Positions 1 through 64,000 are shown, numbered from the stretch's first letter. The stretch is 64,000 nt of DNA from a virus (IMGVR_UViG_3300020159_001897:1-64000), one strand, 5' to 3'. Numbers and translations are program-made. The notes: generated from the letters alone by a model not told the origin.

Positions 1-111
1 ACAACAGTCACAATACTTTAACCACTTTTATTCGTGGGATAGAATTGCTGGACAGTGGAAAACAATGCTAAAAAGCATGCAGTAAAAGTTTTTAATTAAA
101 CATTTACTCCA
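1..111. other. left edge, no gene seen
   Basis: AT-rich stretch downstream of the leftmost minus-strand tail gene. It holds a 5-bp stem with an A-rich loop at about 65-78, which could be a weak terminator for that gene. No start codon with a ribosome-binding site is visible. Confidence 0.3.
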
Positions 112-2310
112 CTAAAGAATTTTTCTGATAGAGGTTCTTACTACTGCTGGAGAGATGATAGCATTGTCAACCTTTGTAGTAACTGTCACGGTTCTATCAG
201 ACTCTAATTCATCAATTGAATAAGAGTCATATGGAGATGCATAATTATTAAAGCCAATTACAAGTTTTCCATTTCCATGTGCTGGAGATATTAGGGCCGT
301 GTTGACGGAAGAATTGGGAATTGGTGATTTTGATGTCCATGTAACTGCATCGGTTGATACAAATGATAATGCAAAATTTGCGCCAATAGAAAATAGTCCA
401 TTTCCGTATTCAACGCTATTTAGAGAAAGTGAAGCAAATGCTTGTGCAACTGTTTCTGTCCATGGAAGACTTCTGGTTGTCCATGTAATAGCATCAGTTG
501 AACTTCTTACTGTTCCATTTCCACCCACGGCAACCCACAAGTTGTTGCCGTAGGCAATTCCTACAATCTGTGTAGCACCAAAGTTTGAGGTTCTAGTTGT
601 CCAAGTTGTACCGTCGGTAGAAGTACGGATTTGTCCGTTGTATCCACCAGCGGCCCAAAGGTTATTTCCATACGCGACATTGCGGATGTTCGTAGCGCCA
701 AAGTTTGATGTGCGAGTGGTCCATGTTATTGCATCGGTTGAGGTCCTGAGTTGGCCAGCATAGCCAGCAGCAACCCAGAGGTTGTTGCCGTAGGCAACTG
801 TCTCAATCTGTGTATTACCAAATGTTGATGTACGGGTTGTCCATGTTGTACCGTCGGTTGAGGTACGGAGTTGACCTGTGTATCCAGCAGCGACCCAAAG
901 GTTGTTTCCCCATGAAACTGTGCGGATGTTTGTATTACCAAAGTTTGATGTACGAGTTGTCCAAGTAATTGCGTCGGTTGAAGTGCGAATATTACCAGCA
1001 GAACTAGCAATTACCCATAGATTAGACCCATATGACAATTGCTTAATAGAGAGTCCACCAAGATTTGATTCACGCTGATTATAGATTGGTGTATAGTCGG
1101 TTTTAATTGTTAGCGGTATATTTGCTTCTGTATTCAAACTTGAAGAAGATATGACATCGGTATAGGAATAACTACCCATGTAAAATTTATTGTTTGCATG
1201 TATAATACCATAAAATTGAGTTGCCAATGCTGAAGCAGTAATTTTTCTTGTCGTCCAAGTAATAGCATCAGTGGAAGTTGCCACAACTCCTGTATTTATG
1301 TTGGAATTTGCAACCCACAATCCGTTTCCATAGGCAATTGATTCTATGATTCCAGTGTAGTCATTAGGAAGGTTTGATGTACGAGTTACCCAAGTAATTG
1401 CATCGGTTGAGGTGCGTATTTGGCCATTCCCCCCACCAGCAACCCACAGGTTGTTGCCGTAGGCAACTGCGTCAATTGAGTAGTTTCCAAAGTTTGATGT
1501 GCGAGTGGTCCATGTAATTGCGTCGGTTGAAGTGCGAATATTACCATACGCTCCAGCAGCAACCCAAACATTCCCATAGGCAATTGCTTCTATGTTCCCA
1601 GTGTAGTCTTCAGCAAAGTTTGAAGTCCTAGTAGTCCATGTAACACCATCTGCTGAAGTACGAATTCCGTTAGAAGGATTTTGATGGTTTACTCCTATTA
1701 CAAATAGACCATTCCCAAAACCAATCGCGGTTGCTGAATTGTATGTACCAAAGTTTGATGTACGAGTAGTCCAGGTTGTGCCGTCTGTGGAGGTGCGGAT
1801 TCCTCCGACTCCGCTTGGCATTTGATATCCAGCAGCGACCCAAAGGTTATTCCCAAATGCAAGGACTTTTACATTTCCTCCATTTTCGTTACCGAAGTTT
1901 GAGGTTCTGGTTGTCCAAGTAATTGCGTCGGTTGAGGTTTTAATTTGTCCATAGGCGCCATGTGCGATAAATAAATTATTTCCGAACTTGATTCCATAAA
2001 TGTTTTGGCCTACTGGATTATTAATGACTGAAATTTTTGTAAATGGGGCTTCTGTATATTGATTTCTTTTTACATCAAGTGATGCATATTGTGTTGTAAA
2101 CACAACTCCGCTCTTAACAGAGCCGTGGTATGACCTTGATGAAAATCCACCGTCTTGCTCTACTGCAATGTCAATATCTACAGACTTATAGGCAGATGCA
2201 GAAAATGAACCAACTATTGTTTCTGATATTGTTGATAATGTCGTATCAGTAACCAATGGCGTGTTTTCAGCAGAAACTGACTTATTTACTACAAAATTCT
2301 TTTCTGACAT
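112..2310 (-). CDS. tail protein of Asp-box (propeller-like) repeats, copy 1
   Basis: A 732-residue protein that is mostly repeats of about 40 residues with the core YGNNLWVAAG..G-IRTSTDG-TTWTTRTSNFG. The S-T-D-G-T-T-W core resembles the Asp-box of sialidase and Ycf48-type beta-propellers, so a propeller-like fold is likely. The first 15 residues (M-x-EKNFVV-x-K) match those of the next gene, suggesting a shared attachment end. About thirteen repeat units are visible, split by a non-repeat segment near the middle. It lies 2 bp from its paralog in the fibre cluster, so a receptor-binding or tail-tip decoration role is inferred. The repeats are close to identical in DNA, which favours recombination between copies. 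No catalytic residues are evident. Confidence 0.75.
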   Translation of the reverse strand: MSEKNFVVNKSVSAENTPLVTDTTLSTISETIVGSFSASAYKSVDIDIAVEQDGGFSSRSYHGSVKSGVVFTTQYASLDVKRNQYTEAPFTKISVINNPVGQNIYGIKFGNNLFIAHGAYGQIKTSTDAITWTTRTSNFGNENGGNVKVLAFGNNLWVAAGYQMPSGVGGIRTSTDGTTWTTRTSNFGTYNSATAIGFGNGLFVIGVNHQNPSNGIRTSADGVTWTTRTSNFAEDYTGNIEAIAYGNVWVAAGAYGNIRTSTDAITWTTRTSNFGNYSIDAVAYGNNLWVAGGGNGQIRTSTDAITWVTRTSNLPNDYTGIIESIAYGNGLWVANSNINTGVVATSTDAITWTTRKITASALATQFYGIIHANNKFYMGSYSYTDVISSSSLNTEANIPLTIKTDYTPIYNQRESNLGGLSIKQLSYGSNLWVIASSAGNIRTSTDAITWTTRTSNFGNTNIRTVSWGNNLWVAAGYTGQLRTSTDGTTWTTRTSTFGNTQIETVAYGNNLWVAAGYAGQLRTSTDAITWTTRTSNFGATNIRNVAYGNNLWAAGGYNGQIRTSTDGTTWTTRTSNFGATQIVGIAYGNNLWVAVGGNGTVRSSTDAITWTTRSLPWTETVAQAFASLSLNSVEYGNGLFSIGANFALSFVSTDAVTWTSKSPIPNSSVNTALISPAHGNGKLVIGFNNYASPYDSYSIDELESDRTVTVTTKVDNAIISPAVVRTSIRKIL

Positions 2311-2312
2311 GT

Positions 2313-3578
2313 CTATTCCTTTACCAGCGTTTTGGTTACTATTACAGATGCGCTTGTCGTAGAAGCATCAGATATGGTTGCAAGCAATCTTACATCACTT
2401 CCAGAGATATCTGCGGATAGCGTCAGCGGTATCTCTTTTGACAATGTTACTGGCTCCGTTGTCTGTATTTCACCGTCAGAAGAAACTGCTGCCCAAATAT
2501 TATTGTTATACGCTATATCAAAAATTTCACCACTGCTTGCAGCAAGAGTTCTTGTAGTCCAAACTATTCCGTCCGTTGATGTTCTTGCTTGACCATTTCC
2601 AACAGCAGTCCATATATTATTAGCATAAACGATTGAGCGTATTGAGTAACCATTAAATGTTGAATTACGGGTTGTCCATGTTGTACCGTCGGTTGAGGTA
2701 CGGAGTTGACCATAAACTCCAGAAGCAATCCATATGCCATTGCCGTAAACAACATTGTTTATGTTCGTGGAACCAAAGTTTGAGGTTCTGGTGGTCCAAG
2801 TAGTTCCGTCAGTTGATGTACGGAGTTGGCCAGCATAGCCAGCAGCAACCCAGAGGTTGTTGCCGTATGCAACTGTTTGAATCTGTGTAGCACCAAAGTT
2901 TGATGTCCTGGTTGTCCAAGTAGTTCCGTCTGTGGAGGTGCGGATTTGACCAGCCCTTGCAGCAGCAACCCAAAGGTTGTTGCCGTAAGCAACTTCACGA
3001 ATATGTGTATTACCAAAGTTTGATGTTCTGGTGGTCCATGTAATTGTGTCGGTTGAAGTGCGGATTTGACCATTGTTTCCAGCAGCAACCCAAAGGCTGT
3101 TACCGTAGGCGACGGAGTTAATCTGTGTATTACCAAAGTTTGAATTAAATAAATAGTCCCATGTCAATCCATCCGTTGAAGAATACATTTGAGTTCCAAA
3201 ACTGGAATTATAATATCCAGCAGCGACCCATAGGTTGTTGCCGTATGCAACTGTGTATATAGGAACATTGCTGAAATTAGAAGAAACCCTAGTTGTCCAA
3301 GTTACTCCTCCAGTTCCAACCTGATATTCATCTTCAGGAATTGATATTTCCCCATACTTTGTGAAGTCTGCTGTAGTTCCGTTGTGTAGAACAAGCACCT
3401 TTGCAATCTCGTACCTAGAACCTTGCTTTACTTTTACCGTAAACTCTGCAGTATCTGAATCTGCAAGCAGGAATGACGATATGGTCGTAGCAGTATTTGC
3501 CGTTAGCGTTGTTTCTGTGATTTCACTAACATTGTCTGCGACAATATTCTTGCCGACTACAAAATTTTTCTCAGCCAT
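2313..3578 (-). CDS. tail protein of Asp-box repeats, copy 2
   Basis: A 421-residue paralog of the downstream gene. Residues 1-15 match it, and residues about 30-85 (AEFTVKV-QGSR and KVLVLHNGTTADFTKYGE) match the C-terminal third of the 2082-residue fibre upstream. Seven or eight Asp-box repeats follow. The last 40 residues (EIPLTLSADISGSDVRL) again match the end of the giant fibre. The protein is therefore a mosaic of both neighbours. A surface-exposed tail role is inferred from family and position. Confidence 0.75.
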   Translation of the reverse strand: MAEKNFVVGKNIVADNVSEITETTLTANTATTISSFLLADSDTAEFTVKVKQGSRYEIAKVLVLHNGTTADFTKYGEISIPEDEYQVGTGGVTWTTRVSSNFSNVPIYTVAYGNNLWVAAGYYNSSFGTQMYSSTDGLTWDYLFNSNFGNTQINSVAYGNSLWVAAGNNGQIRTSTDTITWTTRTSNFGNTHIREVAYGNNLWVAAARAGQIRTSTDGTTWTTRTSNFGATQIQTVAYGNNLWVAAGYAGQLRTSTDGTTWTTRTSNFGSTNINNVVYGNGIWIASGVYGQLRTSTDGTTWTTRNSTFNGYSIRSIVYANNIWTAVGNGQARTSTDGIVWTTRTLAASSGEIFDIAYNNNIWAAVSSDGEIQTTEPVTLSKEIPLTLSADISGSDVRLLATISDASTTSASVIVTKTLVKE

Positions 3579-3579
3579 G

Positions 3580-6500
3580 TTATTCCTCCACCAGTGTCTT
3601 TAGAACTTTTGCTGTTGCTGTAGTCGTTGCGGCATCCGTAATGGTTGCGCGGAGTCGCACATCTGAGCCTGAAATATCTGCTGACAGGGTAAGCGGGATT
3701 TCTGCCGATTCAGTGGTGACTGTTAAGGTGCGCATTACGCCACCGTATCCAGCGGCAACAAAGAGGTTGTTGCCGTAAGCAACAGAGATGGGGGAATAAT
3801 TTCCAAAGTTTGATGTGCGAGTGGTCCATGTAATGGCGTCTGTTGATGTACGGATACGAGTACCAGTTCCAACAGCGACCCACAGGTTATTGCCGTAGGC
3901 AACTGAGTTGATGTTGTAGGAACCAAAGTTTGAGGTTCTGGTTGTCCAGGTAATTGTGTCGGTTGAAGTGCGGATTTGACCATTGTTTCCAACAGCGACC
4001 CACAGGCTGTTGCCGTAGGCGACGGAGCGGATGTTTGTATTTCCAAAGGTTGATGTGCGTGTGGTCCAAGTAATTGCGTCTGTTGAAGTGCGAATATTAC
4101 CGCCGTACCCAACAGCAACCCACAGGCTGTTTCCGTAGGCGATTGAGCGGATTTGTGTACTGCCAAAGTTTGGGGTTCTTGTGGTCCAAGTAGTTCCGTC
4201 CGTAGAACTACGAAGTTCTCCATCGCGAGTACCAGCGACCCACAGGTTGTTGCCGTAGGCAACTGAGTTGATTGGATTGTAATTACCAAAGTTTGAAGTT
4301 CGGGTTGTCCAGGTGATTGCATCTGTGGAGGTGCGGAGTGTTGAAGCAGTGGCTAAATCACCGCCAACAGCGACCCACAGGTTGTTGCCATAGGCAGCGG
4401 AGCGGATGCTGTAACCACCAAAGTTTGATTCTCGGGTTGTCCATGTTGTACCGTCGGTGGAGGAACGGAGTTGTCCCATACTTGCGCCAGCAACCCAAAT
4501 ATTGTTTCCATAGGCAACGGAGAAGATGTTGTGATAAAATTCAAAGTTTGGTGTACGAGTTGTCCATGTTCCCAAGGTTGTTTCCACTGCAGCAATTGAC
4601 AATTCTCCATACTTTGTAAAGTCAGCAGTAGTGCCGTTGTGAAGAACCAATACTTTGTTTGAAAGGAACCTACTGCCTTGTTCTACCTTTACAGTAAATT
4701 CGGCAGCATTTGCTACATCTTTGTCAAATGAGGCAATAGTTGTTTCTGTATTAGCGGTGATAGATGTTGTAGTTGGTGCAGTCGCTCCGCCAGTAGCAGC
4801 GGCGGCAACCCATGCGCTAGATGCAGAGACATAAGTAAGTACCTGTCCATCGGTTGGGGTCGGTGCGTTAACATTCCCAATGTCATCAAGTGCATTGATT
4901 GTTGGAACTGCCGCTGGAACCCATGCAGAGGACGCAGAGACATACTTGAGGAACTGTCCGTCGGTTGGTGATGGAGCAGTAACATTGCTGAGGTCGTCAA
5001 GTGTTGCGTTGAGGGCAACGCTTGCAGACGAACCTTCTCCAGGAGTATGTGAGATGGTGATTCCCGTACCCGAAACAACATCAGCAACATAGTTTCCTGT
5101 TGTATCAGTACCGAGCGCGACGCTATTTGCTGCGATAGTTGCAGTGATTGATGCGTTAGCGGAGCCGTTGAACGAAACCGAACCAGTTACATCGCCAGTT
5201 AACTCAATTGTGCGTGATGTGGCAAGTGCTGTTGCAGTGTCTGCGTTTCCAGTGACATTTCCGATGAGTGGAGCACTTACAGCCGCAAATTGTACCGATG
5301 AGGAGGTGCCAACGGCTTGTCCAATCGCTACTGTAGGGCTTGAACCCTCCCCAGGGGTGTGAGTTACCGTTACACCAGTTCCAGCAGTCAAATCTGAAAC
5401 ATAGTTTCCAACAGTGTCTGTTCCGAGGTTGATTGGGTCGTTAATCCATACAGCACCGTTGTACTTGAGGAAGTCTCCAGCGGCAGCAGTTGATGCAGAT
5501 ACGTCTGTAATATCATCTAGAAAATTGATTGCTATTGTACTTATATCTGTTTCGGTAGCAATATCTACATATGTGCTTCCGTCTTCAGTTAGTTCCCACT
5601 TGTCGCTTGACTCATTCCAGCGAACTGACACATTTGACGATGTTCCGCGCTCAACTTCAATTCCAGCATTCGTGGTTGGTGAGCCAGTGACATTGCTATT
5701 GAGAACAACAATATTGTCCTCAATTGCAAGAGTCTCTGTATTGAGCGTAGTCGTTGTTCCGTTTACCGTAAGGTTCCCACCAACTGTTACATCGCCAGTT
5801 GTATCAACTTTTGCAAAGGTTACTGAAGCACTAGTTGCTACGGATTGACCAATAGCAACAGTTGGGCTTGAGCCCTCAGCAGGGGTATGGGTAATCGTGA
5901 CACCAGTACCAGCGGTCAAATCGTTGACATAGTTTCCAGTTGTGTCAGTACCGAGAGCCACTGAGTTTGGCTGAATCGTTGCCGAGATGGATACATCACT
6001 TGTTCCGTTAAAGGACACTGAACCCGATACATCGCCAGTTAGCGAAATGTTGCGCGCACTCTGCAATGCTGTTGCTGTTGCAGCGTTTCCAGTCGTAGAA
6101 CCAGAACTACCAGTGATATTTCCTGTGACATTTCCTGTTACATCTGCTGCAACATGAGCAAAAGTTACGGAGGCGCTGGTTGCTACTGACTGGCCGATTG
6201 CTACAGTCGGATTAGAGCCTTCTCCAGGTGTATGGGTGATTGTTACACCAGTCCCACCTGTTAGGTCGTTAACATAGTTGCCAGTTGTGTCGGTTCCAAG
6301 TGAAACTGAGTTGGGCTGAATTGTTGCAGCAATTGATGCGTTTGCTGAGCCGTTGAAGGACACTGAACCAGTTACATCACCCGTCAACTCAATTGTGCGC
6401 GATGTGGCGAGAGTTGTTGCGGTGTCCGCATTTCCAGTCACATTTCCAATGAGCGGTGCGGTTACGGCGGCAAATTGTACCGAGGATGAAGTTCCTACGG

Positions 6501-9500
6501 CCTGACCGATTGCAACCGTTGGACTTGAACCCTCACCTGGGGTGTGCGTTACAGTAACGCCCGTTCCAGCGGTCAAATCGTTGACATAGTTTCCAGTCGT
6601 GTCTGTTCCAAGAGCAATGTTTCCGTTCGTTGCAATTACTGAATATGCCGAACCATCATTGGTGGTTTCCCACTTATCGGTTGATTCGTTCCAGCGCAGA
6701 ACAACATTTGCCGAGTCGCCTCGCTCTACTTCGATGCCAGCATTGGTTGCTGGTGAGCCAGTAACATTGCTATTGAGAACAACAATGTTGTCCTCAATCG
6801 CCAGTGTCTCTGTGTTCAGTGTCGTTGTCGTTCCGTTTACTGTCAGGTTTCCGCCAACGGTAATGTCGCCAGTTGTATCAACTTTCGCAAAAGTTACAGA
6901 TGCCGAGGTTCCAACCGCTTGACCGATGGCTACCGTAGGGCTTGAACCTTCTCCTGGCGTGTGGGTTATAGAAACACCAGTGCCCGCTGTTAGGTCATTG
7001 ACGTAATTGCCTGTCGTGTCTGTTCCAAGGGCAATGGTTCCACTCAGTGCAATCGTTCCGCTTGCGTCTGGAAGGCTTACTGTTCTATCGGCAGTTGGGT
7101 TGACAACGGTAAGTACTGTTTCAAACTCATCTGTTGTTGAACCCTCAAATGTAATAAAATGTGGTTCTGGAAGATAGATACCATGAATTCTCGGAGTACC
7201 ACCAGTGGCAGTAATTTCTGGTCCATTAATCGTTGGTGTAGTCAGGGTCTTATTGGAAAGAGTTTGAGTCGTGTCTGTTCCAACAAGAGTTGTTGATGCA
7301 TCAGGCAGAGTAATAGTTCTGTCCGCTGTTGGGTCTGTCACTGAAAGAGTTGTTTCAAACTCGTTAGCAGTTGCACCTTCAAAAACAATACTTCCATTGA
7401 GATTTAAACCAGCAAAGGTTGGAGAAACAGATGCTGATACATCTTGTCCGATTGCAATTGTTGGAGTTGCAGTTTCGCCAGAGTTATTGGTTAGCGTGAC
7501 ACCAGTACCAGCAACAAGTGAGGATACATAGTCGCCACTTGTATCTGTTCCAAGAGCGACGGAGTTAGGCTGAATAGTTGCCGAAATGCTTACATCGGAT
7601 GAGCCATTGAATGAAACAGAGCCGCTGACATCTCCACCCAAAGAGATTGTTCGTGGATTTTCAAGGGTTGTGGCTGTAGAAGCATTACCGACCAATGGCG
7701 CGGTAACCGCAGCGAATTGTACCGATGATGAAGTTCCAACCGCTTGACCGATTGCGATAGTTGGGCTTGAGCCTTCACCAGGAGTATGTGTAACCGAAAC
7801 GCCAGTTCCAGCAGTCACATCATTGACGTAATTACCAGTTGTGTCTGTTCCGAGTGTAACCGAGTTTGGCTGAACCGTTGCAGTGATATCGACATTCGCT
7901 GAGCCGTCGAACGAAACAGAACCAGATACATCTCCGCTCAATGCAATAGTGCGCGGTGTCTTTAGTGCCGAGGAGGTGCTTGAGTTTCCTACAAGTTCTG
8001 CAGTAACAGCAACGAATTGAACCGAAGCAGATGTCTCTACATCTTGTCCGACTGCAATGTTCTTGTAGGTGTTTCCGTCTTCGGTTAGTTCCCAACTGTC
8101 TGTTGATTCATTCCAGCGAACTGAAACATTCGCGGAATCTCCACGCTCGACTTCAATGCCAGCATTAAGTGCTGGGGAGCCAGTTGCATTTGAGTTCAGA
8201 ACAACAATGTTGTCTTCAACTGAAAGTGTTTCTGTATTGAGAGTTGTCGTGGTTCCATTGACGGTTAGATTTCCGCCAACAGTGACATCGCCAGTGGTGT
8301 CAACTTTTGCAAAGGTGACAGAAGCAGATGTTGCTACATCTTGTCCGATAGAAATTGTTGGAGTAGCGGTCTCTCCGCTATTGTTGGCAAGGCTTACACC
8401 AGTTCCTGCAACCAATGAGGAAACATAATCTCCGCTTGTATCTGAACCAAGTGAAACGCTATTCGCGCCGATTGTTGTAGAGATGTCAACATTGCCAGTT
8501 CCGTTAAACGAAACGGAGCCTGAAACATCTCCGCTAAGAGCAATTACTCTTGCGGTCTGTAGTGCTGTTGCGGTATCTGCGTTGCCAGTGACATTGCCAG
8601 TCAGTGGTGCGGTGACAGCGGCGAATTGTACCGATGAGGAAGTGCCTACAGCCTGACCAATTGCGATTGTCGGGCTAGAGCCTTCGCCAGGTGTGTGAGT
8701 AACGGTTACACCTGTACCAGCAGTTACATCATTGACATAGTTGCCAGTAGTATCGGTTCCAAGTGCAACGCTGTTCGGCTGAACGGTAGCGGAGATTGAT
8801 ACATCTGATGCTCCATTAAATGAAACAGAGCCAGAAACGTCACCAGTAAGAGCGATTGTTCTTGGTGTCTGCAATGTGGACGCAGTGCTTGCGTTTCCAT
8901 CAAGTGGGGCGGTTACCTTTGCAAATTGCACAGATGCGCTTGTGGCAACATCTTGCCCAATCGCGATGCTCGCACTTGAGCCTTCACCTGGAGCGTGCGT
9001 TACGGTAACGCCAGTTCCAGAAACAACATCATTTACATAGTTTCCAGTTGTGTCGGTGCCGAGGGAAACCGAGTTTGGTTGGACTGTTGCGGTAATTGTT
9101 ACGTTCGTTGAACCATCAAATGAAGCAGACCCAGACACATCTCCCGCAAGAGAAATTGCCCTTGATGTTTCAAGCGTACTTGCTGTGTCGGCATTTCCAG
9201 TGAGGTCACCAACGAAGTTTGCACTTCCACTAACTCCAATTCCGCCAGAAAAAGAAATGTTTGTTCCGTCACTGGTTATTTCGGCGCCGCCAAGGTTGAT
9301 TGTCGTACCCGACAGATAGATGTCACGGAAGCGAGCAGAAGCGGAACCCAGGTCATATGCTTCGTTTGTATTTGGGATAACACTCCCGCCAACATTTGTC
9401 TGACCATTAACTGTCAGTTGTCCAAAAGTAACCGAGGCAGAAGTTCCAACCGCTTGTCCGATTGCAACTGTCGGCGTGGCACCTTCACCAGAGTTATTTG

Positions 9501-9828
9501 AAAGCGTGACGCCAGTTCCAGCAGTTAGGCTCTGAACGTAGTCACCGACCGTGTCGGTAGAAAGGTTTACTGGGTCATTAATCCAGGCCGAAGCAGAACT
9601 GCTATAGCGCAGGAAGTCGCCATTTTGGAGGCTGGTAATAGTTACATCGCCGACCGAATTAAGGGTTAAGGTTTCAGAATAATAGTCAGTCGAGTTCCAG
9701 AGTGCGCCAGTACCAAGTTTTAGTTTTTTGGTATCTAGTTCCATGCCCCATTCGCCAGCGGCAAGGGTCGGGTTGGCAGCGGTCCACGCAGAGGCATTAG
9801 CCCTCTTGATTTGAATTTTAACGCTCAC
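3580..9828 (-). CDS. giant modular tail fibre
   Basis: A 2082-residue fibre. The N-terminus (VKIQIKRANASAWTAANPTL, then a G-E-W-G-M-E-L-D-T-K segment) is the typical start of phage tail fibres that bind the baseplate. The middle has about a dozen repeats of roughly 100 residues with TTGNYVND, AGTGVTVTHTPGEGSSPTIAIGQ and a GDVSGSVSFNG core. A second module beginning TTGDVTVGGNLTVNGTTTTLNTETL and ending near W-x-L-T-x-D-G occurs at least three times; such modules are known from T4-like and cyanophage fibres. Residues from about 1750 onward switch to the Asp-box repeats shared with the two downstream genes. Low-complexity Ser/Thr/Gly composition fits an extended trimeric fibre. The start abuts the stop of the upstream gene. 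Confidence 0.85.
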   Translation of the reverse strand: MSVKIQIKRANASAWTAANPTLAAGEWGMELDTKKLKLGTGALWNSTDYYSETLTLNSVGDVTITSLQNGDFLRYSSSASAWINDPVNLSTDTVGDYVQSLTAGTGVTLSNNSGEGATPTVAIGQAVGTSASVTFGQLTVNGQTNVGGSVIPNTNEAYDLGSASARFRDIYLSGTTINLGGAEITSDGTNISFSGGIGVSGSANFVGDLTGNADTASTLETSRAISLAGDVSGSASFDGSTNVTITATVQPNSVSLGTDTTGNYVNDVVSGTGVTVTHAPGEGSSASIAIGQDVATSASVQFAKVTAPLDGNASTASTLQTPRTIALTGDVSGSVSFNGASDVSISATVQPNSVALGTDTTGNYVNDVTAGTGVTVTHTPGEGSSPTIAIGQAVGTSSSVQFAAVTAPLTGNVTGNADTATALQTARVIALSGDVSGSVSFNGTGNVDISTTIGANSVSLGSDTSGDYVSSLVAGTGVSLANNSGETATPTISIGQDVATSASVTFAKVDTTGDVTVGGNLTVNGTTTTLNTETLSVEDNIVVLNSNATGSPALNAGIEVERGDSANVSVRWNESTDSWELTEDGNTYKNIAVGQDVETSASVQFVAVTAELVGNSSTSSALKTPRTIALSGDVSGSVSFDGSANVDITATVQPNSVTLGTDTTGNYVNDVTAGTGVSVTHTPGEGSSPTIAIGQAVGTSSSVQFAAVTAPLVGNASTATTLENPRTISLGGDVSGSVSFNGSSDVSISATIQPNSVALGTDTSGDYVSSLVAGTGVTLTNNSGETATPTIAIGQDVSASVSPTFAGLNLNGSIVFEGATANEFETTLSVTDPTADRTITLPDASTTLVGTDTTQTLSNKTLTTPTINGPEITATGGTPRIHGIYLPEPHFITFEGSTTDEFETVLTVVNPTADRTVSLPDASGTIALSGTIALGTDTTGNYVNDLTAGTGVSITHTPGEGSSPTVAIGQAVGTSASVTFAKVDTTGDITVGGNLTVNGTTTTLNTETLAIEDNIVVLNSNVTGSPATNAGIEVERGDSANVVLRWNESTDKWETTNDGSAYSVIATNGNIALGTDTTGNYVNDLTAGTGVTVTHTPGEGSSPTVAIGQAVGTSSSVQFAAVTAPLIGNVTGNADTATTLATSRTIELTGDVTGSVSFNGSANASIAATIQPNSVSLGTDTTGNYVNDLTGGTGVTITHTPGEGSNPTVAIGQSVATSASVTFAHVAADVTGNVTGNITGSSGSTTGNAATATALQSARNISLTGDVSGSVSFNGTSDVSISATIQPNSVALGTDTTGNYVNDLTAGTGVTITHTPAEGSSPTVAIGQSVATSASVTFAKVDTTGDVTVGGNLTVNGTTTTLNTETLAIEDNIVVLNSNVTGSPTTNAGIEVERGTSSNVSVRWNESSDKWELTEDGSTYVDIATETDISTIAINFLDDITDVSASTAAAGDFLKYNGAVWINDPINLGTDTVGNYVSDLTAGTGVTVTHTPGEGSSPTVAIGQAVGTSSSVQFAAVSAPLIGNVTGNADTATALATSRTIELTGDVTGSVSFNGSANASITATIAANSVALGTDTTGNYVADVVSGTGITISHTPGEGSSASVALNATLDDLSNVTAPSPTDGQFLKYVSASSAWVPAAVPTINALDDIGNVNAPTPTDGQVLTYVSASSAWVAAAATGGATAPTTTSITANTETTIASFDKDVANAAEFTVKVEQGSRFLSNKVLVLHNGTTADFTKYGELSIAAVETTLGTWTTRTPNFEFYHNIFSVAYGNNIWVAGASMGQLRSSTDGTTWTTRESNFGGYSIRSAAYGNNLWVAVGGDLATASTLRTSTDAITWTTRTSNFGNYNPINSVAYGNNLWVAGTRDGELRSSTDGTTWTTRTPNFGSTQIRSIAYGNSLWVAVGYGGNIRTSTDAITWTTRTSTFGNTNIRSVAYGNSLWVAVGNNGQIRTSTDTITWTTRTSNFGSYNINSVAYGNNLWVAVGTGTRIRTSTDAITWTTRTSNFGNYSPISVAYGNNLFVAAGYGGVMRTLTVTTESAEIPLTLSADISGSDVRLRATITDAATTTATAKVLKTLVEE

Positions 9829-10460
9829 TAGAACACTCCTCCGTCATAAACCGCTTCAACCATATTTGTAAGTTCTGCTTCATAAATATCTAAAAGGTCT
9901 GTTCCGCCATCAAGGTCTGTTACTGCAGAACTATTATCTTGGTTCACCCATATTGAGCCATTATATACTAATACCTGTCCTGTAGTTGGCGAGGCCAACG
10001 AAACATCACCAATGTCATCAAGAGCGTTAATTGTTGGAACTGCTGCTGGAACCCACGCAGACGAAGCAGAAACATACTTCAAGAATTGCCCGTCTGATGG
10101 AGAGGGAGCGACAACATCGCTTAGGTCGTCAATTGAGCCTACCGTGCTCGCAATTCCTGGGGAGAATTTTGTACCGTCAAACTTGAGTACATTTCCAACC
10201 GAGGCGCTCGTCGTGTCAATCTCTATGTTGTCAACAAAAAGAACTGGTGTTTTAAATGTATCGTCAGTTCTTAGAACATTGGCTTCATCTCTGTATAGGT
10301 TTACATCCCCAGCAGCATCTCCAGGGCCCCATACGATTCTTCCGCCTGCTTCAAGTTTTAGCCTTGCATAAGTGTCTTGGTCAATATATACAGTAATGCC
10401 GTCTGAGCCAGGAGACGATAAGTTCCTAATCGTTACGGGTACTGTAAATTTTTGAGCCAT
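9828..10460 (-). CDS. tail fibre protein
   Basis: About 210 residues. The opening (AQKFTVPVTIRNLSSPGSDG) and the GQFLKYVSASSAWVPAA and LVYNGSIWVN motifs recur in the giant fibre, so this is a short member of the same cluster, perhaps a base or connector segment. I start at ATG 10460; a TTG twelve bases upstream is also possible, and neither has an ideally spaced ribosome-binding site. Its stop overlaps the start of the giant fibre. Confidence 0.75.
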   Translation of the reverse strand: MAQKFTVPVTIRNLSSPGSDGITVYIDQDTYARLKLEAGGRIVWGPGDAAGDVNLYRDEANVLRTDDTFKTPVLFVDNIEIDTTSASVGNVLKFDGTKFSPGIASTVGSIDDLSDVVAPSPSDGQFLKYVSASSAWVPAAVPTINALDDIGDVSLASPTTGQVLVYNGSIWVNQDNSSAVTDLDGGTDLLDIYEAELTNMVEAVYDGGVF

Positions 10461-10483
10461 GACCTCAGTCAATCTCTTGTATG

Positions 10484-10497
10484 AACCCCGCAGGGTT
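10484..10497. other. short intergenic hairpin
   Basis: A 5-bp stem AACCC/GGGTT with a 4-nt loop lies between two fibre genes. There is no T-tract, so a terminator role is doubtful. Confidence 0.3.
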
Positions 10498-10504
10498 GTT
10501 TATA

Positions 10505-12208
10505 TTAGCCAGTTACAACAATAGTGTAGTCGTCAGCAGTAACTGTTCCGTTAATTACTACAGAGACTGTGTTCCCATTTGGGCGAGTCACATCAGCAAA
10601 AACTGTTGCGCCAGTCGCTCCAACTTCATAAACCTGAACAATCACATCCGTTGTTCCAAAGTTATGTGTAACAGTAGTAGTTGAAACACCAGCAATGCTT
10701 GCTGCACATCCTTGCTTTGCAATACGGGCAAGAACTGGAGTGCTCGTAGTTCCAGAAGTTGTAGCGGCAAGGTTTGCTCGTGCATCTGCTGCAGATGTTG
10801 CGGCGGTTCCACCATTTGCAATTGCGATTGTGCTGCCATTCCATGTACCAGTTGTGATGGTTCCGAGGGTGGTGATGCTGTCATCACCAACATAGGTGCT
10901 TGCCGATACTGCTGCTAGAACTGCGCTATAGGCCTGGACATTGGTGCCGATTGTTAGACCAAGAGTGTCTCGCATTGCAGAGGCATCTGCATCGTCCAAA
11001 AGCGCCCTTGCGGCCGAGGTAAAATCTGCGACAGATGCGCTTCCAGAACCAGTGAAGTATGGAAGTTTATTAGCAGCAGATGTCAAGCCAGCAATCGCTG
11101 CAAGTTCTGTATCATATGCCTGAACATCAACACCAATTTCAAGGTCAAGAGCAACTCTTGCATCTGCTGCCGTAGTTGAGCCAGTACCGCCATTTGTGAT
11201 TGGGAGGGCACCAGTAACAGCATCTGCGTCCGCAAGGTCTAAAGCACCCCAAGCAGCAGTTCCTGAACCAACCGAGCGAAGGACCTGACCAGCAGTTGCT
11301 GACGATTTAACAGCAAGGTCATCGTTTCCATCAACATAGATGGTTACATCGTCATCGTTAACATTGAGGGTGCTTCCGTCTTTCGACAGGCCGTCACCAG
11401 CAGTGATTTGACCAGTACCAGAGAACTGGGTGAAGAGGAGTGCAGTTGAGCCAACGGTTATTGAACCGTTTGTTGCAACTACAAATCCAGAGTCACCGTT
11501 TGCTGTACCTTCTTCAACGAATGTAAACGCGCCTGGTGTTACCTCTGCGTCCTCGTCAAAGTCTGCCGCACGAGTTGGTGCGCCTGATGCGTTAACAGTG
11601 TAAATACCGTTGTCTGCATGCGCTACACCACCAACGCCTTGGTCTTTGATAAGGATTCGGTTGCCAGTTGCAAGGGTTACACCGTCAATAATGCTTCCGT
11701 TATCTACATCAGTAGAGAGGTTTACGGTTGCAGTTGTGGCAGCGCGTACAGACTGCTTAACATCTAAGCCAGAGCGGGCTGAGTCAACATAGCCCTTGGT
11801 TGCCACATGTGATGCGTCTGTTGGTGTTCCAAACTTTGCCTGGCTGCTGGCATCGCGAATTACCAGTTTGCTTGCGGTTGCTTCTGAGGCTGCGTCGGCC
11901 AACTTTGAAAAGTCGGAAGCGGACATCAAACCAGCGCTTGCAGAACTTGCAAGGTTTGCCGTGATTGAAACTACACCATTTGCTTCATTGATTGTTAGCG
12001 CTGAAGACTGGGCTCCAGTAGAAGTTACCCCAGTAATCATCTTTCGCCATGCGGAGGCGGTAATATCGTAAACCTTAATAACACCTTCGGTGCTGTCGAA
12101 AATCATTCGACCATCGAATAGGTTAGTATTTGGCTCACTCGCCAGTACTTCAAAAGTACCCTTAATCAGTTGATTTTGATTAAGGTCTAAGTTTGTTACG
12201 AATTTCAT
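10505..12208 (-). CDS. tail fibre protein
   Basis: A 567-residue structural protein. The first 150 residues (MKFVTNLDLNQNQLIKGTFE, ..DASHVATKGYVDSARSGLD) and the domain around 140-250 (GLDVKQSVRAATT, ATGNRILIKDQ, NGIYTVNASGAPTRAADFD) are a well-known segment of phage tail fibres. Residues 300-500 hold N-G-G-T-(G/A)-S/A-T-x-A-A-D-A-R-x-x-L repeats. The C-terminal 65 residues (TVTHNFGTTDVIVQVYE) resemble a beta-rich tip domain. A GGAGG ribosome-binding site precedes the ATG. Confidence 0.85.
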   Translation of the reverse strand: MKFVTNLDLNQNQLIKGTFEVLASEPNTNLFDGRMIFDSTEGVIKVYDITASAWRKMITGVTSTGAQSSALTINEANGVVSITANLASSASAGLMSASDFSKLADAASEATASKLVIRDASSQAKFGTPTDASHVATKGYVDSARSGLDVKQSVRAATTATVNLSTDVDNGSIIDGVTLATGNRILIKDQGVGGVAHADNGIYTVNASGAPTRAADFDEDAEVTPGAFTFVEEGTANGDSGFVVATNGSITVGSTALLFTQFSGTGQITAGDGLSKDGSTLNVNDDDVTIYVDGNDDLAVKSSATAGQVLRSVGSGTAAWGALDLADADAVTGALPITNGGTGSTTAADARVALDLEIGVDVQAYDTELAAIAGLTSAANKLPYFTGSGSASVADFTSAARALLDDADASAMRDTLGLTIGTNVQAYSAVLAAVSASTYVGDDSITTLGTITTGTWNGSTIAIANGGTAATSAADARANLAATTSGTTSTPVLARIAKQGCAASIAGVSTTTVTHNFGTTDVIVQVYEVGATGATVFADVTRPNGNTVSVVINGTVTADDYTIVVTG

Positions 12209-12225
12209 CTAAAAACCTCCATAGC

Positions 12226-12239
12226 GGGTGCGCGCACCC
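12226..12239. other. perfect GC palindrome between tail genes
   Basis: The 14-bp sequence GGGTGCGCGCACCC is its own reverse complement and lies between the stop of the 221-residue gene and the ribosome-binding site of the 567-residue fibre. It could act as an attenuator or RNA-processing hairpin. No T-tract follows on the minus strand. Confidence 0.45.
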
Positions 12240-12280
12240 CTAAGAATAGGCTTTTTTATGACTAGAGTGTGCGAAGGTAT

Positions 12281-12946
12281 TTAGGAAAGAAAGGCTTTTC
12301 CAGAGAATGCGCTGGTAAACGATACTGTCAGGCTGTTCTCGTTTATATAGGTAACTTCGCCAATCACATGAGAAAGAGCCGAGTCGACAATTGACACATT
12401 CGGGTAAAATTTAAGATTATGAGTTATCGACCAGGTAGTAGCGGCTGCTCCCTGCGTATGCACATACTTGGATTTTGCTCTAACCTCTTCTATCGCCCCC
12501 TGAACCGTAGTTGAGGTTATTTCGCTGGTTGGAGTAAATGAAATAGTACTTGCCCCACCAATTCTGCTATCGACATATTCCTTTGTCGCGTAGTTATAGG
12601 TGACTATTGGTTCTGTATTTGGAACAACATCAGCCAGGTTAAATCTTCCGTTTAGAGAGTTGCTATTTAGGGTAAAAAAGTACTTGTTATACCCAGTTTC
12701 GTTTAGGCGCTCATTTACCTCATAGGTGACACCGTCTGGCTGTGTCGTAGCGTCATCGTTTGCATATAGATTAATCGAGATTGAGCCACTGTTATCAAGG
12801 GCAACAACTTGCTCTTGCGGCGTAATCGTTACATCTGTGCTGGCATCCCGCATTGGGGCGGTAAGCGTGAACGAGACTGAGCCACTTGCGGGCGCGCCAG
12901 TAGGAAGTAGGTATGTGCCAGAAACGGTTATGAGTGTAAAAGCCAT
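12281..12946 (-). CDS. tail fibre/baseplate-type structural protein
   Basis: 221 residues. The N-terminal half (TLITVSGTYLLPTGAPASGS) is a beta-rich domain. The centre has NYATKEYVDSRIGG, an oligomer-linker motif common in fibres. The last 60 residues (YVHTQGAAATTWSITHNLKF, Y-P-N-V-S-I-V-D) match a C-terminal module seen in many phage tail proteins. It lies directly after the tail-completion genes and before the fibres, so a role linking tail end and fibre is inferred. Confidence 0.7.
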   Translation of the reverse strand: MAFTLITVSGTYLLPTGAPASGSVSFTLTAPMRDASTDVTITPQEQVVALDNSGSISINLYANDDATTQPDGVTYEVNERLNETGYNKYFFTLNSNSLNGRFNLADVVPNTEPIVTYNYATKEYVDSRIGGASTISFTPTSEITSTTVQGAIEEVRAKSKYVHTQGAAATTWSITHNLKFYPNVSIVDSALSHVIGEVTYINENSLTVSFTSAFSGKAFLS

Positions 12947-12948
12947 GA

Positions 12949-13335
12949 TTACGCCTTCTGGAATACATCAAGCGTTAGCGCATGATGAACAACATTGTCC
13001 TCTAATGATACTATCCTTTGGATATCAGAAACTCTCAGCCTGTAGATGTAAACATCTGAGTCAAACTGCCCAAGTCCATCCAATGCTGTGACCATTGAGT
13101 CGATAAGTGATGTATTTTCTGAAGCCCTATCTTGCCATAAATCAAACTGAACCATCCTGCGACGGGTTTTTACTAAACCGTCACCGATTATTTCTGGCAC
13201 ATTTCTTAATTCATCGCTGTATGTAATATATGGTTTTGCCGTATTTGGTGGAGCAAAATCACGGAAGATACCAGTAATGCCAGCAAGGTTTGCTGCAAGC
13301 AAGCGGGTACGAATTGAACCTCCAACTGAAGCCAT
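12949..13335 (-). CDS. tail completion/terminator-like protein (DUF3168 type)
   Basis: 128 residues. The pattern of an N-terminal helix, a PYITYSDE segment and a WQDRASENTSLIDSMVTALDG helix followed by beta strands resembles the DUF3168/gp17-type tail-completion proteins that cap siphovirus tails. Position just after a gp10-like gene supports this. The assignment rests on pattern and synteny. Confidence 0.65.
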   Translation of the reverse strand: MASVGGSIRTRLLAANLAGITGIFRDFAPPNTAKPYITYSDELRNVPEIIGDGLVKTRRRMVQFDLWQDRASENTSLIDSMVTALDGLGQFDSDVYIYRLRVSDIQRIVSLEDNVVHHALTLDVFQKA

Positions 13336-13337
13336 AA

Positions 13338-13841
13338 CTATTCACCGACCTTAATTGTTACATTCAATGGCTTCATGCCCTTAAACCTCTTGTACATATA
13401 GTAAGTAAAAGCATTAGCAACTGTTTTCCTGGCTCCTAAAGCAATATTTTCTCGTGCTGGTCTGGCAAATGGCCTTGGCGCCATGCGCTCAGTTCCATAC
13501 TCAAGAAATCTTGCATACTTTAACTTTGAGCCGAAAACTGCTCGTGCTGGGTTATCTCCAACCTTGCTCAATGTTTGTGAATATATAGATTTATACAATG
13601 GTCCGCTTGGGTCGGCAGAAGGTGGTTCCCCAGGCTGACTGGACATTCTCTGTTTTTTATTGCTTCCGTATGTTTTATATGAACCAGGATGATTAATAAT
13701 CTTTTTTATTTCTTGCTCACCCTGTCGAGCAAGTTCTTGAGCAGTATAAAAGTTTCCAGCGATACCAGCATTAATTGCGCTTGCAATCCTTTTATCGACC
13801 TGAGACATCAGGTTATCAATCGATTTCATTCTCTTACTCAT
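13338..13841 (-). CDS. HK97 gp10-like tail completion protein
   Basis: 167 residues with the diagnostic YARFLEYGTERMAPRPFARPA-type segment near residues 118-138, the hallmark of the HK97 gp10 family that joins head and tail. The N-terminal half is helical and basic. It overlaps the upstream connector gene by 8 bp, in the usual connector order. Confidence 0.85.
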   Translation of the reverse strand: MSKRMKSIDNLMSQVDKRIASAINAGIAGNFYTAQELARQGEQEIKKIINHPGSYKTYGSNKKQRMSSQPGEPPSADPSGPLYKSIYSQTLSKVGDNPARAVFGSKLKYARFLEYGTERMAPRPFARPARENIALGARKTVANAFTYYMYKRFKGMKPLNVTIKVGE

Positions 13842-14169
13842 TTAAAAGCGTCCTTCGTATCTCTAGTCTCAAATGAGTATGCGTATAAATCAAACCTTCA
13901 ATTTCGTAAACACCATCCATGCTATCGTGGTATCCAGTTATAACTATCTGGTCGTTACTCACTACAGAAGTTTGCTTTGGAAGTCTTACTACCAAACTCC
14001 GTCTTTCTCCATATTTACCTAAGTCAGAAGGCTGACCTTCCTCTGTAAATTTTTGATGGATTGAACCCTTGTATGTAGTGTCAGTTACTACTGGTGTCCA
14101 AACGCCCTCTGCATCTACAGTCACAGATGATTTGCGCCGAACAGTAATTTGTTCAAATGCGCCACGCAT
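13834..14169 (-). CDS. head closure/stopper-like protein
   Basis: 111 residues, rich in beta strands: EQITVRRKSSVTVDAEG, QTSVVSNDQIVITGYHDSMD, GVYEIEGLI. Size, composition and place between the adaptor and the gp10-like gene fit a head-completion (stopper) protein. No exact family was recognised. Confidence 0.65.
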   Translation of the reverse strand: MRGAFEQITVRRKSSVTVDAEGVWTPVVTDTTYKGSIHQKFTEEGQPSDLGKYGERRSLVVRLPKQTSVVSNDQIVITGYHDSMDGVYEIEGLIYTHTHLRLEIRRTLLNE

Positions 14170-14172
14170 GGT

Positions 14173-14745
14173 CTACCTAATAACCCTGCGCTTGTAGCGA
14201 AGAATATTTTTTACTTCTTGGTCAGTAAACCCGCCGCCAGGAGTTGGCTCAAAGAAGTATTCAGTTCCTTCTACTTTCAGACGCTCCATTCCTTGAGCGT
14301 CAATAAGGACCTTGCTCATCTCTCGTGTTGCAGCAGAAAGAATTACGCGCTCTAGTGCTGAAGCATCGGCATCAAGCATTCCAGCGTTATAGGTTACAAG
14401 TGCCTGATAACCAAGACCAGAAATTAAAACATTATCGATTCCCCAAGGGTAAACATCAAAGTCATAAATATTTTGAGTTGTGTAGGTTGCAGAGGCGTTG
14501 TCTATTAGTCCAATGCTGAATGAGACAACACTTCGTACTGGGGCTTTGCGTAAAAACAACTGACGCTGGCCAGGCTCAAGCATATGCTTTTCATCAGTGA
14601 TGCGAACTGGGTTCAGGGGACGATTCAGTAAATATGAAATTTCTGATTCAAGGCCAGCAAGAATAGTTGAAGCCGCAGCCTGCTCACCAGCAGTGAAAGT
14701 CTTGTTCATTGCACGAGCAAGGTCAGCGTAATTCAAAATTGCCAT
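14173..14745 (-). CDS. head-tail adaptor (connector) protein
   Basis: 190 residues. A helical N-terminus (YADLARAMNKTFTAGEQAAAS) leads to LESEISYLLNRPL, then RKAPVRSVVSFSI and a C-terminal helix, the arrangement of gp6-like connectors that bind the portal. The ATG follows a short spacer after an AT-rich upstream stretch. Function is inferred from fold pattern and gene order. Confidence 0.7.
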   Translation of the reverse strand: MAILNYADLARAMNKTFTAGEQAAASTILAGLESEISYLLNRPLNPVRITDEKHMLEPGQRQLFLRKAPVRSVVSFSIGLIDNASATYTTQNIYDFDVYPWGIDNVLISGLGYQALVTYNAGMLDADASALERVILSAATREMSKVLIDAQGMERLKVEGTEYFFEPTPGGGFTDQEVKNILRYKRRVIR

Positions 14746-14777
14746 AAAAACACATTACACCATTGTTTTTAGAGGGT

Positions 14778-15194
14778 CTATCGGATTGGGGCAACCCAGA
14801 AAATCTTGCGGTATTCAAAGAAGCAGATTATTGGCTCTTCTTTATCCTCTTCCATTTCAAGCAAAAATCCAGCGTTGTTGCCCTCAAAGTAAATCCTTGG
14901 ATGCACTACATAACCCCTACAAGAATGCATAATTACGCTACTTGAATCAAGTGGCTCCCATCCGTATCTGACTTCGATAAGAGAGTCACTTGTATGTGCT
15001 TGTTTTATTAAACCAGATGCGCATACTTGATTGAAAATTGCATCGTATGGATAGTCGTATTGAAAATCTTTATCGTCTTGGATAAGTTCATACATTGCAT
15101 TTTTTAGGCTAAGAAAAGGTTCGTCTTTTACCCAGTACGCAGCAAAATCTATATCGTCGTTCAACCCAAATTTCTTTGGGTCCAGGCTGTCCAC
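14778..15194 (-). CDS. hypothetical protein in head module
   Basis: 138 residues, acidic, no recognised domain. It contains a helical first half (FLSLKNAMYELIQDDKDFQ) and a strand-rich second half ending in ICFFEYRKIFWVAPIR. GTG start two bases after the stop of the 54-residue gene upstream, so the two are probably coupled. Confidence 0.7.
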   Translation of the reverse strand: MDSLDPKKFGLNDDIDFAAYWVKDEPFLSLKNAMYELIQDDKDFQYDYPYDAIFNQVCASGLIKQAHTSDSLIEVRYGWEPLDSSSVIMHSCRGYVVHPRIYFEGNNAGFLLEMEEDKEEPIICFFEYRKIFWVAPIR

Positions 15195-15197
15195 GGA

Positions 15198-15362
15198 TTA
15201 CTTTGTTTCTGTAGCGAATGGGTCATTTACCGAGATAGGCATGACCTTATATCGCATTGCATCTTCAACACTAATGCGCTCGCCCTTACGGACAACCTTC
15301 ACACTTTTGCCTTCGATGTTCTCGTAAATATCGCGTGGAGCGATTACTGCAATTTGTGACAT
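15198..15362 (-). CDS. small hypothetical protein (54 aa)
   Basis: Encodes a 54-residue protein that starts MSQIAVIAPRDIYENIEGKS and ends NDPFATETK. It sits between the capsid terminator and the connector genes, a slot where many siphophages carry a small head protein. The reading frame is clean and abuts the next gene. There is no strong ribosome-binding site. Confidence 0.55.
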   Translation of the reverse strand: MSQIAVIAPRDIYENIEGKSVKVVRKGERISVEDAMRYKVMPISVNDPFATETK

Positions 15363-15384
15363 GCAAACATATTAGCACAAAGCA

Positions 15385-15412
15385 AAAAGCCTGGGCCGAA
15401 GCCCAGGCTTTT
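15385..15412 (-). terminator. strong terminator after the capsid gene
   Basis: A perfect 12-bp stem with loop CGAA on the plus strand, which reads as the ultrastable C(UUCG)G tetraloop in the minus-strand transcript, followed there by TTTTTGCTTT. This should end or strongly reduce transcription after the capsid gene. Confidence 0.9.
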
Positions 15413-15432
15413 CACTTTTCTGACTGTAATTA

Positions 15433-16731
15433 TCAGGCAGGTGCGCTGTCGAGGGTAACTTCGACGAACGACTCTGGACGCTTAACAGCAAGTGCAATAC
15501 GCTCTTCAGCAAGTACTGCAACTGCGTTGCGAACAAAGAAGTCGCTGTGTTGCTCGGAAACGCGGATGTTGCCTTCCATACGGTCGTACAGCGTTGCGCC
15601 AACACCGAATGAACCAAGTAGAACCTTGCCTTCGGTGATTGCTGGCGTGCTGACGATTGGCAAACGCCACAAGCGAGCCTCTGCGCCCATCGATACGGAC
15701 ATAAGCATCAAATACTGTGCTTGTGAGTCCTTCGTGAGTTCAATGTCTTCGAGGTCGTTCGGGTGAACAATCATACCTGTTGGCTCGTAGTAAGCAAGCA
15801 ACGACTTGGTGATACCGCGACGAATTGCATCGAGACGGGTATCTCCAGCGCCACCAGTTGACCAAGTTGAAGTCTGAATTCCAGAGGTCGAACGGATACC
15901 AGTGAGGTTTTGGCCAACACCGTTTCCGTTAAGAATCTGGTCATCTTCTACCAGGCGGAGTCCGTACAACAGTTCGTTGTCGATAATTCCACGAAGGGTT
16001 GGCTCATCGTCCAACACATTGCGGTGAGCAACTTCGTAGTGAGCAATCGTGCGAACTGGAGCCTGAACACCAACGACGGTCATTGACGACTGTGGTTTTA
16101 CACCAAAGGCGTTGTTTGCGTCGTTGCGCTCTGCAACTGTCGATGCGTTGTTTGTGAAACCAGAAACACGGAAGTATTCAACCATGTTGCTGCTCGTCTG
16201 CTGTACATCGAAGAGTTCGCGTACGCGCATGGTGCGCTTCTGACGCTCTACGATACCTTCGCGCTGTGGCGTGCCGAAGTCTGTAGGGGTGCCTGATGGC
16301 AATCCTGTGTAGACATCTTTGCGACCCCAGTGTGACGAGAATGCACCATTCACTTGGAACGGAGCATGCATCGTGTAACCAGACTTACCACCAGCAATTG
16401 CCTTGAACTCATCTGATTCAATGAACTGCTCGCCAAGGCTCTTTGAGCCCTGTGGAACAATCAAACCAGACTTGGTCTGTGCTACTGGTGCGGTCATGCC
16501 TTCAGCCCATGAGCGAATTTCGCCCATGCCTTCCAGGGCCTCAATTTCTGCACGAATTTCGCGTGCTTTTGCGAGGTTACCGCGGAATGCTTCAACATGC
16601 TTTGCTTGTACTTGAACTTCAGGTCCGCCTTCTTCGCGGGTAGCACCTGCATGGGTAACGATGTCATCGTTATCTGCAAGAACTGCACGGAGGGCTGACT
16701 TGAGTTCCTTTAAACGGCTATCTGTAGCCAT
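15433..16731 (-). CDS. major capsid protein, HK97 fold
   Basis: 432 residues from the ATG with an AAGGAG ribosome-binding site 9 nt upstream; a longer open frame upstream has no such site. Residues 1-75 are helical and charged, like the delta/scaffold domain of HK97 capsids that the prohead protease removes. The rest has the HK97 capsid pattern: N-x-x-A-x-x-V-A-E-R-N-D, RTIAHYEVAHRNVLDDEP, a GNGVGQNLTGI loop, LAYYEPTGMIVHPNDLEDI, LLGSFGVGATLYDR and the C-terminal strand with FVRNAVAVLAEERIALAVK. Residues about 138-157 are nearly identical to a segment of the prohead protease. It has its own consensus promoter and a strong terminator, as expected for the most abundant virion protein. Confidence 0.95.
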   Translation of the reverse strand: MATDSRLKELKSALRAVLADNDDIVTHAGATREEGGPEVQVQAKHVEAFRGNLAKAREIRAEIEALEGMGEIRSWAEGMTAPVAQTKSGLIVPQGSKSLGEQFIESDEFKAIAGGKSGYTMHAPFQVNGAFSSHWGRKDVYTGLPSGTPTDFGTPQREGIVERQKRTMRVRELFDVQQTSSNMVEYFRVSGFTNNASTVAERNDANNAFGVKPQSSMTVVGVQAPVRTIAHYEVAHRNVLDDEPTLRGIIDNELLYGLRLVEDDQILNGNGVGQNLTGIRSTSGIQTSTWSTGGAGDTRLDAIRRGITKSLLAYYEPTGMIVHPNDLEDIELTKDSQAQYLMLMSVSMGAEARLWRLPIVSTPAITEGKVLLGSFGVGATLYDRMEGNIRVSEQHSDFFVRNAVAVLAEERIALAVKRPESFVEVTLDSAPA

Positions 16732-16795
16732 AGTGATATACTCCTTTTGAGTAATAGTGGAACTTCGGACACAAGGTAAGCACCTCGTATTAAAT

Positions 16796-16824
16796 ATTAT
16801 GCTTGTTCTTTGATAGTTTGTCAA
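16796..16824 (-). promoter_or_regulatory. capsid promoter
   Basis: TTGACA, exactly 17 bp, CATAAT on the minus strand, giving a leader of roughly 55 nt before the capsid ATG. The -35 box is a perfect sigma70 consensus. Confidence 0.85.
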
Positions 16825-16842
16825 GCAGGGGTTAGGTTATTT

Positions 16843-17145
16843 TTAATTCTCTTCGTCTTCTTCATCTTCGTTTTGACCAAACATGTCCAATAGGTCTTGG
16901 AATGTAACATCAGAAGCCATAAAGGGCTTGGCTATTACATCTCCCTTGAATGTAATTTTTGGACCTACTGCAATATTGCTCATCGCTTCTAGTATGCGTT
17001 CAAATACGGAAACGGCAACGAATGGCGGTATTGACCCTAGGTCAACATGGATTGGCTCATCTCTGTCTTCGTAAGAAACGGAAATAGTAATCATTGGAAA
17101 GCGCAGGTTCATCTGGCTTTCAAGAGGGTCACGACCCTCTGTCAT
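16843..17145 (-). CDS. hypothetical protein, acidic C-terminus
   Basis: 100 residues ending in a D/E-rich tail (GQNEDEEDEEN). The N-terminal half is strand-rich (FPMITISVSYEDRDEPIHVD). It shares a 4-bp stop/start overlap with the phosphoesterase gene upstream and lies just before the capsid promoter. Acidic tail and place suggest a head-assembly accessory, which is inference only. Confidence 0.65.
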   Translation of the reverse strand: MTEGRDPLESQMNLRFPMITISVSYEDRDEPIHVDLGSIPPFVAVSVFERILEAMSNIAVGPKITFKGDVIAKPFMASDVTFQDLLDMFGQNEDEEDEEN

Positions 17146-18128
17146 TTTTTCTTATCTGCCTTGTAAATCTTTCCGCGATAGAACATAGAGCCATTGTGAA
17201 TCGGAACAAGTTCTAGATGGAATGGACCATCTCCAGCAACATAGTGGACAACAGCAATTCCTTGCTGCCAATCTTCCGTACATGGGATTGGGCGTCCGTC
17301 GAGGTCCGTCCCGCCTTTTGTGCTTGGCACGACGCCGTCCACGCGAGCAAGACATCCTGCAGATGCAGCAAGAATAGTTTTATCTTCATCCCAATCTTGG
17401 CGGGTTCGCTCTGCCCATTCGCGGCGATGGATATGTCCGTAAAGAACTGAAGTCTTTTCTGTTGCGAGATATTTATGAGCAGTGCTTCCGCCAGATGCGA
17501 CTTTATGTCCGTGAATAATTCTTAACTTGCGATTAACCCAATATGTTGACGCTGGGTATCCTGGCAAATACTTAACACCAAATTCTTCAAATCTGCAAAG
17601 ATAAGGAAGCGACATAACTGGCCATGAGTCTGGAATGTTGCCACGCTTCAAACCAAAAGCAGCGTTTGCATTATCAAGAATATAATTTCCTAATCTTGCT
17701 TCGTGATTTCCCTCAAGCCAAACAATTTCAGCGAGTGGAGATGCTGCACGAAGACGAGCCATAAGCGTTGTTAAATAATCAATTGTTTTTTGTGTTGTCA
17801 ATTGATAAGCAGGAGTTAGTCTGTACTTTCCAAATTCCGCGAAGTCAGCATTATCTCCATTCATTGCAATTACATCTGGCTTTGATTCTTTAATAAATTC
17901 AACAGCCAAATTGATTGCAATTTCATCATGGATAGCAACAAAATTGCCATTTACATCCCTGAAATAACCACATTGCATATCTGGCAAAACTACGCATGTT
18001 TTAAACTGTGACTTTTCTTTTTTAACAGTTGTAACTGTCGGAAGTTTTATTGACGGGCCTCTTTTTACTACTGGCCATTCTGGGGAGTTGCGATTCATTG
18101 CTGATTTTAAATCTTTTGACAATGACAT
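17142..18128 (-). CDS. calcineurin-like metallophosphoesterase
   Basis: 328 residues with the metallophosphoesterase motifs in order: D-M-Q (D-x-H with Gln in place of His) near residue 50, N-G-D-N-A-D, E-G-N-H-E-A-R, I-H-G-H and Y-G-H-I-H. These build a dimetal site that hydrolyses phosphoesters, possibly nucleic acid or nucleotide. It sits inside the head operon, overlapping both neighbours, which is unusual for such an enzyme. The Gln replacement alters one metal ligand, so activity needs testing. Substrate unknown. Confidence 0.85.
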   Translation of the reverse strand: MSLSKDLKSAMNRNSPEWPVVKRGPSIKLPTVTTVKKEKSQFKTCVVLPDMQCGYFRDVNGNFVAIHDEIAINLAVEFIKESKPDVIAMNGDNADFAEFGKYRLTPAYQLTTQKTIDYLTTLMARLRAASPLAEIVWLEGNHEARLGNYILDNANAAFGLKRGNIPDSWPVMSLPYLCRFEEFGVKYLPGYPASTYWVNRKLRIIHGHKVASGGSTAHKYLATEKTSVLYGHIHRREWAERTRQDWDEDKTILAASAGCLARVDGVVPSTKGGTDLDGRPIPCTEDWQQGIAVVHYVAGDGPFHLELVPIHNGSMFYRGKIYKADKKK

Positions 18129-18388
18129 TATTTGCCCCCAATATAATTGTTGCTTCTAGTTTCAAAATTTTCAACATTGGCATGTCGCCAATTATCTACA
18201 GCGCTCCTACCAATTACATAGCCGCGACCCTTTAGAACTTTTGAAATTGTGCGACTTGATACTGAAAGGTCTTTCATTGCATCAACGAGCGAAGCAGAAT
18301 CTTTTGCACTCAAAGATGCCAAAAGTTTATCCACCTTGCCAATTGTCGTGCTTTTTTGAACTCTGGCTATTTCCTTGCCAATATCCAC
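18128..18388 (-). CDS. helix-turn-helix-like small protein
   Basis: 86 residues from a GTG start with GGAGGGG just upstream. The C-terminal half (LSVSSRTISKVLKGRGYVIG, then R-S-A-V-D-N-W-R) looks like a recognition helix-turn-helix and resembles small DNA-binding proteins of actinophages. The 5-prime end abuts an intergenic hairpin. Target unknown. Confidence 0.6.
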   Translation of the reverse strand: MDIGKEIARVQKSTTIGKVDKLLASLSAKDSASLVDAMKDLSVSSRTISKVLKGRGYVIGRSAVDNWRHANVENFETRSNNYIGGK

Positions 18389-18396
18389 AACCCCTC

Positions 18397-18419
18397 CACG
18401 GGCGCTAATAACGCCCGTG
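18397..18419. terminator. hairpin after the scaffold gene
   Basis: An 8-bp stem CACGGGCG/CGCCCGTG with a 7-nt loop, immediately before the GGAGGGG ribosome-binding site of the helix-turn-helix gene. It may attenuate transcription or expose the site on demand. It lacks a T-tract on the minus strand. Confidence 0.5.
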
Positions 18420-18423
18420 AATA

Positions 18424-19314
18424 CTATAGCACTTTGATGAGGTCGTGAAACTCTTTAAGGTCATCGAACGAAAGTTCTGCAGTTTCCATCTGAACCACTT
18501 CAGACTTTTCTTCAGCAACAACTTCTTCAGCAGCAACTTCTTCTACTGCCGCTTCAACTGCTGCTTCTTCTGCTGGTGCATCTGCAGCAACTTCTTCGAC
18601 AGCAACTTCAGCAACTGCTTCTTCGGCAACTACTTCAGCGGCTTCATCAGACTTGGTCTCAACAGTAATTTCTTCTGCCTTAACTTCTGCAGTGTTCATT
18701 GCAGCAAGAGCCTTGGCAACCTCGCGTGCAACAATCTCGGCAATCTGTGCTTCAATGTTCATGTCTATGCTCTTTTCGTTATCCTCAACCATTGACATTT
18801 CGTCTTCTGGCATGTCTTCATCTTCTGGGTCTTCTTCATCCATTGGCTCTGGAAGTTCTTCAACCATAGTCAATGCATCACCGTATGCTACTACAGTAAC
18901 ATTAGTAGGCATCCATTCGTCTTCATCCCACATCCAAACACGGACAATATAGGCTGGACGCTCAGCAGAGCCTTCAATTTCAAGGCCTTGTGGTTCTCCG
19001 CGAACCGTTCCTTCGGTCGAAGAAGACAAGATATCACCATAGTAGGCGCCGTTTGATGTCTCCCATGAGACAATGGCTCCTTCGGTCATTCCTTCATCAA
19101 CCTTTTCCATAACTACGAAGGTGCGGAGTTTGACATCTTCAACTGAAATTAAAACAGTTTCATCTGTCTCCTCAAGACCTTCCATGTCTAGGCACTTTTG
19201 GATTAATGCTTCGCCGTCTTCGGAGATACCAACAATGATGCCTACGCTGTCATCGCTCAATAGAGCCTGCTGCCCAACAAAGGACTTGTACGACTCGATA
19301 TCAATCTTGCTCAT
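18424..19314 (-). CDS. acidic scaffold-like head protein
   Basis: 296 residues from the ATG preceded by GGAG 7 nt upstream; it overlaps the protease gene end by 14 bp. Residues about 70-150 form a beta-rich module (VSWETSNGAYYGDILSSSTE, PAYIVRVW) that resembles a second copy in the protease. A stretch of D/E follows, then an Ala/Glu/Val-rich predicted coiled coil with many E-A-A-V-E-V-A-A repeats. Length, acidity and position between protease and capsid fit a scaffolding protein. Confidence 0.7.
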   Translation of the reverse strand: MSKIDIESYKSFVGQQALLSDDSVGIIVGISEDGEALIQKCLDMEGLEETDETVLISVEDVKLRTFVVMEKVDEGMTEGAIVSWETSNGAYYGDILSSSTEGTVRGEPQGLEIEGSAERPAYIVRVWMWDEDEWMPTNVTVVAYGDALTMVEELPEPMDEEDPEDEDMPEDEMSMVEDNEKSIDMNIEAQIAEIVAREVAKALAAMNTAEVKAEEITVETKSDEAAEVVAEEAVAEVAVEEVAADAPAEEAAVEAAVEEVAAEEVVAEEKSEVVQMETAELSFDDLKEFHDLIKVL

Positions 19315-21979
19315 CTGTTTTCTCCGTGATAGATAGTGGCTCACTAATGAGGCCTTTTTGCATCATAACATTATCAATGTACCCATCTGACTTTAGTTCA
19401 GGTGGCTTCTTGCCGAAGTCACGGTAGTGACGGGCGAGATGATTGTACACAGCCTTGCGGTCTTCTCCGCGAAGTATCGTTCCACCGCGTCCACCGTTGA
19501 GGATTGCCATTTCAGATTTCAACTCTGAGTATGCGGCAGCGCCAGGTTGGCCATCTTCAGAAACATGGTGATGGATAAATGTGTAATGGGTCTTGCGGGT
19601 TCCATCTGTTCCAGGAGTATGGTAAGCAAAAATCTTCTTGTAATACGATGGGTCTTCTGGCGAGCGTGTATTCAGGATTGCTGAACGGTCAAGAGTCTCG
19701 TCGTCGCGAACTGGCGTTTTATGCGAAGGCACTGGACCACCAGCGGCTTTAACTTCAAGGCCAGCATCTTCACTTAGTGGCTTAGTAATAATCCCTTTTT
19801 GAATCATCACATAGTCAACAAATTCATCTGACTTAAGTTCTGGTGGCTCTTTACCAGCATCACGGTAGTGTGCAGCGATGTGGTTATAAACACCACGACG
19901 GGCCTCTCCGCGCAATACGGTTCCAGAGCGACCACCATTCAAAACAGCCATCGAATTGACAAGGGCTGAGTATGATGCTTCGCCAGGTGTGCCATCGGCA
20001 TTTACATAATGGTGGATAAAATTGTAATGAGTCTTGCGGTCTCCAACTGTATTTGGATTTTGGAATGCAAAGATTCTGTTGTAGTAAGAGGGTGTCGATG
20101 GTGATTTCATGTTTCGATACGGGACTGTTTTATCCCATGCTCGTGACATGTTTACGGCAGTTTCATGTGTTGCGATAACGCGACCATTTGGACCAGCCTC
20201 TTTAACTTCTTCATCAATTTCTGCAGATTTCATTCCAGCAGTTTCTTCGGTGCGCATCTTTGGTTCGCCCAAAAGTTCTTCGCGGATAATCCACAACTTG
20301 CAAATTGCTTCTGGCTCAATGCTTCCAGAAACAATTTCACACTTTTTCCCACCCTCAAAGAAGACACAGTTAGAACACTTCATGCCTTCTGAAGCAAATG
20401 GATTCTCTTCCATGTAGTGAGCGCCATTAGCGCCATTTCCTTGGTCCCACATACCGAATTCTTCGGCCATAGTTTCAAAAAGGTCATACATAGTAAACTG
20501 GCGTGGGTTAAGGCCCATTTCTTGCTGTTCGGCAAGACCCTCAACCATGTCGTCTTGATGTGGAACAACTTCTGGACCCTGCATTTCTTCGTGCATATAC
20601 TTTTCGTCTTGCATTGCTGCATTTAGCGCTGCAAGGTGTGCTTGCGCTTCGCCAAGAGTAAGGTGGCATCCGCCTGAAACCATTCCTTCTCCGACCTTAA
20701 CAACCGCATAACCATTGCATCCCTGAACATCTTGTTCAATGCTGTAAGGCTTTTCCTCTGGTTTGCTTGGGCTTGTTCCAATTCTTTGTGGGGTACCAAA
20801 AGAACCTGGAGTTCCTGACGGCAAGTCAGTGTAAACATCTTTCTTTGGAGCATCAATTTTGGATAGCGTAGAAAACTTATGTCCTACTCTTACTTCTGTT
20901 GGAGAGTACGACAATCCTTCTTTGCGGTATACGCGAATAAGTGCTGCTGGGTCGTCTGGAGTGCCAGTAATAGTAAAACTGCTATCTGGAACATTTATCT
21001 TCCCATTGCGTTCTACTCGCTCAATTCGACCGTAGGCACGACCTCCAGATGAACGCCAAGAAACAAAGTCACCAGTTTTTAAAGCATCTGGCGCAGCCTT
21101 CATCTCGTCGCGTGAATTCATCGCGTCAACAAGTTTTTGCGACCAGCGCCATCCTTCGTTGCCTCCCCAAAGTTTCCAAGCAATAAGTCCTGCGCCTGGA
21201 TATCCATCTGCGCCTGGTTTGCTATTTGATGGAGTCTTAAGGTCTACCGCATGGCGCGGGAAGTAGCGCGCAATGTGGCGAGCCTTCTCTGGGCTAACAG
21301 TAGAATTGTTGAGTAGGTAATTAGCCGTAGCCTTGCCGACCTGAGTTCCGCCTCTGTTAAATTCTTTCGACCACCCGAGACCAATCTCTGCCTGCTTTTT
21401 GACACCAGAAGGAATGCTGAAATTGATATCGTCATACTTGCCAGGAGCCTTTGCTTCAATTTCGACTCCATCCTCTTTCAGGCTTAGTGTTCGGGTGCTT
21501 GGGGCGGCACCAAAAATTACTGGGGAGTACTCAAACAATTCCAATTGCTTGATGTAGCGGATTCCAGTTTTCGAGTCAACCGTATATTTGCCCTCTGGAA
21601 CGGCATAGCCAATTGACCATTCCTGCTCTGGCCCAAAGAACTGGACATCAAAAAATGCATCGCGACCGCGGCTGGTGTTTAGGTTGAACTGCATTTTTAC
21701 AAGCAGAGCGCCAGCGTTTTGCTGAATAAGGTCATTCGGTAGGCGTGGGTCATTAGGAAGAAGTTCTTCAACGCGGAGGGTTTTGCCAACTGGGATATTC
21801 GTATCGTGAGACCATACGACTTTTGGGTTGCGCTTTTTTAGCGTTAATTTATAAGCGCCTGGCTCAATTACATCGTTTACGGAGTCGACAATATTGGTAA
21901 CGGAGACAATTGCCTCAACGATTCCATCCACATCATCAATGCCACGAACTGATGAAACTGATACTTGTTTGTGTTCCAA
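19301..21979 (-). CDS. HK97-type prohead protease, large multidomain form
   Basis: 892 residues from a TTG start with GGAGG 5 nt upstream. Residues 1-180 are the prohead protease: VVWSHD with the likely catalytic His 58 and EWSIGY with Ser 122. Family members usually end near residue 200. Here further modules follow: residues 250-290 (AGLIAWKLWGGNEGWRWSQK), a VSWRSSGGRAYGRI beta module at 305-370 like that of the scaffold, a segment at 379-399 shared with the capsid, MVSGGCHLTLGEAQAHLAAL at 433-452, a four-Cys cluster (C-S-N-C..C..C-K-L-W) at 535-561, and two tandem copies of about 120 residues ending H-Y-R-D-x-G-K-x-P-P-E-L. The C-terminal modules may be a built-in scaffold or decoration. 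Confidence 0.9.
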   Translation of the reverse strand: MEHKQVSVSSVRGIDDVDGIVEAIVSVTNIVDSVNDVIEPGAYKLTLKKRNPKVVWSHDTNIPVGKTLRVEELLPNDPRLPNDLIQQNAGALLVKMQFNLNTSRGRDAFFDVQFFGPEQEWSIGYAVPEGKYTVDSKTGIRYIKQLELFEYSPVIFGAAPSTRTLSLKEDGVEIEAKAPGKYDDINFSIPSGVKKQAEIGLGWSKEFNRGGTQVGKATANYLLNNSTVSPEKARHIARYFPRHAVDLKTPSNSKPGADGYPGAGLIAWKLWGGNEGWRWSQKLVDAMNSRDEMKAAPDALKTGDFVSWRSSGGRAYGRIERVERNGKINVPDSSFTITGTPDDPAALIRVYRKEGLSYSPTEVRVGHKFSTLSKIDAPKKDVYTDLPSGTPGSFGTPQRIGTSPSKPEEKPYSIEQDVQGCNGYAVVKVGEGMVSGGCHLTLGEAQAHLAALNAAMQDEKYMHEEMQGPEVVPHQDDMVEGLAEQQEMGLNPRQFTMYDLFETMAEEFGMWDQGNGANGAHYMEENPFASEGMKCSNCVFFEGGKKCEIVSGSIEPEAICKLWIIREELLGEPKMRTEETAGMKSAEIDEEVKEAGPNGRVIATHETAVNMSRAWDKTVPYRNMKSPSTPSYYNRIFAFQNPNTVGDRKTHYNFIHHYVNADGTPGEASYSALVNSMAVLNGGRSGTVLRGEARRGVYNHIAAHYRDAGKEPPELKSDEFVDYVMIQKGIITKPLSEDAGLEVKAAGGPVPSHKTPVRDDETLDRSAILNTRSPEDPSYYKKIFAYHTPGTDGTRKTHYTFIHHHVSEDGQPGAAAYSELKSEMAILNGGRGGTILRGEDRKAVYNHLARHYRDFGKKPPELKSDGYIDNVMMQKGLISEPLSITEKTDEQD

Positions 21980-22059
21980 AACGGCCTCCTGCAAGAAGAG
22001 TAGCAGAAAATTGCAGTAAATGTTGTAATGTAGAGACTAACTATTTAATTTCGTATAGT

Positions 22060-24231
22060 CTATGAAAACAAAAGTGTGCAACTGCAGTTCATCACAAACT
22101 CAGTTGGTGCTTCTGGGTCTCCAGGGTACATTGCGGACTTGCCATTAATCTCAAACTTCTCGTCGATGCCGACTGTCTGACTGGCAAGTTCAGCGTGCTC
22201 ATTGCGTGCTGAGTCTTGACTTGGGCGGTGAACCCATGTCTTTTTTGTATATCCAAGTTCTTTTGCTGCCCATAGAAGGCCAGCATTGAACGCCCCACCA
22301 ACTTCTGTTTTGGAGATTGTTTTAACTCGCGAACTAAATGCAGAAGCGAACCATGCCTTTAGAGCAGTGATGAACTCTTGGTGCGACTTTGAGCGATGCT
22401 CGCTAATAATCTTTTCAATATTACGCTTGCTCGTCTCATTAATAGATGAAATAGCCTTAATTCGTGGGCTAACGATTTCATCCATCGTTACATTACCTGG
22501 GTTCAAAGAATCAACTTTTGTTGAGGCTACTTCGATTGCCCCATCAAGAAAGACTGATGCCACCCATGTTTTTGCATCTGAGATGAGTTGGTCATTCCAC
22601 ACGGCAACATCGAAAATGTCTTCTGATTTAATTCCTTCTCCAGAATCCCATTTTTCTTTAACCTTCTTAGAGGATGCCTTCTCAATCGTCACTCGCTCTT
22701 GGCGCTTTAGCATTGAACCAATCTGGAGAGCGACGCTCTGCTCAAGACGGGTAATCTGGCGCGTGCGGCGTACTGCAATATCCTCGGATGACTTTGATTC
22801 TTCAATATCATGAGCCAAAGGAGTTAGCGGTGGAGTAAAAATCGGCCTTGGGGTTGGCGGATTAGTCGGTTCTATTGAATCGTTTGGTCGCGAGTTTGGC
22901 ATTGAATTAGGCAACGCTGGGTCTGGTGCATCGGCAGGGCGGCGACCTGGCCTTTGATTCGGGTTCAATGGAGCGCCATCTTCTGGTGCTTGCTGACCAC
23001 CTGTATTTGTCTGCATAACAACTGGCGAGAGGTTTGTTGGGATAAGCAACTCGTCGATTCCAACGCCTTCGCGTCCAGTTAGTTCGCGGTATTCATCGAT
23101 TGAAATTGCACCCTGCTTCAACTCTTCTAGGTGGAATCGGGCACGCTCTCGGTCATCACGACTAAGGATTGCTACTGACGAAAGGTCGTAGGCAAAATAT
23201 GTCTTAGGGTCTTCATCGAGTTTGTCAAATGCGCGCTCAAGAAGCGTTAGGTGAGGCACCATCGTTTCTCGCCAAAATACCTCTAGTTCAACATCGGCAT
23301 TAGCAAATGTCCTGTTGGATGCATTGCCAATTACTGATTCTGGAACACCAAAAGCGAGAAGAATCTCCTCCTTGTTCATTTGGCGTGCTTCAATATATTG
23401 AGCATCTCTTTGGCTAGTCGATGTATCAATAAACTTTGCGTCTTCTGCCGACATTACTGTAAGACGACCTGCGCCACCAATATTTGAGCCAGTGCTTCCC
23501 TTGAAGCGGCGTTGAATTTCTTCTGCCTGCTCTTCTTCCATATCTCCGTTGATTACAAGAATTCCGCCTGGTCGACCATCGTTAACCATGAAGTTGCGAT
23601 TGAATACCTTTGCGTAGTAGTCATACTCAATTGCAAGTCCAGCAGATTCAAGTGGAGTCTGTCCTTTGAATGGGTCAATTGGGTGTGGTACTCGTGCCCA
23701 AATTACATCTTTAGCATCAATAATTCTTTTTGGAGTATTTGGATACTCAACAGAAAATCCAGATACAAATCGGTCTGGGTCTGGAATTGGGAATGTATAT
23801 TGCGGTGGAAGCAAAACTAGTGCCGCTACTTCGCCCATTCGATTACGAATGATTTCAACAAATGCACCGCGCTGCGAAAGCAACAACTGCGATGAAAGCA
23901 TAAAGCGGAATGAGAAAGCATCCTGACCAGGGTTTGCATTGCGATTCATAATCTGCAAAATTGGGTCGTCGTATGTTAGTTCACCAATTCTCCAGTCACC
24001 TTTTCTGATAGCAATTGGAAGAGATGCTGCGTTTGCAGAAATTGCATAAACGGCTTTATAAACCCAAGTGACTCTGTCTAGTGCTTGTGTCACTGAACGC
24101 TCTAAATCCCAACCATCTTTGTAAGGCTTTAGTGGGCGGCCAGGACCGCTTGATGGAGCGTAGAACTGTTTTTTATCTGGCGCTACAAAACCCTGCTGGT
24201 CGTGTGTGTTAAATGAGCGAAGGAATGCCAT
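22060..24231 (-). CDS. portal protein fused to MuF-like head morphogenesis domain
   Basis: 723 residues. The first 400 are a phage portal of the HK97 family: VTWVYKAVYAISANAASLPI, a DGRPGGILVINGDM loop, MNKEEILLAFGVPESVIGN and a FDKLDEDPKTYFAYDLSSVA segment. A Pro-rich linker of about 80 residues follows. The C-terminal 250 resemble the Mu gpF minor head protein, ending W-V-H-R-P-S-Q-D-S-A-R-N-E-H and NCSCTLLF. The two are separate genes in most phages. The portal forms the DNA channel; MuF proteins are ejected or assist assembly. Confidence 0.9.
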   Translation of the reverse strand: MAFLRSFNTHDQQGFVAPDKKQFYAPSSGPGRPLKPYKDGWDLERSVTQALDRVTWVYKAVYAISANAASLPIAIRKGDWRIGELTYDDPILQIMNRNANPGQDAFSFRFMLSSQLLLSQRGAFVEIIRNRMGEVAALVLLPPQYTFPIPDPDRFVSGFSVEYPNTPKRIIDAKDVIWARVPHPIDPFKGQTPLESAGLAIEYDYYAKVFNRNFMVNDGRPGGILVINGDMEEEQAEEIQRRFKGSTGSNIGGAGRLTVMSAEDAKFIDTSTSQRDAQYIEARQMNKEEILLAFGVPESVIGNASNRTFANADVELEVFWRETMVPHLTLLERAFDKLDEDPKTYFAYDLSSVAILSRDDRERARFHLEELKQGAISIDEYRELTGREGVGIDELLIPTNLSPVVMQTNTGGQQAPEDGAPLNPNQRPGRRPADAPDPALPNSMPNSRPNDSIEPTNPPTPRPIFTPPLTPLAHDIEESKSSEDIAVRRTRQITRLEQSVALQIGSMLKRQERVTIEKASSKKVKEKWDSGEGIKSEDIFDVAVWNDQLISDAKTWVASVFLDGAIEVASTKVDSLNPGNVTMDEIVSPRIKAISSINETSKRNIEKIISEHRSKSHQEFITALKAWFASAFSSRVKTISKTEVGGAFNAGLLWAAKELGYTKKTWVHRPSQDSARNEHAELASQTVGIDEKFEINGKSAMYPGDPEAPTEFVMNCSCTLLFS

Positions 24232-24234
24232 TTA

Positions 24235-24459
24235 CTACCCTCTCTCGTATCCAAATAAAATGCCGATACCGATTAGACATGCCGCGATTACGCATACTCC
24301 AGCAATTTCGCTGTACATGAACCCAGCAGTAGAAGCGGAAGCCACACCACCAGCGATAGCGGTAGTAGAAATTCTTCCCCGCAAATCAATTTTCAACTTG
24401 GGCGATATAAACCAAACTAGGCCAGCCATAAATACTGCTACTGCTAAACCTATATACAT
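24235..24459 (-). CDS. small membrane protein, holin-like candidate
   Basis: 74 residues from the ATG with AGAGGA 7 nt upstream; a longer GTG frame lacks a good site. Three hydrophobic segments (about 3-18, 32-48, 52-69) separated by a short charged loop with K-L-K-I-D-L-R-G-R. Size and topology would fit a holin, but it lies next to the portal and not near the endolysin, so the role is open. Confidence 0.65.
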   Translation of the reverse strand: MYIGLAVAVFMAGLVWFISPKLKIDLRGRISTTAIAGGVASASTAGFMYSEIAGVCVIAACLIGIGILFGYERG

Positions 24460-24540
24460 GCTGAAATCCTCTTTTGAATTAGCCGCGCCAATTTCATATA
24501 CCAACACTAAGTTACACTAAATTTTCCTAGAATTGTTTGC

Positions 24541-24582
24541 GTGTCACGGGATAAGTCGTTCCCACTAACCCTCCCGTGACAC
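24541..24582. terminator. hairpin after ssb
   Basis: An 11-bp perfect stem GTGTCACGGGA/TCCCGTGACAC with a 20-nt loop directly downstream of the SSB gene on the minus strand. No strong T-tract follows; attenuation or RNA protection is possible. Confidence 0.6.
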
Positions 24583-24592
24583 ACAAATTCAA

Positions 24593-25039
24593 TCAGAATG
24601 GCGGTTCGTCATCAAGAAACGATGCCGCTGCTGGCTTCTTGCCAGTATTCTGGTACTGCTGACCGCTCTGCGCGGCTGGATTTCCAGACTTTTCTACGCC
24701 TTGTACTGTTGCTTTTCGCAGTGAAACTGCAATGTCATCAGCAATAACTACAACCTTTTTCTTGGTTGAGCCGTCGTTTTTGTCTGTCCATTCCTGCTGT
24801 TCTAGTCGTCCTACAACAACAACCTTATTGCCCTTGCTTAGGCTGGCTGCTGCGTTGTCCGCTAGTTCTCCCCACGCTGTGAGGTCAAAGAATGATGTTT
24901 GCTCTTCCCAGTTATCTTGCTTATCCCGCCAACGGCGAGTGACAGCAATACCTACTGTTAATAGCGAAGAACCAGTCTTCGTTGACTTAAGAACTGGGTC
25001 TGCTGTGAGATTGCCAGTCATTGTTACCTGTGTGCTCAT
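24593..25039 (-). CDS. ssb: single-stranded DNA-binding protein
   Basis: 148 residues. An OB fold with VTMTGNLTADPVLKSTKTG, VGIAVTRRWRD, TSFFDLTAWGELADNAA and GRLEQQEWTDKNDGS, then a flexible tail ending in DDEPPF, the acidic tip that recruits replication and repair partners. Overlaps the upstream gene by 4 bp with an AGGAG site. Confidence 0.95.
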   Translation of the reverse strand: MSTQVTMTGNLTADPVLKSTKTGSSLLTVGIAVTRRWRDKQDNWEEQTSFFDLTAWGELADNAAASLSKGNKVVVVGRLEQQEWTDKNDGSTKKKVVVIADDIAVSLRKATVQGVEKSGNPAAQSGQQYQNTGKKPAAASFLDDEPPF

Positions 25040-25584
25040 TTTTCTCCTGATTTTTCTTTATCCTGATTTTTCATGTCTAACAAGAACCAGCCTCTAATCC
25101 ACATGATTGCAATTATGGAATACCCACAAATGTCAAGCCATGTGTCTTTTACAGGCTCAAAAAGTACGGGGCCGTCAAAGCCACGCAGGTTCTTGAGTCT
25201 TTCCAACTTATCATTCATACGAATGACAATGCCTGGAACCTCGAAACGGGCGATGTTTCCATGCCCGTACATCTTTTGTTTTCCTACAACAGTTGTATAC
25301 ACAAATGCTGCTGAAGCCTTATGGTCTTCTTTCCCGACCAACGAATACCCATGCAGACCAGCAACGGCAAGATTGAAAAACATTTCCTCAAGGAAGTCTG
25401 GGTCTACATCTTTAGTGTGAAATGCTAAGTCAACAATTTCGTCAAAGTTCTTCTGAACAAAATCATTAACTTTAGATTCGCTCTTGCTTTTTGCAATCTC
25501 GTACTGCTTGCACTTATCGGCAATTTCATTGACTACTAGAGCAGCGGCGCTTTCCCAGTTTCCTGGAGTAATATCTTTTCTCAC
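25036..25584 (-). CDS. DUF1599/Nmad1-like phage protein
   Basis: 182 residues. The C-terminal region (RMNDKLERLKNLRG..., VKDTWLDICGYSIIAIMWIRG) has the conserved R-x-x-D-K and D-x-x-G-Y pattern of the small nucleotide-modification-associated domain found in many phages. It lies between SSB and a RecB-like nuclease, a DNA-metabolism neighbourhood. Biochemical role is not established for the family. Confidence 0.65.
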   Translation of the reverse strand: MRKDITPGNWESAAALVVNEIADKCKQYEIAKSKSESKVNDFVQKNFDEIVDLAFHTKDVDPDFLEEMFFNLAVAGLHGYSLVGKEDHKASAAFVYTTVVGKQKMYGHGNIARFEVPGIVIRMNDKLERLKNLRGFDGPVLFEPVKDTWLDICGYSIIAIMWIRGWFLLDMKNQDKEKSGEK

Positions 25585-26357
25585 ATCAGCCCCTTGTTTT
25601 GTATTGGAGCAAGCATAGCAGTTTTAGACTGCCTGGATTCCCATTCAAATGTTCTGCGAAGAGCCAAGAATGTAGCAAAAATGTCATCGTCAATGCGCAA
25701 TGGTTGGTATGACCACTTGTCTGGGCGAAGCAGCAGTGCGGCACCACCATCTACCTTTGGCATTGGTATCTCGTTGTCTCCGTCAAAAATTACATCAGCG
25801 TTTGCATACGCTGCCAACTGAAGGGCAACCTTTGCAGAAATTCCAGACCGTGTTGTTTTAAAGTCTAGTAAAATCTTTTTTTCATTAATCTTGCAGATTG
25901 CATCAAAAGAACCTGCATAGTTGTGGGTGACAGAAAATATTGATTTTTCTACATGAATCCACTCTGGTTCAAAACGCTTTTCAAATTCCCAAAAACCGTG
26001 CAGGTACGGAAGCAGGTCGTCATCGTACTTATAGTTTGGGTCAATGATTAACTGCTCAATTGCCTCATGAACTCTTGTTCCAGTATCTGCGGCTTTATTC
26101 AACTCTCGTTCTGCAGCAGCCTTGAGCCAATCAATCGCCTTGACTTTGCCTCCAGCACTGCCCAACAGGGAGTCAATGTGCTCGCGCTCATTAATTGCTG
26201 CCTCTGCGGTAACTTTGCTATTCCACTTCGGTAGATACGGAGAAGGAAGCATTCCTACAATTGATGTGACACTCGGAGCAACCATGTTTTTAATGTTTGG
26301 ATGCTTGTAGTGACGATTGCCATTAATTGAAACTGTCTGAACTTTTGGATTTGTCAT
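25581..26357 (-). CDS. RecB/Cas4-like PD-(D/E)XK exonuclease
   Basis: 258 residues with G-T-R-V-H-E-A-I-E near residue 93, the GSFDAICKI segment and LLDFKTTRSG, then LQLAAYANA, the order of H, D, (D/E)xK and QxxxY-type motifs of RecB-family nucleases. Such phage enzymes work in recombination or replication. Overlaps both neighbours by 4 bp. Confidence 0.8.
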   Translation of the reverse strand: MTNPKVQTVSINGNRHYKHPNIKNMVAPSVTSIVGMLPSPYLPKWNSKVTAEAAINEREHIDSLLGSAGGKVKAIDWLKAAAERELNKAADTGTRVHEAIEQLIIDPNYKYDDDLLPYLHGFWEFEKRFEPEWIHVEKSIFSVTHNYAGSFDAICKINEKKILLDFKTTRSGISAKVALQLAAYANADVIFDGDNEIPMPKVDGGAALLLRPDKWSYQPLRIDDDIFATFLALRRTFEWESRQSKTAMLAPIQNKGLM

Positions 26358-26581
26358 TTGTAAATTCTGTCCTTATCAATTGTTTTTTCATACTCAGACC
26401 AATCAGTCTGGTATTTATATTGTGTTGAAGTTACTCGTCTGTATAAATCCCTACCGAGATTCATGACAAGATACTCTGGGGTAGGGTAAACAAACTCCAG
26501 TTCTTTGCCATCGAATGAACCACCAATAAAGGTTATCTCAATTCTAGTTGGCGTTTTTGATGATGCTTTTTTAGTCGCCAC
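26354..26581 (-). CDS. hypothetical protein
   Basis: 75 residues, basic at both ends, with a strand-rich middle (RIEITFIGGSFDGKELEFVY). No domain recognised. It is coupled with the nuclease downstream and the 110-residue gene upstream. Confidence 0.65.
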   Translation of the reverse strand: MATKKASSKTPTRIEITFIGGSFDGKELEFVYPTPEYLVMNLGRDLYRRVTSTQYKYQTDWSEYEKTIDKDRIYK

Positions 26582-26913
26582 TACTTGAGATGCTGTGCAG
26601 TCTGAACAATTTTATTAAAATCTGACTGCATCTGCTCAACTAGTTTTGCCAACTTTGTAACAAAAGACTTGTCCATTACGACCATGTCTGTTGTCTTGTC
26701 TACTTCGAGCGCGGCAAGGTGGTCTTTAATCTTTTTCAATTTGTTGTTGAATGAGTCTGAAGCACCGTTCATCTCGCGTGCTAGAACAACTGTGTTCACA
26801 TCATTGAGATTAAAATTTGATGAGATACTAACTGCGCCATCTTGGCCAGTCACTCTGTTTGATGGGATTGAGAACTCATCTCTTCCCATATCGAATCCTG
26901 AAACTTTTGACAT
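26581..26913 (-). CDS. hypothetical protein
   Basis: 110 residues. The second half is a predicted coiled coil (SFNNKLKKIKDHLAALEV, KLAKLVEQMQSDFNKI). No catalytic motif. Preceded by an AGGAG site. Confidence 0.65.
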   Translation of the reverse strand: MSKVSGFDMGRDEFSIPSNRVTGQDGAVSISSNFNLNDVNTVVLAREMNGASDSFNNKLKKIKDHLAALEVDKTTDMVVMDKSFVTKLAKLVEQMQSDFNKIVQTAQHLK

Positions 26914-26940
26914 ATATTCTCCTGTTGGTCTAAGTGTATA

Positions 26941-27231
26941 TTAATTTTGCGGTTTAAACAAGTCGGCCCATCGTGCGCTCTTGAGTTGCTCTTCTTCAAG
27001 CATATCCTGCAATTTATCAAATGCTTCAGAATACTCAAAAACCATGGTCTTCATATCTATTAGTAAATCCATAATCACCTCAATTTGGGCTGGAAAGAAG
27101 TGCACTGCTGCAGAATTCTTAAATGCCAAATAGGTATTCAGGTCCTCAATTACATCTTCGCACCTAACAATGCTGGCTAGGTACTTATTTGAGTCCTTCA
27201 TTTGACCTACTAAATCGTTGTCGCTATTCAT
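26941..27231 (-). CDS. hypothetical helical protein
   Basis: 96 residues from the ATG with GGAGG 5 nt upstream, overlapping the nuclease-like gene by 8 bp. Almost entirely helical and acidic (IEVIMDLLIDMKTMVFEYSE). No family recognised. Confidence 0.65.
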   Translation of the reverse strand: MNSDNDLVGQMKDSNKYLASIVRCEDVIEDLNTYLAFKNSAAVHFFPAQIEVIMDLLIDMKTMVFEYSEAFDKLQDMLEEEQLKSARWADLFKPQN

Positions 27232-27718
27232 TACTTCCTCCAATTGAGTCATATTTTTTATTGATTAACATATCCATAACATGCCTAGGCTTTAAAATAA
27301 ATCCTTTTGCTGGGTTATCGCTGCCCTCGGCAAAATTGCGCTTCGTTTCTTCGTTGAATAAATGCTTATTAAGTCTCAGATACCTTTTGAGTCTTTCAAC
27401 ATGGACGATTGTCATTCCGCCATCGAGAGCATAAACATACACCCACCACTCTGCCTTGGTTACATTTATTCCGCTTTTCTTCCATCCCTTTAGTCCTGGG
27501 TTTTGGTCTGTCTCGATGACCATGTTCCCATTCCTGTATCTGTCTGTCTTTATTTCAAATGACCCGTTTACAAGAGCGTCTAACATTGTGGCAACAAGTG
27601 TTTCCCCAACTTGCCCATAATGGAGGTCATCTTTGAAATTAAACTGTTTTACTTCCGAAGATGGCTCAATGTCAAAGTCGGGGTTGTATCCAGAGACCTT
27701 TTTAAAACTACTCACCAC
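27224..27718 (-). CDS. PD-(D/E)XK nuclease-like protein
   Basis: 164 residues. G-Q-V-G-E-T-L-V-A-T-M-L-D near residue 35, then FEIKTDRYRNGNMVIE gives the E...ExK plus N-M-V-I-E pattern of restriction-endonuclease-like folds used by phage resolvases. W-K-K-S-G-I follows. A DNA junction or single-strand role is plausible but not shown. Confidence 0.6.
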   Translation of the reverse strand: MVSSFKKVSGYNPDFDIEPSSEVKQFNFKDDLHYGQVGETLVATMLDALVNGSFEIKTDRYRNGNMVIETDQNPGLKGWKKSGINVTKAEWWVYVYALDGGMTIVHVERLKRYLRLNKHLFNEETKRNFAEGSDNPAKGFILKPRHVMDMLINKKYDSIGGSNE

Positions 27719-28122
27719 TGACCAGTTTTCTCAAGGTAGGTTTTCCGTCCCTTGTATGAGGATTGGCTTGCGCGTTTTGCCCGTCGCTTCTGTTCGCTCT
27801 CAGAAAGGGTGATTAATTTTAACTCGCCATCTGGGGTTATCTGAAAGTAGTCAACTCCTTTTATCAAACGATGATAGAGATAACCACAGACTAGTAGAAA
27901 CTCAAAACACTCACCAGAAGACCGACGCATGTCGTAATTGTCTGCGTGGAAGTTAACCCAGTCGTCCCACTTAAATGCTTTTTTCTTAAATTTAGCGTAC
28001 AAAAGAACTCTGTGCGTCCCGCTGTGATACTTGATGGTTCCAGCGCCTGCTTTCTTGAGTGCTTCTTTGCGTAACTTTTCCAACTTTTTTCCAGTTGGCA
28101 TTGTTTTTCTTTCACTGGCCAT
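27712..28122 (-). CDS. basic hypothetical protein
   Basis: 136 residues, strongly basic, with lysine-rich N- and C-termini and a central FEFLLVCGYLYHRLIKGVDY segment. Likely nucleic-acid contact. Overlaps the nuclease-like gene by 7 bp. Confidence 0.6.
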   Translation of the reverse strand: MASERKTMPTGKKLEKLRKEALKKAGAGTIKYHSGTHRVLLYAKFKKKAFKWDDWVNFHADNYDMRRSSGECFEFLLVCGYLYHRLIKGVDYFQITPDGELKLITLSESEQKRRAKRASQSSYKGRKTYLEKTGQW

Positions 28123-28185
28123 TATTTTCCTGACTGTTTGCTTGGTTGAGTATAGGTGGTGTCACAAAAATGACAACCTGCTTTT

Positions 28186-28335
28186 CTATTTTTGATGTGT
28201 TAAGCAAGACACGCATGTCACATGTTTTTGATGCACGGATACTGACATGTCTTTCCCGACATACATCCCGCACGCTGTAGTTGCTATTACTTCTCTGCTT
28301 ACTTCAGTACGCTCGACAACTTCATACTTTGCCAT
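28186..28335 (-). CDS. small Cys-rich protein (49 aa)
   Basis: A short frame starting MAKYEVVERTEVSR and ending HVTCVSCLTHQK. The TACG...HVTCVSCL pattern matches a widespread family of short actinophage proteins with an (A/L)CG and a V-T-C-x-x-C-L motif, probably binding one zinc. No strong ribosome-binding site is seen. The 60-nt flanks hold nothing else recognised. Confidence 0.55.
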   Translation of the reverse strand: MAKYEVVERTEVSREVIATTACGMYVGKDMSVSVHQKHVTCVSCLTHQK

Positions 28336-28365
28336 ATGTATAAGGAGAGCCATGAATAAAAGGTA

Positions 28366-29079
28366 TCACAGTTTGTATACGCTCCAGTTGCCTAGTTGAC
28401 CCTTGGAGTTATCCATTAGCCACTTTGCAAACTTCACATTGCATACTGGGTCTTTGAGTCCTTGCATGTGATTATCAACTGCGTCTTCTCCGCACACCCC
28501 CTTGACTGCCGTGAACCAACTTGAGTTGACCTGAAGAAGACCAGTGTCGTAACTTCCGTTCTTGTTCAAAGCATAAGTCATTTTGCCGTTTTCCCAAGTT
28601 GCGTTTTGTGCTTTTGGATTGCAACCGCTCTCGCGCCATGCAATGTATGAGAACACGTCAACTGGAAGACCGTATTCAGCAAACAATGGCTCCCACATCG
28701 GGCAACGCTTTGCTGGGTCATATGAAATGTTGTACTTCGGAGTGTTCTGCTTTGGAACATTTGCAGTTGGAAGGCCTCGTGCCTCAAGTGCCTCAATATG
28801 TTCCCTGCGGGTAATCATCCCGTAGTGACCATCTACGGCGACAGTGCCTATAACTTTTTGAAGGTCTGCTACTCGCTCTGATACTTCGTTCAACTTAAAC
28901 TTTTGCCTGAGAATTGATTCGACCGCTACTTGGTCCAGGACTTGGGGTTGAGTTACTTCCGCGACTACCGCCACGGGTGCGCCTTGTGCGCTCACTGAGT
29001 TGTTTACTTGATTCCCAACCCACCCAAATGTTGCGGTAAGCCAGATTGCCAATGTGGTAATTAAAGGTTTGGATATCAA
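28366..29079 (-). CDS. endolysin, lytic transglycosylase fold
   Basis: 237 residues from a TTG start with AGGAG upstream. Residues 5-22 are a signal-anchor type hydrophobic segment. Residues 60-105 resemble a short peptidoglycan-binding repeat (VADLQKVIGTVAVDGHYGMI). The catalytic SLT/lysozyme-like domain follows, with the likely catalytic Glu 150 in AWRESGCNP and YDTGLLQVNSSWF. Four Cys may form disulfides outside the membrane. It cleaves host peptidoglycan at lysis or entry. Confidence 0.85.
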   Translation of the reverse strand: MISKPLITTLAIWLTATFGWVGNQVNNSVSAQGAPVAVVAEVTQPQVLDQVAVESILRQKFKLNEVSERVADLQKVIGTVAVDGHYGMITRREHIEALEARGLPTANVPKQNTPKYNISYDPAKRCPMWEPLFAEYGLPVDVFSYIAWRESGCNPKAQNATWENGKMTYALNKNGSYDTGLLQVNSSWFTAVKGVCGEDAVDNHMQGLKDPVCNVKFAKWLMDNSKGQLGNWSVYKL

Positions 29080-29088
29080 TAGTCTCTC

Positions 29089-29553
29089 CTACTGTTGGCC
29101 CTCCTTCGGCGGCAAAGACTTAGTAAGACCAAGTCTCTCCGCTTCGGCGGGGTTGTCATGTTTCCAGCGGTGGTGCATACGGCACAACACTTGGCAGTTA
29201 TTCGGGTCTAAATGGTCGCCTCCGCGACCTCTCGGGATAACTTCGTCCACATCTAGCGGACCTGAACATGACAGATATGTTACCAAAAATTTCGCTTGAC
29301 ACAACCCCATATCGCGTTGCAGGACTATACGACGGACCTCTGCCCGTTGTGGGGCTTGACTTTTAGTCTTTTCAGAAATTTGAGAAATCTTTTTTTTATT
29401 TTGTTTTACTGCTGTTTTCCGAAGTAATGGTGCAGAATTATCTCCGCACCCTTTGATTCTATTTAAACCATCGGTTGATTCTTTTAATGTTCCAAACTTT
29501 GGACAATCTAGAAGTGAGCATTTTTCTTTTCTTCCTTCGCATTCGCCCTTCAT
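29089..29553 (-). CDS. HNH endonuclease next to terminase
   Basis: 154 residues from the ATG that shares TAATG with the large terminase stop. The HNH core is DEVIPRGRGGDH, then NCQVLCRMHHRWKH near the C-terminus. A Cys-rich N-terminus (CEGRKEKCSLLDC) may bind zinc. In HK97-like phages such an HNH protein works with terminase in DNA cutting and packaging. Confidence 0.85.
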   Translation of the reverse strand: MKGECEGRKEKCSLLDCPKFGTLKESTDGLNRIKGCGDNSAPLLRKTAVKQNKKKISQISEKTKSQAPQRAEVRRIVLQRDMGLCQAKFLVTYLSCSGPLDVDEVIPRGRGGDHLDPNNCQVLCRMHHRWKHDNPAEAERLGLTKSLPPKEGQQ

Positions 29554-30878
29554 TAAAGAATAATTCTCACAGAAGTTTTCTTTTTCCCAACAAGTGATTG
29601 CATTGCACCAGCAACTGCGTCGACTTGGTCGTCGTGTGCTCCGTACGGAAATACTTCGCATTCGTCAATGAATGGTGAGTTCCAGGATGCTCTTGCAAGC
29701 ATGACATTTCCCGCTTCTGCTGCAGACGAAAATACAAGTGCGCGGTCTTTCTTTGACACATTGGACTTCTCTCCACGAAATATAAATCCCTGAAGGACAG
29801 TACGAGCGTAGTGGTCAATAACATTCACTCCAGAAGAACCAGGTTCTTGTTCCATAACGATTGGAGTAGAGACACCGTCAATTTGTGCAGTTTGCGCAAT
29901 CATCTTTTCAACTTCATACGGAGTTCCACGCATGCGTCGGATATCCATTACAAAGTAGCGACCATCTTTCATTCCGACCAATGCACCAACTGTGTAGTCA
30001 GGGTCATTAGAGCGACTCTTTGGTGTTGCTGCCAAGTCCCAGTAACGAACTGTCTTCATTCCTTCTGGGAAGTTTCCAGTTACAGAGAATGATTCGCGCT
30101 TAAACATTCCACCCTCTTCACGGATTTCCCAGTTTCCGTCAAGTAGTCGTGCGCGCTCAACCGCATCAAGTTCATTCAAGCCTTTGATGTACGCCTCTGA
30201 GTCAAGTGACGGGTTATCCGAAATCTTTGCTGGCATGAACTTTCGCTCTGGCTTTTTGTCAAGAATGAAACGCTCATATACCCAGTTATTTCCTGGTCCT
30301 CCAGGGTTAGTTGCAGCACGAGTCCTTAGTGGAATGTCTGCAGATGTCAACCCACAATGTGGACAAGCAGGCAGAGAGTCGCTCTGCATTGGCTTACGAA
30401 CACGAGAGAATCCAACATAGCGATAAACACGGTCGGTCTTCCACTGCGTTAACTCGTCTACCCCAACGAAGTGATACGCGAATGACTGGAACTTGTAACG
30501 GTCTTCGTCTCGTTCACAATGGTCGAAAGACAGAGTCGCACCAGATGGAAATGTCCATCGCTTATTGGTAGAAACATAAACAGCACCAGTGCCAGCGAGC
30601 CAAGCGTTGCAACGGTCAATAAAGCCGTCAGGACCAGACAACTGAGGATATGTCTGACGCAAAAGGAGAGCAGAATAACCAGGAACACAGATGTACTGAA
30701 GAGCCGACATTAGAAGCGTGTCGGACTTTCCTCCACCAGCAGCGCCGCCATAAAGGGCTTCGCGCGTTGTTGTCCAGGTCAGATAAGCCTGTTGCTTTGG
30801 GTGCATGATGTGGGGAAACTTAAAACCACACGGCTGTTTCCAGTCAGTTAGCGATGCAAGTTGCTCGCGTGTTGTCAT
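29553..30878 (-). CDS. terL: terminase large subunit
   Basis: 441 residues. ATPase: Walker A GGAAGGGKS at 44-52, Walker B hydrophobic strand ending V-G-V-D-E-L-T-Q-W. Nuclease: YWDLAATP and, near the end, A-H-D-D-Q-V-D-A. A short insertion with A-C-P-H-C-G near residue 180 may bind zinc and is not usual in the family core. The enzyme packages and cuts the genome. Overlaps the small subunit by 4 bp. Confidence 0.95.
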   Translation of the reverse strand: MTTREQLASLTDWKQPCGFKFPHIMHPKQQAYLTWTTTREALYGGAAGGGKSDTLLMSALQYICVPGYSALLLRQTYPQLSGPDGFIDRCNAWLAGTGAVYVSTNKRWTFPSGATLSFDHCERDEDRYKFQSFAYHFVGVDELTQWKTDRVYRYVGFSRVRKPMQSDSLPACPHCGLTSADIPLRTRAATNPGGPGNNWVYERFILDKKPERKFMPAKISDNPSLDSEAYIKGLNELDAVERARLLDGNWEIREEGGMFKRESFSVTGNFPEGMKTVRYWDLAATPKSRSNDPDYTVGALVGMKDGRYFVMDIRRMRGTPYEVEKMIAQTAQIDGVSTPIVMEQEPGSSGVNVIDHYARTVLQGFIFRGEKSNVSKKDRALVFSSAAEAGNVMLARASWNSPFIDECEVFPYGAHDDQVDAVAGAMQSLVGKKKTSVRIIL

Positions 30879-31477
30879 TCTTTAGACTCCACAATTTCTG
30901 CCTCGATAATGTCGTCTTCATCATCCCATGCATTAAGAACATTTGATGGCAAGTCTCCCGACTCAACGAGTGCTGAAAGAATTGCTCTCTTTCTTTCTTC
31001 GTCTTCTGTGGCGGTAAGTTCTTTATCTCTTCCGTCATTGTTTCCAAATCCTGCGCCTGCAGATACTTCAAGTTTGACGGTGTTGCTATCGCCCCACTCT
31101 TGTGGCCAGCGGCGAGCAAGAAATCTTTCTGCTGCTTTCCAGTCTCCGCCTCTTGCTTCTTTAAACCATGAAAGAACAAGTGCACCCATTGATTCAGACT
31201 CTGCTTTTGCAAGTGCTTCAGAAAAGTTCATATAAACCTCTTCTGACTTATTTGGAACTCCACCCTTTTCGCGGTGAACCGTTTCAGCAATCCCACGAGA
31301 AATCCACACAGATACTGTTGACTTAGAAATTCTGTTTGCCTCTGCGGCGCGTGATGGAGTCATTCCAGCCCGTACTAAATCAATAATGACTGGGCCCATA
31401 ATTTCACATGTCGTAACAATCTCACCGTTAATCTTGCGGGCGCGTTTGTTTGCTGCTGGAATCTTTTTACTTGCCAT
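30875..31477 (-). CDS. terS: terminase small subunit
   Basis: 200 residues from ATG 31477 (a TTG lies 12 bases upstream). A helix-turn-helix with GMTPSRAAEANRISKSTVSVW is followed by DWKAAERFLARRWPQEWG, the motif of small terminases and related phage DNA-binding proteins. The C-terminal 60 residues are acidic. It recognises the packaging site. Confidence 0.85.
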   Translation of the reverse strand: MASKKIPAANKRARKINGEIVTTCEIMGPVIIDLVRAGMTPSRAAEANRISKSTVSVWISRGIAETVHREKGGVPNKSEEVYMNFSEALAKAESESMGALVLSWFKEARGGDWKAAERFLARRWPQEWGDSNTVKLEVSAGAGFGNNDGRDKELTATEDEERKRAILSALVESGDLPSNVLNAWDDEDDIIEAEIVESKE

Positions 31478-31745
31478 CTTTTTTGCCAATCTTTTGAATA
31501 AAAATGCAATCCTTCTTACGGGGTATATGAGTCTTCACCTTGTAGTCATACCTGTCTGCAGCCATATAGATAGCAGCACGAAATGACCTCATATCAACTT
31601 CAAAGTCTTCGCCTTGCTTGAGTCGCCATACATGACCATCAAACCATTCTTTCCACGGATACTTTTCCTCTGTCACCTTTTTCGGCCAAGTCAAAGATTC
31701 ACGAATGATGCTGCGATGTTTCACTTCTTTTTTCTCGTCACTCAT
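31467..31745 (-). CDS. hypothetical protein
   Basis: 92 residues, with YPWKEWFDGHVWRLKQGEDF and SFRAAIYMAADRYDYKVKTH. The pattern looks like a conserved phage family of small proteins, but I do not recognise its role. GAGGAAC site before ATG; overlaps the small terminase gene. Confidence 0.65.
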   Translation of the reverse strand: MSDEKKEVKHRSIIRESLTWPKKVTEEKYPWKEWFDGHVWRLKQGEDFEVDMRSFRAAIYMAADRYDYKVKTHIPRKKDCIFIQKIGKKDGK

Positions 31746-32065
31746 TTGAGTTCCTCACCAGGATTTTCTTTCATCCAGTCGTCAATTGCTTGCTCTAGCA
31801 AAGTGTCATCATTCTTAATCCTCTGAATCAAAAGAGAAATCCAGTTAGTTGTATAACCACATGCTTCGCCAATAGCGCGCATTGTTCCTTCACCAGTTCT
31901 CCATGTATTGAAGATGTCATTACGAAGTCGTTGCTCTGCAATAGCAGTTTGCTTGCGGAGAGTTTCAAGAACTAGTTTGCGCCTCTGTAGACGATGTAGA
32001 GCCTCGTCTGGAAGCGTTCTCTTCCAATCCGACTTTGGCATTCCGCCTCTTACTTTTTCAGCCAT
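31742..32065 (-). CDS. helix-turn-helix-like regulator
   Basis: 107 residues. The middle (AIAEQRLRNDIFNTWRTGEG, AIGEACGYTTNWISLLIQRI) has a helix-turn-helix like region 4 of sigma factors or small phage repressors. Last gene before the terminase module in the transcript direction, so it could regulate late genes. Inference from fold pattern. Confidence 0.6.
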   Translation of the reverse strand: MAEKVRGGMPKSDWKRTLPDEALHRLQRRKLVLETLRKQTAIAEQRLRNDIFNTWRTGEGTMRAIGEACGYTTNWISLLIQRIKNDDTLLEQAIDDWMKENPGEELK

Positions 32066-32067
32066 GA

Positions 32068-32133
32068 TTAAGGGACCCGTAAAAGTTTTTTTGTAATTTT
32101 TCCATCTTGTATAATTCCCCTATTCGTTGCCAT
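32068..32133 (-). CDS. possible 21-residue leader peptide
   Basis: A very short frame (MATNRGIIQDGKITKKLLRVP) with GGGAGGG 8 nt before its ATG, ending 2 bases before the helix-turn-helix gene. The site is good but the length makes it uncertain; it may serve translational coupling. Confidence 0.3.
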   Translation of the reverse strand: MATNRGIIQDGKITKKLLRVP

Positions 32134-32214
32134 TTACTTTTCCCTCCCGCCGCTACACCCTTACTTGGGGACGAAAGTATCCACAACTTGCCACTTGCTA
32201 ATTTAATTTTAAAA

Positions 32215-32412
32215 TCAGTTAGTTGCTGATTTACAAGTATCACACTGGCAATGAGCCCAACGGCCACCAGATGCAATGCTTTGTTCCTCACAGAACGGAG
32301 AGCCTACATGACTTCTCGCGTCTGCGATTCCTGTGAAGCAAAGTGCACAACCGACATTTACTTTCTGTCGCACATTCTTATGCTCTACAAATATTCCTTT
32401 TTCGAATATCAT
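32215..32412 (-). CDS. small zinc-binding protein (65 aa)
   Basis: Starts at the ATG with AGGAGG 8 nt upstream. C-A-L-C, then a Cys, then C-Q-C-D-T-C give a Cys-rich pattern likely to bind zinc. It is the first gene of the minus-strand late side and lies opposite the plus-strand genes. A competing frame on the same strand (32058-32291) was rejected. Confidence 0.65.
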   Translation of the reverse strand: MIFEKGIFVEHKNVRQKVNVGCALCFTGIADARSHVGSPFCEEQSIASGGRWAHCQCDTCKSATN

Positions 32413-32450
32413 CACATTCACCTCCTAACAAGGTTGATAAAAGAGTATCA

Positions 32451-32486
32451 CAACGAAAGTATAAATGTGGTGCTATACTGAAAGCA
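32451..32486. promoter_or_regulatory. overlapping divergent promoter candidates
   Basis: Minus strand: TGCTTT, 17 bp, TATACT (32458-32486). Plus strand: TATACT at 32474-32479 inside GTGCTATACTG, the core repeated at 37.4 and 44.75 kb, with a poor -35. The two share bases, so they may compete. Confidence 0.45.
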
Positions 32487-32506
32487 ACTTAATAAGGGAG
32501 AAAATA

Positions 32507-32986
32507 ATGACCAAGAAAAAGAAGTCAGGGCGGACTCAACCACGAGGGTGGGGCGAGTGGCACATCGGCAGTTACCCAAATACTGGAAAGCCAGAACACA
32601 TCTCACAAGAACAATGGGAAGAGATGATGAAGTGGCGACAAGAGACTGAGTGCTTTGTCAACGATGTTTATCAGGTCAACATGAAAGACATCAAAGACGA
32701 AGACGGGCATACCTGGAAGTACCTTTCCATCAAGCGTAGGGACAAAAAGGCAATCCATGACTGGCGTGCCCTACAGAGAATCAAGAATGAATTAGTAGGT
32801 GAAGAATACGAAGCAATCGAGATTTATCCTCGTGAATCAGAACTCATTGATGAAGCAAATCAATATCACCTTTGGGTAATGGAAAAAGGAAGAATCTGCC
32901 CTGTAGGATTTCGAGGTACCAGAATGACTTGTACTCCACAAGAAGCAGCACTTGTTGGTGCTAAACAAAGACCCTTTACAGACTGA
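32507..32986 (+). CDS. conserved phage protein, DUF7694-like
   Basis: 159 residues. Start chosen at the ATG after GGGAGAAAATA. The central part R-D-K-K-A-I-H-D-W-R-A-L-Q-R-I-K-N-E-L-V-G, then EAIEIYPRESELIDEANQYH matches a conserved phage family in which this core repeats with little change. The C-terminus has CPVGFRGTRMTCT. Role unknown; often near phage DNA genes. Confidence 0.7.
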   Translation: MTKKKKSGRTQPRGWGEWHIGSYPNTGKPEHISQEQWEEMMKWRQETECFVNDVYQVNMKDIKDEDGHTWKYLSIKRRDKKAIHDWRALQRIKNELVGEEYEAIEIYPRESELIDEANQYHLWVMEKGRICPVGFRGTRMTCTPQEAALVGAKQRPFTD

Positions 32987-32994
32987 GGAAATCA

Positions 32995-33177
32995 ATGCCC
33001 CTAAAAGACCCTGAAGCACGCAAAGCATATGAACGCGAACGCAAGAACAAGAAGCGCGTAGAAAAGATTATGCAACTTCCCGAACCTGAACGCACCCGAA
33101 GACTTGAATCAAACGCTCGCCGCCGTGCCTATGAAATGCGCTGGACATCGGACAAAGTTCGGATGCGCGACTTGTGA
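32995..33177 (+). CDS. small basic protein
   Basis: 60 residues, very Arg/Lys-rich (MPLKDPEARKAYERERKNKK). Similar openings are seen in small phage DNA-binding or HNH-linked proteins, but no fold is assigned. GAGGAAATCA before the ATG. Confidence 0.65.
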   Translation: MPLKDPEARKAYERERKNKKRVEKIMQLPEPERTRRLESNARRRAYEMRWTSDKVRMRDL

Positions 33178-33917
33178 ACAAATCAAAAAAGATTTTTGTA
33201 ATTTTACTCTCTCTTATAATCGTCCTATACGGTCCCATTCCTGTTCGTTCACAAAATTTGAATTGGGATGAGAACGGCTTTTGTTGGGAAAATTGCCCCA
33301 CTTTAGAAGGTTCTGCATACATCCATTCATTCACTCAAATCAGAGGTCTTACTGGTTATCTACGACTACCTGAAGTAGTTACTGCTCCAGTTCAAATCAG
33401 AGGACTTCGTATTGGAATCAATAATCCAATGGGTAACTTCTGGACTGCTAATGGAACCCTAGTCCACACTCTTACTGGTCAACGGTTGAGTCTTGGACTT
33501 GCTGACTCATCTGATGGTAATCCGATGGGCTGGTATAACTTGAAGTGTTCTTCCGATAACCCTTGTAGCCCATACTTCTCATTCGGGCCTGTGCAGATTC
33601 CGCCCCATATGTACGCTGGTTCATACCATCTCGAAATTGTGGTGAGATACGACTATGGCTTGAATCCTTCTTGGAGTAAGTTGATTGTCCTGCCTGGGGC
33701 GCTAGTGATTGCTTCTTCACCTGCTGGTCTCGGCGTGCTTCCCACTCCCACAACTTCCACAACTGTCTCATTACCGTCCATTGTATCACCCGTTGTGTCC
33801 CCCGCTAGACCTGCCTTTGGCAGGGCTTGTCCTTATCGTTATGGGCAGACTCGTATTAAGGGTATAAGGGCAGTCTGCTCTCTCATCAATCATCAACTCA
33901 TATGGAGAAAGAAATGA
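33174..33917 (+). CDS. secreted or surface protein with host-type C-terminal module
   Basis: 247 residues from a GTG start overlapping the previous gene by 4 bp. Signal peptide at residues 6-25 (IFVILLSLIIVLYGPIPVRS). The middle is beta-rich with four Cys (G-F-C-W-E-N-C-P). A Ser/Thr/Pro linker leads to a C-terminal module of about 30 residues, C-P-Y-R-Y-G-Q-T-R-I-K-G ... V-C-S-L-I-N-H-Q-L-I-W, like that at the end of the protease at the right edge. It may display on the host cell or be exported. A role in superinfection control or cell-surface change is only a guess. Confidence 0.7.
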   Translation: MNKSKKIFVILLSLIIVLYGPIPVRSQNLNWDENGFCWENCPTLEGSAYIHSFTQIRGLTGYLRLPEVVTAPVQIRGLRIGINNPMGNFWTANGTLVHTLTGQRLSLGLADSSDGNPMGWYNLKCSSDNPCSPYFSFGPVQIPPHMYAGSYHLEIVVRYDYGLNPSWSKLIVLPGALVIASSPAGLGVLPTPTTSTTVSLPSIVSPVVSPARPAFGRACPYRYGQTRIKGIRAVCSLINHQLIWRKK

Positions 33918-34441
33918 CAATTCCACCACTCAATATCAACACATACGCACTTACACCAAAAGAAGAGGCGATATGTGCTCGCATTGGATACGAGCGTCAG
34001 TTACCAATGCTTGGTCAACCAGAGCGTAACCGTAACTACTCAGAGGGAGACATCTGGGAAGTGTGGCAACATTCAGTATGTGCTGGGGCAGAACTTGCCT
34101 TTGCACGGATGATTGGCCTTGAAGACTTTGAGCCACATGTGAACAAGTTCAAGTCAATGGAAGATGTTCCAGGCTATGAGGTGAGATACTCCTTTGGGAA
34201 CTACAAACTTCGTCTTTCTGACTGGGATGACAAGGACGCTGTATATGTTCTTTTGGTCAACGGTCTACGCACGCGGACTCGTCGTAGCGCGGACAATGGG
34301 TGGCTTGGAGTCCCATACAAAGCAGTGTGCTGGGCGACTGGTCATGAGATTGTCGAGCGAGGCGACAGATTGGGCAATTCGTGGACAGTACATTCAAGCA
34401 AAGCAAACCGTATTGAAACTTTGATGGGGGAAACTTACTAA
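33914..34441 (+). CDS. conserved phage protein, PD-(D/E)XK-like candidate
   Basis: 175 residues from the ATG with GGAG 6 nt upstream, overlapping the secreted protein by 4 bp. CAGAELAFARMIG, PGYEVRYSFGNYKLRLSDWD and YVLLVNG resemble a phage family that begins with a G-A-E-x-A-x-A-K helix and has an L-x-x-R-x-x-D-D core. A nuclease fold is possible but the catalytic set is incomplete. Confidence 0.55.
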   Translation: MTIPPLNINTYALTPKEEAICARIGYERQLPMLGQPERNRNYSEGDIWEVWQHSVCAGAELAFARMIGLEDFEPHVNKFKSMEDVPGYEVRYSFGNYKLRLSDWDDKDAVYVLLVNGLRTRTRRSADNGWLGVPYKAVCWATGHEIVERGDRLGNSWTVHSSKANRIETLMGETY

Positions 34442-34536
34442 TGGACCACCTTGTGTTGTTGGCGGCGCTGACTTTGATGGCAGCAGTGTGGCTACGGGAC
34501 CATCCATAGATGGGACAGGCGACCTATACAGGTGAT
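34441..34536 (+). CDS. possible 31-residue membrane peptide
   Basis: MDHLVLLAALTLMAAVWLRD and a short polar tail; one predicted membrane segment. ATG overlaps the previous stop (TAATG). Ribosome-binding site weak. The last gene of the plus-strand cluster. Confidence 0.4.
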
Positions 34537-34638
34537 TAGAGGTAAAAAATGTGGGGAGGGCTCCCCCCGCAGAAACCCTAAACCTTTACTTGAGGGTTAG
34601 GGGGTGGGGGGTATCCCACCACTCTCAGTGGTCGCGGT

Positions 34639-34658
34639 TGTGGATAACTTGTGGATAA
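34639..34658. repeat. two DnaA-like boxes
   Basis: TGTGGATAA (reverse of TTATCCACA) at 34639 and 34650 in the same orientation, 11 bp apart. This matches the consensus DnaA box. Confidence 0.7.
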
Positions 34659-34668
34659 CCTATCGAGA

Positions 34669-34682
34669 CGAACACTTGTTCG
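34669..34682. promoter_or_regulatory. LexA/SOS-type box
   Basis: CGAACACTTGTTCG, a perfect CGAAC-N4-GTTCG dyad, the LexA operator form of Actinobacteria and Bacillus. It lies 10 bp from the DnaA boxes. Confidence 0.75.
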
Positions 34683-34911
34683 CCTTGTCACTAGGCGCGT
34701 TGTGAGCCCGTCTAACGCGCGTGGCGCGGTGTTGTGTGTGTCTAAGCCTTATCGAGACTACGGCGCGTCTAGGCGCATTGTGGCGCGTCTCACGGGGTCA
34801 AGGGCAACGGCGCGCAAGTATCACGGGCAACGGTTCGCAAGGGTTCGCGGTGTTGGCGCGGTGTGTCACGCCGTCACGGGTTCGCGCGTTACGGGTTCAC
34901 GGGTAAAAAAA

Positions 34912-34952
34912 AATACCGCGCACACCATCACGCGGACGGTGTGCGCGGTATT
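34912..34952 (-). terminator. strong terminator of the membrane coiled-coil gene
   Basis: A 15-bp perfect stem with an 11-nt loop, followed on the minus strand by nine T. Clear intrinsic terminator, 18 bases past the stop codon. Confidence 0.9.
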
Positions 34953-34970
34953 CGCGCGAGGTGCTACGGG

Positions 34971-35726
34971 TTACGCGAGGGGATACCGCGTCTCGCCGTT
35001 CACCTCATAGGCGCGGTCAAGTGTTCCGAACAATAGCGCGGTGGACGCGCTACAAGTGTAGGCGGTCTCGGTGTACACCTTCTCGGTGCGCACGGGTTCG
35101 CTAATTTCGTAAATCTCGCGCATACGGTCTAGGCGGTTGAGGTCATCGCACGAATATCCTTCACCGTTCCAAATTGCTGAGGCGTACCAAATAAGTCCTT
35201 CATCGTCCATACCTTGTGAGCCCATCGCGGTAAATCCGTTGAGGTCATTCATCGCGGTTAGGTGCTCATCGTGCGATGGGTCAAGCACCGCGCGCAATAG
35301 GTTCACAAGTGACTGTGTCTCGCCGTGAGCCTCGCGCAATTCGTCCGCGTAGGCGTCCGCGTCATCGTGCTCAACAAGGTCACAACCGCCATCGGCGAGA
35401 CGCTCACGCGCGTGAGCCAGGTCTGCCACTAGTGCGCGGTTGGTGTCGCGTAGTTCGCCGATAATGCGCGCGCTATCTGAGCATTCGGTGTTGAGTGCGC
35501 GGTATCCGCGAACAATGCGCGCTATCTGTTCGTCCTTGACAACCGCAACGGCTACGCCCGAACTAATCGCGCCAATGAACAACAACGCGCACACAATAAA
35601 CAACGCGCTCATTAGGTCAATGTAGTGAGTGAGTAGGGCAACACTTGCCACCAATGCCACCAATGGCAACGGCGCGATTAGTGCGATTACTTTTTGCGGT
35701 TCGGTTAGGTTCTGTAACTTTTTCAT
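34971..35726 (-). CDS. membrane protein with coiled coil
   Basis: 251 residues from ATG with the leader ACAGAAAAGGAATTAC also used by the next gene upstream. Two membrane segments (about 14-38 and 43-66, V-I-A-L-I-A-P-L-P-L-V-A-L-V and SALFIVCALLFIGAISSGVA) precede a coiled coil (RALNTECSDSARIIGELRDT) and an acidic cytoplasmic domain. No enzyme motif. It could recruit phage or host factors to the membrane. Confidence 0.7.
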   Translation of the reverse strand: MKKLQNLTEPQKVIALIAPLPLVALVASVALLTHYIDLMSALFIVCALLFIGAISSGVAVAVVKDEQIARIVRGYRALNTECSDSARIIGELRDTNRALVADLAHARERLADGGCDLVEHDDADAYADELREAHGETQSLVNLLRAVLDPSHDEHLTAMNDLNGFTAMGSQGMDDEGLIWYASAIWNGEGYSCDDLNRLDRMREIYEISEPVRTEKVYTETAYTCSASTALLFGTLDRAYEVNGETRYPLA

Positions 35727-35745
35727 TTTGAGTAATTCCTTTTCT

Positions 35746-35765
35746 GTTTGGTTTGGTTTGGTTTG
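35746..35765. repeat. GTTTG microsatellite before the start
   Basis: Four tandem GTTTG units 20-40 bases upstream of the ATG. Slippage here would change spacer length in the leader. Confidence 0.6.
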
Positions 35766-35785
35766 GTGAGTGTTGCCACTCTCAC

Positions 35786-35853
35786 AACACTCACGCGCGA
35801 GGGGTTCGCGTGAGTGTTCTGAGAATGTCACCGCGCAAGGGGTACGCGGTGAC
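35786..35853. terminator. two tandem hairpins
   Basis: AACACTCACGCG/CGCGTGAGTGTT (12 bp) and GTCACCGCG/CGCGGTGAC (9 bp), both with loops of 9 nt containing AGGGGT. They separate the two genes; the shared loop suggests a duplicated element. Confidence 0.65.
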
Positions 35854-35872
35854 ACTCACAACGCCAACGGGG

Positions 35873-36133
35873 TCAGCCGTTGTAGTCAGCCTCAATACGG
35901 CGCGACATTGGCACGGTGCGCGTAAGCACTTCACCGATAACAACGGCGTCAATTGGTGCTAGGTAGTAATCGCTAACGATTAGCGGTTGGTTGTTGTCCT
36001 GATAAACAACACTCTCAACGCTTACGGCGTCCTGACGGATACCCCAAACGCCGTGACGGTTGCGGTATGCGTAAGCGTTGCGAGGTAGCAACGCCAATTC
36101 TTTAGTGGTGAATGGTGAACGGTTAGGTGACAT
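35873..36133 (-). CDS. hypothetical protein
   Basis: 86 residues. Start at the ATG after AAGGAATTACCCA. FTTKELALLPRNAYAYRNRHG and repeated V-V-Y-Q/ V-V-I-G strands; no family. The first gene of a two-gene unit with the membrane coiled-coil protein. Confidence 0.6.
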   Translation of the reverse strand: MSPNRSPFTTKELALLPRNAYAYRNRHGVWGIRQDAVSVESVVYQDNNQPLIVSDYYLAPIDAVVIGEVLTRTVPMSRRIEADYNG

Positions 36134-36178
36134 TGGGTAATTCCTTTTCTGTATGTTCGGCGGTTTTGCCGATACCCC

Positions 36179-36209
36179 ATCATAGGCACAATATGCGACA
36201 GTGTTGCAA
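36179..36209 (-). promoter_or_regulatory. promoter with 19-bp spacer
   Basis: TTGCAA, 19 bp, TATGAT upstream of the 86-residue gene. The only member of the family with a spacer clearly different from 17. Confidence 0.5.
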
Positions 36210-36388
36210 GTCATTCGGGCACTTTTTCTAATTTTTTTCTATCTTTTCGCGCTATCCCGTCTAAGCCTTACGGGATAAGGGTTTGCGCGGTATCTGCCAA
36301 TTTTCACGGCGCGCTATATATAGACACCGCGAGACGGCGCGCGAGACGGTGAGACGGGCAACGGCGCGCCACCGTGACGGCGCGAGGC

Positions 36389-36416
36389 TGTGGATAACTT
36401 GCGAGGCTGTGGATAA
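36389..36416. repeat. two DnaA-like boxes in direct repeat
   Basis: The 17-bp unit GCGAGGCTGTGGATAAC occurs twice, 19 bp apart, each holding TGTGGATAA. Confidence 0.7.
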
Positions 36417-36433
36417 CTCAACCACTGAGAGTG

Positions 36434-36443
36434 TGATATATCA
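36434..36443. promoter_or_regulatory. TGATATATCA palindrome 1
   Basis: Exact 10-bp palindrome; first of twelve copies. A degenerate copy follows at 36450. Confidence 0.7.
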
Positions 36444-36460
36444 GCGCCGTGATATGTCGG

Positions 36461-36470
36461 TGATATATCA
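36461..36470. promoter_or_regulatory. TGATATATCA palindrome 2
   Basis: Second exact copy, 27 bp from the first and 50 bp before boundary element A. Confidence 0.7.
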
Positions 36471-36510
36471 GCGGGGTTTGGGTGTCGCCGTGCGCGCGGG
36501 CGCGCCCGTG

Positions 36511-36577
36511 CCCCTGCGCGAAGAAAATGGTGTTCCAGACTGAATGATTTTATTTTGCGCTTCCGTTTCCTCGGGCC
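36511..36577. repeat. boundary element A
   Basis: First copy of the dispersed element: GAAAATGGTGTTCCA, 6-nt variable part, TGATTTTATTT, GCGC-TTCCGTTTCCTCGGGC. ATG (36527) to TGA (36545) is six codons. Confidence 0.75.
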
Positions 36578-36814
36578 ATGTGTGCCCGCGCGCCCGTTTT
36601 GAGATTGCCCGCCGCCCTTGCGCCCTTGGCTCGACCCTCTGCGCCCTCACGCCAACGCCAGCACCCCGCGCCGCCTTTTTAGCGGAGCCTCTGCCCGCCG
36701 CCCCTGCCCTCCTCCTTCGGGGGTGTTGCTCGACGCCCTGGCGCCCTTGTTAGCCCTAGGCGCGCCCTGGGCTTCACAACTAAGCCCTAGGCGCGCCCTG
36801 GTGCGTCCTCGCGC
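36578..36814. other. GC-rich spacer
   Basis: No gene seen. Contains GCCCTAGGCGCGCCCTGG twice and CCCTGGCGCCCTT, members of the GC-rich repeat families of this region. Confidence 0.5.
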
Positions 36815-36919
36815 CTACTTGCGCCCGCGTGCCCACAATACAAGCGCCACGATTAGGACGCTTGCGGTAGACACTGCAACGGCAGTACTCGCGTTGTATA
36901 TGTCAAGTGTTATCTGCAT
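36815..36919 (-). CDS. 34-residue single-span membrane peptide
   Basis: MQITLDIYNASTAVAVSTAS, then V-L-I-V-A-L-V-L-W-A-R-G-R-K: one membrane segment and a basic end. AAGGGAG site before ATG and a perfect promoter 27 bases upstream support it as a real gene despite size. Confidence 0.6.
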   Translation of the reverse strand: MQITLDIYNASTAVAVSTASVLIVALVLWARGRK

Positions 36920-36945
36920 TTTTCTCCCTTCATTGGTATAAGTAT

Positions 36946-36974
36946 ATTATAGCACGCCCGCCAAGTATTTGCAA
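36946..36974 (-). promoter_or_regulatory. promoter of the 34-residue gene
   Basis: TTGCAA, 17 bp, TATAAT. The -35 lies in the loop of a GCCCG.CAAGT hairpin that also follows the next gene upstream. Confidence 0.8.
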
Positions 36975-36993
36975 CTTGACGGGCGAACTATTT

Positions 36994-37287
36994 TCAGACG
37001 GTGACTAACTTACGCAGTCCGACTGGATAGCGCGCTACTTCGCCGTTCGCGCTGATACGGAATGAGCCCGCCGCCTCGCACGAACTCACGCCAGTCGCTT
37101 CATCGCGACTTACCAAGCGCCACACGGTGCCAGTGATACGGCAGTCCTCGTGCTGTCTGCGCGAGAGTTCCAGTGTGTAGCGGTTGCCGTCTACCTCGTA
37201 GACATTCTGCATACCCGTTGAGGCTAGGCAGATATGACGCCACGCATTGAATACCTCGTGCGCCTCACTTGTGTACGACTTGCCCAT
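36994..37287 (-). CDS. hypothetical protein
   Basis: 97 residues, AAGGGA site 8 nt before ATG. Three Cys (HICLAS, HEDCRI, SSCEAA) and a strand-rich core; no family recognised. Ends directly before the promoter-hairpin of the next cassette. Confidence 0.65.
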   Translation of the reverse strand: MGKSYTSEAHEVFNAWRHICLASTGMQNVYEVDGNRYTLELSRRQHEDCRITGTVWRLVSRDEATGVSSCEAAGSFRISANGEVARYPVGLRKLVTV

Positions 37288-37325
37288 TGTGTGTTCCCTT
37301 CATTAGGTTGGTTGTTACTAATACC

Positions 37326-37354
37326 ATTATAGCATATCAAGTCGCGCACGACAA
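37326..37354 (-). promoter_or_regulatory. promoter of the 97-residue gene
   Basis: TTGTCG, 17 bp, TATAAT, about 38 bases before the ATG. Confidence 0.75.
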
Positions 37355-37377
37355 CCCCAAATAATTATATCTTCGGG

Positions 37378-37406
37378 TTGCCAAATATGCGATAGTGTGC
37401 TATACT
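37378..37406 (+). promoter_or_regulatory. plus-strand promoter
   Basis: TTGCCA, 17 bp, TATACT on the plus strand, divergent from the promoter at 37326. The ATG is 7 bases past the -10 box. Confidence 0.75.
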
Positions 37407-37412
37407 GTATAT

Positions 37413-37562
37413 ATGAACAACACACACAACTCACTCGCCAAGTGCGAGGGTGCGGACTGCACCAACCTAACCGACATCGTCCTCTGCGATACCTGCACCG
37501 AGGACTACCTCTACGACTACGAACTCGCTCGCGAGGATAGGGCGGAGGCGCGGTTGCGCTGA
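37413..37562 (+). CDS. 49-residue zinc-ribbon protein, probably leaderless
   Basis: Plus-strand gene inside a minus-strand region. MNNTHNSLAKCEGADCTN, then L-C-D-T-C: C-x4-C...C-x2-C likely binds zinc; the C-terminus is acidic and helical. The start lies where transcription should begin, so the mRNA would lack a leader. A GC hairpin with GTGA loop at 37571-37600 follows. Confidence 0.65.
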   Translation: MNNTHNSLAKCEGADCTNLTDIVLCDTCTEDYLYDYELAREDRAEARLR

Positions 37563-37570
37563 CGCCAACG

Positions 37571-37600
37571 GCGGGCGGGGCGTGAGCCTCGCCAACCCGC
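37571..37600 (+). terminator. hairpin after the 49-residue gene
   Basis: GCGGG.CGGGGC pairs with GCCTCG..CCCGC around a GTGA tetraloop, the same design as at 44848. No T-tract. Confidence 0.5.
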
Positions 37601-37936
37601 GCGCCCTCCTCCCGTGATATATCAACGGCATATCACCAAACCCGCAACCCTCCTTCGCCCTGGCGCGAGCAAGCCCTCGGATAAGCCCTCAGTTAGACAA
37701 TTATTTGCGCGCTCAACACGGAGCCCTGGGTGAGCCCTCGCGACAACCCTGGGTGTGTGCGCCCGTGTCCCTCTGTGTTTTTTCTGAACGCCAACCCCGC
37801 GCGCCCTCCTGCGGATACGCCAACGCCACGCCCTGGCCCTCCTCCTTGCGGAGCCCTGGCGTGCCCTTGCGCCACCCTCGGGTGAGCCCTGGAGTGCGAA
37901 GCCCGCGCGCCTCTCCTCGGCTCTCTCCCTCGGTTG
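37601..37936. other. GC-rich repeat spacer
   Basis: No gene seen. Holds TGATATATCA at 37615, the repeat AAGCCCTCAGTTAGACAA at 37683 and several GAGCCCTGG copies. Confidence 0.5.
37615..37624. promoter_or_regulatory. TGATATATCA palindrome 3
   Basis: Exact copy, followed 8 bp later by a half-match CATATCACC. Confidence 0.7.
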
Positions 37937-37996
37937 CTAGAACCTGCCTGCCCGTAGTCCCGCGAGCAAGTGTGCGATGGTCATCATCAGTCTCAT
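37937..37996 (-). CDS. possible 19-residue peptide
   Basis: MRLMMTIAHLLAGLRAGRF with GGAAGGAAACC just before the ATG and a full promoter 30 bases upstream. Amphipathic and basic. Length makes it uncertain, but no other product fits this promoter. Confidence 0.4.
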   Translation of the reverse strand: MRLMMTIAHLLAGLRAGRF

Positions 37997-38025
37997 TTGG
38001 TTTCCTTCCATTAGGTTATGTATAT

Positions 38026-38054
38026 ATTATAGCACGCCCCGCGAGCCTATGCAA
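38026..38054 (-). promoter_or_regulatory. promoter of the 19-residue frame
   Basis: TTGCAT, 17 bp, TATAAT; the -35 is in the loop of the stem GCCCCGCG/CGCGGGGC, with an antisense T-rich stretch beyond it. Confidence 0.75.
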
Positions 38055-38078
38055 CCCGCGGGGCGACTATTTTCTAAA

Positions 38079-38321
38079 TTATTTTTTGACTGAAGCCCTC
38101 AACAATGCGTTGCGGATTTTGCCCATTCCAACCTTGTCGGAGTGTGAGCCCCAACCTTCGGATACTTGGGTCAGTTCGCCCTTGGTTAGTTCCGCCATCA
38201 AGGTGGAGTAGTGGTAGATATGACGGGTGTTCTCGTCAATGTCTACCGCGCGCCACGATGACGCCTTGAATGAGCGCCCCGCCTTCACGGGCTTGGTTGC
38301 TAGGTCTGCTAATTTTGCCAT
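38079..38321 (-). CDS. hypothetical basic protein
   Basis: 80 residues, GGAAGGC site. Lys/Arg-rich with HIYHYSTLMAELTKGELTQV and a basic C-terminal helix (MGKIRNALLRASVKK). Possibly nucleic-acid binding. No family. Confidence 0.6.
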   Translation of the reverse strand: MAKLADLATKPVKAGRSFKASSWRAVDIDENTRHIYHYSTLMAELTKGELTQVSEGWGSHSDKVGMGKIRNALLRASVKK

Positions 38322-38370
38322 TGAGTTGCCTTCCGTTCGGGGCTCGCTGGTTGCTTGCCCTTGTAATAAT

Positions 38371-38399
38371 AGTATAGCATACTATGCCACACAATGCAA
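38371..38399 (-). promoter_or_regulatory. promoter of the 80-residue gene
   Basis: TTGCAT, 17 bp, TATACT. Upstream are the repeats CCCTGGCGCC, AAGCCCTCAGTTGGACAA and CCTGGAGCCC. Confidence 0.8.
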
Positions 38400-38615
38400 C
38401 CCAAACGGGCAGATTTTTCTAAACTATTTTGCCCTCAACGAGACGCGCCCTGGCGCCCCTCCTGCGGTGCAAGCCCTCGAACAAGCCCTCAGTTGGACAA
38501 TCCCTCGCGCTCACGCCCTGGAGCCCGTGGTGAGCCCTGGGTATCCCGCGGGGGTTGGTCGCAAAACTGCAGGGCAAGCCCTCCTGCGATTTCGTCCCCT
38601 GTTCAGGTATGCAGA

Positions 38616-38645
38616 AGCCCGCCCAGCGGGGGGGCTGGGCGGGCT
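38616..38645. terminator. GC hairpin after the 74-residue gene
   Basis: 11-bp stem AGCCCGCCCAG/CTGGGCGGGCT with a G-rich loop; no T-tract. Confidence 0.6.
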
Positions 38646-38659
38646 CTGTGTTGGTCTTG

Positions 38660-38884
38660 CTACGCCGTCACTTCGGCAAGCGAACGGGCAACCGTTCCCG
38701 TGAAGGTTGGGCTAACCCAGCGCAACACAATCTTGCCTGCGATGCGGTCACGGATAACCGCTACCTTTGCGGACTTCTCCATAAAGGTCACGGCTTCGGT
38801 GAGCGTGTCAAACGACATCACCTTGACAAGTCCGCCATCGCCTTCATTGTCGTACTGCCAAGTAACTAGATACTGATTTTCCAT
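38660..38884 (-). CDS. hypothetical protein
   Basis: 74 residues from the ATG with GGGAG upstream. MENQYLVTWQYDNEGDGG, then a helix FDTLTEAVTFMEKSAKVAVI and C-terminal strands: a small alpha/beta domain, similar in plan to other small proteins here. No family assigned. Confidence 0.65.
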   Translation of the reverse strand: MENQYLVTWQYDNEGDGGLVKVMSFDTLTEAVTFMEKSAKVAVIRDRIAGKIVLRWVSPTFTGTVARSLAEVTA

Positions 38885-38914
38885 TTTGTTCTCCCTTGTT
38901 GTGTTGGTAATACA

Positions 38915-38943
38915 AGTATAGCACACTCTGCCACACTTTGCAA
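38915..38943 (-). promoter_or_regulatory. promoter of the 74-residue gene
   Basis: TTGCAA, 17 bp, TATACT; GTGTGCTATACTTGTATT core. Confidence 0.85.
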
Positions 38944-39003
38944 CTCTTTTCTAAATTATTTTGCTAATTATTTTACGAAGTGGCTCCCGCCCGCCCCTTG
39001 GGG

Positions 39004-39207
39004 CTAGGACATAAAGTCCAGCGCCCTCTGCGCCCTCTGCTTCGCCCAAACCGTGCTGGCTTCCAGCGAGCCCGCGGTGTATGCGTGCCCGTAGTCCGCC
39101 ACAAGTCCCGCGGGGTTCAGCCCGTCTAGGTACTCCACGATTTCCGAGAGTGCGTGTTCTAGGTCGGTGACCCTCGCCCTCAGTTGGTGTTCGGTGTATG
39201 TTTGCAT
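39004..39207 (-). CDS. hypothetical helical protein
   Basis: 67 residues, GAGGGAAC site. Coiled-coil start (EHQLRARVTDLEHALSEIVE) and a helical C-terminus. Translated from the same transcript as the leaderless Cys-rich gene upstream, 19 bases after its stop. Confidence 0.65.
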   Translation of the reverse strand: MQTYTEHQLRARVTDLEHALSEIVEYLDGLNPAGLVADYGHAYTAGSLEASTVWAKQRAQRALDFMS

Positions 39208-39225
39208 TTTGTTCCCTCTTTCCCT

Positions 39226-39357
39226 TTAGTAAAGTCCTCGGGCGATTTCTCGGTGCTGGTCTGCGATTTCGTCACAGAAACAATCGCAAGACCAAACCCC
39301 GCAGTCCTCGCAGGTTTGGATATCGTCCTCGGTGGTTGTGTTCGTTGTGTTTGTCAT
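39226..39357 (-). CDS. 43-residue Cys-rich protein, probably leaderless
   Basis: T-C-E-D-C-G-V-W-S-C-D-C-F-C: five Cys in fourteen residues, a metal-binding knot, followed by a short helix. The ATG lies 7 bases past the -10 box, so no leader and no ribosome-binding site. Confidence 0.6.
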   Translation of the reverse strand: MTNTTNTTTEDDIQTCEDCGVWSCDCFCDEIADQHREIARGLY

Positions 39358-39363
39358 AATAAT

Positions 39364-39392
39364 AGTATAGCACACTATGCTACACAATGCAA
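39364..39392 (-). promoter_or_regulatory. leaderless promoter
   Basis: TTGCAT, 17 bp, TATACT; transcription would begin at the ATG of the 43-residue gene. Confidence 0.8.
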
Positions 39393-39459
39393 GCCAATTT
39401 CCAAAGTAAATAAAACTTTTTCCGACCCGTCGCCCTTGCGCCCTCAGCCCGCGGGGCTC

Positions 39460-39639
39460 TTACAGCCAGTCCCCGCAGTTGGCGCAGATAGGGACATACA
39501 ACTTTTCCCAGTTGTCCTCGCGCCCGCCACGCCCTAGGTATGAGTGCTCAACGGTTGAGCCACAAACAACGAGTGCGCCCTCGTCGCTCACGCAATAGGC
39601 GGACAGTGTAATTTCGTGGTTGTTCAGTGTAATTGTCAT
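39460..39639 (-). CDS. 59-residue protein, probably leaderless
   Basis: MTITLNNHEITLSAYCVSDE ends in PICANCGDWL; four Cys suggest a small zinc site. ATG lies 7 bases past the -10 box. Strand-rich first half. Confidence 0.6.
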   Translation of the reverse strand: MTITLNNHEITLSAYCVSDEGALVVCGSTVEHSYLGRGGREDNWEKLYVPICANCGDWL

Positions 39640-39645
39640 AAATAC

Positions 39646-39674
39646 AGTATAGCACACTCTGTCACGCTTCGCAA
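39646..39674 (-). promoter_or_regulatory. leaderless promoter
   Basis: TTGCGA, 17 bp, TATACT before the 59-residue gene. Confidence 0.8.
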
Positions 39675-39805
39675 CTTATTTCTATATATTTTCGCTCGCC
39701 ACCCTTGCGCGCCCTGCGCCACCCTGGCGCCCTCGCTTCCCGTGATAAGCCCTCAGTTAGACATTTTTTTCCACTCACTCCCTGGAGCCCTGGGACACGG
39801 CTAAT

Positions 39806-39834
39806 AGCCCGCGGGGTCGCCACTCCCGCGGGCT
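39806..39834. terminator. GC hairpin after the 43-residue acidic gene
   Basis: 10-bp stem AGCCCGCGGG/CCCGCGGGCT, 9-nt loop. Confidence 0.6.
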
Positions 39835-39854
39835 TGCGCCTTGCTTACTAGCCC

Positions 39855-39986
39855 TTAGTGAGGCACGCCGTTCCAGTATGGGCGTGGCTCTGAAGGCTCG
39901 TCGTACTCGTCATAACCCTCTGCTTCCAGCAATTCGTCTTCCCACCCTGGCTTCCACCCGTGGTCCAAGTCACCGTAGTTTGACAT
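39855..39986 (-). CDS. 43-residue acidic protein
   Basis: MSNYGDLDHGWKPGWEDELL, then D-E-Y-D-E-P and PYWNGVPH. AAAGGAAAC site. Trp-rich and acidic, perhaps a binding peptide or inhibitor. No family. Confidence 0.55.
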   Translation of the reverse strand: MSNYGDLDHGWKPGWEDELLEAEGYDEYDEPSEPRPYWNGVPH

Positions 39987-40016
39987 TTTGTTTCCTTTCG
40001 TTTGGTTGGTATATAC

Positions 40017-40045
40017 AGTATAGCACTTTGTAGCACGATACGCAA
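40017..40045 (-). promoter_or_regulatory. promoter of the 43-residue acidic gene
   Basis: TTGCGT, 17 bp, TATACT. Confidence 0.75.
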
Positions 40046-40282
40046 ATTATTCTTAGATATTTTTACCCGCGCCCTTAGCGTCCCTTGCGCCCGCGCGCCC
40101 TCGGACAAACCCTCAGTCTCGCAATTTGTTTTGCTGTCGCCCTGGAGCCCTGGGAACGCCCTGGGGCTAACCCTCGCGTTGGTCGCCCGCGTGCTCAAAC
40201 CCACCAGCCTCCGCCCGTGGGCGGGTACGCCAAAACCCAACCCGCGGGGGTGCGGGCTGGGTTGGCTCGGACTGGCTGCCGT

Positions 40283-40540
40283 CTAGCGGTAGTAAAGCCA
40301 ATTCTTGCGGAAGGCTACTGCCGTGCCCTCGTAGTCGGCTTCGCTGTCGTTGCTGTATGCGCCAACCGTGACTGGTGCGATAACAAGCGTGTCGGGCGTG
40401 TCCTTCGCCGTGCGTAGCGCACGGTTGCTGGCGAGGGCATAGGTCAAGCCGTTGTCTCGGCTAACTGCCATCGTGGTTTTGGCTTGGCTTGAGTTTGTCA
40501 AGCCTGACCACTGAATATTGCTATTGCGTGCTGGTCGCAT
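40283..40540 (-). CDS. hypothetical protein
   Basis: 85 residues from the ATG after AAAGGGAAAT; an ATG 15 bases upstream is possible. Strand-rich (YALASNRALRTAKDTPDTLV) with KNWLYYR at the end. No family. Confidence 0.55.
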   Translation of the reverse strand: MRPARNSNIQWSGLTNSSQAKTTMAVSRDNGLTYALASNRALRTAKDTPDTLVIAPVTVGAYSNDSEADYEGTAVAFRKNWLYYR

Positions 40541-40581
40541 ATTTCCCTTTCGCATAGGTACTTCGTTTTCCCTATATATAT

Positions 40582-40610
40582 ACTATAGCACACTCTGTCA
40601 CACAACACAA
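40582..40610 (-). promoter_or_regulatory. promoter of the 85-residue gene
   Basis: TTGTGT, 17 bp, TATAGT. Confidence 0.7.
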
Positions 40611-40640
40611 CCTAAAATAGAATTATTTTGGATATTCTTT

Positions 40641-40650
40641 TGATATATCA
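40641..40650. promoter_or_regulatory. TGATATATCA palindrome 4
   Basis: Exact copy 30 bp upstream of the TTGTGT promoter. Confidence 0.7.
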
Positions 40651-40666
40651 CCGCCCTCGGCGTGGG

Positions 40667-40680
40667 CGAACAAGTGTTTG
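40667..40680. promoter_or_regulatory. imperfect LexA-type box
   Basis: CGAACAAGTGTTTG, one mismatch from CGAAC-N4-GTTCG. Confidence 0.4.
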
Positions 40681-40855
40681 GGGGTCGGTTGCCGCGATAT
40701 GCGCCCTCGTGCGATATTGTGCGAGTAAAAGTAAAATAAGCCCTCAGTCACGCAAAGTCCCGCGCGCCTCCCTCGGTGCGCCCTGGAGCGTCTAGCGAGC
40801 CCTCACGGCTTGGTCGGCGAACGCCAAAAAGTGACCCTGGCGCCCTCCCTCCCCG

Positions 40856-40865
40856 TGATATATCA
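40856..40865. promoter_or_regulatory. TGATATATCA palindrome 5
   Basis: Exact copy. Confidence 0.7.
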
Positions 40866-40934
40866 AAGGAATATCAGTTTTTGACTTGACAAACTACCCT
40901 TGCGTAGCCTCTGCCCGCGGGGCAGGTACGCCAA

Positions 40935-40964
40935 AGCCCGCCCCGCGGGGGGGCGGGGCGGGCT
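40935..40964. terminator. GC hairpin after the 74-residue gene
   Basis: 11-bp stem AGCCCGCCCCG/CGGGGCGGGCT; near-identical design to 38616. Confidence 0.6.
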
Positions 40965-40974
40965 CTCGGTCGTT

Positions 40975-41199
40975 CTAGGCGTTCGCTAGTTCTGATTTCT
41001 CAAACTCGGCGAGTTCGTTCACCATTTCGGCGATACGAATAAACATTTCCCTCTGCGCTGGTGTGTGGCTAAAGAGGGATACCGTTCCGCTAGTCGTGCC
41101 ATTTTCCGATACGACTAGGCGAAGTACTGCCCAGTCCTCGTGGTCGCTAATCCGTGCCGTGAGTGTGGTGTCCTCGTTCAGCATTGCTGTGGTTTCCAT
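40975..41199 (-). CDS. hypothetical protein, paralog of 45306
   Basis: 74 residues, AAAGGAACAC site. W-A-V-L-R-L-V-V-S-E-N-G-T-T-S-G-T-V then HTPAQREMFIRIAEMVNELA: strand then helix. The same plan and a similar (D/H)-T-P-x-Q-x-E motif recur in the gene at 45306, so the two are probably duplicates. Confidence 0.65.
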   Translation of the reverse strand: METTAMLNEDTTLTARISDHEDWAVLRLVVSENGTTSGTVSLFSHTPAQREMFIRIAEMVNELAEFEKSELANA

Positions 41200-41227
41200 T
41201 GTGTTCCTTTCATTAGGTGATAATACA

Positions 41228-41256
41228 AGTATAGCACTTTATCGCATACCCCGCAA
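41228..41256 (-). promoter_or_regulatory. promoter of the 74-residue paralog
   Basis: TTGCGG, 17 bp, TATACT. Confidence 0.8.
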
Positions 41257-41325
41257 CCTGTACGGGATATTTTTTTATTTATTTTTTGCGCCCTCGCGGA
41301 GCCTCTGCCCGCGGGGGTTCGGTTT

Positions 41326-41352
41326 GTCGGGCTGGTGATTAGCCAGCCCGAC
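41326..41352. terminator. hairpin after the coiled-coil gene
   Basis: 10-bp stem GTCGGGCTGG/CCAGCCCGAC, 7-nt loop. Confidence 0.65.
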
Positions 41353-41363
41353 TACCTAACCGA

Positions 41364-41738
41364 TTAGGCTACTTGGGCAACCTTTGCCACTTTGGCTTCG
41401 GTCACTCGCACTTGGTTGTAGTGCGTAATTGTGACTACTGCCTGCTCGGTGGCTTCCGTGATTTCGCCAGCCTTGCGGGCAAGGTCAAAGGCTTTGTTAT
41501 CCACTGCCACTTTGGTCACGGCTTGGTAGGTGCTTGCGCTGATATGCTTCGCCAATTCGGCGACATCAAAGTTTCGGCGTTCTGCCGACACAAGCGCAAC
41601 GGTCACGCCGTCAATGGTCACGGACTTTTCGCCAGTCTCGGCTACTTCTGCCTCAAACTTAGCCTTTGCGCTTTCGTAGGCTTGCGTAGCAAGTTCCACC
41701 GCACGCTTGGCGTTTATTAGGGTTTGTACTGTATTCAT
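41364..41738 (-). CDS. Ala-rich coiled-coil protein
   Basis: 124 residues from the ATG with AAAGGC upstream. AKRAVELATQAYESAKAKFE is a coiled coil; strands S-V-T-I-D-G-V-T-V-A-L-V; a second helix and a short K-V-A-K-V-A-Q-V-A end. No family. Confidence 0.65.
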   Translation of the reverse strand: MNTVQTLINAKRAVELATQAYESAKAKFEAEVAETGEKSVTIDGVTVALVSAERRNFDVAELAKHISASTYQAVTKVAVDNKAFDLARKAGEITEATEQAVVTITHYNQVRVTEAKVAKVAQVA

Positions 41739-41788
41739 TAGGTACTGCCTTTCATTAGGTTCTGTCGGGCTTGTTCCCGACATATACA

Positions 41789-41817
41789 AGTGTAGCATTT
41801 TCTAGCACGGCTCGCAA
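41789..41817 (-). promoter_or_regulatory. promoter of the coiled-coil gene
   Basis: TTGCGA, 17 bp, TACACT. Confidence 0.7.
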
Positions 41818-41856
41818 CCTGTACGGGATAATTTCTTATTTTATTTTTCCACAGAC

Positions 41857-41900
41857 TTATCCACAGGCTGTGGATAACTTGCCCGCGGGGCTGTGGATAA
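41857..41900. repeat. three DnaA-like boxes
   Basis: TTATCCACA at 41857 and TGTGGATAA at 41869 and 41892: one inverted pair and one direct copy within 44 bp, just upstream of a promoter and next to a LexA-type box. Confidence 0.75.
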
Positions 41901-41969
41901 CCCGCGCGCCCTGGCGCCCTCAGCCCCAGACCCTCAACCTCTACTTGAGGGTTAGGGTTTGTCTCAGAC

Positions 41970-41983
41970 CGAACATATGTTCG
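41970..41983. promoter_or_regulatory. LexA/SOS-type box
   Basis: CGAACATATGTTCG, a perfect 14-bp palindrome of the CGAAC-N4-GTTCG type, 8 bp from boundary element B. Confidence 0.75.
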
Positions 41984-41990
41984 CCCTTGG

Positions 41991-42062
41991 CCCCTCTCCG
42001 CCCTCGGAGAAAATGGTGTTCCATTTGTCTTGATTTTATTTTGCGCATCGTTTCCCTTGGGC
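41991..42062. repeat. boundary element B
   Basis: CCCCTCTCCG lead, ATGGTGTTCCA, variable 6, TGATTTTATTT, GCGCATCGTTTCCCTTGGGC. ATG 42013 to TGA 42031. Confidence 0.75.
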
Positions 42063-42076
42063 CCTGGGCCCGCGCG

Positions 42077-42406
42077 TCAGCAGTCCTCGTGCACCTCTCC
42101 GCCGTCTGTAATGCGCAGTACGCAGCCCTGGTGGCTTGTGAGGAATATCTGTTGCCCGATTTGCAGGTTGGTTCCGTAGGTCTCTACATTGTCGTCTACG
42201 GCTACTTCCAGCGCACCTGTGCAGTTTGCCATCACGAGGTCGTAGATAGTGTCGCCCTCTTGCACGATATGTGGCGCAGGGTCGCAGGCGTACTGTGTCA
42301 TTCGGTCATAAAAGTCGTTCCAAATGAGCAGGATAAGTGTCGTAAAGAATACCACTATGAGTGCTGTTACTAACCACTCTCGGCGTTCTAGTTGTGTTGT
42401 GTTCAT
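42077..42406 (-). CDS. membrane-anchored LysM protein
   Basis: 109 residues from the ATG with GAGGAAC upstream. Residues about 13-32 are one membrane segment (W-L-V-T-A-L-I-V-V-F-F-T-T-L). The outside part has HIVQEGDTIYDLVMANC, then LQIGQQIFL, a LysM fold that binds peptidoglycan or chitin-like sugars. Four Cys may form disulfides. It could anchor to the cell wall, in lysis or in blocking other phages. Confidence 0.75.
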   Translation of the reverse strand: MNTTQLERREWLVTALIVVFFTTLILLIWNDFYDRMTQYACDPAPHIVQEGDTIYDLVMANCTGALEVAVDDNVETYGTNLQIGQQIFLTSHQGCVLRITDGGEVHEDC

Positions 42407-42424
42407 TGTGTTCCTCATATATAT

Positions 42425-42453
42425 ATTATATCACATAATGTCTGATATTGCAA
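42425..42453 (-). promoter_or_regulatory. promoter of the LysM gene
   Basis: TTGCAA, 17 bp, TATAAT. Confidence 0.85.
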
Positions 42454-42844
42454 CTGTTTCCCATTGCATTGTTTGTTTATTTACTATTTTTATTTTGTCT
42501 TGCTCGCTCGCGCTATCCCAACTGAACTCACAGCACGGAGTATCGCCCTCGCACGGGTGAAACCCAAAGCCTAGCGGGTTGCTTGCCACCTCTCCAAGCG
42601 AGATACCTAAACCCTTGAGCATTGACGGAAACTGACGGAATAGCGACACAGAGCAGTCGTGGCAGAACACCACACGCTCTCCTGAAGGCTTGTCCTCGTC
42701 CAGCGGAAGGTTGTCAATGAACCCTCCGTAGTACCCGAAGGTGAGAGGGAATATCTCTAGCCCGTTGTCGGGGTATCCCTCGCCCTGAAGGCGCTGTGAC
42801 GGAACCTGCTTGTTGCAGTTGTCGCATTTGGTTGTTGTTGTCAT
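42431..42844 (-). CDS. Cys-rich hypothetical protein
   Basis: 137 residues. K-C-D-N-C-N-K at the start and F-C-H-D-C-S form a zinc-ribbon pair around an inserted loop; a second Cys cluster (HPCEGDTPCCEF) follows. The end overlaps the next promoter. It seems to be the second gene of the 42920 transcript, since no TTGCAA promoter lies directly before it. Confidence 0.65.
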   Translation of the reverse strand: MTTTTKCDNCNKQVPSQRLQGEGYPDNGLEIFPLTFGYYGGFIDNLPLDEDKPSGERVVFCHDCSVSLFRQFPSMLKGLGISLGEVASNPLGFGFHPCEGDTPCCEFSWDSASEQDKIKIVNKQTMQWETVAISDIM

Positions 42845-42919
42845 AAATAAAAATGTCCCCTCTCCGCCCTTCGGCGGGTTAGTTGCCCGCGGGCGCTTCT
42901 CGTCCCGCGGGCTACTCCT

Positions 42920-43099
42920 TTACCGTCCCTCAATTACTCGTGGAACTTCTGCACCACAAGCCCACTCGGCGATACGACCCCACGGACGGCAGTCGCAGTG
43001 AATGCAACGGGCTTCCTCGTAGTCGTACTGGTGGCTATCTCGGTTTGCTATGCGCTGTTCTTGCGAGCCAGCGAACAACATTGGCATATCTACCTGCAT
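42920..43099 (-). CDS. 59-residue Cys-rich protein
   Basis: AAGGGAAAC site. R-C-I-H-C-D-C then a further Cys (WACGAE): a small metal site in an otherwise charged chain. No family. Confidence 0.6.
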   Translation of the reverse strand: MQVDMPMLFAGSQEQRIANRDSHQYDYEEARCIHCDCRPWGRIAEWACGAEVPRVIEGR

Positions 43100-43131
43100 T
43101 GGGTTTCCCTTCGTTTGTTTGGTACTATTAT

Positions 43132-43160
43132 ATTATATCACGCTCTAGGCGGAATTGCAA
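43132..43160 (-). promoter_or_regulatory. promoter of the 59-residue gene
   Basis: TTGCAA, 17 bp, TATAAT. The boxes overlap the last codons of the zinc-ribbon gene upstream. Confidence 0.85.
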
Positions 43161-43306
43161 CCTTGCTCGTAGTAATCTGTTCCTAGATAATCTAAGGCGC
43201 AGGTGTTGCAGACCAGTTCTTTGGTATGCGGGTCTTTGTAGTCCTCGTCCTCGCCAACGCCCCACGGCGCTGTGCAGATTGAGCAGACCCTCTGCTGGCT
43301 AATCAT
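43145..43306 (-). CDS. 53-residue zinc-ribbon protein
   Basis: R-V-C-S-I-C-T-A-P-W and V-C-N-T-C-A-L: a C-x2-C...C-x2-C ribbon. ATG lies inside the last codons of the gene upstream (8-bp overlap), so translation is likely coupled. Confidence 0.6.
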   Translation of the reverse strand: MISQQRVCSICTAPWGVGEDEDYKDPHTKELVCNTCALDYLGTDYYEQGCNSA

Positions 43307-43451
43307 CTAGCCAGTCGTCAAGGTCGCCCCATTCCTCAAGTGTCGGGGCTGGCTTGCGCTTGCCCTGAATGGTTGAGGCACGAAGTCTGTCTCCGTCACG
43401 GAAGGCTTGGCGGTCTGCCTCGCCCCACGCTTTGTGGTTTTGGTTTTTCAT
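43299..43451 (-). CDS. 50-residue hypothetical protein
   Basis: MKNQNHKAWGEADRQAFRDG, then a charged chain ending E-E-W-G-D-L-D-D-W-L-D-D. Weak GGGA site; leader of about 12 bases. No family. Confidence 0.55.
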   Translation of the reverse strand: MKNQNHKAWGEADRQAFRDGDRLRASTIQGKRKPAPTLEEWGDLDDWLDD

Positions 43452-43469
43452 TGTTTTTCCCATAAGTAT

Positions 43470-43498
43470 ATTATAGCACCCTTTCTTGCTAATTGCAA
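43470..43498 (-). promoter_or_regulatory. promoter of the 50/53-residue pair
   Basis: TTGCAA, 17 bp, TATAAT; the -35 lies inside the end of the next gene upstream. Confidence 0.85.
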
Positions 43499-49517: not shown

Positions 49518-49604
49518 CAGTGACCCGTGCGCCCTGGCCCCCACGCCTAAACCTAAAGTAGAGGTTGAGGGTTTATCTCAGGTAGAGGTTGAGGGTTATA
49601 TATG

Positions 49605-49673
49605 CCCCTCTCCGTAGAGAAAATGGTAAGAAGAACTGATTGATTTTATTTCGCGCTACCGTTTCCCTTGGGC
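49605..49673. repeat. boundary element D
   Basis: CCCCTCTCCGTAGAGAAA, ATGGTAAG variant, TGATTTTATTT, GCGCTACCGTTTCCCTTGGGC. ATG 49623 to TGA 49641. Confidence 0.75.
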
Positions 49674-49879
49674 TACTCGAGCCCGCGCCACGCAGTTGCT
49701 GAACGACGCGCCAGCCTCGCAGTAAAGCAAGGGAATGGTGTGCCGCAGTAAATGCAGTGTGGGTCTTTCCCGCCATCTGTTGAGTGCGGTGCCGACATCA
49801 TATGAATCGTTGACTGCAGTCTGTTGATTACAATGTCTCTTGGGTCTACTTCAATATAATTTTCTTCGTTGTCTTCCAT
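49673..49879 (-). CDS. 68-residue zinc-binding protein
   Basis: AGGAGAC site. H-C-I-Y-C-G-T-P-F-P-C forms a short zinc knuckle; the first half is acidic and helical. Second gene after the YubB-like one. Confidence 0.65.
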   Translation of the reverse strand: MEDNEENYIEVDPRDIVINRLQSTIHMMSAPHSTDGGKDPHCIYCGTPFPCFTARLARRSATAWRGLE

Positions 49880-49906
49880 TTGTCTCCTAGTTGGAATGTG
49901 ATGGGG

Positions 49907-50530
49907 CTATTGCCCCACCATCACTTCCATTGTCGCTTCGTGTAGTGCGCTTTCAAGTGCTTCGTACACTTCTTCCATCGCTTGGTCGTGCTTCTCCATT
50001 GAGGCATCATCGTCCCAGTCGTATTCGGGCAGATTATTTAGGCTTATACTATTTTCAGAAATCTCTTCTCCGCCTTTGTATAATTCCCAGCCAGCAAAAC
50101 CCATTCCCTCTTCGGTGTACCAAACGCCAAATGCAAGCGTAGGGAATTGCGCCGAGATGCGCTGAATGAGACCACGAGCAGGCGACCAAGCCGACTGATA
50201 GGCGAATGTAATGTCGTGGTAGTCCTCTTTGTCAAGAACTTCGTGCCACGCTCCATTCGGTTGAATGTCGTATGCGCCCCATTTAGTTCCCCACACATCT
50301 ATTGCGTTCTGATAGCCGTCAAAGCCATCTTCTGCATTTGAGAATGCGCTGAAAACTTGCTCAGTGCCGTCTTCTTTTTCCCAGCGAACTTCTTTGCTTG
50401 CTCGTGGGTCTAGCGGTACGAGTTTGTTGAAGTTGTAATCGTTTCCGCCTTCGTGGGTTTCCGAGACAAAACGCCTTAGTTCCTTTTTGTCTCCTGTAAT
50501 TGTAAGTCTATTATCGCAATGATTTGGCAT
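49907..50530 (-). CDS. YubB/Api92-like ferredoxin-fold protein
   Basis: 207 residues. Start MPNHCDNRLTITGDKKELRR and the pattern F-N-K-L-V-P-L, W-G-T-K-W-G-A-Y-D, F-A-Y-Q-S-A-W-S-P and FPTLAFGVWYTEEGMGFAGW match the YubB/Api92 family carried by phages and plasmids. Function unknown; often in mobile DNA. Confidence 0.85.
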   Translation of the reverse strand: MPNHCDNRLTITGDKKELRRFVSETHEGGNDYNFNKLVPLDPRASKEVRWEKEDGTEQVFSAFSNAEDGFDGYQNAIDVWGTKWGAYDIQPNGAWHEVLDKEDYHDITFAYQSAWSPARGLIQRISAQFPTLAFGVWYTEEGMGFAGWELYKGGEEISENSISLNNLPEYDWDDDASMEKHDQAMEEVYEALESALHEATMEVMVGQ

Positions 50531-50563
50531 TAGTTTCTCCTTTGTTGGTTTATGTTATATTCT

Positions 50564-50592
50564 ATTATACCAGTTCTACTGATGTTTCGCAA
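50564..50592 (-). promoter_or_regulatory. promoter of the YubB-like gene
   Basis: TTGCGA, 17 bp, TATAAT inside the end of the next gene. Confidence 0.8.
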
Positions 50593-50720
50593 CTCATTAG
50601 GCAAAGTCTTATGTCTAATAGTAAGTCGGTCATTTCAGCAGACGATACAAGTGATTGCCCCGCTATTTTTTGTATTGCTCCATCTACAAGTTGAGTCGCT
50701 TGCACTAAGGATTCGTTCAC
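50565..50720 (-). CDS. 51-residue helical protein
   Basis: GTG start with AGGAGAATATTC, sharing GTGA with the gene upstream. NESLVQATQLVDGAIQKIAG then a second helix. The whole promoter at 50564 lies in its last codons. Confidence 0.55.
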   Translation of the reverse strand: MNESLVQATQLVDGAIQKIAGQSLVSSAEMTDLLLDIRLCLMSCETSVELV

Positions 50721-50920
50721 GAATATTCTCCTATGTCTAGAAATCCCGTGCCGTTACCCTCGGGGTCAGCCATAACAATAGCGTATGTGTCGTCAGTGAA
50801 TTCAAGTACGGCAGTTGGGTTGCTATTTTTATACCAACCGAGTTGTTCGTACTCCTCGTCCCCCAGGCTCCGCACCCCCGCGATTGTTTTTCCGATAAGT
50901 GTTTCTGCGTAGTGGCTCAT
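50717..50920 (-). CDS. 67-residue hypothetical protein
   Basis: GGAGATAG site, ATGA overlap with the gene upstream. GKTIAGVRSLGDEEYEQLGW, then A-V-L-E-F-T-D-D-T-Y-A-I-V-M: a compact alpha/beta domain. No family. Confidence 0.6.
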   Translation of the reverse strand: MSHYAETLIGKTIAGVRSLGDEEYEQLGWYKNSNPTAVLEFTDDTYAIVMADPEGNGTGFLDIGEYS

Positions 50921-51180
50921 AGGGCTATCTCCATCTTTACTGGTGCTGATGCGAGCAACTCTGCATAGACGGGTGAGGCGTATGCTTCGCCGTCTTTGGT
51001 GATGGTGAACACTGGCTCCCAAAAGTTGCCACTGCGAACCCTTGCGCTCAGTTCTGTGCCCTCTTTCCAGTTCTTGGTGACGAACTCAACTGCCTCTACG
51101 ACATCGTAGAACCACTCCTCGCGCGCCATTGTCAAGACCACGCGAATTGCTGGTGAGCCGTACATTCTTGGTTTTCTCAT
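50917..51180 (-). CDS. 87-residue hypothetical protein
   Basis: AGGAGAAACC site. MRKPRMYGSPAIRVVLTMAR, a helix VVEAVEFVTKNW and strands. Alpha/beta; no family. First gene of a three-gene operon. Confidence 0.6.
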   Translation of the reverse strand: MRKPRMYGSPAIRVVLTMAREEWFYDVVEAVEFVTKNWKEGTELSARVRSGNFWEPVFTITKDGEAYASPVYAELLASAPVKMEIAL

Positions 51181-51214
51181 TGGTTTCTCCTTTGTTGTCA
51201 TTGGGTATGTATAT

Positions 51215-51243
51215 ATTATATCAGGTTGTGCAGGCGATTGCAA
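51215..51243 (-). promoter_or_regulatory. promoter of the three-gene operon
   Basis: TTGCAA, 17 bp, TATAAT. Confidence 0.85.
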
Positions 51244-51314
51244 CCTCTGCTAAAAGATTTTATTTCGCCGTCCCCTACCCCTGCCGCATTTTTTCAAATT
51301 TGGCGGGCGGGCTA

Positions 51315-51344
51315 TCGGGCCCGACAGTTTCCCATCGGGCCCGA
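51315..51344. terminator. two GC palindromes
   Basis: TCGGGCCCGA at 51315 and 51335, each self-complementary and together able to form one longer hairpin after the DUF932-like gene. Confidence 0.6.
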
Positions 51345-51353
51345 CCGCTAGTG

Positions 51354-52394
51354 CTACAGGCTCGCTAGAGCCTGCAACACTTTCGTATCTGCCGTACCAG
51401 TAGAACCGCTAAGAGCGTTGAGCATATTGCGCTCTACTCGGTTCTTGTCAGTGCCAGCCTTGTGATGGTTGTAGGTGTTGTAAGCCTGCAACACTCCCAA
51501 CGCTGAACCCTTCCACGGTGCTACTCGCATATCGTTAGCGTAGAGGTCTTTCAACGCCCAACGCTTATTCTCTGCACGAGTGATTGCCGTCTTCATTTCA
51601 AGGTCGGTCGGTACTGGTACTAACTGGTTGAGCAGTGTGTTCCACTGTTCGTCCGTTACTTTCCATTCCGACAACTTTGTAATCTCTGCGATTACATCGT
51701 CAGTCATTTTGTGAATAATTCCAAGCGCATCACGAGCCGATTGAATTTTCAATGCGCTGTGCTTTGAGTGGCGAGCCTTGAATTGCTCTCCATCTTCGCC
51801 CATCGCCATTGAGTGTGTGTTGTCGCAGACCACGAAGGTAGAAACCTTCTTGTAGGTCGTTGCCAATGTCCCAATGTGGCTAGTTGTTGCAAGTAAGTGC
51901 GGACGAACCTTGAAGCCGTCAATGACTTCAATGCTTTCGGGCATTTCAAGCGACACCCAAGCAACTCCGCCATTCTTCAACAAGCCTGCAGAACCGATTG
52001 CCAACTCGTCATCTACGAGGTTTGCGAGGTTCTTTACGAGCCAGTCGTTGTACTGGTGGATTGCGTAGCCATCTTTGAAGATTTCAAACAGGTCGTTTGT
52101 GTCATCTCGCAGGATTGCTTTACGGTTTTCAGCCTTGATGAACTTGACGGGATTTCCGTTTTCGTCCACGCTGGTTGCATCGTCCATCGTTGCTGGCACT
52201 TGAATGAACACTGGGGCTTCTTGTGCCGACCAAGCGAACAGCCTGCGCTGTACATCTTCAACAGGGATTGCTCCTGCATAATGGTTCGGCTCATCGCCTT
52301 GTGCATCTTTCTTGTAGTGCCACGCATTTCCACGCTGGTCGGTCATACCAACCAAAATCTGCGTGTTGTACCACTCGGTAGTTTCCATTCCCAT
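51354..52394 (-). CDS. TIGR03299/DUF932-like phage-plasmid protein
   Basis: 346 residues, AGGAG site. ETTEWYNTQILVGMTDQRGN, YAGAIPVEDVQRRLF, A-G-L-L-K-N-G-G-V-A-W-V-S-L-E, FKVRPHLLATTSHIGTLATT and H-S-A-L-K-I-Q-S-A-R match the TIGR03299 family of phages and plasmids, thought to act near DNA replication or recombination. The largest protein in the small-gene region. Confidence 0.85.
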   Translation of the reverse strand: MGMETTEWYNTQILVGMTDQRGNAWHYKKDAQGDEPNHYAGAIPVEDVQRRLFAWSAQEAPVFIQVPATMDDATSVDENGNPVKFIKAENRKAILRDDTNDLFEIFKDGYAIHQYNDWLVKNLANLVDDELAIGSAGLLKNGGVAWVSLEMPESIEVIDGFKVRPHLLATTSHIGTLATTYKKVSTFVVCDNTHSMAMGEDGEQFKARHSKHSALKIQSARDALGIIHKMTDDVIAEITKLSEWKVTDEQWNTLLNQLVPVPTDLEMKTAITRAENKRWALKDLYANDMRVAPWKGSALGVLQAYNTYNHHKAGTDKNRVERNMLNALSGSTGTADTKVLQALASL

Positions 52395-52440
52395 TTTATT
52401 GCTCCTTTGTTAGTTTGTTGTTTGATTACTTACTGATACT

Positions 52441-52469
52441 ATTGTATCACTTTATCGCAGGCTTTGCAA
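52441..52469 (-). promoter_or_regulatory. promoter of the DUF932-like gene
   Basis: TTGCAA, 17 bp, TACAAT. Confidence 0.8.
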
Positions 52470-52567
52470 CCCGTACAGAAGGTTTTTTTTATTTCTTCTC
52501 GATAACTTGATAATTCAATTCTATCGGGACATTGCCAAAACACCAACCTCAAAATAAAATTATCGGG

Positions 52568-52577
52568 TGATATATCA
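52568..52577. promoter_or_regulatory. TGATATATCA palindrome 9
   Basis: Exact copy about 100 bp upstream of the TACAAT promoter. Confidence 0.7.
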
Positions 52578-52638
52578 CGGCTTAGTGCTAAATAGACCCG
52601 CGCGTCCCCTGTGGTTATTGTCTTTCAACTGTTTTGTT

Positions 52639-52704
52639 CCCTGCCCGAGGAAAATGGTGTTCCAGAGTAATTGATTTTATTTTCGCACTCCGTTTCCCTT
52701 GGGG
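52639..52704. repeat. boundary element E
   Basis: GAGGAAAATGGTGTTCCA, variable 6, TGATTTTATTT, GCACTCCGTTTCCCTTGGGG. ATG 52654 to TGA 52672. Confidence 0.75.
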
Positions 52705-52733
52705 CTGGTGCCCTGGCGCACAAATAAAAAAGA

Positions 52734-52765
52734 CCCAGCCTAGTAATGGGGGTGACTAGGCTGGG
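52734..52765 (-). terminator. strong terminator after the 91-residue gene
   Basis: 11-bp stem CCCAGCCTAGT/ACTAGGCTGGG followed on the minus strand by TCTTTTTTATTT. A second, weaker stem (ATGGCTC/GAGCCAT at 52774/52795) lies between it and the stop codon. Confidence 0.9.
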
Positions 52766-52809
52766 CCGCGCAGATGGCTCACAAAGGAGATTAAGGAGCC
52801 ATCGCGAAC

Positions 52810-53085
52810 TTAAACAAATTTATCGCATTCTGTACAGAAGTCTGGAACTAACTCAGAGTCTGATTTAAAGATAACTTTTGGGAACTTGTCTGAGTCGAAT
52901 GACCACTCATTTTCCCTATCTACTTTTAAATCATCTGCCAGCAGGTCGAGCATGTCTTCCGTCGACTGTGACTTGAGAGTCTTGTCGATAAATCCATCCA
53001 GGTACATCTTGCGACGTAGGCACTTAGGGCAGAATGTTTCCGCCTTAAATACATACCCTGTGATTTCATCGAATGTCTTCAACAA
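52810..53085 (-). CDS. zinc-binding hypothetical protein
   Basis: About 91 residues; no ATG, TTG start chosen for AAAGGA 6 nt upstream. F-C-P-K-C-L-R and F-C-T-E-C-D give four Cys. A helical middle with EDMLDLLADDLKVDRENEW. Overlaps the gene upstream. Confidence 0.6.
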   Translation of the reverse strand: MLKTFDEITGYVFKAETFCPKCLRRKMYLDGFIDKTLKSQSTEDMLDLLADDLKVDRENEWSFDSDKFPKVIFKSDSELVPDFCTECDKFV

Positions 53086-53308
53086 GTAGCATCCTTTCAA
53101 AGGCACGGGTTGCCGCCGCTGGGAACTCTGGCAGTGCACTTACGGGCCAAAGCGATTCGAGAGCATGAATGCTCATTGCCTCTTCTCGTCCGCAGTCAGA
53201 ACATACTTCTGTTTTATTGTCGACTCTAGAGATTGCTCCAGGGTATCGACCAGGCGTCAGGTTGCTCGGAATATATCCTTGGCACCGCGGGCACACAGGA
53301 GCGTTCAC
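53066..53308 (-). CDS. zinc-ribbon protein, actinophage type
   Basis: 80 residues from a GTG with AGGA upstream. V-C-P-R-C-Q-G-Y-I-P and V-C-S-D-C-G-R-E-E-A around PGRYPGAISRVDNKTE match a zinc-ribbon family common in actinophages. Overlaps both neighbours. Confidence 0.75.
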   Translation of the reverse strand: MNAPVCPRCQGYIPSNLTPGRYPGAISRVDNKTEVCSDCGREEAMSIHALESLWPVSALPEFPAAATRAFERMLLVEDIR

Positions 53309-53418
53309 GAGGGCTTCCTAAACGCTGTTGGGTGTGCTGCACGGGAGCGTTCTTGTTTGCGCTTCCTAGAGGCTCCTAGAGGGCTTAGAAGGGACTTCAG
53401 TATTCTGTTCGGTTTCAT
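53305..53418 (-). CDS. 37-residue basic peptide
   Basis: MKPNRILKSLLSPLGASRKR and K-Q-E-R-S-R: strongly basic. AAAGGAGAAACAA site is excellent. Shares GTGA with the zinc-ribbon gene. Possibly DNA- or RNA-binding. Confidence 0.6.
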   Translation of the reverse strand: MKPNRILKSLLSPLGASRKRKQERSRAAHPTAFRKPS

Positions 53419-53458
53419 TTGTTTCTCCTTTGTTGTTGAGTTAGTTATTACATATTCA

Positions 53459-53487
53459 AGTATATCAGTTATTTGCTTCTTTGGCAA
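53459..53487 (-). promoter_or_regulatory. promoter of the basic-peptide operon
   Basis: TTGCCA, 17 bp, TATACT. Confidence 0.8.
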
Positions 53488-53540
53488 CTTTAGTTGCGCG
53501 GTTAAGGTGTGGTTAAGGGACGGTTATATGTACGGTTATG

Positions 53541-53627
53541 GGTGACAGTATGCCACCCCTAGAGGTGACAAATTGCCACTGGGGGGTGACAGTATGCCAC
53601 TAGGGGGGTGTCAGGATGTCACCTCAG
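53541..53627. promoter_or_regulatory. four-copy operator-like array
   Basis: GGTGACAGTATGCCAC, GGTGACAAATTGCCAC, GGTGACAGTATGCCAC and GGTGTCAGGATGTCACC start at 53541, 53564, 53585 and 53607, two DNA turns apart, right after the whiB stop and upstream of the promoter at 53459. Each unit is an imperfect dyad. Confidence 0.75.
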
Positions 53628-53985
53628 AGTCGCCTTCATCTTCTTCAAAATGCTTTGAACTTCCGCTATTCAAGAGCCTTTGTGCCCTTAAAATAAGACT
53701 TCGTTCACGGGCTGACTTGCCACCCCATATTCCGAATCGTTCTGATGACTCTAATGCTGATTCTAAACAATCGTGTCTTACCACGCACTCCTTGCAAATG
53801 CTTTTGGCGCGCCTTAACTTCTCTACATCGCCAGGGGCGGGATAGAAAGTAGTTGTCGGTTCATCTTTGCAGTTAGCCTGCTTTGTCCATGCTGGTCGTT
53901 CGATACGGAAACCCGTACCTGACTCCCACTCTGTTTGGGCATAGCGTTGCTTGGGCGCACGGTAAGAATCCCAAGGGCTAGACAT
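53611..53985 (-). CDS. WhiB-family iron-sulfur regulator
   Basis: 124 residues. Four Cys in WhiB order: N-C-K-D-E, then C-K-E-C-V-V-R-H-D-C with C-x2-C-x5-C spacing, followed by the G-I-W-G-G turn and a basic helix (K-S-A-R-E-R-S). The cluster ligands bind 4Fe-4S and the protein usually contacts the main sigma factor. Restricted to Actinobacteria and their phages. The ATG is 8 bases past a -10 box, so probably leaderless. Confidence 0.95.
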   Translation of the reverse strand: MSSPWDSYRAPKQRYAQTEWESGTGFRIERPAWTKQANCKDEPTTTFYPAPGDVEKLRRAKSICKECVVRHDCLESALESSERFGIWGGKSARERSLILRAQRLLNSGSSKHFEEDEGDSEVTS

Positions 53986-53993
53986 AGTTGCAG

Positions 53994-54022
53994 AATATAC
54001 AACATCCTGCTACCCATGTCTA
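53994..54022 (-). promoter_or_regulatory. leaderless promoter of whiB
   Basis: TAGACA, 17 bp, TATATT. Confidence 0.65.
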
Positions 54023-54043
54023 GTACCTAATAATTATTTATTC

Positions 54044-54232
54044 TTACCAAACAATTATGTCTGTCCGCTTGTTGTTTGTTAAGTCGTCTACGCCGAAACT
54101 ACCCATCTCGATGAGTTCGTCTACCGTGTACAACTGCAACATAGCCTTAAAGTTTTCTACTGCCGCTTGTGGTGTAGGTGCTTCGGTATCGTGTTCCTGC
54201 ATAAATTCCATATAAACTCTATAGTGATTCAT
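54044..54232 (-). CDS. 62-residue hypothetical protein
   Basis: GGAGGCAAGTA site. HYRVYMEFMQEHDTEAPTPQ, then a helix and strand: similar in plan to the 78-residue gene at 55422 (YLIQQ..V..I..Q...NSLEEA). Last of a six-gene operon. Confidence 0.6.
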   Translation of the reverse strand: MNHYRVYMEFMQEHDTEAPTPQAAVENFKAMLQLYTVDELIEMGSFGVDDLTNNKRTDIIVW

Positions 54233-54455
54233 TACTTGCCTCCATAATCATTTTGTTAAATAGTTCTACAACTTCTTCTTCGTTCTCCTCAAACTTCCCG
54301 TCACCGAGATAGCCCGACTCAAACTCTGAATTATCGTTGTTCCAAATCATTCGGTTGCCGAACATTGCCTGTTCGGTTTCCACATCGTGCACCCACCTGC
54401 CAGTGTTGCTGTCAAAGTAGGTGACGAAGTAATACTGTTTATTATTCTGCTTCAT
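54219..54455 (-). CDS. 78-residue acidic protein
   Basis: TGATG coupling with the gene upstream. YYFVTYFDSNTGRWVHDVET, then acidic helix EENEEEVVELFNKMIMEASN. No family. Confidence 0.6.
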   Translation of the reverse strand: MKQNNKQYYFVTYFDSNTGRWVHDVETEQAMFGNRMIWNNDNSEFESGYLGDGKFEENEEEVVELFNKMIMEASNESL

Positions 54456-54814
54456 CAGTAGCCTTCTTCGTCGTCGTCGTCGTACCAGCCGTCATCATCT
54501 TGTGCGCCTTGCGGAATAAGCGACTTGAAGCCAGCGTTCGGGTCTTCATTATTCGTCTCCACCGACTGAACAAAGCGAAGTGGGCACGAGTCTTCCCACC
54601 AGTGCTTTATCTTTGTCAACATTTCCTGTGTTGAGCCAGTGAAGTTGCATGAAGTACTGCACTCTTTTTCGTTGTAGTTATTTCTAAACCACTCCGCTTG
54701 CTCCAAGTCCATCGCAAGATAAATCTTGTGACAGCCATCAAAAGCAATTAGTTCTGCATACTGAATCGCATCTTCTACGTCGCTCCAGTAATCTTCCATT
54801 GTTGTTGTAGCCAT
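54455..54814 (-). CDS. 119-residue acidic protein
   Basis: AGGAGAAACTA site. DYWSDVEDAIQYAELIAFDG, C-H-K-I-Y-L-A-M-D-L-E-Q-A-E-W-F, and a D-rich end. No family. Confidence 0.65.
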   Translation of the reverse strand: MATTTMEDYWSDVEDAIQYAELIAFDGCHKIYLAMDLEQAEWFRNNYNEKECSTSCNFTGSTQEMLTKIKHWWEDSCPLRFVQSVETNNEDPNAGFKSLIPQGAQDDDGWYDDDDEEGY

Positions 54815-54840
54815 TAGTTTCTCCTTTGTTATTGTGTTAC

Positions 54841-55182
54841 TTACATTGTATCAGTTTCTTCGTCTGTTTCCTCAATAAAAGGAACAGAAACCAATAAAAC
54901 TTCTACTGACTGGTCTGTATCTACCGCCCCGTCAACAATTGGATATGCAAATGCCTTTAGGACACCGTGCTCATTAATATAATAATTAATATCAATGTAG
55001 TCGTTGTATGAGTCCCACTCATCGTGCTCTAGGTGATAGTTGCCTAGACCCATTGCGTGGAGCAGTACCATCGAACCACACTTTGTCTTTGCGTGGCGGA
55101 TAATGTCATCCAACTGGAACATCACAACGCCAAGTTTCTTGGCTTCGTTATATAAATCTTTTTCTAGTACTTGCATTGCCAT
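54841..55182 (-). CDS. 113-residue hypothetical protein
   Basis: AAGGAGAC site, TAATG with the gene upstream. Helical first half (DLYNEAKKLGVVMFQLDDII) and a strand-rich acidic second half. No family. Confidence 0.65.
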   Translation of the reverse strand: MAMQVLEKDLYNEAKKLGVVMFQLDDIIRHAKTKCGSMVLLHAMGLGNYHLEHDEWDSYNDYIDINYYINEHGVLKAFAYPIVDGAVDTDQSVEVLLVSVPFIEETDEETDTM

Positions 55183-55412
55183 TAGAAGTCTCCTTTTTCA
55201 TAAATTACATAGTTTAAAATTTCCCATATTTTTGTATTAATGTGTTCGTACCCTTCATTGTTGTCAAAGTCCTCTACGGCTTTTAACCACTGTTCGTCAG
55301 AGCACGGATTGTTATCGGCATCATAAAATAATTCCTTACCCCACCAAGAAGCACATATCTCCTCATCTTTCGGGTAACGCTCCAACATTCTGATTACTTC
55401 CCAAACTTTCAT
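55182..55412 (-). CDS. 76-residue hypothetical protein
   Basis: AGGAGAACAC site. KVWEVIRMLERYPKDEEICA, then acidic and aromatic helices. No family. Confidence 0.65.
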   Translation of the reverse strand: MKVWEVIRMLERYPKDEEICASWWGKELFYDADNNPCSDEQWLKAVEDFDNNEGYEHINTKIWEILNYVIYEKGDF

Positions 55413-55421
55413 TGTGTTCTC

Positions 55422-55658
55422 CTAACCTATTCCTAAAATAAGATACGGCTTTAGTTGGTCTTGTGTCATTACTGCTGTCCAGTGTTCTACTTCAGAAACA
55501 TCCCACGGTTTATCCCACGGAAGTACCTGAATATCAATAATGTCCTCGTAGATGTGGTCGCCACTATCCACCAACGCCTGTGCTTCCTCTAGGCTGTTGG
55601 CATCAACTTGATAAGTGATTGCTACATCAACTGATTGTTGTATTAAATATTGTTTCAT
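55422..55658 (-). CDS. 78-residue hypothetical protein
   Basis: AGGAGAAACTA site. Strand-turn-helix QQSVDVAITYQVDANSLEEA, then V-D-S-G-D-H resembles small phage and plasmid DpnD/PcfM-like domains. First gene of the six-gene operon. Confidence 0.6.
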   Translation of the reverse strand: MKQYLIQQSVDVAITYQVDANSLEEAQALVDSGDHIYEDIIDIQVLPWDKPWDVSEVEHWTAVMTQDQLKPYLILGIG

Positions 55659-55684
55659 TAGTTTCTCCTTTGTTTAGTTTTGAA

Positions 55685-55721
55685 TAGTGGGACAGTCACC
55701 CCGACAGTGACTGCCCCACTA
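55685..55721. terminator. hairpin after the 154-residue gene
   Basis: TAGTGGGACAGTCAC pairs with GTGACTGCCCCACTA (one mismatch) across 7 nt. Confidence 0.7.
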
Positions 55722-55726
55722 CATCT

Positions 55727-55755
55727 AGTTTATCAGCATTATTGAATATTACCAA
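55727..55755 (-). promoter_or_regulatory. promoter candidate of the six-gene operon
   Basis: TTGGTA, 17 bp, TAAACT, overlapping the end of the gene upstream and followed by the hairpin. Weaker than the rest. Confidence 0.45.
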
Positions 55756-56213
55756 CTCGACTGATACTTGAAACTCCAAGTATCGTCCATCTTCAAGCAC
55801 TTATCAATAATTTCGATAGTGCTCTCGACATCTTGCCAGTACCACTCATCGAACTCGGTAGAGCCGAAGAAGAAGCCCGACTGTGTGGGCAACAATGCTT
55901 CTGCTTTATCCTTTTCTTTGAGTGCCAACTTGCAGAGGTCACGAAGTTCCATCAACTTGTCACGGTCTACATAGTATTCCGCACAGTTATCTTCACCACC
56001 CTGCACATTTTTGACGAACCAAGCGTGAACCTGATTTGCCTTGCGCCAGTATCCGACCTTTAGGTCAATATTGATTGACGGCAATTCTGTATCAACAAAC
56101 TTTTCACCGTCAATAGCGGTCAAAATATCGTTGAATATCTTGCGGTCTGCTTCGCCACGCCACTCGGCGTTGCTTGTGTACTTACTTGCGTATAGATATT
56201 GGTCTAATCCCAT
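55749..56213 (-). CDS. conserved phage/bacterial protein
   Basis: 154 residues, AGGAGAACAC site. MGLDQYLYASKYTSNAEWRG, VGYWRKANQVHAWFVKNVQG, GFFFGSTEFDEWYWQDVEST and a C-terminal Y-Q-S-S-W match a widely spread phage family (M-G-L-D-M-Y-L start, GYWRKAN core). Function unknown. Confidence 0.8.
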   Translation of the reverse strand: MGLDQYLYASKYTSNAEWRGEADRKIFNDILTAIDGEKFVDTELPSINIDLKVGYWRKANQVHAWFVKNVQGGEDNCAEYYVDRDKLMELRDLCKLALKEKDKAEALLPTQSGFFFGSTEFDEWYWQDVESTIEIIDKCLKMDDTWSFKYQSSW

Positions 56214-56252
56214 TGTGTTCTCCTTTGTTAAGTTGTTTATTGTGTTGTATCT

Positions 56253-56281
56253 ATTATAGCACGGATATTCTTGAATTGCAA
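56253..56281 (-). promoter_or_regulatory. promoter of the 154-residue gene
   Basis: TTGCAA, 17 bp, TATAAT. Confidence 0.85.
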
Positions 56282-56530
56282 CTATAAAGTGCTGAAATAA
56301 TCTGCGTTGAACAGTCCAGCCATGTAGGTTGCTTGTCCGACTATTTCTAAAGTATCCCATTGAATAATATTTCCGCAGTCAAAGCAGACATAGATATCTT
56401 TCCAGTCGCCATCAGGCTCTCGGATTACTCCGTTCTGGTGGCACGGATAGAAACCTGACGAGGCAGGCGTGTTGCCACACTTGCACTCAAACCAGTCTGG
56501 GTTTCCACCGATAAATTGTTTTTCTTCCAT
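56282..56530 (-). CDS. 82-residue zinc-binding protein
   Basis: AGGAGAACC site. C-K-C-G-N-T-P ... Y-P-C-H and V-C-F-D-C-G-N: two Cys pairs. No family. Confidence 0.65.
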   Translation of the reverse strand: MEEKQFIGGNPDWFECKCGNTPASSGFYPCHQNGVIREPDGDWKDIYVCFDCGNIIQWDTLEIVGQATYMAGLFNADYFSTL

Positions 56531-56560
56531 TAGGTTCTCCTTTGTAATTGCGTTACTTCA

Positions 56561-56566
56561 AGTATA
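56561..56566 (-). promoter_or_regulatory. lone -10 box
   Basis: TATACT before the 82-residue gene; no -35 at 17 bp. Confidence 0.35.
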
Positions 56567-56599
56567 CACGAATATTGCACAAAGCGGGCGGATTTGTTT

Positions 56600-56609
56600 G
56601 TGATATATC
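56600..56609. promoter_or_regulatory. TGATATATCA palindrome 10
   Basis: Exact copy upstream of the lone -10 box. Confidence 0.7.
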
Positions 56610-56652
56610 AGACGGTAAAATAAAAGAACACCACATCTACTGGGTGGGTTGT

Positions 56653-56722
56653 CCCCTCTCCAGCGAGAATATGGTGTTCCAAAACGAATGATTTTATTTA
56701 GTGCTGCCGTTTCCCTCGGGCC
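56653..56722. repeat. boundary element F
   Basis: CCCCTCTCCAGCGAGAAT, ATGGTGTTCCA, TGATTTTATTT, GTGCTGCCGTTTCCCTCGGGC. ATG 56671 to TGA 56689. Confidence 0.75.
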
Positions 56723-56970
56723 TAGACCCGCGCGAGGAAAGAGGTGCCTCCCATTTCTGCAATCGAAGTGGCAAACAGTTCTTGCAGGTCGCGGAACCTT
56801 ATCGAGACATTCTCCAGAATAAAATTACTGTCGAACATCCAGGCTCCACTGCAATTCCTCCCCTCCGAAATAGCGACGAGTGCGTCGACATCCATCGCGC
56901 GCAACAACGCCGCTAGTTCTATGCAGGACTCGAAGGTTGGCATCCGAGCGGATAATTTGAGTGGCTGCAT
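56722..56970 (-). CDS. 82-residue hypothetical protein
   Basis: ATG close after GGAGAC. Helical with S-C-I-E-L-A-A-L-L-R-A and V-S-I-R-F-R-D-L-Q-E-L. No family. Lies in the operon of the 79-residue gene. Confidence 0.55.
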   Translation of the reverse strand: MQPLKLSARMPTFESCIELAALLRAMDVDALVAISEGRNCSGAWMFDSNFILENVSIRFRDLQELFATSIAEMGGTSFLARV

Positions 56971-57007
56971 GTCTCCATACTGCCACTTTAAATCGTATAG
57001 TTTTTAA

Positions 57008-57247
57008 CTATCCGACCCAGCGCCCGAACACTGTGTAGCCTTCGCCCTCGCTGCGAACCAACCACTCGGTTCCAGGGTAACGCTTTTTATATTGCTGCGC
57101 CTTTGAGTGACCCGTGCGCGCAGTATTGCCTGCACTGTACACAGCCCATGTGTTAGGACTTGCCATCAGTTGTTCTACGAACTTACGAACCTGACCTGGC
57201 GAGCCGTTTTTTGGCGTTGGTGGATTGCGAAATTCTATCGCTGTCAT
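57008..57247 (-). CDS. 79-residue hypothetical protein
   Basis: AGGAGAATAC site. RNPPTPKNGSPGQVRKFVEQ, A-Q-Q-Y-K-K-R-Y-P-G-T-E-W-L-V-R resembles short phage proteins with a W-x-V/x-R core. Basic. Confidence 0.6.
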   Translation of the reverse strand: MTAIEFRNPPTPKNGSPGQVRKFVEQLMASPNTWAVYSAGNTARTGHSKAQQYKKRYPGTEWLVRSEGEGYTVFGRWVG

Positions 57248-57291
57248 TGTATTCTCCTATTATTGTTGGTTTATTGAGTATTGCTTATTAC

Positions 57292-57320
57292 ACTGTACAT
57301 GCTGATATATCAGATTGCAA
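57292..57320 (-). promoter_or_regulatory. promoter with the palindrome in its spacer
   Basis: TTGCAA, 17 bp, TACAGT; the spacer holds TGATATATCA (57303-57312). A protein bound there would block the promoter. Confidence 0.8.
57303..57312. promoter_or_regulatory. TGATATATCA palindrome 11 (operator)
   Basis: Exact copy centred between the -35 and -10 boxes. Confidence 0.8.
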
Positions 57321-57321
57321 C

Positions 57322-57786
57322 CTAGAAGGGAAGATTATCCCACTTTCCTTCGCGCTCACAATCAAATACATTTACTCCTAACGAGGTATACATCTCGCGC
57401 GTGCGATTGTTTGACTCGATAGCAAAATATTGTTTAGGGTTATCTCCGTACATCGGAAATACTTTTTCAAGTACTTGCTTCTTTTTTACCAGAGGTGCTT
57501 CCGAGCCAGAAATGCCAGTGTCATTGAACATTGCATGGTTCGGCGACCACTGGTTTGTGTCCCAGATTCGCTTCAAGGTTGGGCGCGCCCACTTCTGGTC
57601 ACGAGCGGTAATTAGAATTACATACTCGTCACGAAGCAGGTCGACCATCCAGTCGCGATACTCCTCGACTTCCTTGACAAAGGTCTCGAAGTTGTGATGA
57701 CGCATTTCTTTAAAATTACTTGACAGCGCGACATTCAAATCCATGAGGATAATCCTGTCGATATGCTTGCGTCGCTTCTGTTCCAT
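57322..57786 (-). CDS. HAD-like phosphatase domain protein
   Basis: 154 residues. I-L-M-D-L-N-V-A-L near the start is HAD motif I with Asn for the second Asp; V-I-L-I-T-A-R-D is motif II; K-K-K-Q-V-L-E-K-V supplies a Lys; FAIESNN may stand for motif IV. The change at motif I suggests altered or lost activity. Weak AAGG site. Confidence 0.6.
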   Translation of the reverse strand: MEQKRRKHIDRIILMDLNVALSSNFKEMRHHNFETFVKEVEEYRDWMVDLLRDEYVILITARDQKWARPTLKRIWDTNQWSPNHAMFNDTGISGSEAPLVKKKQVLEKVFPMYGDNPKQYFAIESNNRTREMYTSLGVNVFDCEREGKWDNLPF

Positions 57787-57790
57787 TATT

Positions 57791-57943
57791 TTATTCTACC
57801 TTGTCTTTTTTGCCTGTTGTTATAAGTTCCATCTCCACAACTCTCGTTGAGTGTTTTTCTGGATTATTGCACGTCGGCGGGTAGGTGGAACTAATCGTTC
57901 CAGCCGTCACCCCGCAAACCGCGCACTTCCAGTTGTATGGCAT
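57791..57943 (-). CDS. 50-residue zinc-ribbon protein
   Basis: W-K-C-A-V-C-G-V-T and P-T-C-N-N...H: likely one zinc. A common phage small-protein type. Ends 4 bases before the HAD-like gene. Confidence 0.6.
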   Translation of the reverse strand: MPYNWKCAVCGVTAGTISSTYPPTCNNPEKHSTRVVEMELITTGKKDKVE

Positions 57944-57948
57944 CTTGC

Positions 57949-58212
57949 TCACCAGTCGTTTCCTCCGTCATATCCGTATGCTCCGCCTTGTAGCAGAATT
58001 CCAGTAAGAAGATACTCCATACTGCTCATTCCGTGCACACACATGTCGCATACCATAGAGCCGTCTTCAAATTCGTAGACAGTCATGGCTGGCATGCAGC
58101 ATGTATCGCACTCGATGTAATGCTTACTTTGTAGGTGAGTTACGGTGTATGACCCGAGTTGTGTTGCCTGATTACGGTTGTTACGGGGCCGTTTTTTACG
58201 CTTCCGTTCCAT
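57949..58212 (-). CDS. 87-residue basic zinc-binding protein
   Basis: MERKRKKRPRNNRNQATQLG, C-D-T-C-C-M-P and V-C-D-M-C-V-H: basic tail plus two C-x2-C pairs. Overlaps the membrane protein gene by 73 bp, so the ATG could lie later. Confidence 0.55.
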   Translation of the reverse strand: MERKRKKRPRNNRNQATQLGSYTVTHLQSKHYIECDTCCMPAMTVYEFEDGSMVCDMCVHGMSSMEYLLTGILLQGGAYGYDGGNDW

Positions 58213-58454
58213 TGTTTGTTGTAACTCCTTGCAATTTGACTAGGGCTTGCGCCACCGATGTATCTGTACCAACCCAAGATGTGCTTTAGCATTGTCAACG
58301 ACGCTCTCACGAACGCTAAGACAAAGAAAAAAGCAAATAGTTGTGGGTTTTGGTCGGCGAACATCAATCCGACGAGCATCAGCGTGCCCACCTGAAGGAA
58401 TGTTCCAATTCCTGGCATTGTCCAAATAAGAAACTGTTTACTTAGATATTTCAT
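58140..58454 (-). CDS. membrane protein
   Basis: 104 residues, GGAGAAAT site. Two or three hydrophobic segments (FLIWTMPGIGTFLQVGTLML, LFAFFFVLAFVRASLTMLKH) and a basic tail. No family. Confidence 0.65.
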   Translation of the reverse strand: MKYLSKQFLIWTMPGIGTFLQVGTLMLVGLMFADQNPQLFAFFFVLAFVRASLTMLKHILGWYRYIGGASPSQIARSYNKQWNGSVKNGPVTTVIRQHNSGHTP

Positions 58455-58479
58455 ATTTCTCCATTATGTTAGGTCTCCG

Positions 58480-58508
58480 AGTGTACAGGTTGCATCTTTC
58501 TGTCACAA
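58480..58508 (-). promoter_or_regulatory. promoter of the membrane gene
   Basis: TTGTGA, 17 bp, TACACT. Confidence 0.7.
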
Positions 58509-58526
58509 CCTGCTATCCGTAATATA

Positions 58527-58679
58527 TCAGAGATTCCCGTAGAACTCACTAAAACTATTCCAGTTTTCGTCGTCCTCTTGGTCGAGTCCGTTCTTTAGAC
58601 ACCAGTAGGCATATGCATCCATTTTTAATTTCATTTCAGCAACTGCTTCTGGCGAAACATTAAACATAACTATATCCAT
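58527..58679 (-). CDS. 50-residue helical protein
   Basis: GAAGGAGGTGAATA is a near-perfect ribosome-binding site. MDIVMFNVSPEAVAEMKLKM, then an acidic helix. No family. Confidence 0.65.
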   Translation of the reverse strand: MDIVMFNVSPEAVAEMKLKMDAYAYWCLKNGLDQEDDENWNSFSEFYGNL

Positions 58680-58707
58680 TATTCACCTCCTTCATTGGGT
58701 TGACTTC

Positions 58708-58736
58708 AGTATACCAGCCCAATCGCACATTCACAA
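58708..58736 (-). promoter_or_regulatory. promoter of the 50-residue gene
   Basis: TTGTGA, 17 bp, TATACT. Confidence 0.8.
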
Positions 58737-58756
58737 CATTGTGCGTAATATTTCGG

Positions 58757-58766
58757 TGATATATCA
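58757..58766. promoter_or_regulatory. TGATATATCA palindrome 12
   Basis: Exact copy 21 bp upstream of the TTGTGA promoter. Confidence 0.7.
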
Positions 58767-58818
58767 CAGACTATAATATTAAATAAATGCGCTTTGCCCA
58801 CCGTCTGGATAGATTTGT

Positions 58819-58870
58819 CCCCTGCACCCTGAGAAAATGGTGTTCCAGATGCCATGATTTAATTTTGCTT
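58819..58870. repeat. boundary element G1
   Basis: CCCCTGCACCCTGAGAAA, ATGGTGTTCCA, TGATTTAATTTTGC; lacks the 3-prime CCGTTTCC block. ATG 58837 to TGA 58855. Confidence 0.7.
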
Positions 58871-58890
58871 TTTCTGGCTTTAATCTGGGG

Positions 58891-58957
58891 GCGGCCGAAG
58901 AAAATGGTGTTCCATCGGCTGTGATTTAATTTACTCGCCGCCCGTTTCCTTAGACCT
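58891..58957. repeat. boundary element G2
   Basis: Second, tandem copy with TGATTTAATTTACTCG, then CCGCCCGTTTCCTTAG. ATG 58904 to TGA 58922. It runs into the end of the FmdB-like gene. Confidence 0.7.
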
Positions 58958-59137
58958 GTTAGAGGTCTTATAGAAGCCGCCACCCCTAAAGGCAATCCCT
59001 ACATGCCCGTATACACGCTTCACAGGCCCTACAGCGCGCGTAACTGGATGAGGGAGTACTTCATAGGCATCTTCCCTAATACCTTGCGCCATTTCGACTT
59101 CCGCACCATCTTCAAATCTATATACATATACAGGCAT
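58931..59137 (-). CDS. FmdB-like protein lacking zinc ligands
   Basis: 68 residues. MPVYVYRFEDGAEVEMAQGI and a C-terminal P-V-K-R-V-Y-G-H-V-G-I-A-F-R-G-G-G-F-Y match FmdB/CxxC regulatory proteins, but the usual four Cys are absent. ATG 8 bases past a -10 box. Confidence 0.7.
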   Translation of the reverse strand: MPVYVYRFEDGAEVEMAQGIREDAYEVLPHPVTRAVGPVKRVYGHVGIAFRGGGFYKTSNRSKETGGE

Positions 59138-59145
59138 AGCGGGAT

Positions 59146-59173
59146 ACTATAGCAGACAGCCGTATTACGACAA
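59146..59173 (-). promoter_or_regulatory. leaderless promoter of the FmdB-like gene
   Basis: TTGTCG, 16 bp, TATAGT. Confidence 0.6.
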
Positions 59174-59296
59174 ATACGATATTTTTTTGAGCCGACAAAT
59201 GTGCCGATATTTAAGCAAAATGGCCTTTCCGATTCCTCCATTTATTGCCCGTATGTATGCACCTTTTGAGACTCTGGTATCTGGTTTACCATACAT
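59165..59296 (-). CDS. possible 43-residue basic protein
   Basis: MYGKPDTRVSKGAYIRAING, then basic helices. No good ribosome-binding site. Its stop overlaps the next promoter. Confidence 0.35.
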   Translation of the reverse strand: MYGKPDTRVSKGAYIRAINGGIGKAILLKYRHICRLKKISYLS

Positions 59297-59315
59297 CCGC
59301 TTGCATACAACTTGC

Positions 59316-59353
59316 CCTACTTGTATACATGCACATGTTCGCATACAAGTAGG
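59316..59353. repeat. inverted repeat
   Basis: CCTACTTGTAT and ATACAAGTAGG, 11 bp, 16-nt loop; many TGTATAC/GCATAC half-motifs nearby. Operator or hairpin. Confidence 0.55.
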
Positions 59354-59389
59354 CTCTTACAAGCATGCTAAGTTGATAATAATATATTA

Positions 59390-59551
59390 CTACTGTATGT
59401 CTGTCTGTGTATGCTGTTCAACTGGACTAATATGGTCTGGAAGCATCTCTCCCTCACAGCAATTAGACTTAAGTCCACAAGCCGTACACCTCCACCGAGT
59501 AGCAATAGGGTTGTACTGGTTCCCACAGTAATCGCACTCAAGGGAAGACAT
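59390..59551 (-). CDS. 53-residue zinc-ribbon protein
   Basis: L-E-C-D-Y-C-G-N-Q-Y and W-R-C-T-A-C-G-L, then N-C-C-E: zinc ribbon. Starts 9 bases after the Lys-rich gene stop. Confidence 0.65.
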   Translation of the reverse strand: MSSLECDYCGNQYNPIATRWRCTACGLKSNCCEGEMLPDHISPVEQHTQTDIQ

Positions 59552-59559
59552 AGAGTGAG

Positions 59560-59826
59560 TTACTTCTTCTTAGTAGGAGTAGTCTTCTTCTTGGCTACTG
59601 GCTTCTTTGCTACAGCCTTCTTGGTTACTTTCTTTACTGGAGCCTTCTGTGTTTTTTTAACGGGCGGGGCAGACTTTACTTCTTGTACTGGTGCGGTTGC
59701 TTTTGCAACTACTGCCTTTAGGTTTGCTGCCTTCATGGCCTTGAGTTCCTTACGGGCTTCTACGCGAGCCTTTTCAGTTACTACTCCGAGGATGAATGCA
59801 AGGACGATTACAATTACTGCTTCCAT
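59560..59826 (-). CDS. Lys-rich membrane-anchored protein
   Basis: 88 residues. One membrane segment at 3-16, a helix, then repeats of K-K-(A/V/T)-(V/P)-(A/T)-K like histone H1-type tails. Could hold DNA or polyphosphate at the membrane. 1 bp from the Ntn hydrolase gene, so part of the same operon. Confidence 0.7.
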   Translation of the reverse strand: MEAVIVIVLAFILGVVTEKARVEARKELKAMKAANLKAVVAKATAPVQEVKSAPPVKKTQKAPVKKVTKKAVAKKPVAKKKTTPTKKK

Positions 59827-59827
59827 A

Positions 59828-60493
59828 TTATTTCTTCTTTCGTGTTGGTGGTTTCTTGGTTACTGGGGGTTTTGGTACAGGGGGTAACTCTGCACCTTGA
59901 GTGTATACAGTGTAGGGGCCACCTGTATGGGGGTCAAACCTTGAAGCCATTGTCAGGCTCTTGGTAATTGCCTTCTTGGCACTCTGTAAGGTTGTACGGG
60001 CGCTTGAGGTGATAACCGAGAGCGCGCCGATGGCATAGGACGCGCCTGAACCGATTCCGTAGAGTCCTGTGTTATTCGTGTACCAGGAGTAGTCTCCATC
60101 GATAATGTAGATAGTATTATTTACAATACATACAATCTGGGAATCGTGCTGGGCTATGTGGTCTTTCCCATCCTTGTTTTCTGGCTGGGAGTAACCGTGC
60201 TCATCAAAGCACGCGCGTAGGGCGGGAATGAACTTAGTCGTGATGAACTGGTCTAATTTCTTTCCCTTTAGGTTGGGAGGACATGCGGGCGGTTGGAATG
60301 CATGGTGCAGGATGTTAATCGCGCGGAGGTCTCCAGCAGCGCCTAGAATGTACTTACCGTTGTTTCCAATCTTTGGATTGGTAGCAGATAGTGTTCCGAC
60401 TTCGGCTGATGCTTCTCCGTAGATTGTAGAGATGCGGGAATCCGAACCAACTACGGCCCAGCCTTCGCCTTGTATCGCCAGTATGGTTGTCAT
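59828..60493 (-). CDS. proteasome beta/HslV-like Ntn hydrolase
   Basis: 221 residues. I start at ATG 60493 because MTTILAIQGEGWAVVGSDSR then places Thr at position 2, where loss of Met exposes the N-terminal nucleophile. G-S-D-S-R, P-K-I-G, YILGAAGDLRAI and G-S-G-A-S-Y-A-I-G-A-L match the proteasome/HslV core. The end is Pro/Lys-rich like the next gene. Such enzymes are host housekeeping proteases in Actinobacteria and rare in phages. The longer frame upstream (TTG) would bury the Thr. Confidence 0.85.
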   Translation of the reverse strand: MTTILAIQGEGWAVVGSDSRISTIYGEASAEVGTLSATNPKIGNNGKYILGAAGDLRAINILHHAFQPPACPPNLKGKKLDQFITTKFIPALRACFDEHGYSQPENKDGKDHIAQHDSQIVCIVNNTIYIIDGDYSWYTNNTGLYGIGSGASYAIGALSVITSSARTTLQSAKKAITKSLTMASRFDPHTGGPYTVYTQGAELPPVPKPPVTKKPPTRKKK

Positions 60494-60542
60494 AGGACAA
60501 TTTAATATATCACTAGTTACTACGACATGTTTCACCAAATGA

Positions 60543-60571
60543 TTGACAATTAGTAACGGGGCGTATATGAT
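60543..60571 (+). promoter_or_regulatory. consensus plus-strand promoter
   Basis: TTGACA, 17 bp, TATGAT; ATG 7 bases further, so leaderless. Divergent from the Ntn hydrolase gene. Confidence 0.85.
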
Positions 60572-60577
60572 GTGTGT

Positions 60578-60742
60578 ATGACCAACCCAATTTCAAAAAA
60601 AAATTCTTTGCGCTATGCGCACATAACTAGGATGCTTGATAAGGCTCAGTGGATAATCTTACAAGCGGGGCAGACTTTAGAGAATGAAGCATGGTTAATA
60701 GAATCAACTAAACAAGGAGCAATAAATGCAAGAAATAAATAA
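60578..60742 (+). CDS. 54-residue protein, probably leaderless
   Basis: MTNPISKKNSLRYAHITRML, then an amphipathic helix and a polar end. Overlaps the next gene by 17 bp. First gene of the plus-strand operon. Confidence 0.6.
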   Translation: MTNPISKKNSLRYAHITRMLDKAQWIILQAGQTLENEAWLIESTKQGAINARNK

Positions 60743-60992
60743 AGAGATGAAAGAATCACAACTGGCATATTGGAATTACTTCCAAATGTGCGAACAATTA
60801 GACGATGACCTTTACGAAATGCAGAGTACTCGTTTTGGAAGAATCCGACTTTGGATTGTGAAGTTGCTGGCTAATCGCTTTTATTACAGTTCACTTGATT
60901 TACTCGGTATGCACAACGGTCGATACATTGCTGAACTGATGAAGGACGAAGTTTCTTATTCAATTTGGGAAAACTCCCAGAATGCTAGATGA
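60726..60992 (+). CDS. 88-residue helical protein
   Basis: AAGGAG site inside the previous gene. LAYWNYFQMCEQLDDDLYEM and FGRIRLWIVKLLANRFYYSS: amphipathic, perhaps membrane-associated. No family. Confidence 0.65.
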   Translation: MQEINKEMKESQLAYWNYFQMCEQLDDDLYEMQSTRFGRIRLWIVKLLANRFYYSSLDLLGMHNGRYIAELMKDEVSYSIWENSQNAR

Positions 60993-61209
60993 CATAACAG
61001 TCAGGCTAAGAGATTTACTATCTTGGGAAAATGCTGATGAAGCAATCCTGGAAATTCAGATACTCCGTCAGATGGTTCGCGACTGGGAACAAACAGCAAA
61101 GATGCTTGCTATGGACTTAGGCAATCTTGAATTCGCCCAGGAAATATACGATGATGTCTCGGATGGGCTGTATGAAAAGGTTCGCGAAAGGATTAAATCC
61201 ATTGAGTAA
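60982..61209 (+). CDS. 75-residue helical protein
   Basis: LDDITVRLRDLLSWENADEA, then a long helix LRQMVRDWEQTAKMLAMDLG. Acidic. Overlaps both neighbours. Confidence 0.65.
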   Translation: MLDDITVRLRDLLSWENADEAILEIQILRQMVRDWEQTAKMLAMDLGNLEFAQEIYDDVSDGLYEKVRERIKSIE

Positions 61210-61411
61210 TGACGGCAAAGAATACTGGCAGCAGGAATATCACTGGCACAAACAGGTGGAATCTGGAATGGATAAAACCAAGATTGTCAAGATGGACATG
61301 GAAACATTCCGTCAACTCAAAGATGCCGAAGACGAGCGGGATTACTGGAGACGGTTGGCTCGAGAATTAATCGATATTATTAAGAAAGTAACAAAAAAAG
61401 GAAGTTTATGA
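61202..61411 (+). CDS. 69-residue hypothetical protein
   Basis: TTG start with AAAGGA 8 nt upstream chosen; ATG 61268 is the shorter choice. EYWQQEYHWHKQ then ERDYWRRLARELIDIIKKVT, a charged coil. Another frame over the same bases was rejected. Confidence 0.55.
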   Translation: MSNDGKEYWQQEYHWHKQVESGMDKTKIVKMDMETFRQLKDAEDERDYWRRLARELIDIIKKVTKKGSL

Positions 61412-61578
61412 GCGTATTTTTTGAAAACGGGGTAAAGGACATTGTCTTTGCCTATGGGGTTGTAGAAACAGAAATGTATAGGTTGCGCGACCTACTTGAA
61501 AAGATGACTCTTGATAGGGATGCGTGGATGGGATATGCAAACGACCTAGAGAAAGAAGTGGAGATGCTGAGGCAATGA
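61408..61578 (+). CDS. 56-residue helical protein
   Basis: AAAGGAAG site, ATGA coupling. SVFFENGVKDIVFAYGVVET, then a coiled coil RLRDLLEKMTLDRDAW. No family. Confidence 0.6.
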   Translation: MSVFFENGVKDIVFAYGVVETEMYRLRDLLEKMTLDRDAWMGYANDLEKEVEMLRQ

Positions 61579-61820
61579 ACGAAATAGGTTACGAGAAATT
61601 CATTGAAAAGATTGTCAATCCTGTGTCTAAATGCGTAATGCACGACGACGCAGTAAATGCTGCCGAACTCATTGACATGTGGCGTGGGGTTGCGGTAACT
61701 CTTTATCATGCAATCCAGGAAGGCGCTGGAGGAGAGGGTATGGAGGCATACTGGTGGGGCGAAAGAGAAGAAACGCGAATTATCAACTCGCAGAGTTACC
61801 AAGGAGCAAAGCGTGATTAA
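61575..61820 (+). CDS. 81-residue hypothetical protein
   Basis: ATGA coupling. KFIEKIVNPVSKCVMHDDAV, then a helical middle and W-W-G-E-R-E-E. No family. Confidence 0.65.
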   Translation: MNEIGYEKFIEKIVNPVSKCVMHDDAVNAAELIDMWRGVAVTLYHAIQEGAGGEGMEAYWWGEREETRIINSQSYQGAKRD

Positions 61821-61956
61821 CACTGTTTTACTAGCAATTATTACTGGAATGTTGATTGGTAAATGGATTGTTGAGCCACTCATTGACATTTATCAAGAGC
61901 GTAAAGACTTAGCCACATTTGAAATGATGTGGGATAAGAATGACTGGCTGGACTAG
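61813..61956 (+). CDS. 47-residue membrane protein
   Basis: GTG start after AAGGAGCAAAGC. INTVLLAIITGMLIGKWIVE is one membrane span, then an acidic tail. Overlaps the previous gene by 8 bp. Confidence 0.65.
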   Translation: MINTVLLAIITGMLIGKWIVEPLIDIYQERKDLATFEMMWDKNDWLD

Positions 61957-61958
61957 AA

Positions 61959-62051
61959 GTGTCTGACGCCCGACTTTGCCAATGTGTCTATCGTGGACCA
62001 ATACCCAGAAATCCCATGTGCGGAGAAAAGCCAGACGATTTCGATGAGTAG
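61959..62051 (+). CDS. possible 30-residue Cys peptide
   Basis: GTG start; L-C-Q-C-V-Y-R ... P-M-C-G-E-K-P. Its stop overlaps the next ATG, which fits the coupled operon. Ribosome-binding site poor. Confidence 0.4.
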   Translation: MSDARLCQCVYRGPIPRNPMCGEKPDDFDE

Positions 62052-62238
62052 GCCAGAATCTCCAATGACCGTTTTGTCTATTCGTCTCCACGACGCTGAA
62101 CTAGACCGTGATTACTTTAAGGGCGCAGCACGGGCGATGGCATATGTTATGCTCGTCGACTCTGGAATAGAAAAGCCAACAGAAGAGCATGTTCTAGAGT
62201 TCATCGAAAAAGTAGGCGGAAGGCGAGATATCTGGTGA
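62044..62238 (+). CDS. 64-residue hypothetical protein
   Basis: MSRPESPMTVLSIRLHDAEL, then RDYFKGAARAMAYVMLVDSG and a helix. ATG 62065 is an alternative. No family. Confidence 0.6.
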   Translation: MSRPESPMTVLSIRLHDAELDRDYFKGAARAMAYVMLVDSGIEKPTEEHVLEFIEKVGGRRDIW

Positions 62239-62456
62239 GCGAAAAAATTCATATTTGTCCACATTGTGGTGGAAGCCTAAAGGGTGAATACATCGACCAG
62301 CACCTGATTGATGACGGTAGGTACTCGCCAACATGCAAAATTTGCGGGGATAAGAACCACTGGAGACTTGAAACCGCGCTTGTAGATAGCAGTAGTGGCG
62401 AGACTGTTGGAATGGTGTGCAACGCTTGTCGCAAGGGCTGGGATTTCAAATTTTAA
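62235..62456 (+). CDS. double zinc-ribbon protein
   Basis: 73 residues, GTGA coupling. C-P-H-C-G-G, C-K-I-C-G-D and C-N-A-C-R: three Cys pairs. Last gene of the operon, converging 11 bp into the protease end. Confidence 0.7.
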   Translation: MSEKIHICPHCGGSLKGEYIDQHLIDDGRYSPTCKICGDKNHWRLETALVDSSSGETVGMVCNACRKGWDFKF

Positions 62457-64000
62457 ATCGGTTTAACTTCTTTTGTTTTGCCGAAACCCATTTTAAAGAA
62501 CCATTTTGCAATGCGCATATGTGCTTGACCCTTGAAAAATAACCAACCGACATTGCTTTTCTGCAAAATTTAGGTGTCCTAATTACCATAAAAGATTTAG
62601 GTTCAACAACCGTGGTCAAAGAAGGTGCCAATGTGGTCGTGGTTGTGGTAGTAGACGGAATATTCTCTACTTTTTCTTCGCTGAATGATTCACTCTGTTC
62701 TTGATTTGGCTCATCGGCAACCTCAATTGGAGCAGTTGATGTTGTTTTTTGGTGCGGAATAGTTGTACTGCTTGAAGTAGTTGTTGTCTGCTGAATTAAG
62801 GTCGTACTAGTCGTACTAGTCGTACTGCTCGTGCTTGTTGTGCTTGTTGTAGAAACAACTGGCGCAATTGTGGTCGTAGTTGTCGTAGTTGTCGTAGTTG
62901 TCGTAGTTGTACTGGTAGTCGTGGTTTCTGGCGCAATTACAATGGATTCGGGCTGTGGATTCAGTACATGGCTACCATTAAAAAGAATCAAATTAGGTGA
63001 ATTCAAACCCGACGAAAGAACTTCTTTTTCTGTTGCCATAGAAATAACGGTTTCGTGTACCTGCATCGGGGACAAGGAGTTATCCGCTTCTAAAATCATT
63101 GCTACGACTCCAGCAACATGCGGCGAAGCCATAGATGTTCCAGAAAGGCCCTTAAGACCAGTCTGGGTATCTTTCCATGTAGAAACAATGTCGGTTCCAG
63201 GAGCGAATAGGTCCACGCACGAACCAAAATTTGAAGCAGTAATTTTAGAGTCTGCCTGATTGCTCGCGGCAACAGTTATTGCACCTGGAGCCGAAGACGG
63301 CGAGTAGAGACATGAATCGCGAGAATTATTTCCAGCACCAACAACCACGGATATATTGTCTCCAATGGCTGAAGCAATTGCACTGTTTACAACTGAGGAA
63401 AAACTTCTGCTGAGGCTTAAATTAGCCACTGCTGGATGTTGTTCATCGTGATAATTTATCATCCATTCAATTCCAGCAAGAAGATTTGCTGTTGTTCCAT
63501 ATGCAGTGCATGAAAGAACGCGAACTGGAATTAAGTCAACAGATTTTGCGACTCCATAGGTTTGTGCTCCTATGATTCCAGCGACATGCGTACCGTGTCC
63601 ATTGCAGTCATTTGTTCCGTATCCATCATTTATTACTGAAAAACCGCCACTTACCCTTCCAGAAAACTCTTGGTGGTTCGGGTTTATCCCAGTGTCAATG
63701 ACATAAACAGGAATCCCATTCCCAGACTCTTGGTATGAATACATTGCGTCTAGTGGTAAATCTCTCTGATTAATTCTGTCCAAACCCCATGTTGGTCGCT
63801 GGCCATCAACTACTTCTAGTTCCTGAGTTGCTGTCACCGCGGTTGGAAAATCTTCGTATATTTCACTTACTCTTGGGTCTCTGCTGAGTGCCGCATGTTT
63901 ATCTCTGTCTAATTCTGTAGAAAATCCATTCACCGAATATTGAAAGTTGTGCCCGATATCAAGCGAGTATTGATTCCTTATCTGCTCAACTTGAAGAAAA
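62446..64000 (-). CDS. subtilisin-family (S8) protease, 5-prime end outside the window
   Basis: At least 517 residues; the frame stays open to the window edge. The first visible part (V-N-G-F-S-T-E-L-D-R-D..DPRVSEIYED) is an inhibitor-I9 propeptide, so an earlier start and signal peptide lie outside. Catalytic triad: Asp in VIDTGI, His in GHGTHVAG, Ser in GTSMASPHVAG. A 120-residue Thr/Ser-rich linker leads to a C-terminal module (F-C-R-K-A-M ... K-H-I-C-A-L-Q-N-G-S-L-K-W) shared with the secreted protein at 33174. A secreted surface protease, probably of host origin. Confidence 0.9.
   Translation of the reverse strand, partial: FLQVEQIRNQYSLDIGHNFQYSVNGFSTELDRDKHAALSRDPRVSEIYEDFPTAVTATQELEVVDGQRPTWGLDRINQRDLPLDAMYSYQESGNGIPVYVIDTGINPNHQEFSGRVSGGFSVINDGYGTNDCNGHGTHVAGIIGAQTYGVAKSVDLIPVRVLSCTAYGTTANLLAGIEWMINYHDEQHPAVANLSLSRSFSSVVNSAIASAIGDNISVVVGAGNNSRDSCLYSPSSAPGAITVAASNQADSKITASNFGSCVDLFAPGTDIVSTWKDTQTGLKGLSGTSMASPHVAGVVAMILEADNSLSPMQVHETVISMATEKEVLSSGLNSPNLILFNGSHVLNPQPESIVIAPETTTTSTTTTTTTTTTTTTTIAPVVSTTSTTSTSSTTSTTSTTLIQQTTTTSSSTTIPHQKTTSTAPIEVADEPNQEQSESFSEEKVENIPSTTTTTTTLAPSLTTVVEPKSFMVIRTPKFCRKAMSVGYFSRVKHICALQNGSLKWVSAKQKKLNRFKI

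Follow-up and report, generated by a model that had tools for sequence, protein, structure and literature searches.

Seven-bladed short-Asp-box propellers in neighbouring phage tail genes: probable adhesins with a constant scaffold and an exchangeable binding face

Three adjacent genes at the left end of the window, a 64,000-nucleotide stretch of phage DNA belonging to a 66,398-base IMG/VR virus record, encode proteins predicted to carry four seven-bladed β-propellers between them. We consider it likely that these proteins (A, B and the tip of the giant fibre C) are tail adhesins, in which propellers of constant scaffold have their top face renewed by replacement of the whole propeller together with selection. 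Tail-gene context and the pattern of variation suggest that A, B and the tip of C bind a receptor or other ligand. Replacement of an entire propeller distinguishes two related phages, and the same process presumably operates in the phage of the window.

Arrangement of genes and repeats

Genes A, B and C lie head to tail on the minus strand. C matches tail-fibre PHROGs and has an Mtd_N domain at its N terminus. A unit of around 40 residues is present in 28 copies, seven each in B and C and two sets of seven in A, with TRF marking 120/240-bp tandem arrays in all three genes. The sequence-only reading had placed over twenty copies in the two leftmost genes and at the end of the giant fibre; the full count is 28, and the blades of C lie at 3727-4569. 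Among the relatives found, the nearest is L009, with four propeller genes of 7, 7, 7+7 and 7+7 blades. The features of the window are:

112..2310, minus strand: gene A (732 aa), made up of the first part of the sandwich at the N terminus, two propellers separated by a single strand, and the last strands
2071..2310, minus strand: N-terminal part of the carrier domain of A (aa 1-80), the start being common to B
1138..2046, minus strand: predicted propeller 1 of A, seven blades (aa 89-391)
1090..1125, minus strand: strand ANIPLTIKTDYT between both propellers of A, by eye the counterpart of EIPLTLSAD in B and C
223..1089, minus strand: predicted propeller 2 of A, seven blades (aa 408-696)
115..198, minus strand: C-terminal strands of the carrier domain of A
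2313..3578, minus strand: gene B (421 aa), a sandwich domain and one predicted inserted seven-bladed propeller
3339..3521, minus strand: N-terminal half of the sandwich domain of B
2457..3302, minus strand: predicted propeller of B, seven blades (aa 93-374)
2316..2441, minus strand: three strands closing the sandwich domain of B at its C terminus
3580..9828, minus strand: gene C (2082 aa), the giant tail fibre, with Mtd_N at the N terminus, a repetitive shaft and a predicted propeller tip
4594..4782, minus strand: N-terminal half of the sandwich domain of C
3727..4569, minus strand: predicted propeller of C, seven blades (aa 1754-2034)
3583..3708, minus strand: C-terminal strands of the sandwich domain of C
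9712..9828, minus strand: Mtd_N domain at the start of fibre C

Fold and motif of the propellers

An AlphaFold2 model of B (pLDDT 75.6, from three homologous rows) has sandwich strands at residues 13-80, 28 propeller strands at 94-374 and three strands completing the sandwich at 385-420. In VIA-align it superposes on 2z2p, virginiamycin B lyase, and on 7big, a seven-bladed designer propeller, with a Z score of 31 over 271-280 residues at an rmsd of 2.3-2.4, and on the highly repetitive propeller 2ymu with a Z score of 30.8 and an rmsd of 2.6. Foldseek matched many phage proteins in BFVD and ranked YCF48 high, with a TM score of 0.74 by target. On the model, with its 28 strands and a Z score of 31 over approximately 277 residues, B is predicted to be a seven-bladed β-propeller, and the earlier guess of a propeller was right. 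The tip of C is assigned seven blades by sequence count only; the model of A was poor (pLDDT 48.6, three rows), and its two predicted seven-bladed propellers correspond to the 7+7 blades found with the HMM.

The repeats had been described as Asp-boxes, which holds for the short form of the motif and not for the canonical one: intact SxDxxTW is present in 24 of the 28 blades, six in every seven, whilst the canonical SxDxGxTW occurs nowhere in A, B or C, all the motifs being one residue shorter. As judged from their sequence, the propellers fall within the s-Asp-box definition of S/t-x-D/n-x-x-x-W between strands three and four of a blade. This class was defined by Quistgaard and Thirup, and in their survey usually comprises one or two motifs in the five-bladed propellers of GH32/GH43 glycosidases (PMC2716378). 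The window propellers resemble these in their four-stranded blades, the S-x-D-x-x-x-W motif, a conserved bottom face and a variable top, but differ in having seven blades, in carrying the motif in six of every seven and in being phage tail proteins. YCF48, a photosystem II assembly factor, likewise has a seven-bladed Asp-box-type fold, but is a cyanobacterial assembly factor and gave no sequence match at an E value of 1. Neither did the BNR, sortilin or PSII_BNR families of Pfam match at that threshold. B scores 17.9 bits against DUF6242 (PF19755), under the cut-off of 29, whereas the relative L011 passes with 68.5 bits. The only sequence relatives in the PDB are the designed proteins Ika8 (E value 4e-4) and Ika4 (0.02), with no natural protein below 0.2.

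Insertion into a common carrier domain

B and C have in common a lead-in of 60 residues, ending in KVLVLHNGTTADFTKYGE, and a tail of around 40 residues, beginning with EIPLTLSADISGSDVRL, and A and B have a common N terminus. The B and C propellers split a single domain into two halves, with TANT.TTIASF...KVLVLHNGTTADFTKYGELSI ahead of the propeller and EIPLTLSADISGSDVRLRATITDAATT.ATAKVLKTLV behind it. A query made by joining these halves recovered an uninterrupted form of the domain in L063/L064 and at two places in L010, and matched a cyanophage baseplate protein more weakly. In A, ANIPLTIKTD and DRTVTVTTKVDN appear, by eye, to bracket the second propeller, which puts it a strand further on. 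The propellers all sit in loops of a phage β-sandwich domain, and the genes have common starts and ends because of this insertion into one type of carrier. The flanks previously described as exchanged between the genes are indeed shared, in the form of this carrier domain.

Divergence of the blades within the window

The blades had been thought near-identical and very similar in DNA, which does not hold: pairwise DNA identity has a mean and median of 0.58, and no pair exceeds the maximum of 0.85. Average blade identity within the window propellers is 46-66%. Where two window blades share a residue, its codon is identical too in 46-49% of cases; codon usage would predict 35-38%, and comparison of window with L009 blades gives 50-51%. 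Recent homogenisation has thus left no sign in the window, because codon identity among its own blades is not above that with another phage; near-identity of the repeats is ruled out on two grounds, the 85% ceiling and the lack of any excess over L009. There are, nevertheless, a few longer exact tracts, including one of 35 nt common to A and C and the following:

748..792 in A and 2823-2867 in B, minus strand: exact tract of 45 nt
831-876 in A and 2666-2711 in B, minus strand: exact tract of 46 nt
3950..3991 in C and 3040-3081 in B, minus strand: exact tract of 42 nt

Such tracts are longer than shuffling of codons produces when column and amino acid are preserved, and the aligned run of 45 nt was matched in 0 of 200 shuffles of this kind. 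Tracts of 35-46 nt fit rare short exchange or younger copies, but not rapid homogenisation; they are the only sequences in the window to suggest exchange between its genes. Rapid recombination, as proposed for this phage from the repeats, is therefore not borne out as a recent process, the similarity among the blades being too low for that, and too close to their similarity with blades of other phages, with only these few tracts pointing that way.

Hypervariable columns

Amongst 105 interior blades from four phages, variability is concentrated in columns 12, 13, 15, 29 and 30 (2.8-3.6 bits) and column 11 (2.3 bits), whilst most other columns stay under 1.4 bits, with almost no change in the core or at the Trp, Ser, Asp and Gly-Asn columns. 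According to the strand order of B, the d-a and b-c connections contain or adjoin the hypervariable columns. From propeller topology, both of these connections should lie on the top face, and the a-b and c-d loops, together with the s-Asp-box, on the bottom; the strand order and topology together thereby assign the variable columns to the top face. In known Asp-box propellers, the top is the functional face (PMC2716378). In-register descent of the blades of L009, L101, L102 and the window left no signal (0.631 in register against 0.627 when shifted), nor did the hypervariable columns considered separately (0.174 against 0.168). This loss between distant propellers could be the result of either turnover or saturation.

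Whole-propeller replacement between natural alleles

L011, represented by five contigs, and L015, with two contigs over the region, are near-identical phages encoding a five-propeller protein, with 40 differences across the 7 kb downstream. Every segment of the 5,211-nt gene differs by 0-3.2% except propeller 3, in which 141 of 825 nt (17.1%) differ with no indel. The outermost differences fall within the propeller, 29 nt from its start and 10 nt from its end, and each allele occurs in at least two contigs. Since synonymous changes are elevated too (46 codons in 275), the change represents replacement by a diverged homologue, beyond anything attributable to selection alone. Gene conversion from elsewhere within L011 or L015 was rejected as the source, the best candidate donors reaching just 0.73-0.88 over tracts of at least 120 nt; the incoming sequence hence probably came from another phage. 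Using hypervariable columns that had been defined on the window's family, amino-acid changes between the two alleles were found at 24 of 41 such positions (59%) but at 34 of 234 elsewhere (15%; p 8e-9), whilst synonymous changes fell at 5 of 41 and 41 of 234 respectively.

A related comparison, of L011 with L020, gave identities of 86-93% in the linkers and 98.7% in the downstream DNA, but only 73-79% in the propellers; at the hypervariable positions of propeller 4, identity is 0.10 in register and no different out of register. The proposal that recombination varies binding thus finds support in these relatives, at the scale of whole propellers and not as a change in repeat number.

The process that we favour would run as follows. 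A, with two propellers, and B and C, with one each, would display seven-bladed short-Asp-box propellers held in β-sandwich loops. The bottom face, made up of the a-b loop (YGNN) and the c-d loop with the s-Asp-box, would act as a constant scaffold, whilst the d-a and b-c loops of the hypervariable top face (columns 11-13, 15 and 29-30) would be the likely contact with a ligand on the host cell. The fold would fix the number of blades at seven. Recombination between homologous copies would replace whole propellers, all seven blades together, and so create new binding faces, with short tracts occasionally exchanged between copies as well. Selection would then favour amino-acid change at the top-face columns.

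Alternative explanations

A different use of the repeats would be for unequal crossing-over, within or between arrays, to gain and lose blades and thereby alter binding. Tandem units of 120 bp are certainly available for this, and L020 shows five blades in its last propeller, against seven in L011 and others. However, when uninterrupted runs of at least four blades in distinct ORFs of the window and its relatives were counted with a blade HMM, 52 of 64 comprised exactly seven and one comprised fourteen, figures unchanged by the addition of 90 loci. Seven is also the number in the window's four propellers and in all 17 of those counted in L009, L101 and L102, and the propeller swapped between L011 and L015 retained its exact length. 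The few runs of 5, 6, 8, 9, 19 or 22 blades among relatives, which would otherwise speak for such changes, may in some cases be joined or degenerate propellers, and the L020 exception comes from a single metagenome contig, in which near-identical blades may have collapsed during assembly. The variation in repeat number anticipated from the sequence is consequently largely contradicted, and we regard this route to altered binding as very improbable.

The propellers might instead be glycosidase-like depolymerases that cut host polysaccharide, in the manner of phage endosialidases such as the propeller-bearing tailspike of K1F. The top-face columns, where a catalytic site would be expected, are nonetheless variable, register is not kept between phages and no glycoside-hydrolase family was matched, which leaves an enzymatic role quite improbable. 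Ordinary divergence offers another account, with old duplications and drift producing propellers that serve as structural spacers or decoration, under no selection for variety in binding. The low codon identity of the window blades does mark them as old copies, and β-propellers have been widely amplified from single blades across all lineages (PMC9218822). Such drift would not be expected to cluster the amino-acid changes between alleles at a few surface columns where synonymous changes do not cluster, nor to replace a whole propeller against a background difference of 0-3%, making this account unlikely too.

Distribution and genomic context

Phages with 83-89% DNA identity to the window in the neighbouring virion genes lack blades. 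At the same place, these close relatives carry other adhesin-like genes: a comparable fibre, and after it Gly-rich proteins in L026 or fibronectin-III proteins in L029. Among 74 new loci that share a related shaft, only 3 have propellers, and these represent two kinds of phage; the propeller set is therefore one among several alternative tips. Many of the better partial matches were from actinobacterial phages. A homologue of B is found in the Actinomycetia phage DSL-LC01, where it lies among collagen-like fibre genes and is annotated 'photosynthesis system II assembly factor'; the propeller gene of that phage has the accession WJZ48562. The possibility that the repeats are the target of a diversity-generating retroelement was rejected, as no reverse transcriptase (RVT_1) was matched in the 66.4-kb record, which may itself be incomplete.

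Comparison with known systems

Exchange of fibre-tip modules is known in many tailed phages. The putative adhesins are similar in that a distal module is exchanged whilst the shaft is kept, but in L011 and L015 the unit of exchange is a single propeller out of the five arranged in tandem within one gene. Propellers at phage tails or vertices include those of phi11 Gp45 (five blades), PRD1 P2 and PhiKZ gp131C (seven blades), for which a role in host binding has been proposed or shown (PMC4901313); four repetitive propellers in three adjacent genes, along with a sandwich carrier bearing an insert, are features of the window that are not described there. Highly repetitive propellers grow from single blades, the Asp-box group and viruses being included (Pereira and Lupas 2022, PMC9218822). 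The window propellers share this internal repetitiveness, as does 2ymu, although their blade identity is around or under the 60% line of that study, and the mode seen in L011 and L015 is the replacement of whole propellers. Propeller receptor-binding proteins (PMC4901313), amplification of repetitive propellers (PMC9218822) and tip swapping are hence each known separately, whilst the combination of seven-bladed s-Asp-box propellers, insertion into a sandwich domain, constant blade number and whole-propeller swapping was not found in the literature searched, coverage of which was incomplete.

Biological meaning

Phage tails both swap their fibre tips and mutate them with retroelements. We tentatively raise the possibility that seven-bladed cassettes of interchangeable short-Asp-box blades, each cassette with around 35-42 variable top-face positions, pass as complete units from one tandem or homologous copy to another in phage tails, such that the recognition face could be renewed without retroelement or phase-variation machinery whilst the scaffold stays fixed. 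The constant and variable parts of such a repeat scaffold are legible from sequence alone, and natural alleles provide a direct test of a repeat propeller as a rapidly renewed recognition face. Where a phage gene bears the annotation of a photosystem II assembly factor, it may in fact be a tail adhesin.

Blade number in related loci

Departures from the usual seven blades occur among the relative loci. The last propeller of L020 (L020:9-2363) has five blades, as opposed to seven in its near relatives; however, as two blades within this same contig are nearly identical to one another, the lower count may possibly reflect a collapse in the assembly. Another locus, L113 (L113:7584-11243), contains three runs, comprising 9, 8 and 9 blades respectively.

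Other coding sequences

Besides the giant tail fibre, the largest ORF across positions 1-64000 of the window is no longer than 897 aa, hence no gene of the size of a tape measure stands out in this region. Short tandem DNA repeats of the TTCTTCAGCAACAAC type, likely to represent a low-complexity stretch, are found within the ORF at 18424-19344. The right end of the window encodes a protease:

62446-63999, extending up to the window end: subtilase (PF00082, E 1e-41) with an I9 propeptide

The capsid gene is adjoined by a metallophosphoesterase gene (17142-18128); similarly, a calcineurin-like phosphoesterase is encoded close to the fibre genes of the Actinomycetia phage DSL-LC01. The propeller gene of DSL-LC01 (L161:7974-8846) is annotated as a 'photosynthesis system II assembly factor'. 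As it is surrounded by genes for collagen-like fibres, this label is probably erroneous with regard to its role.
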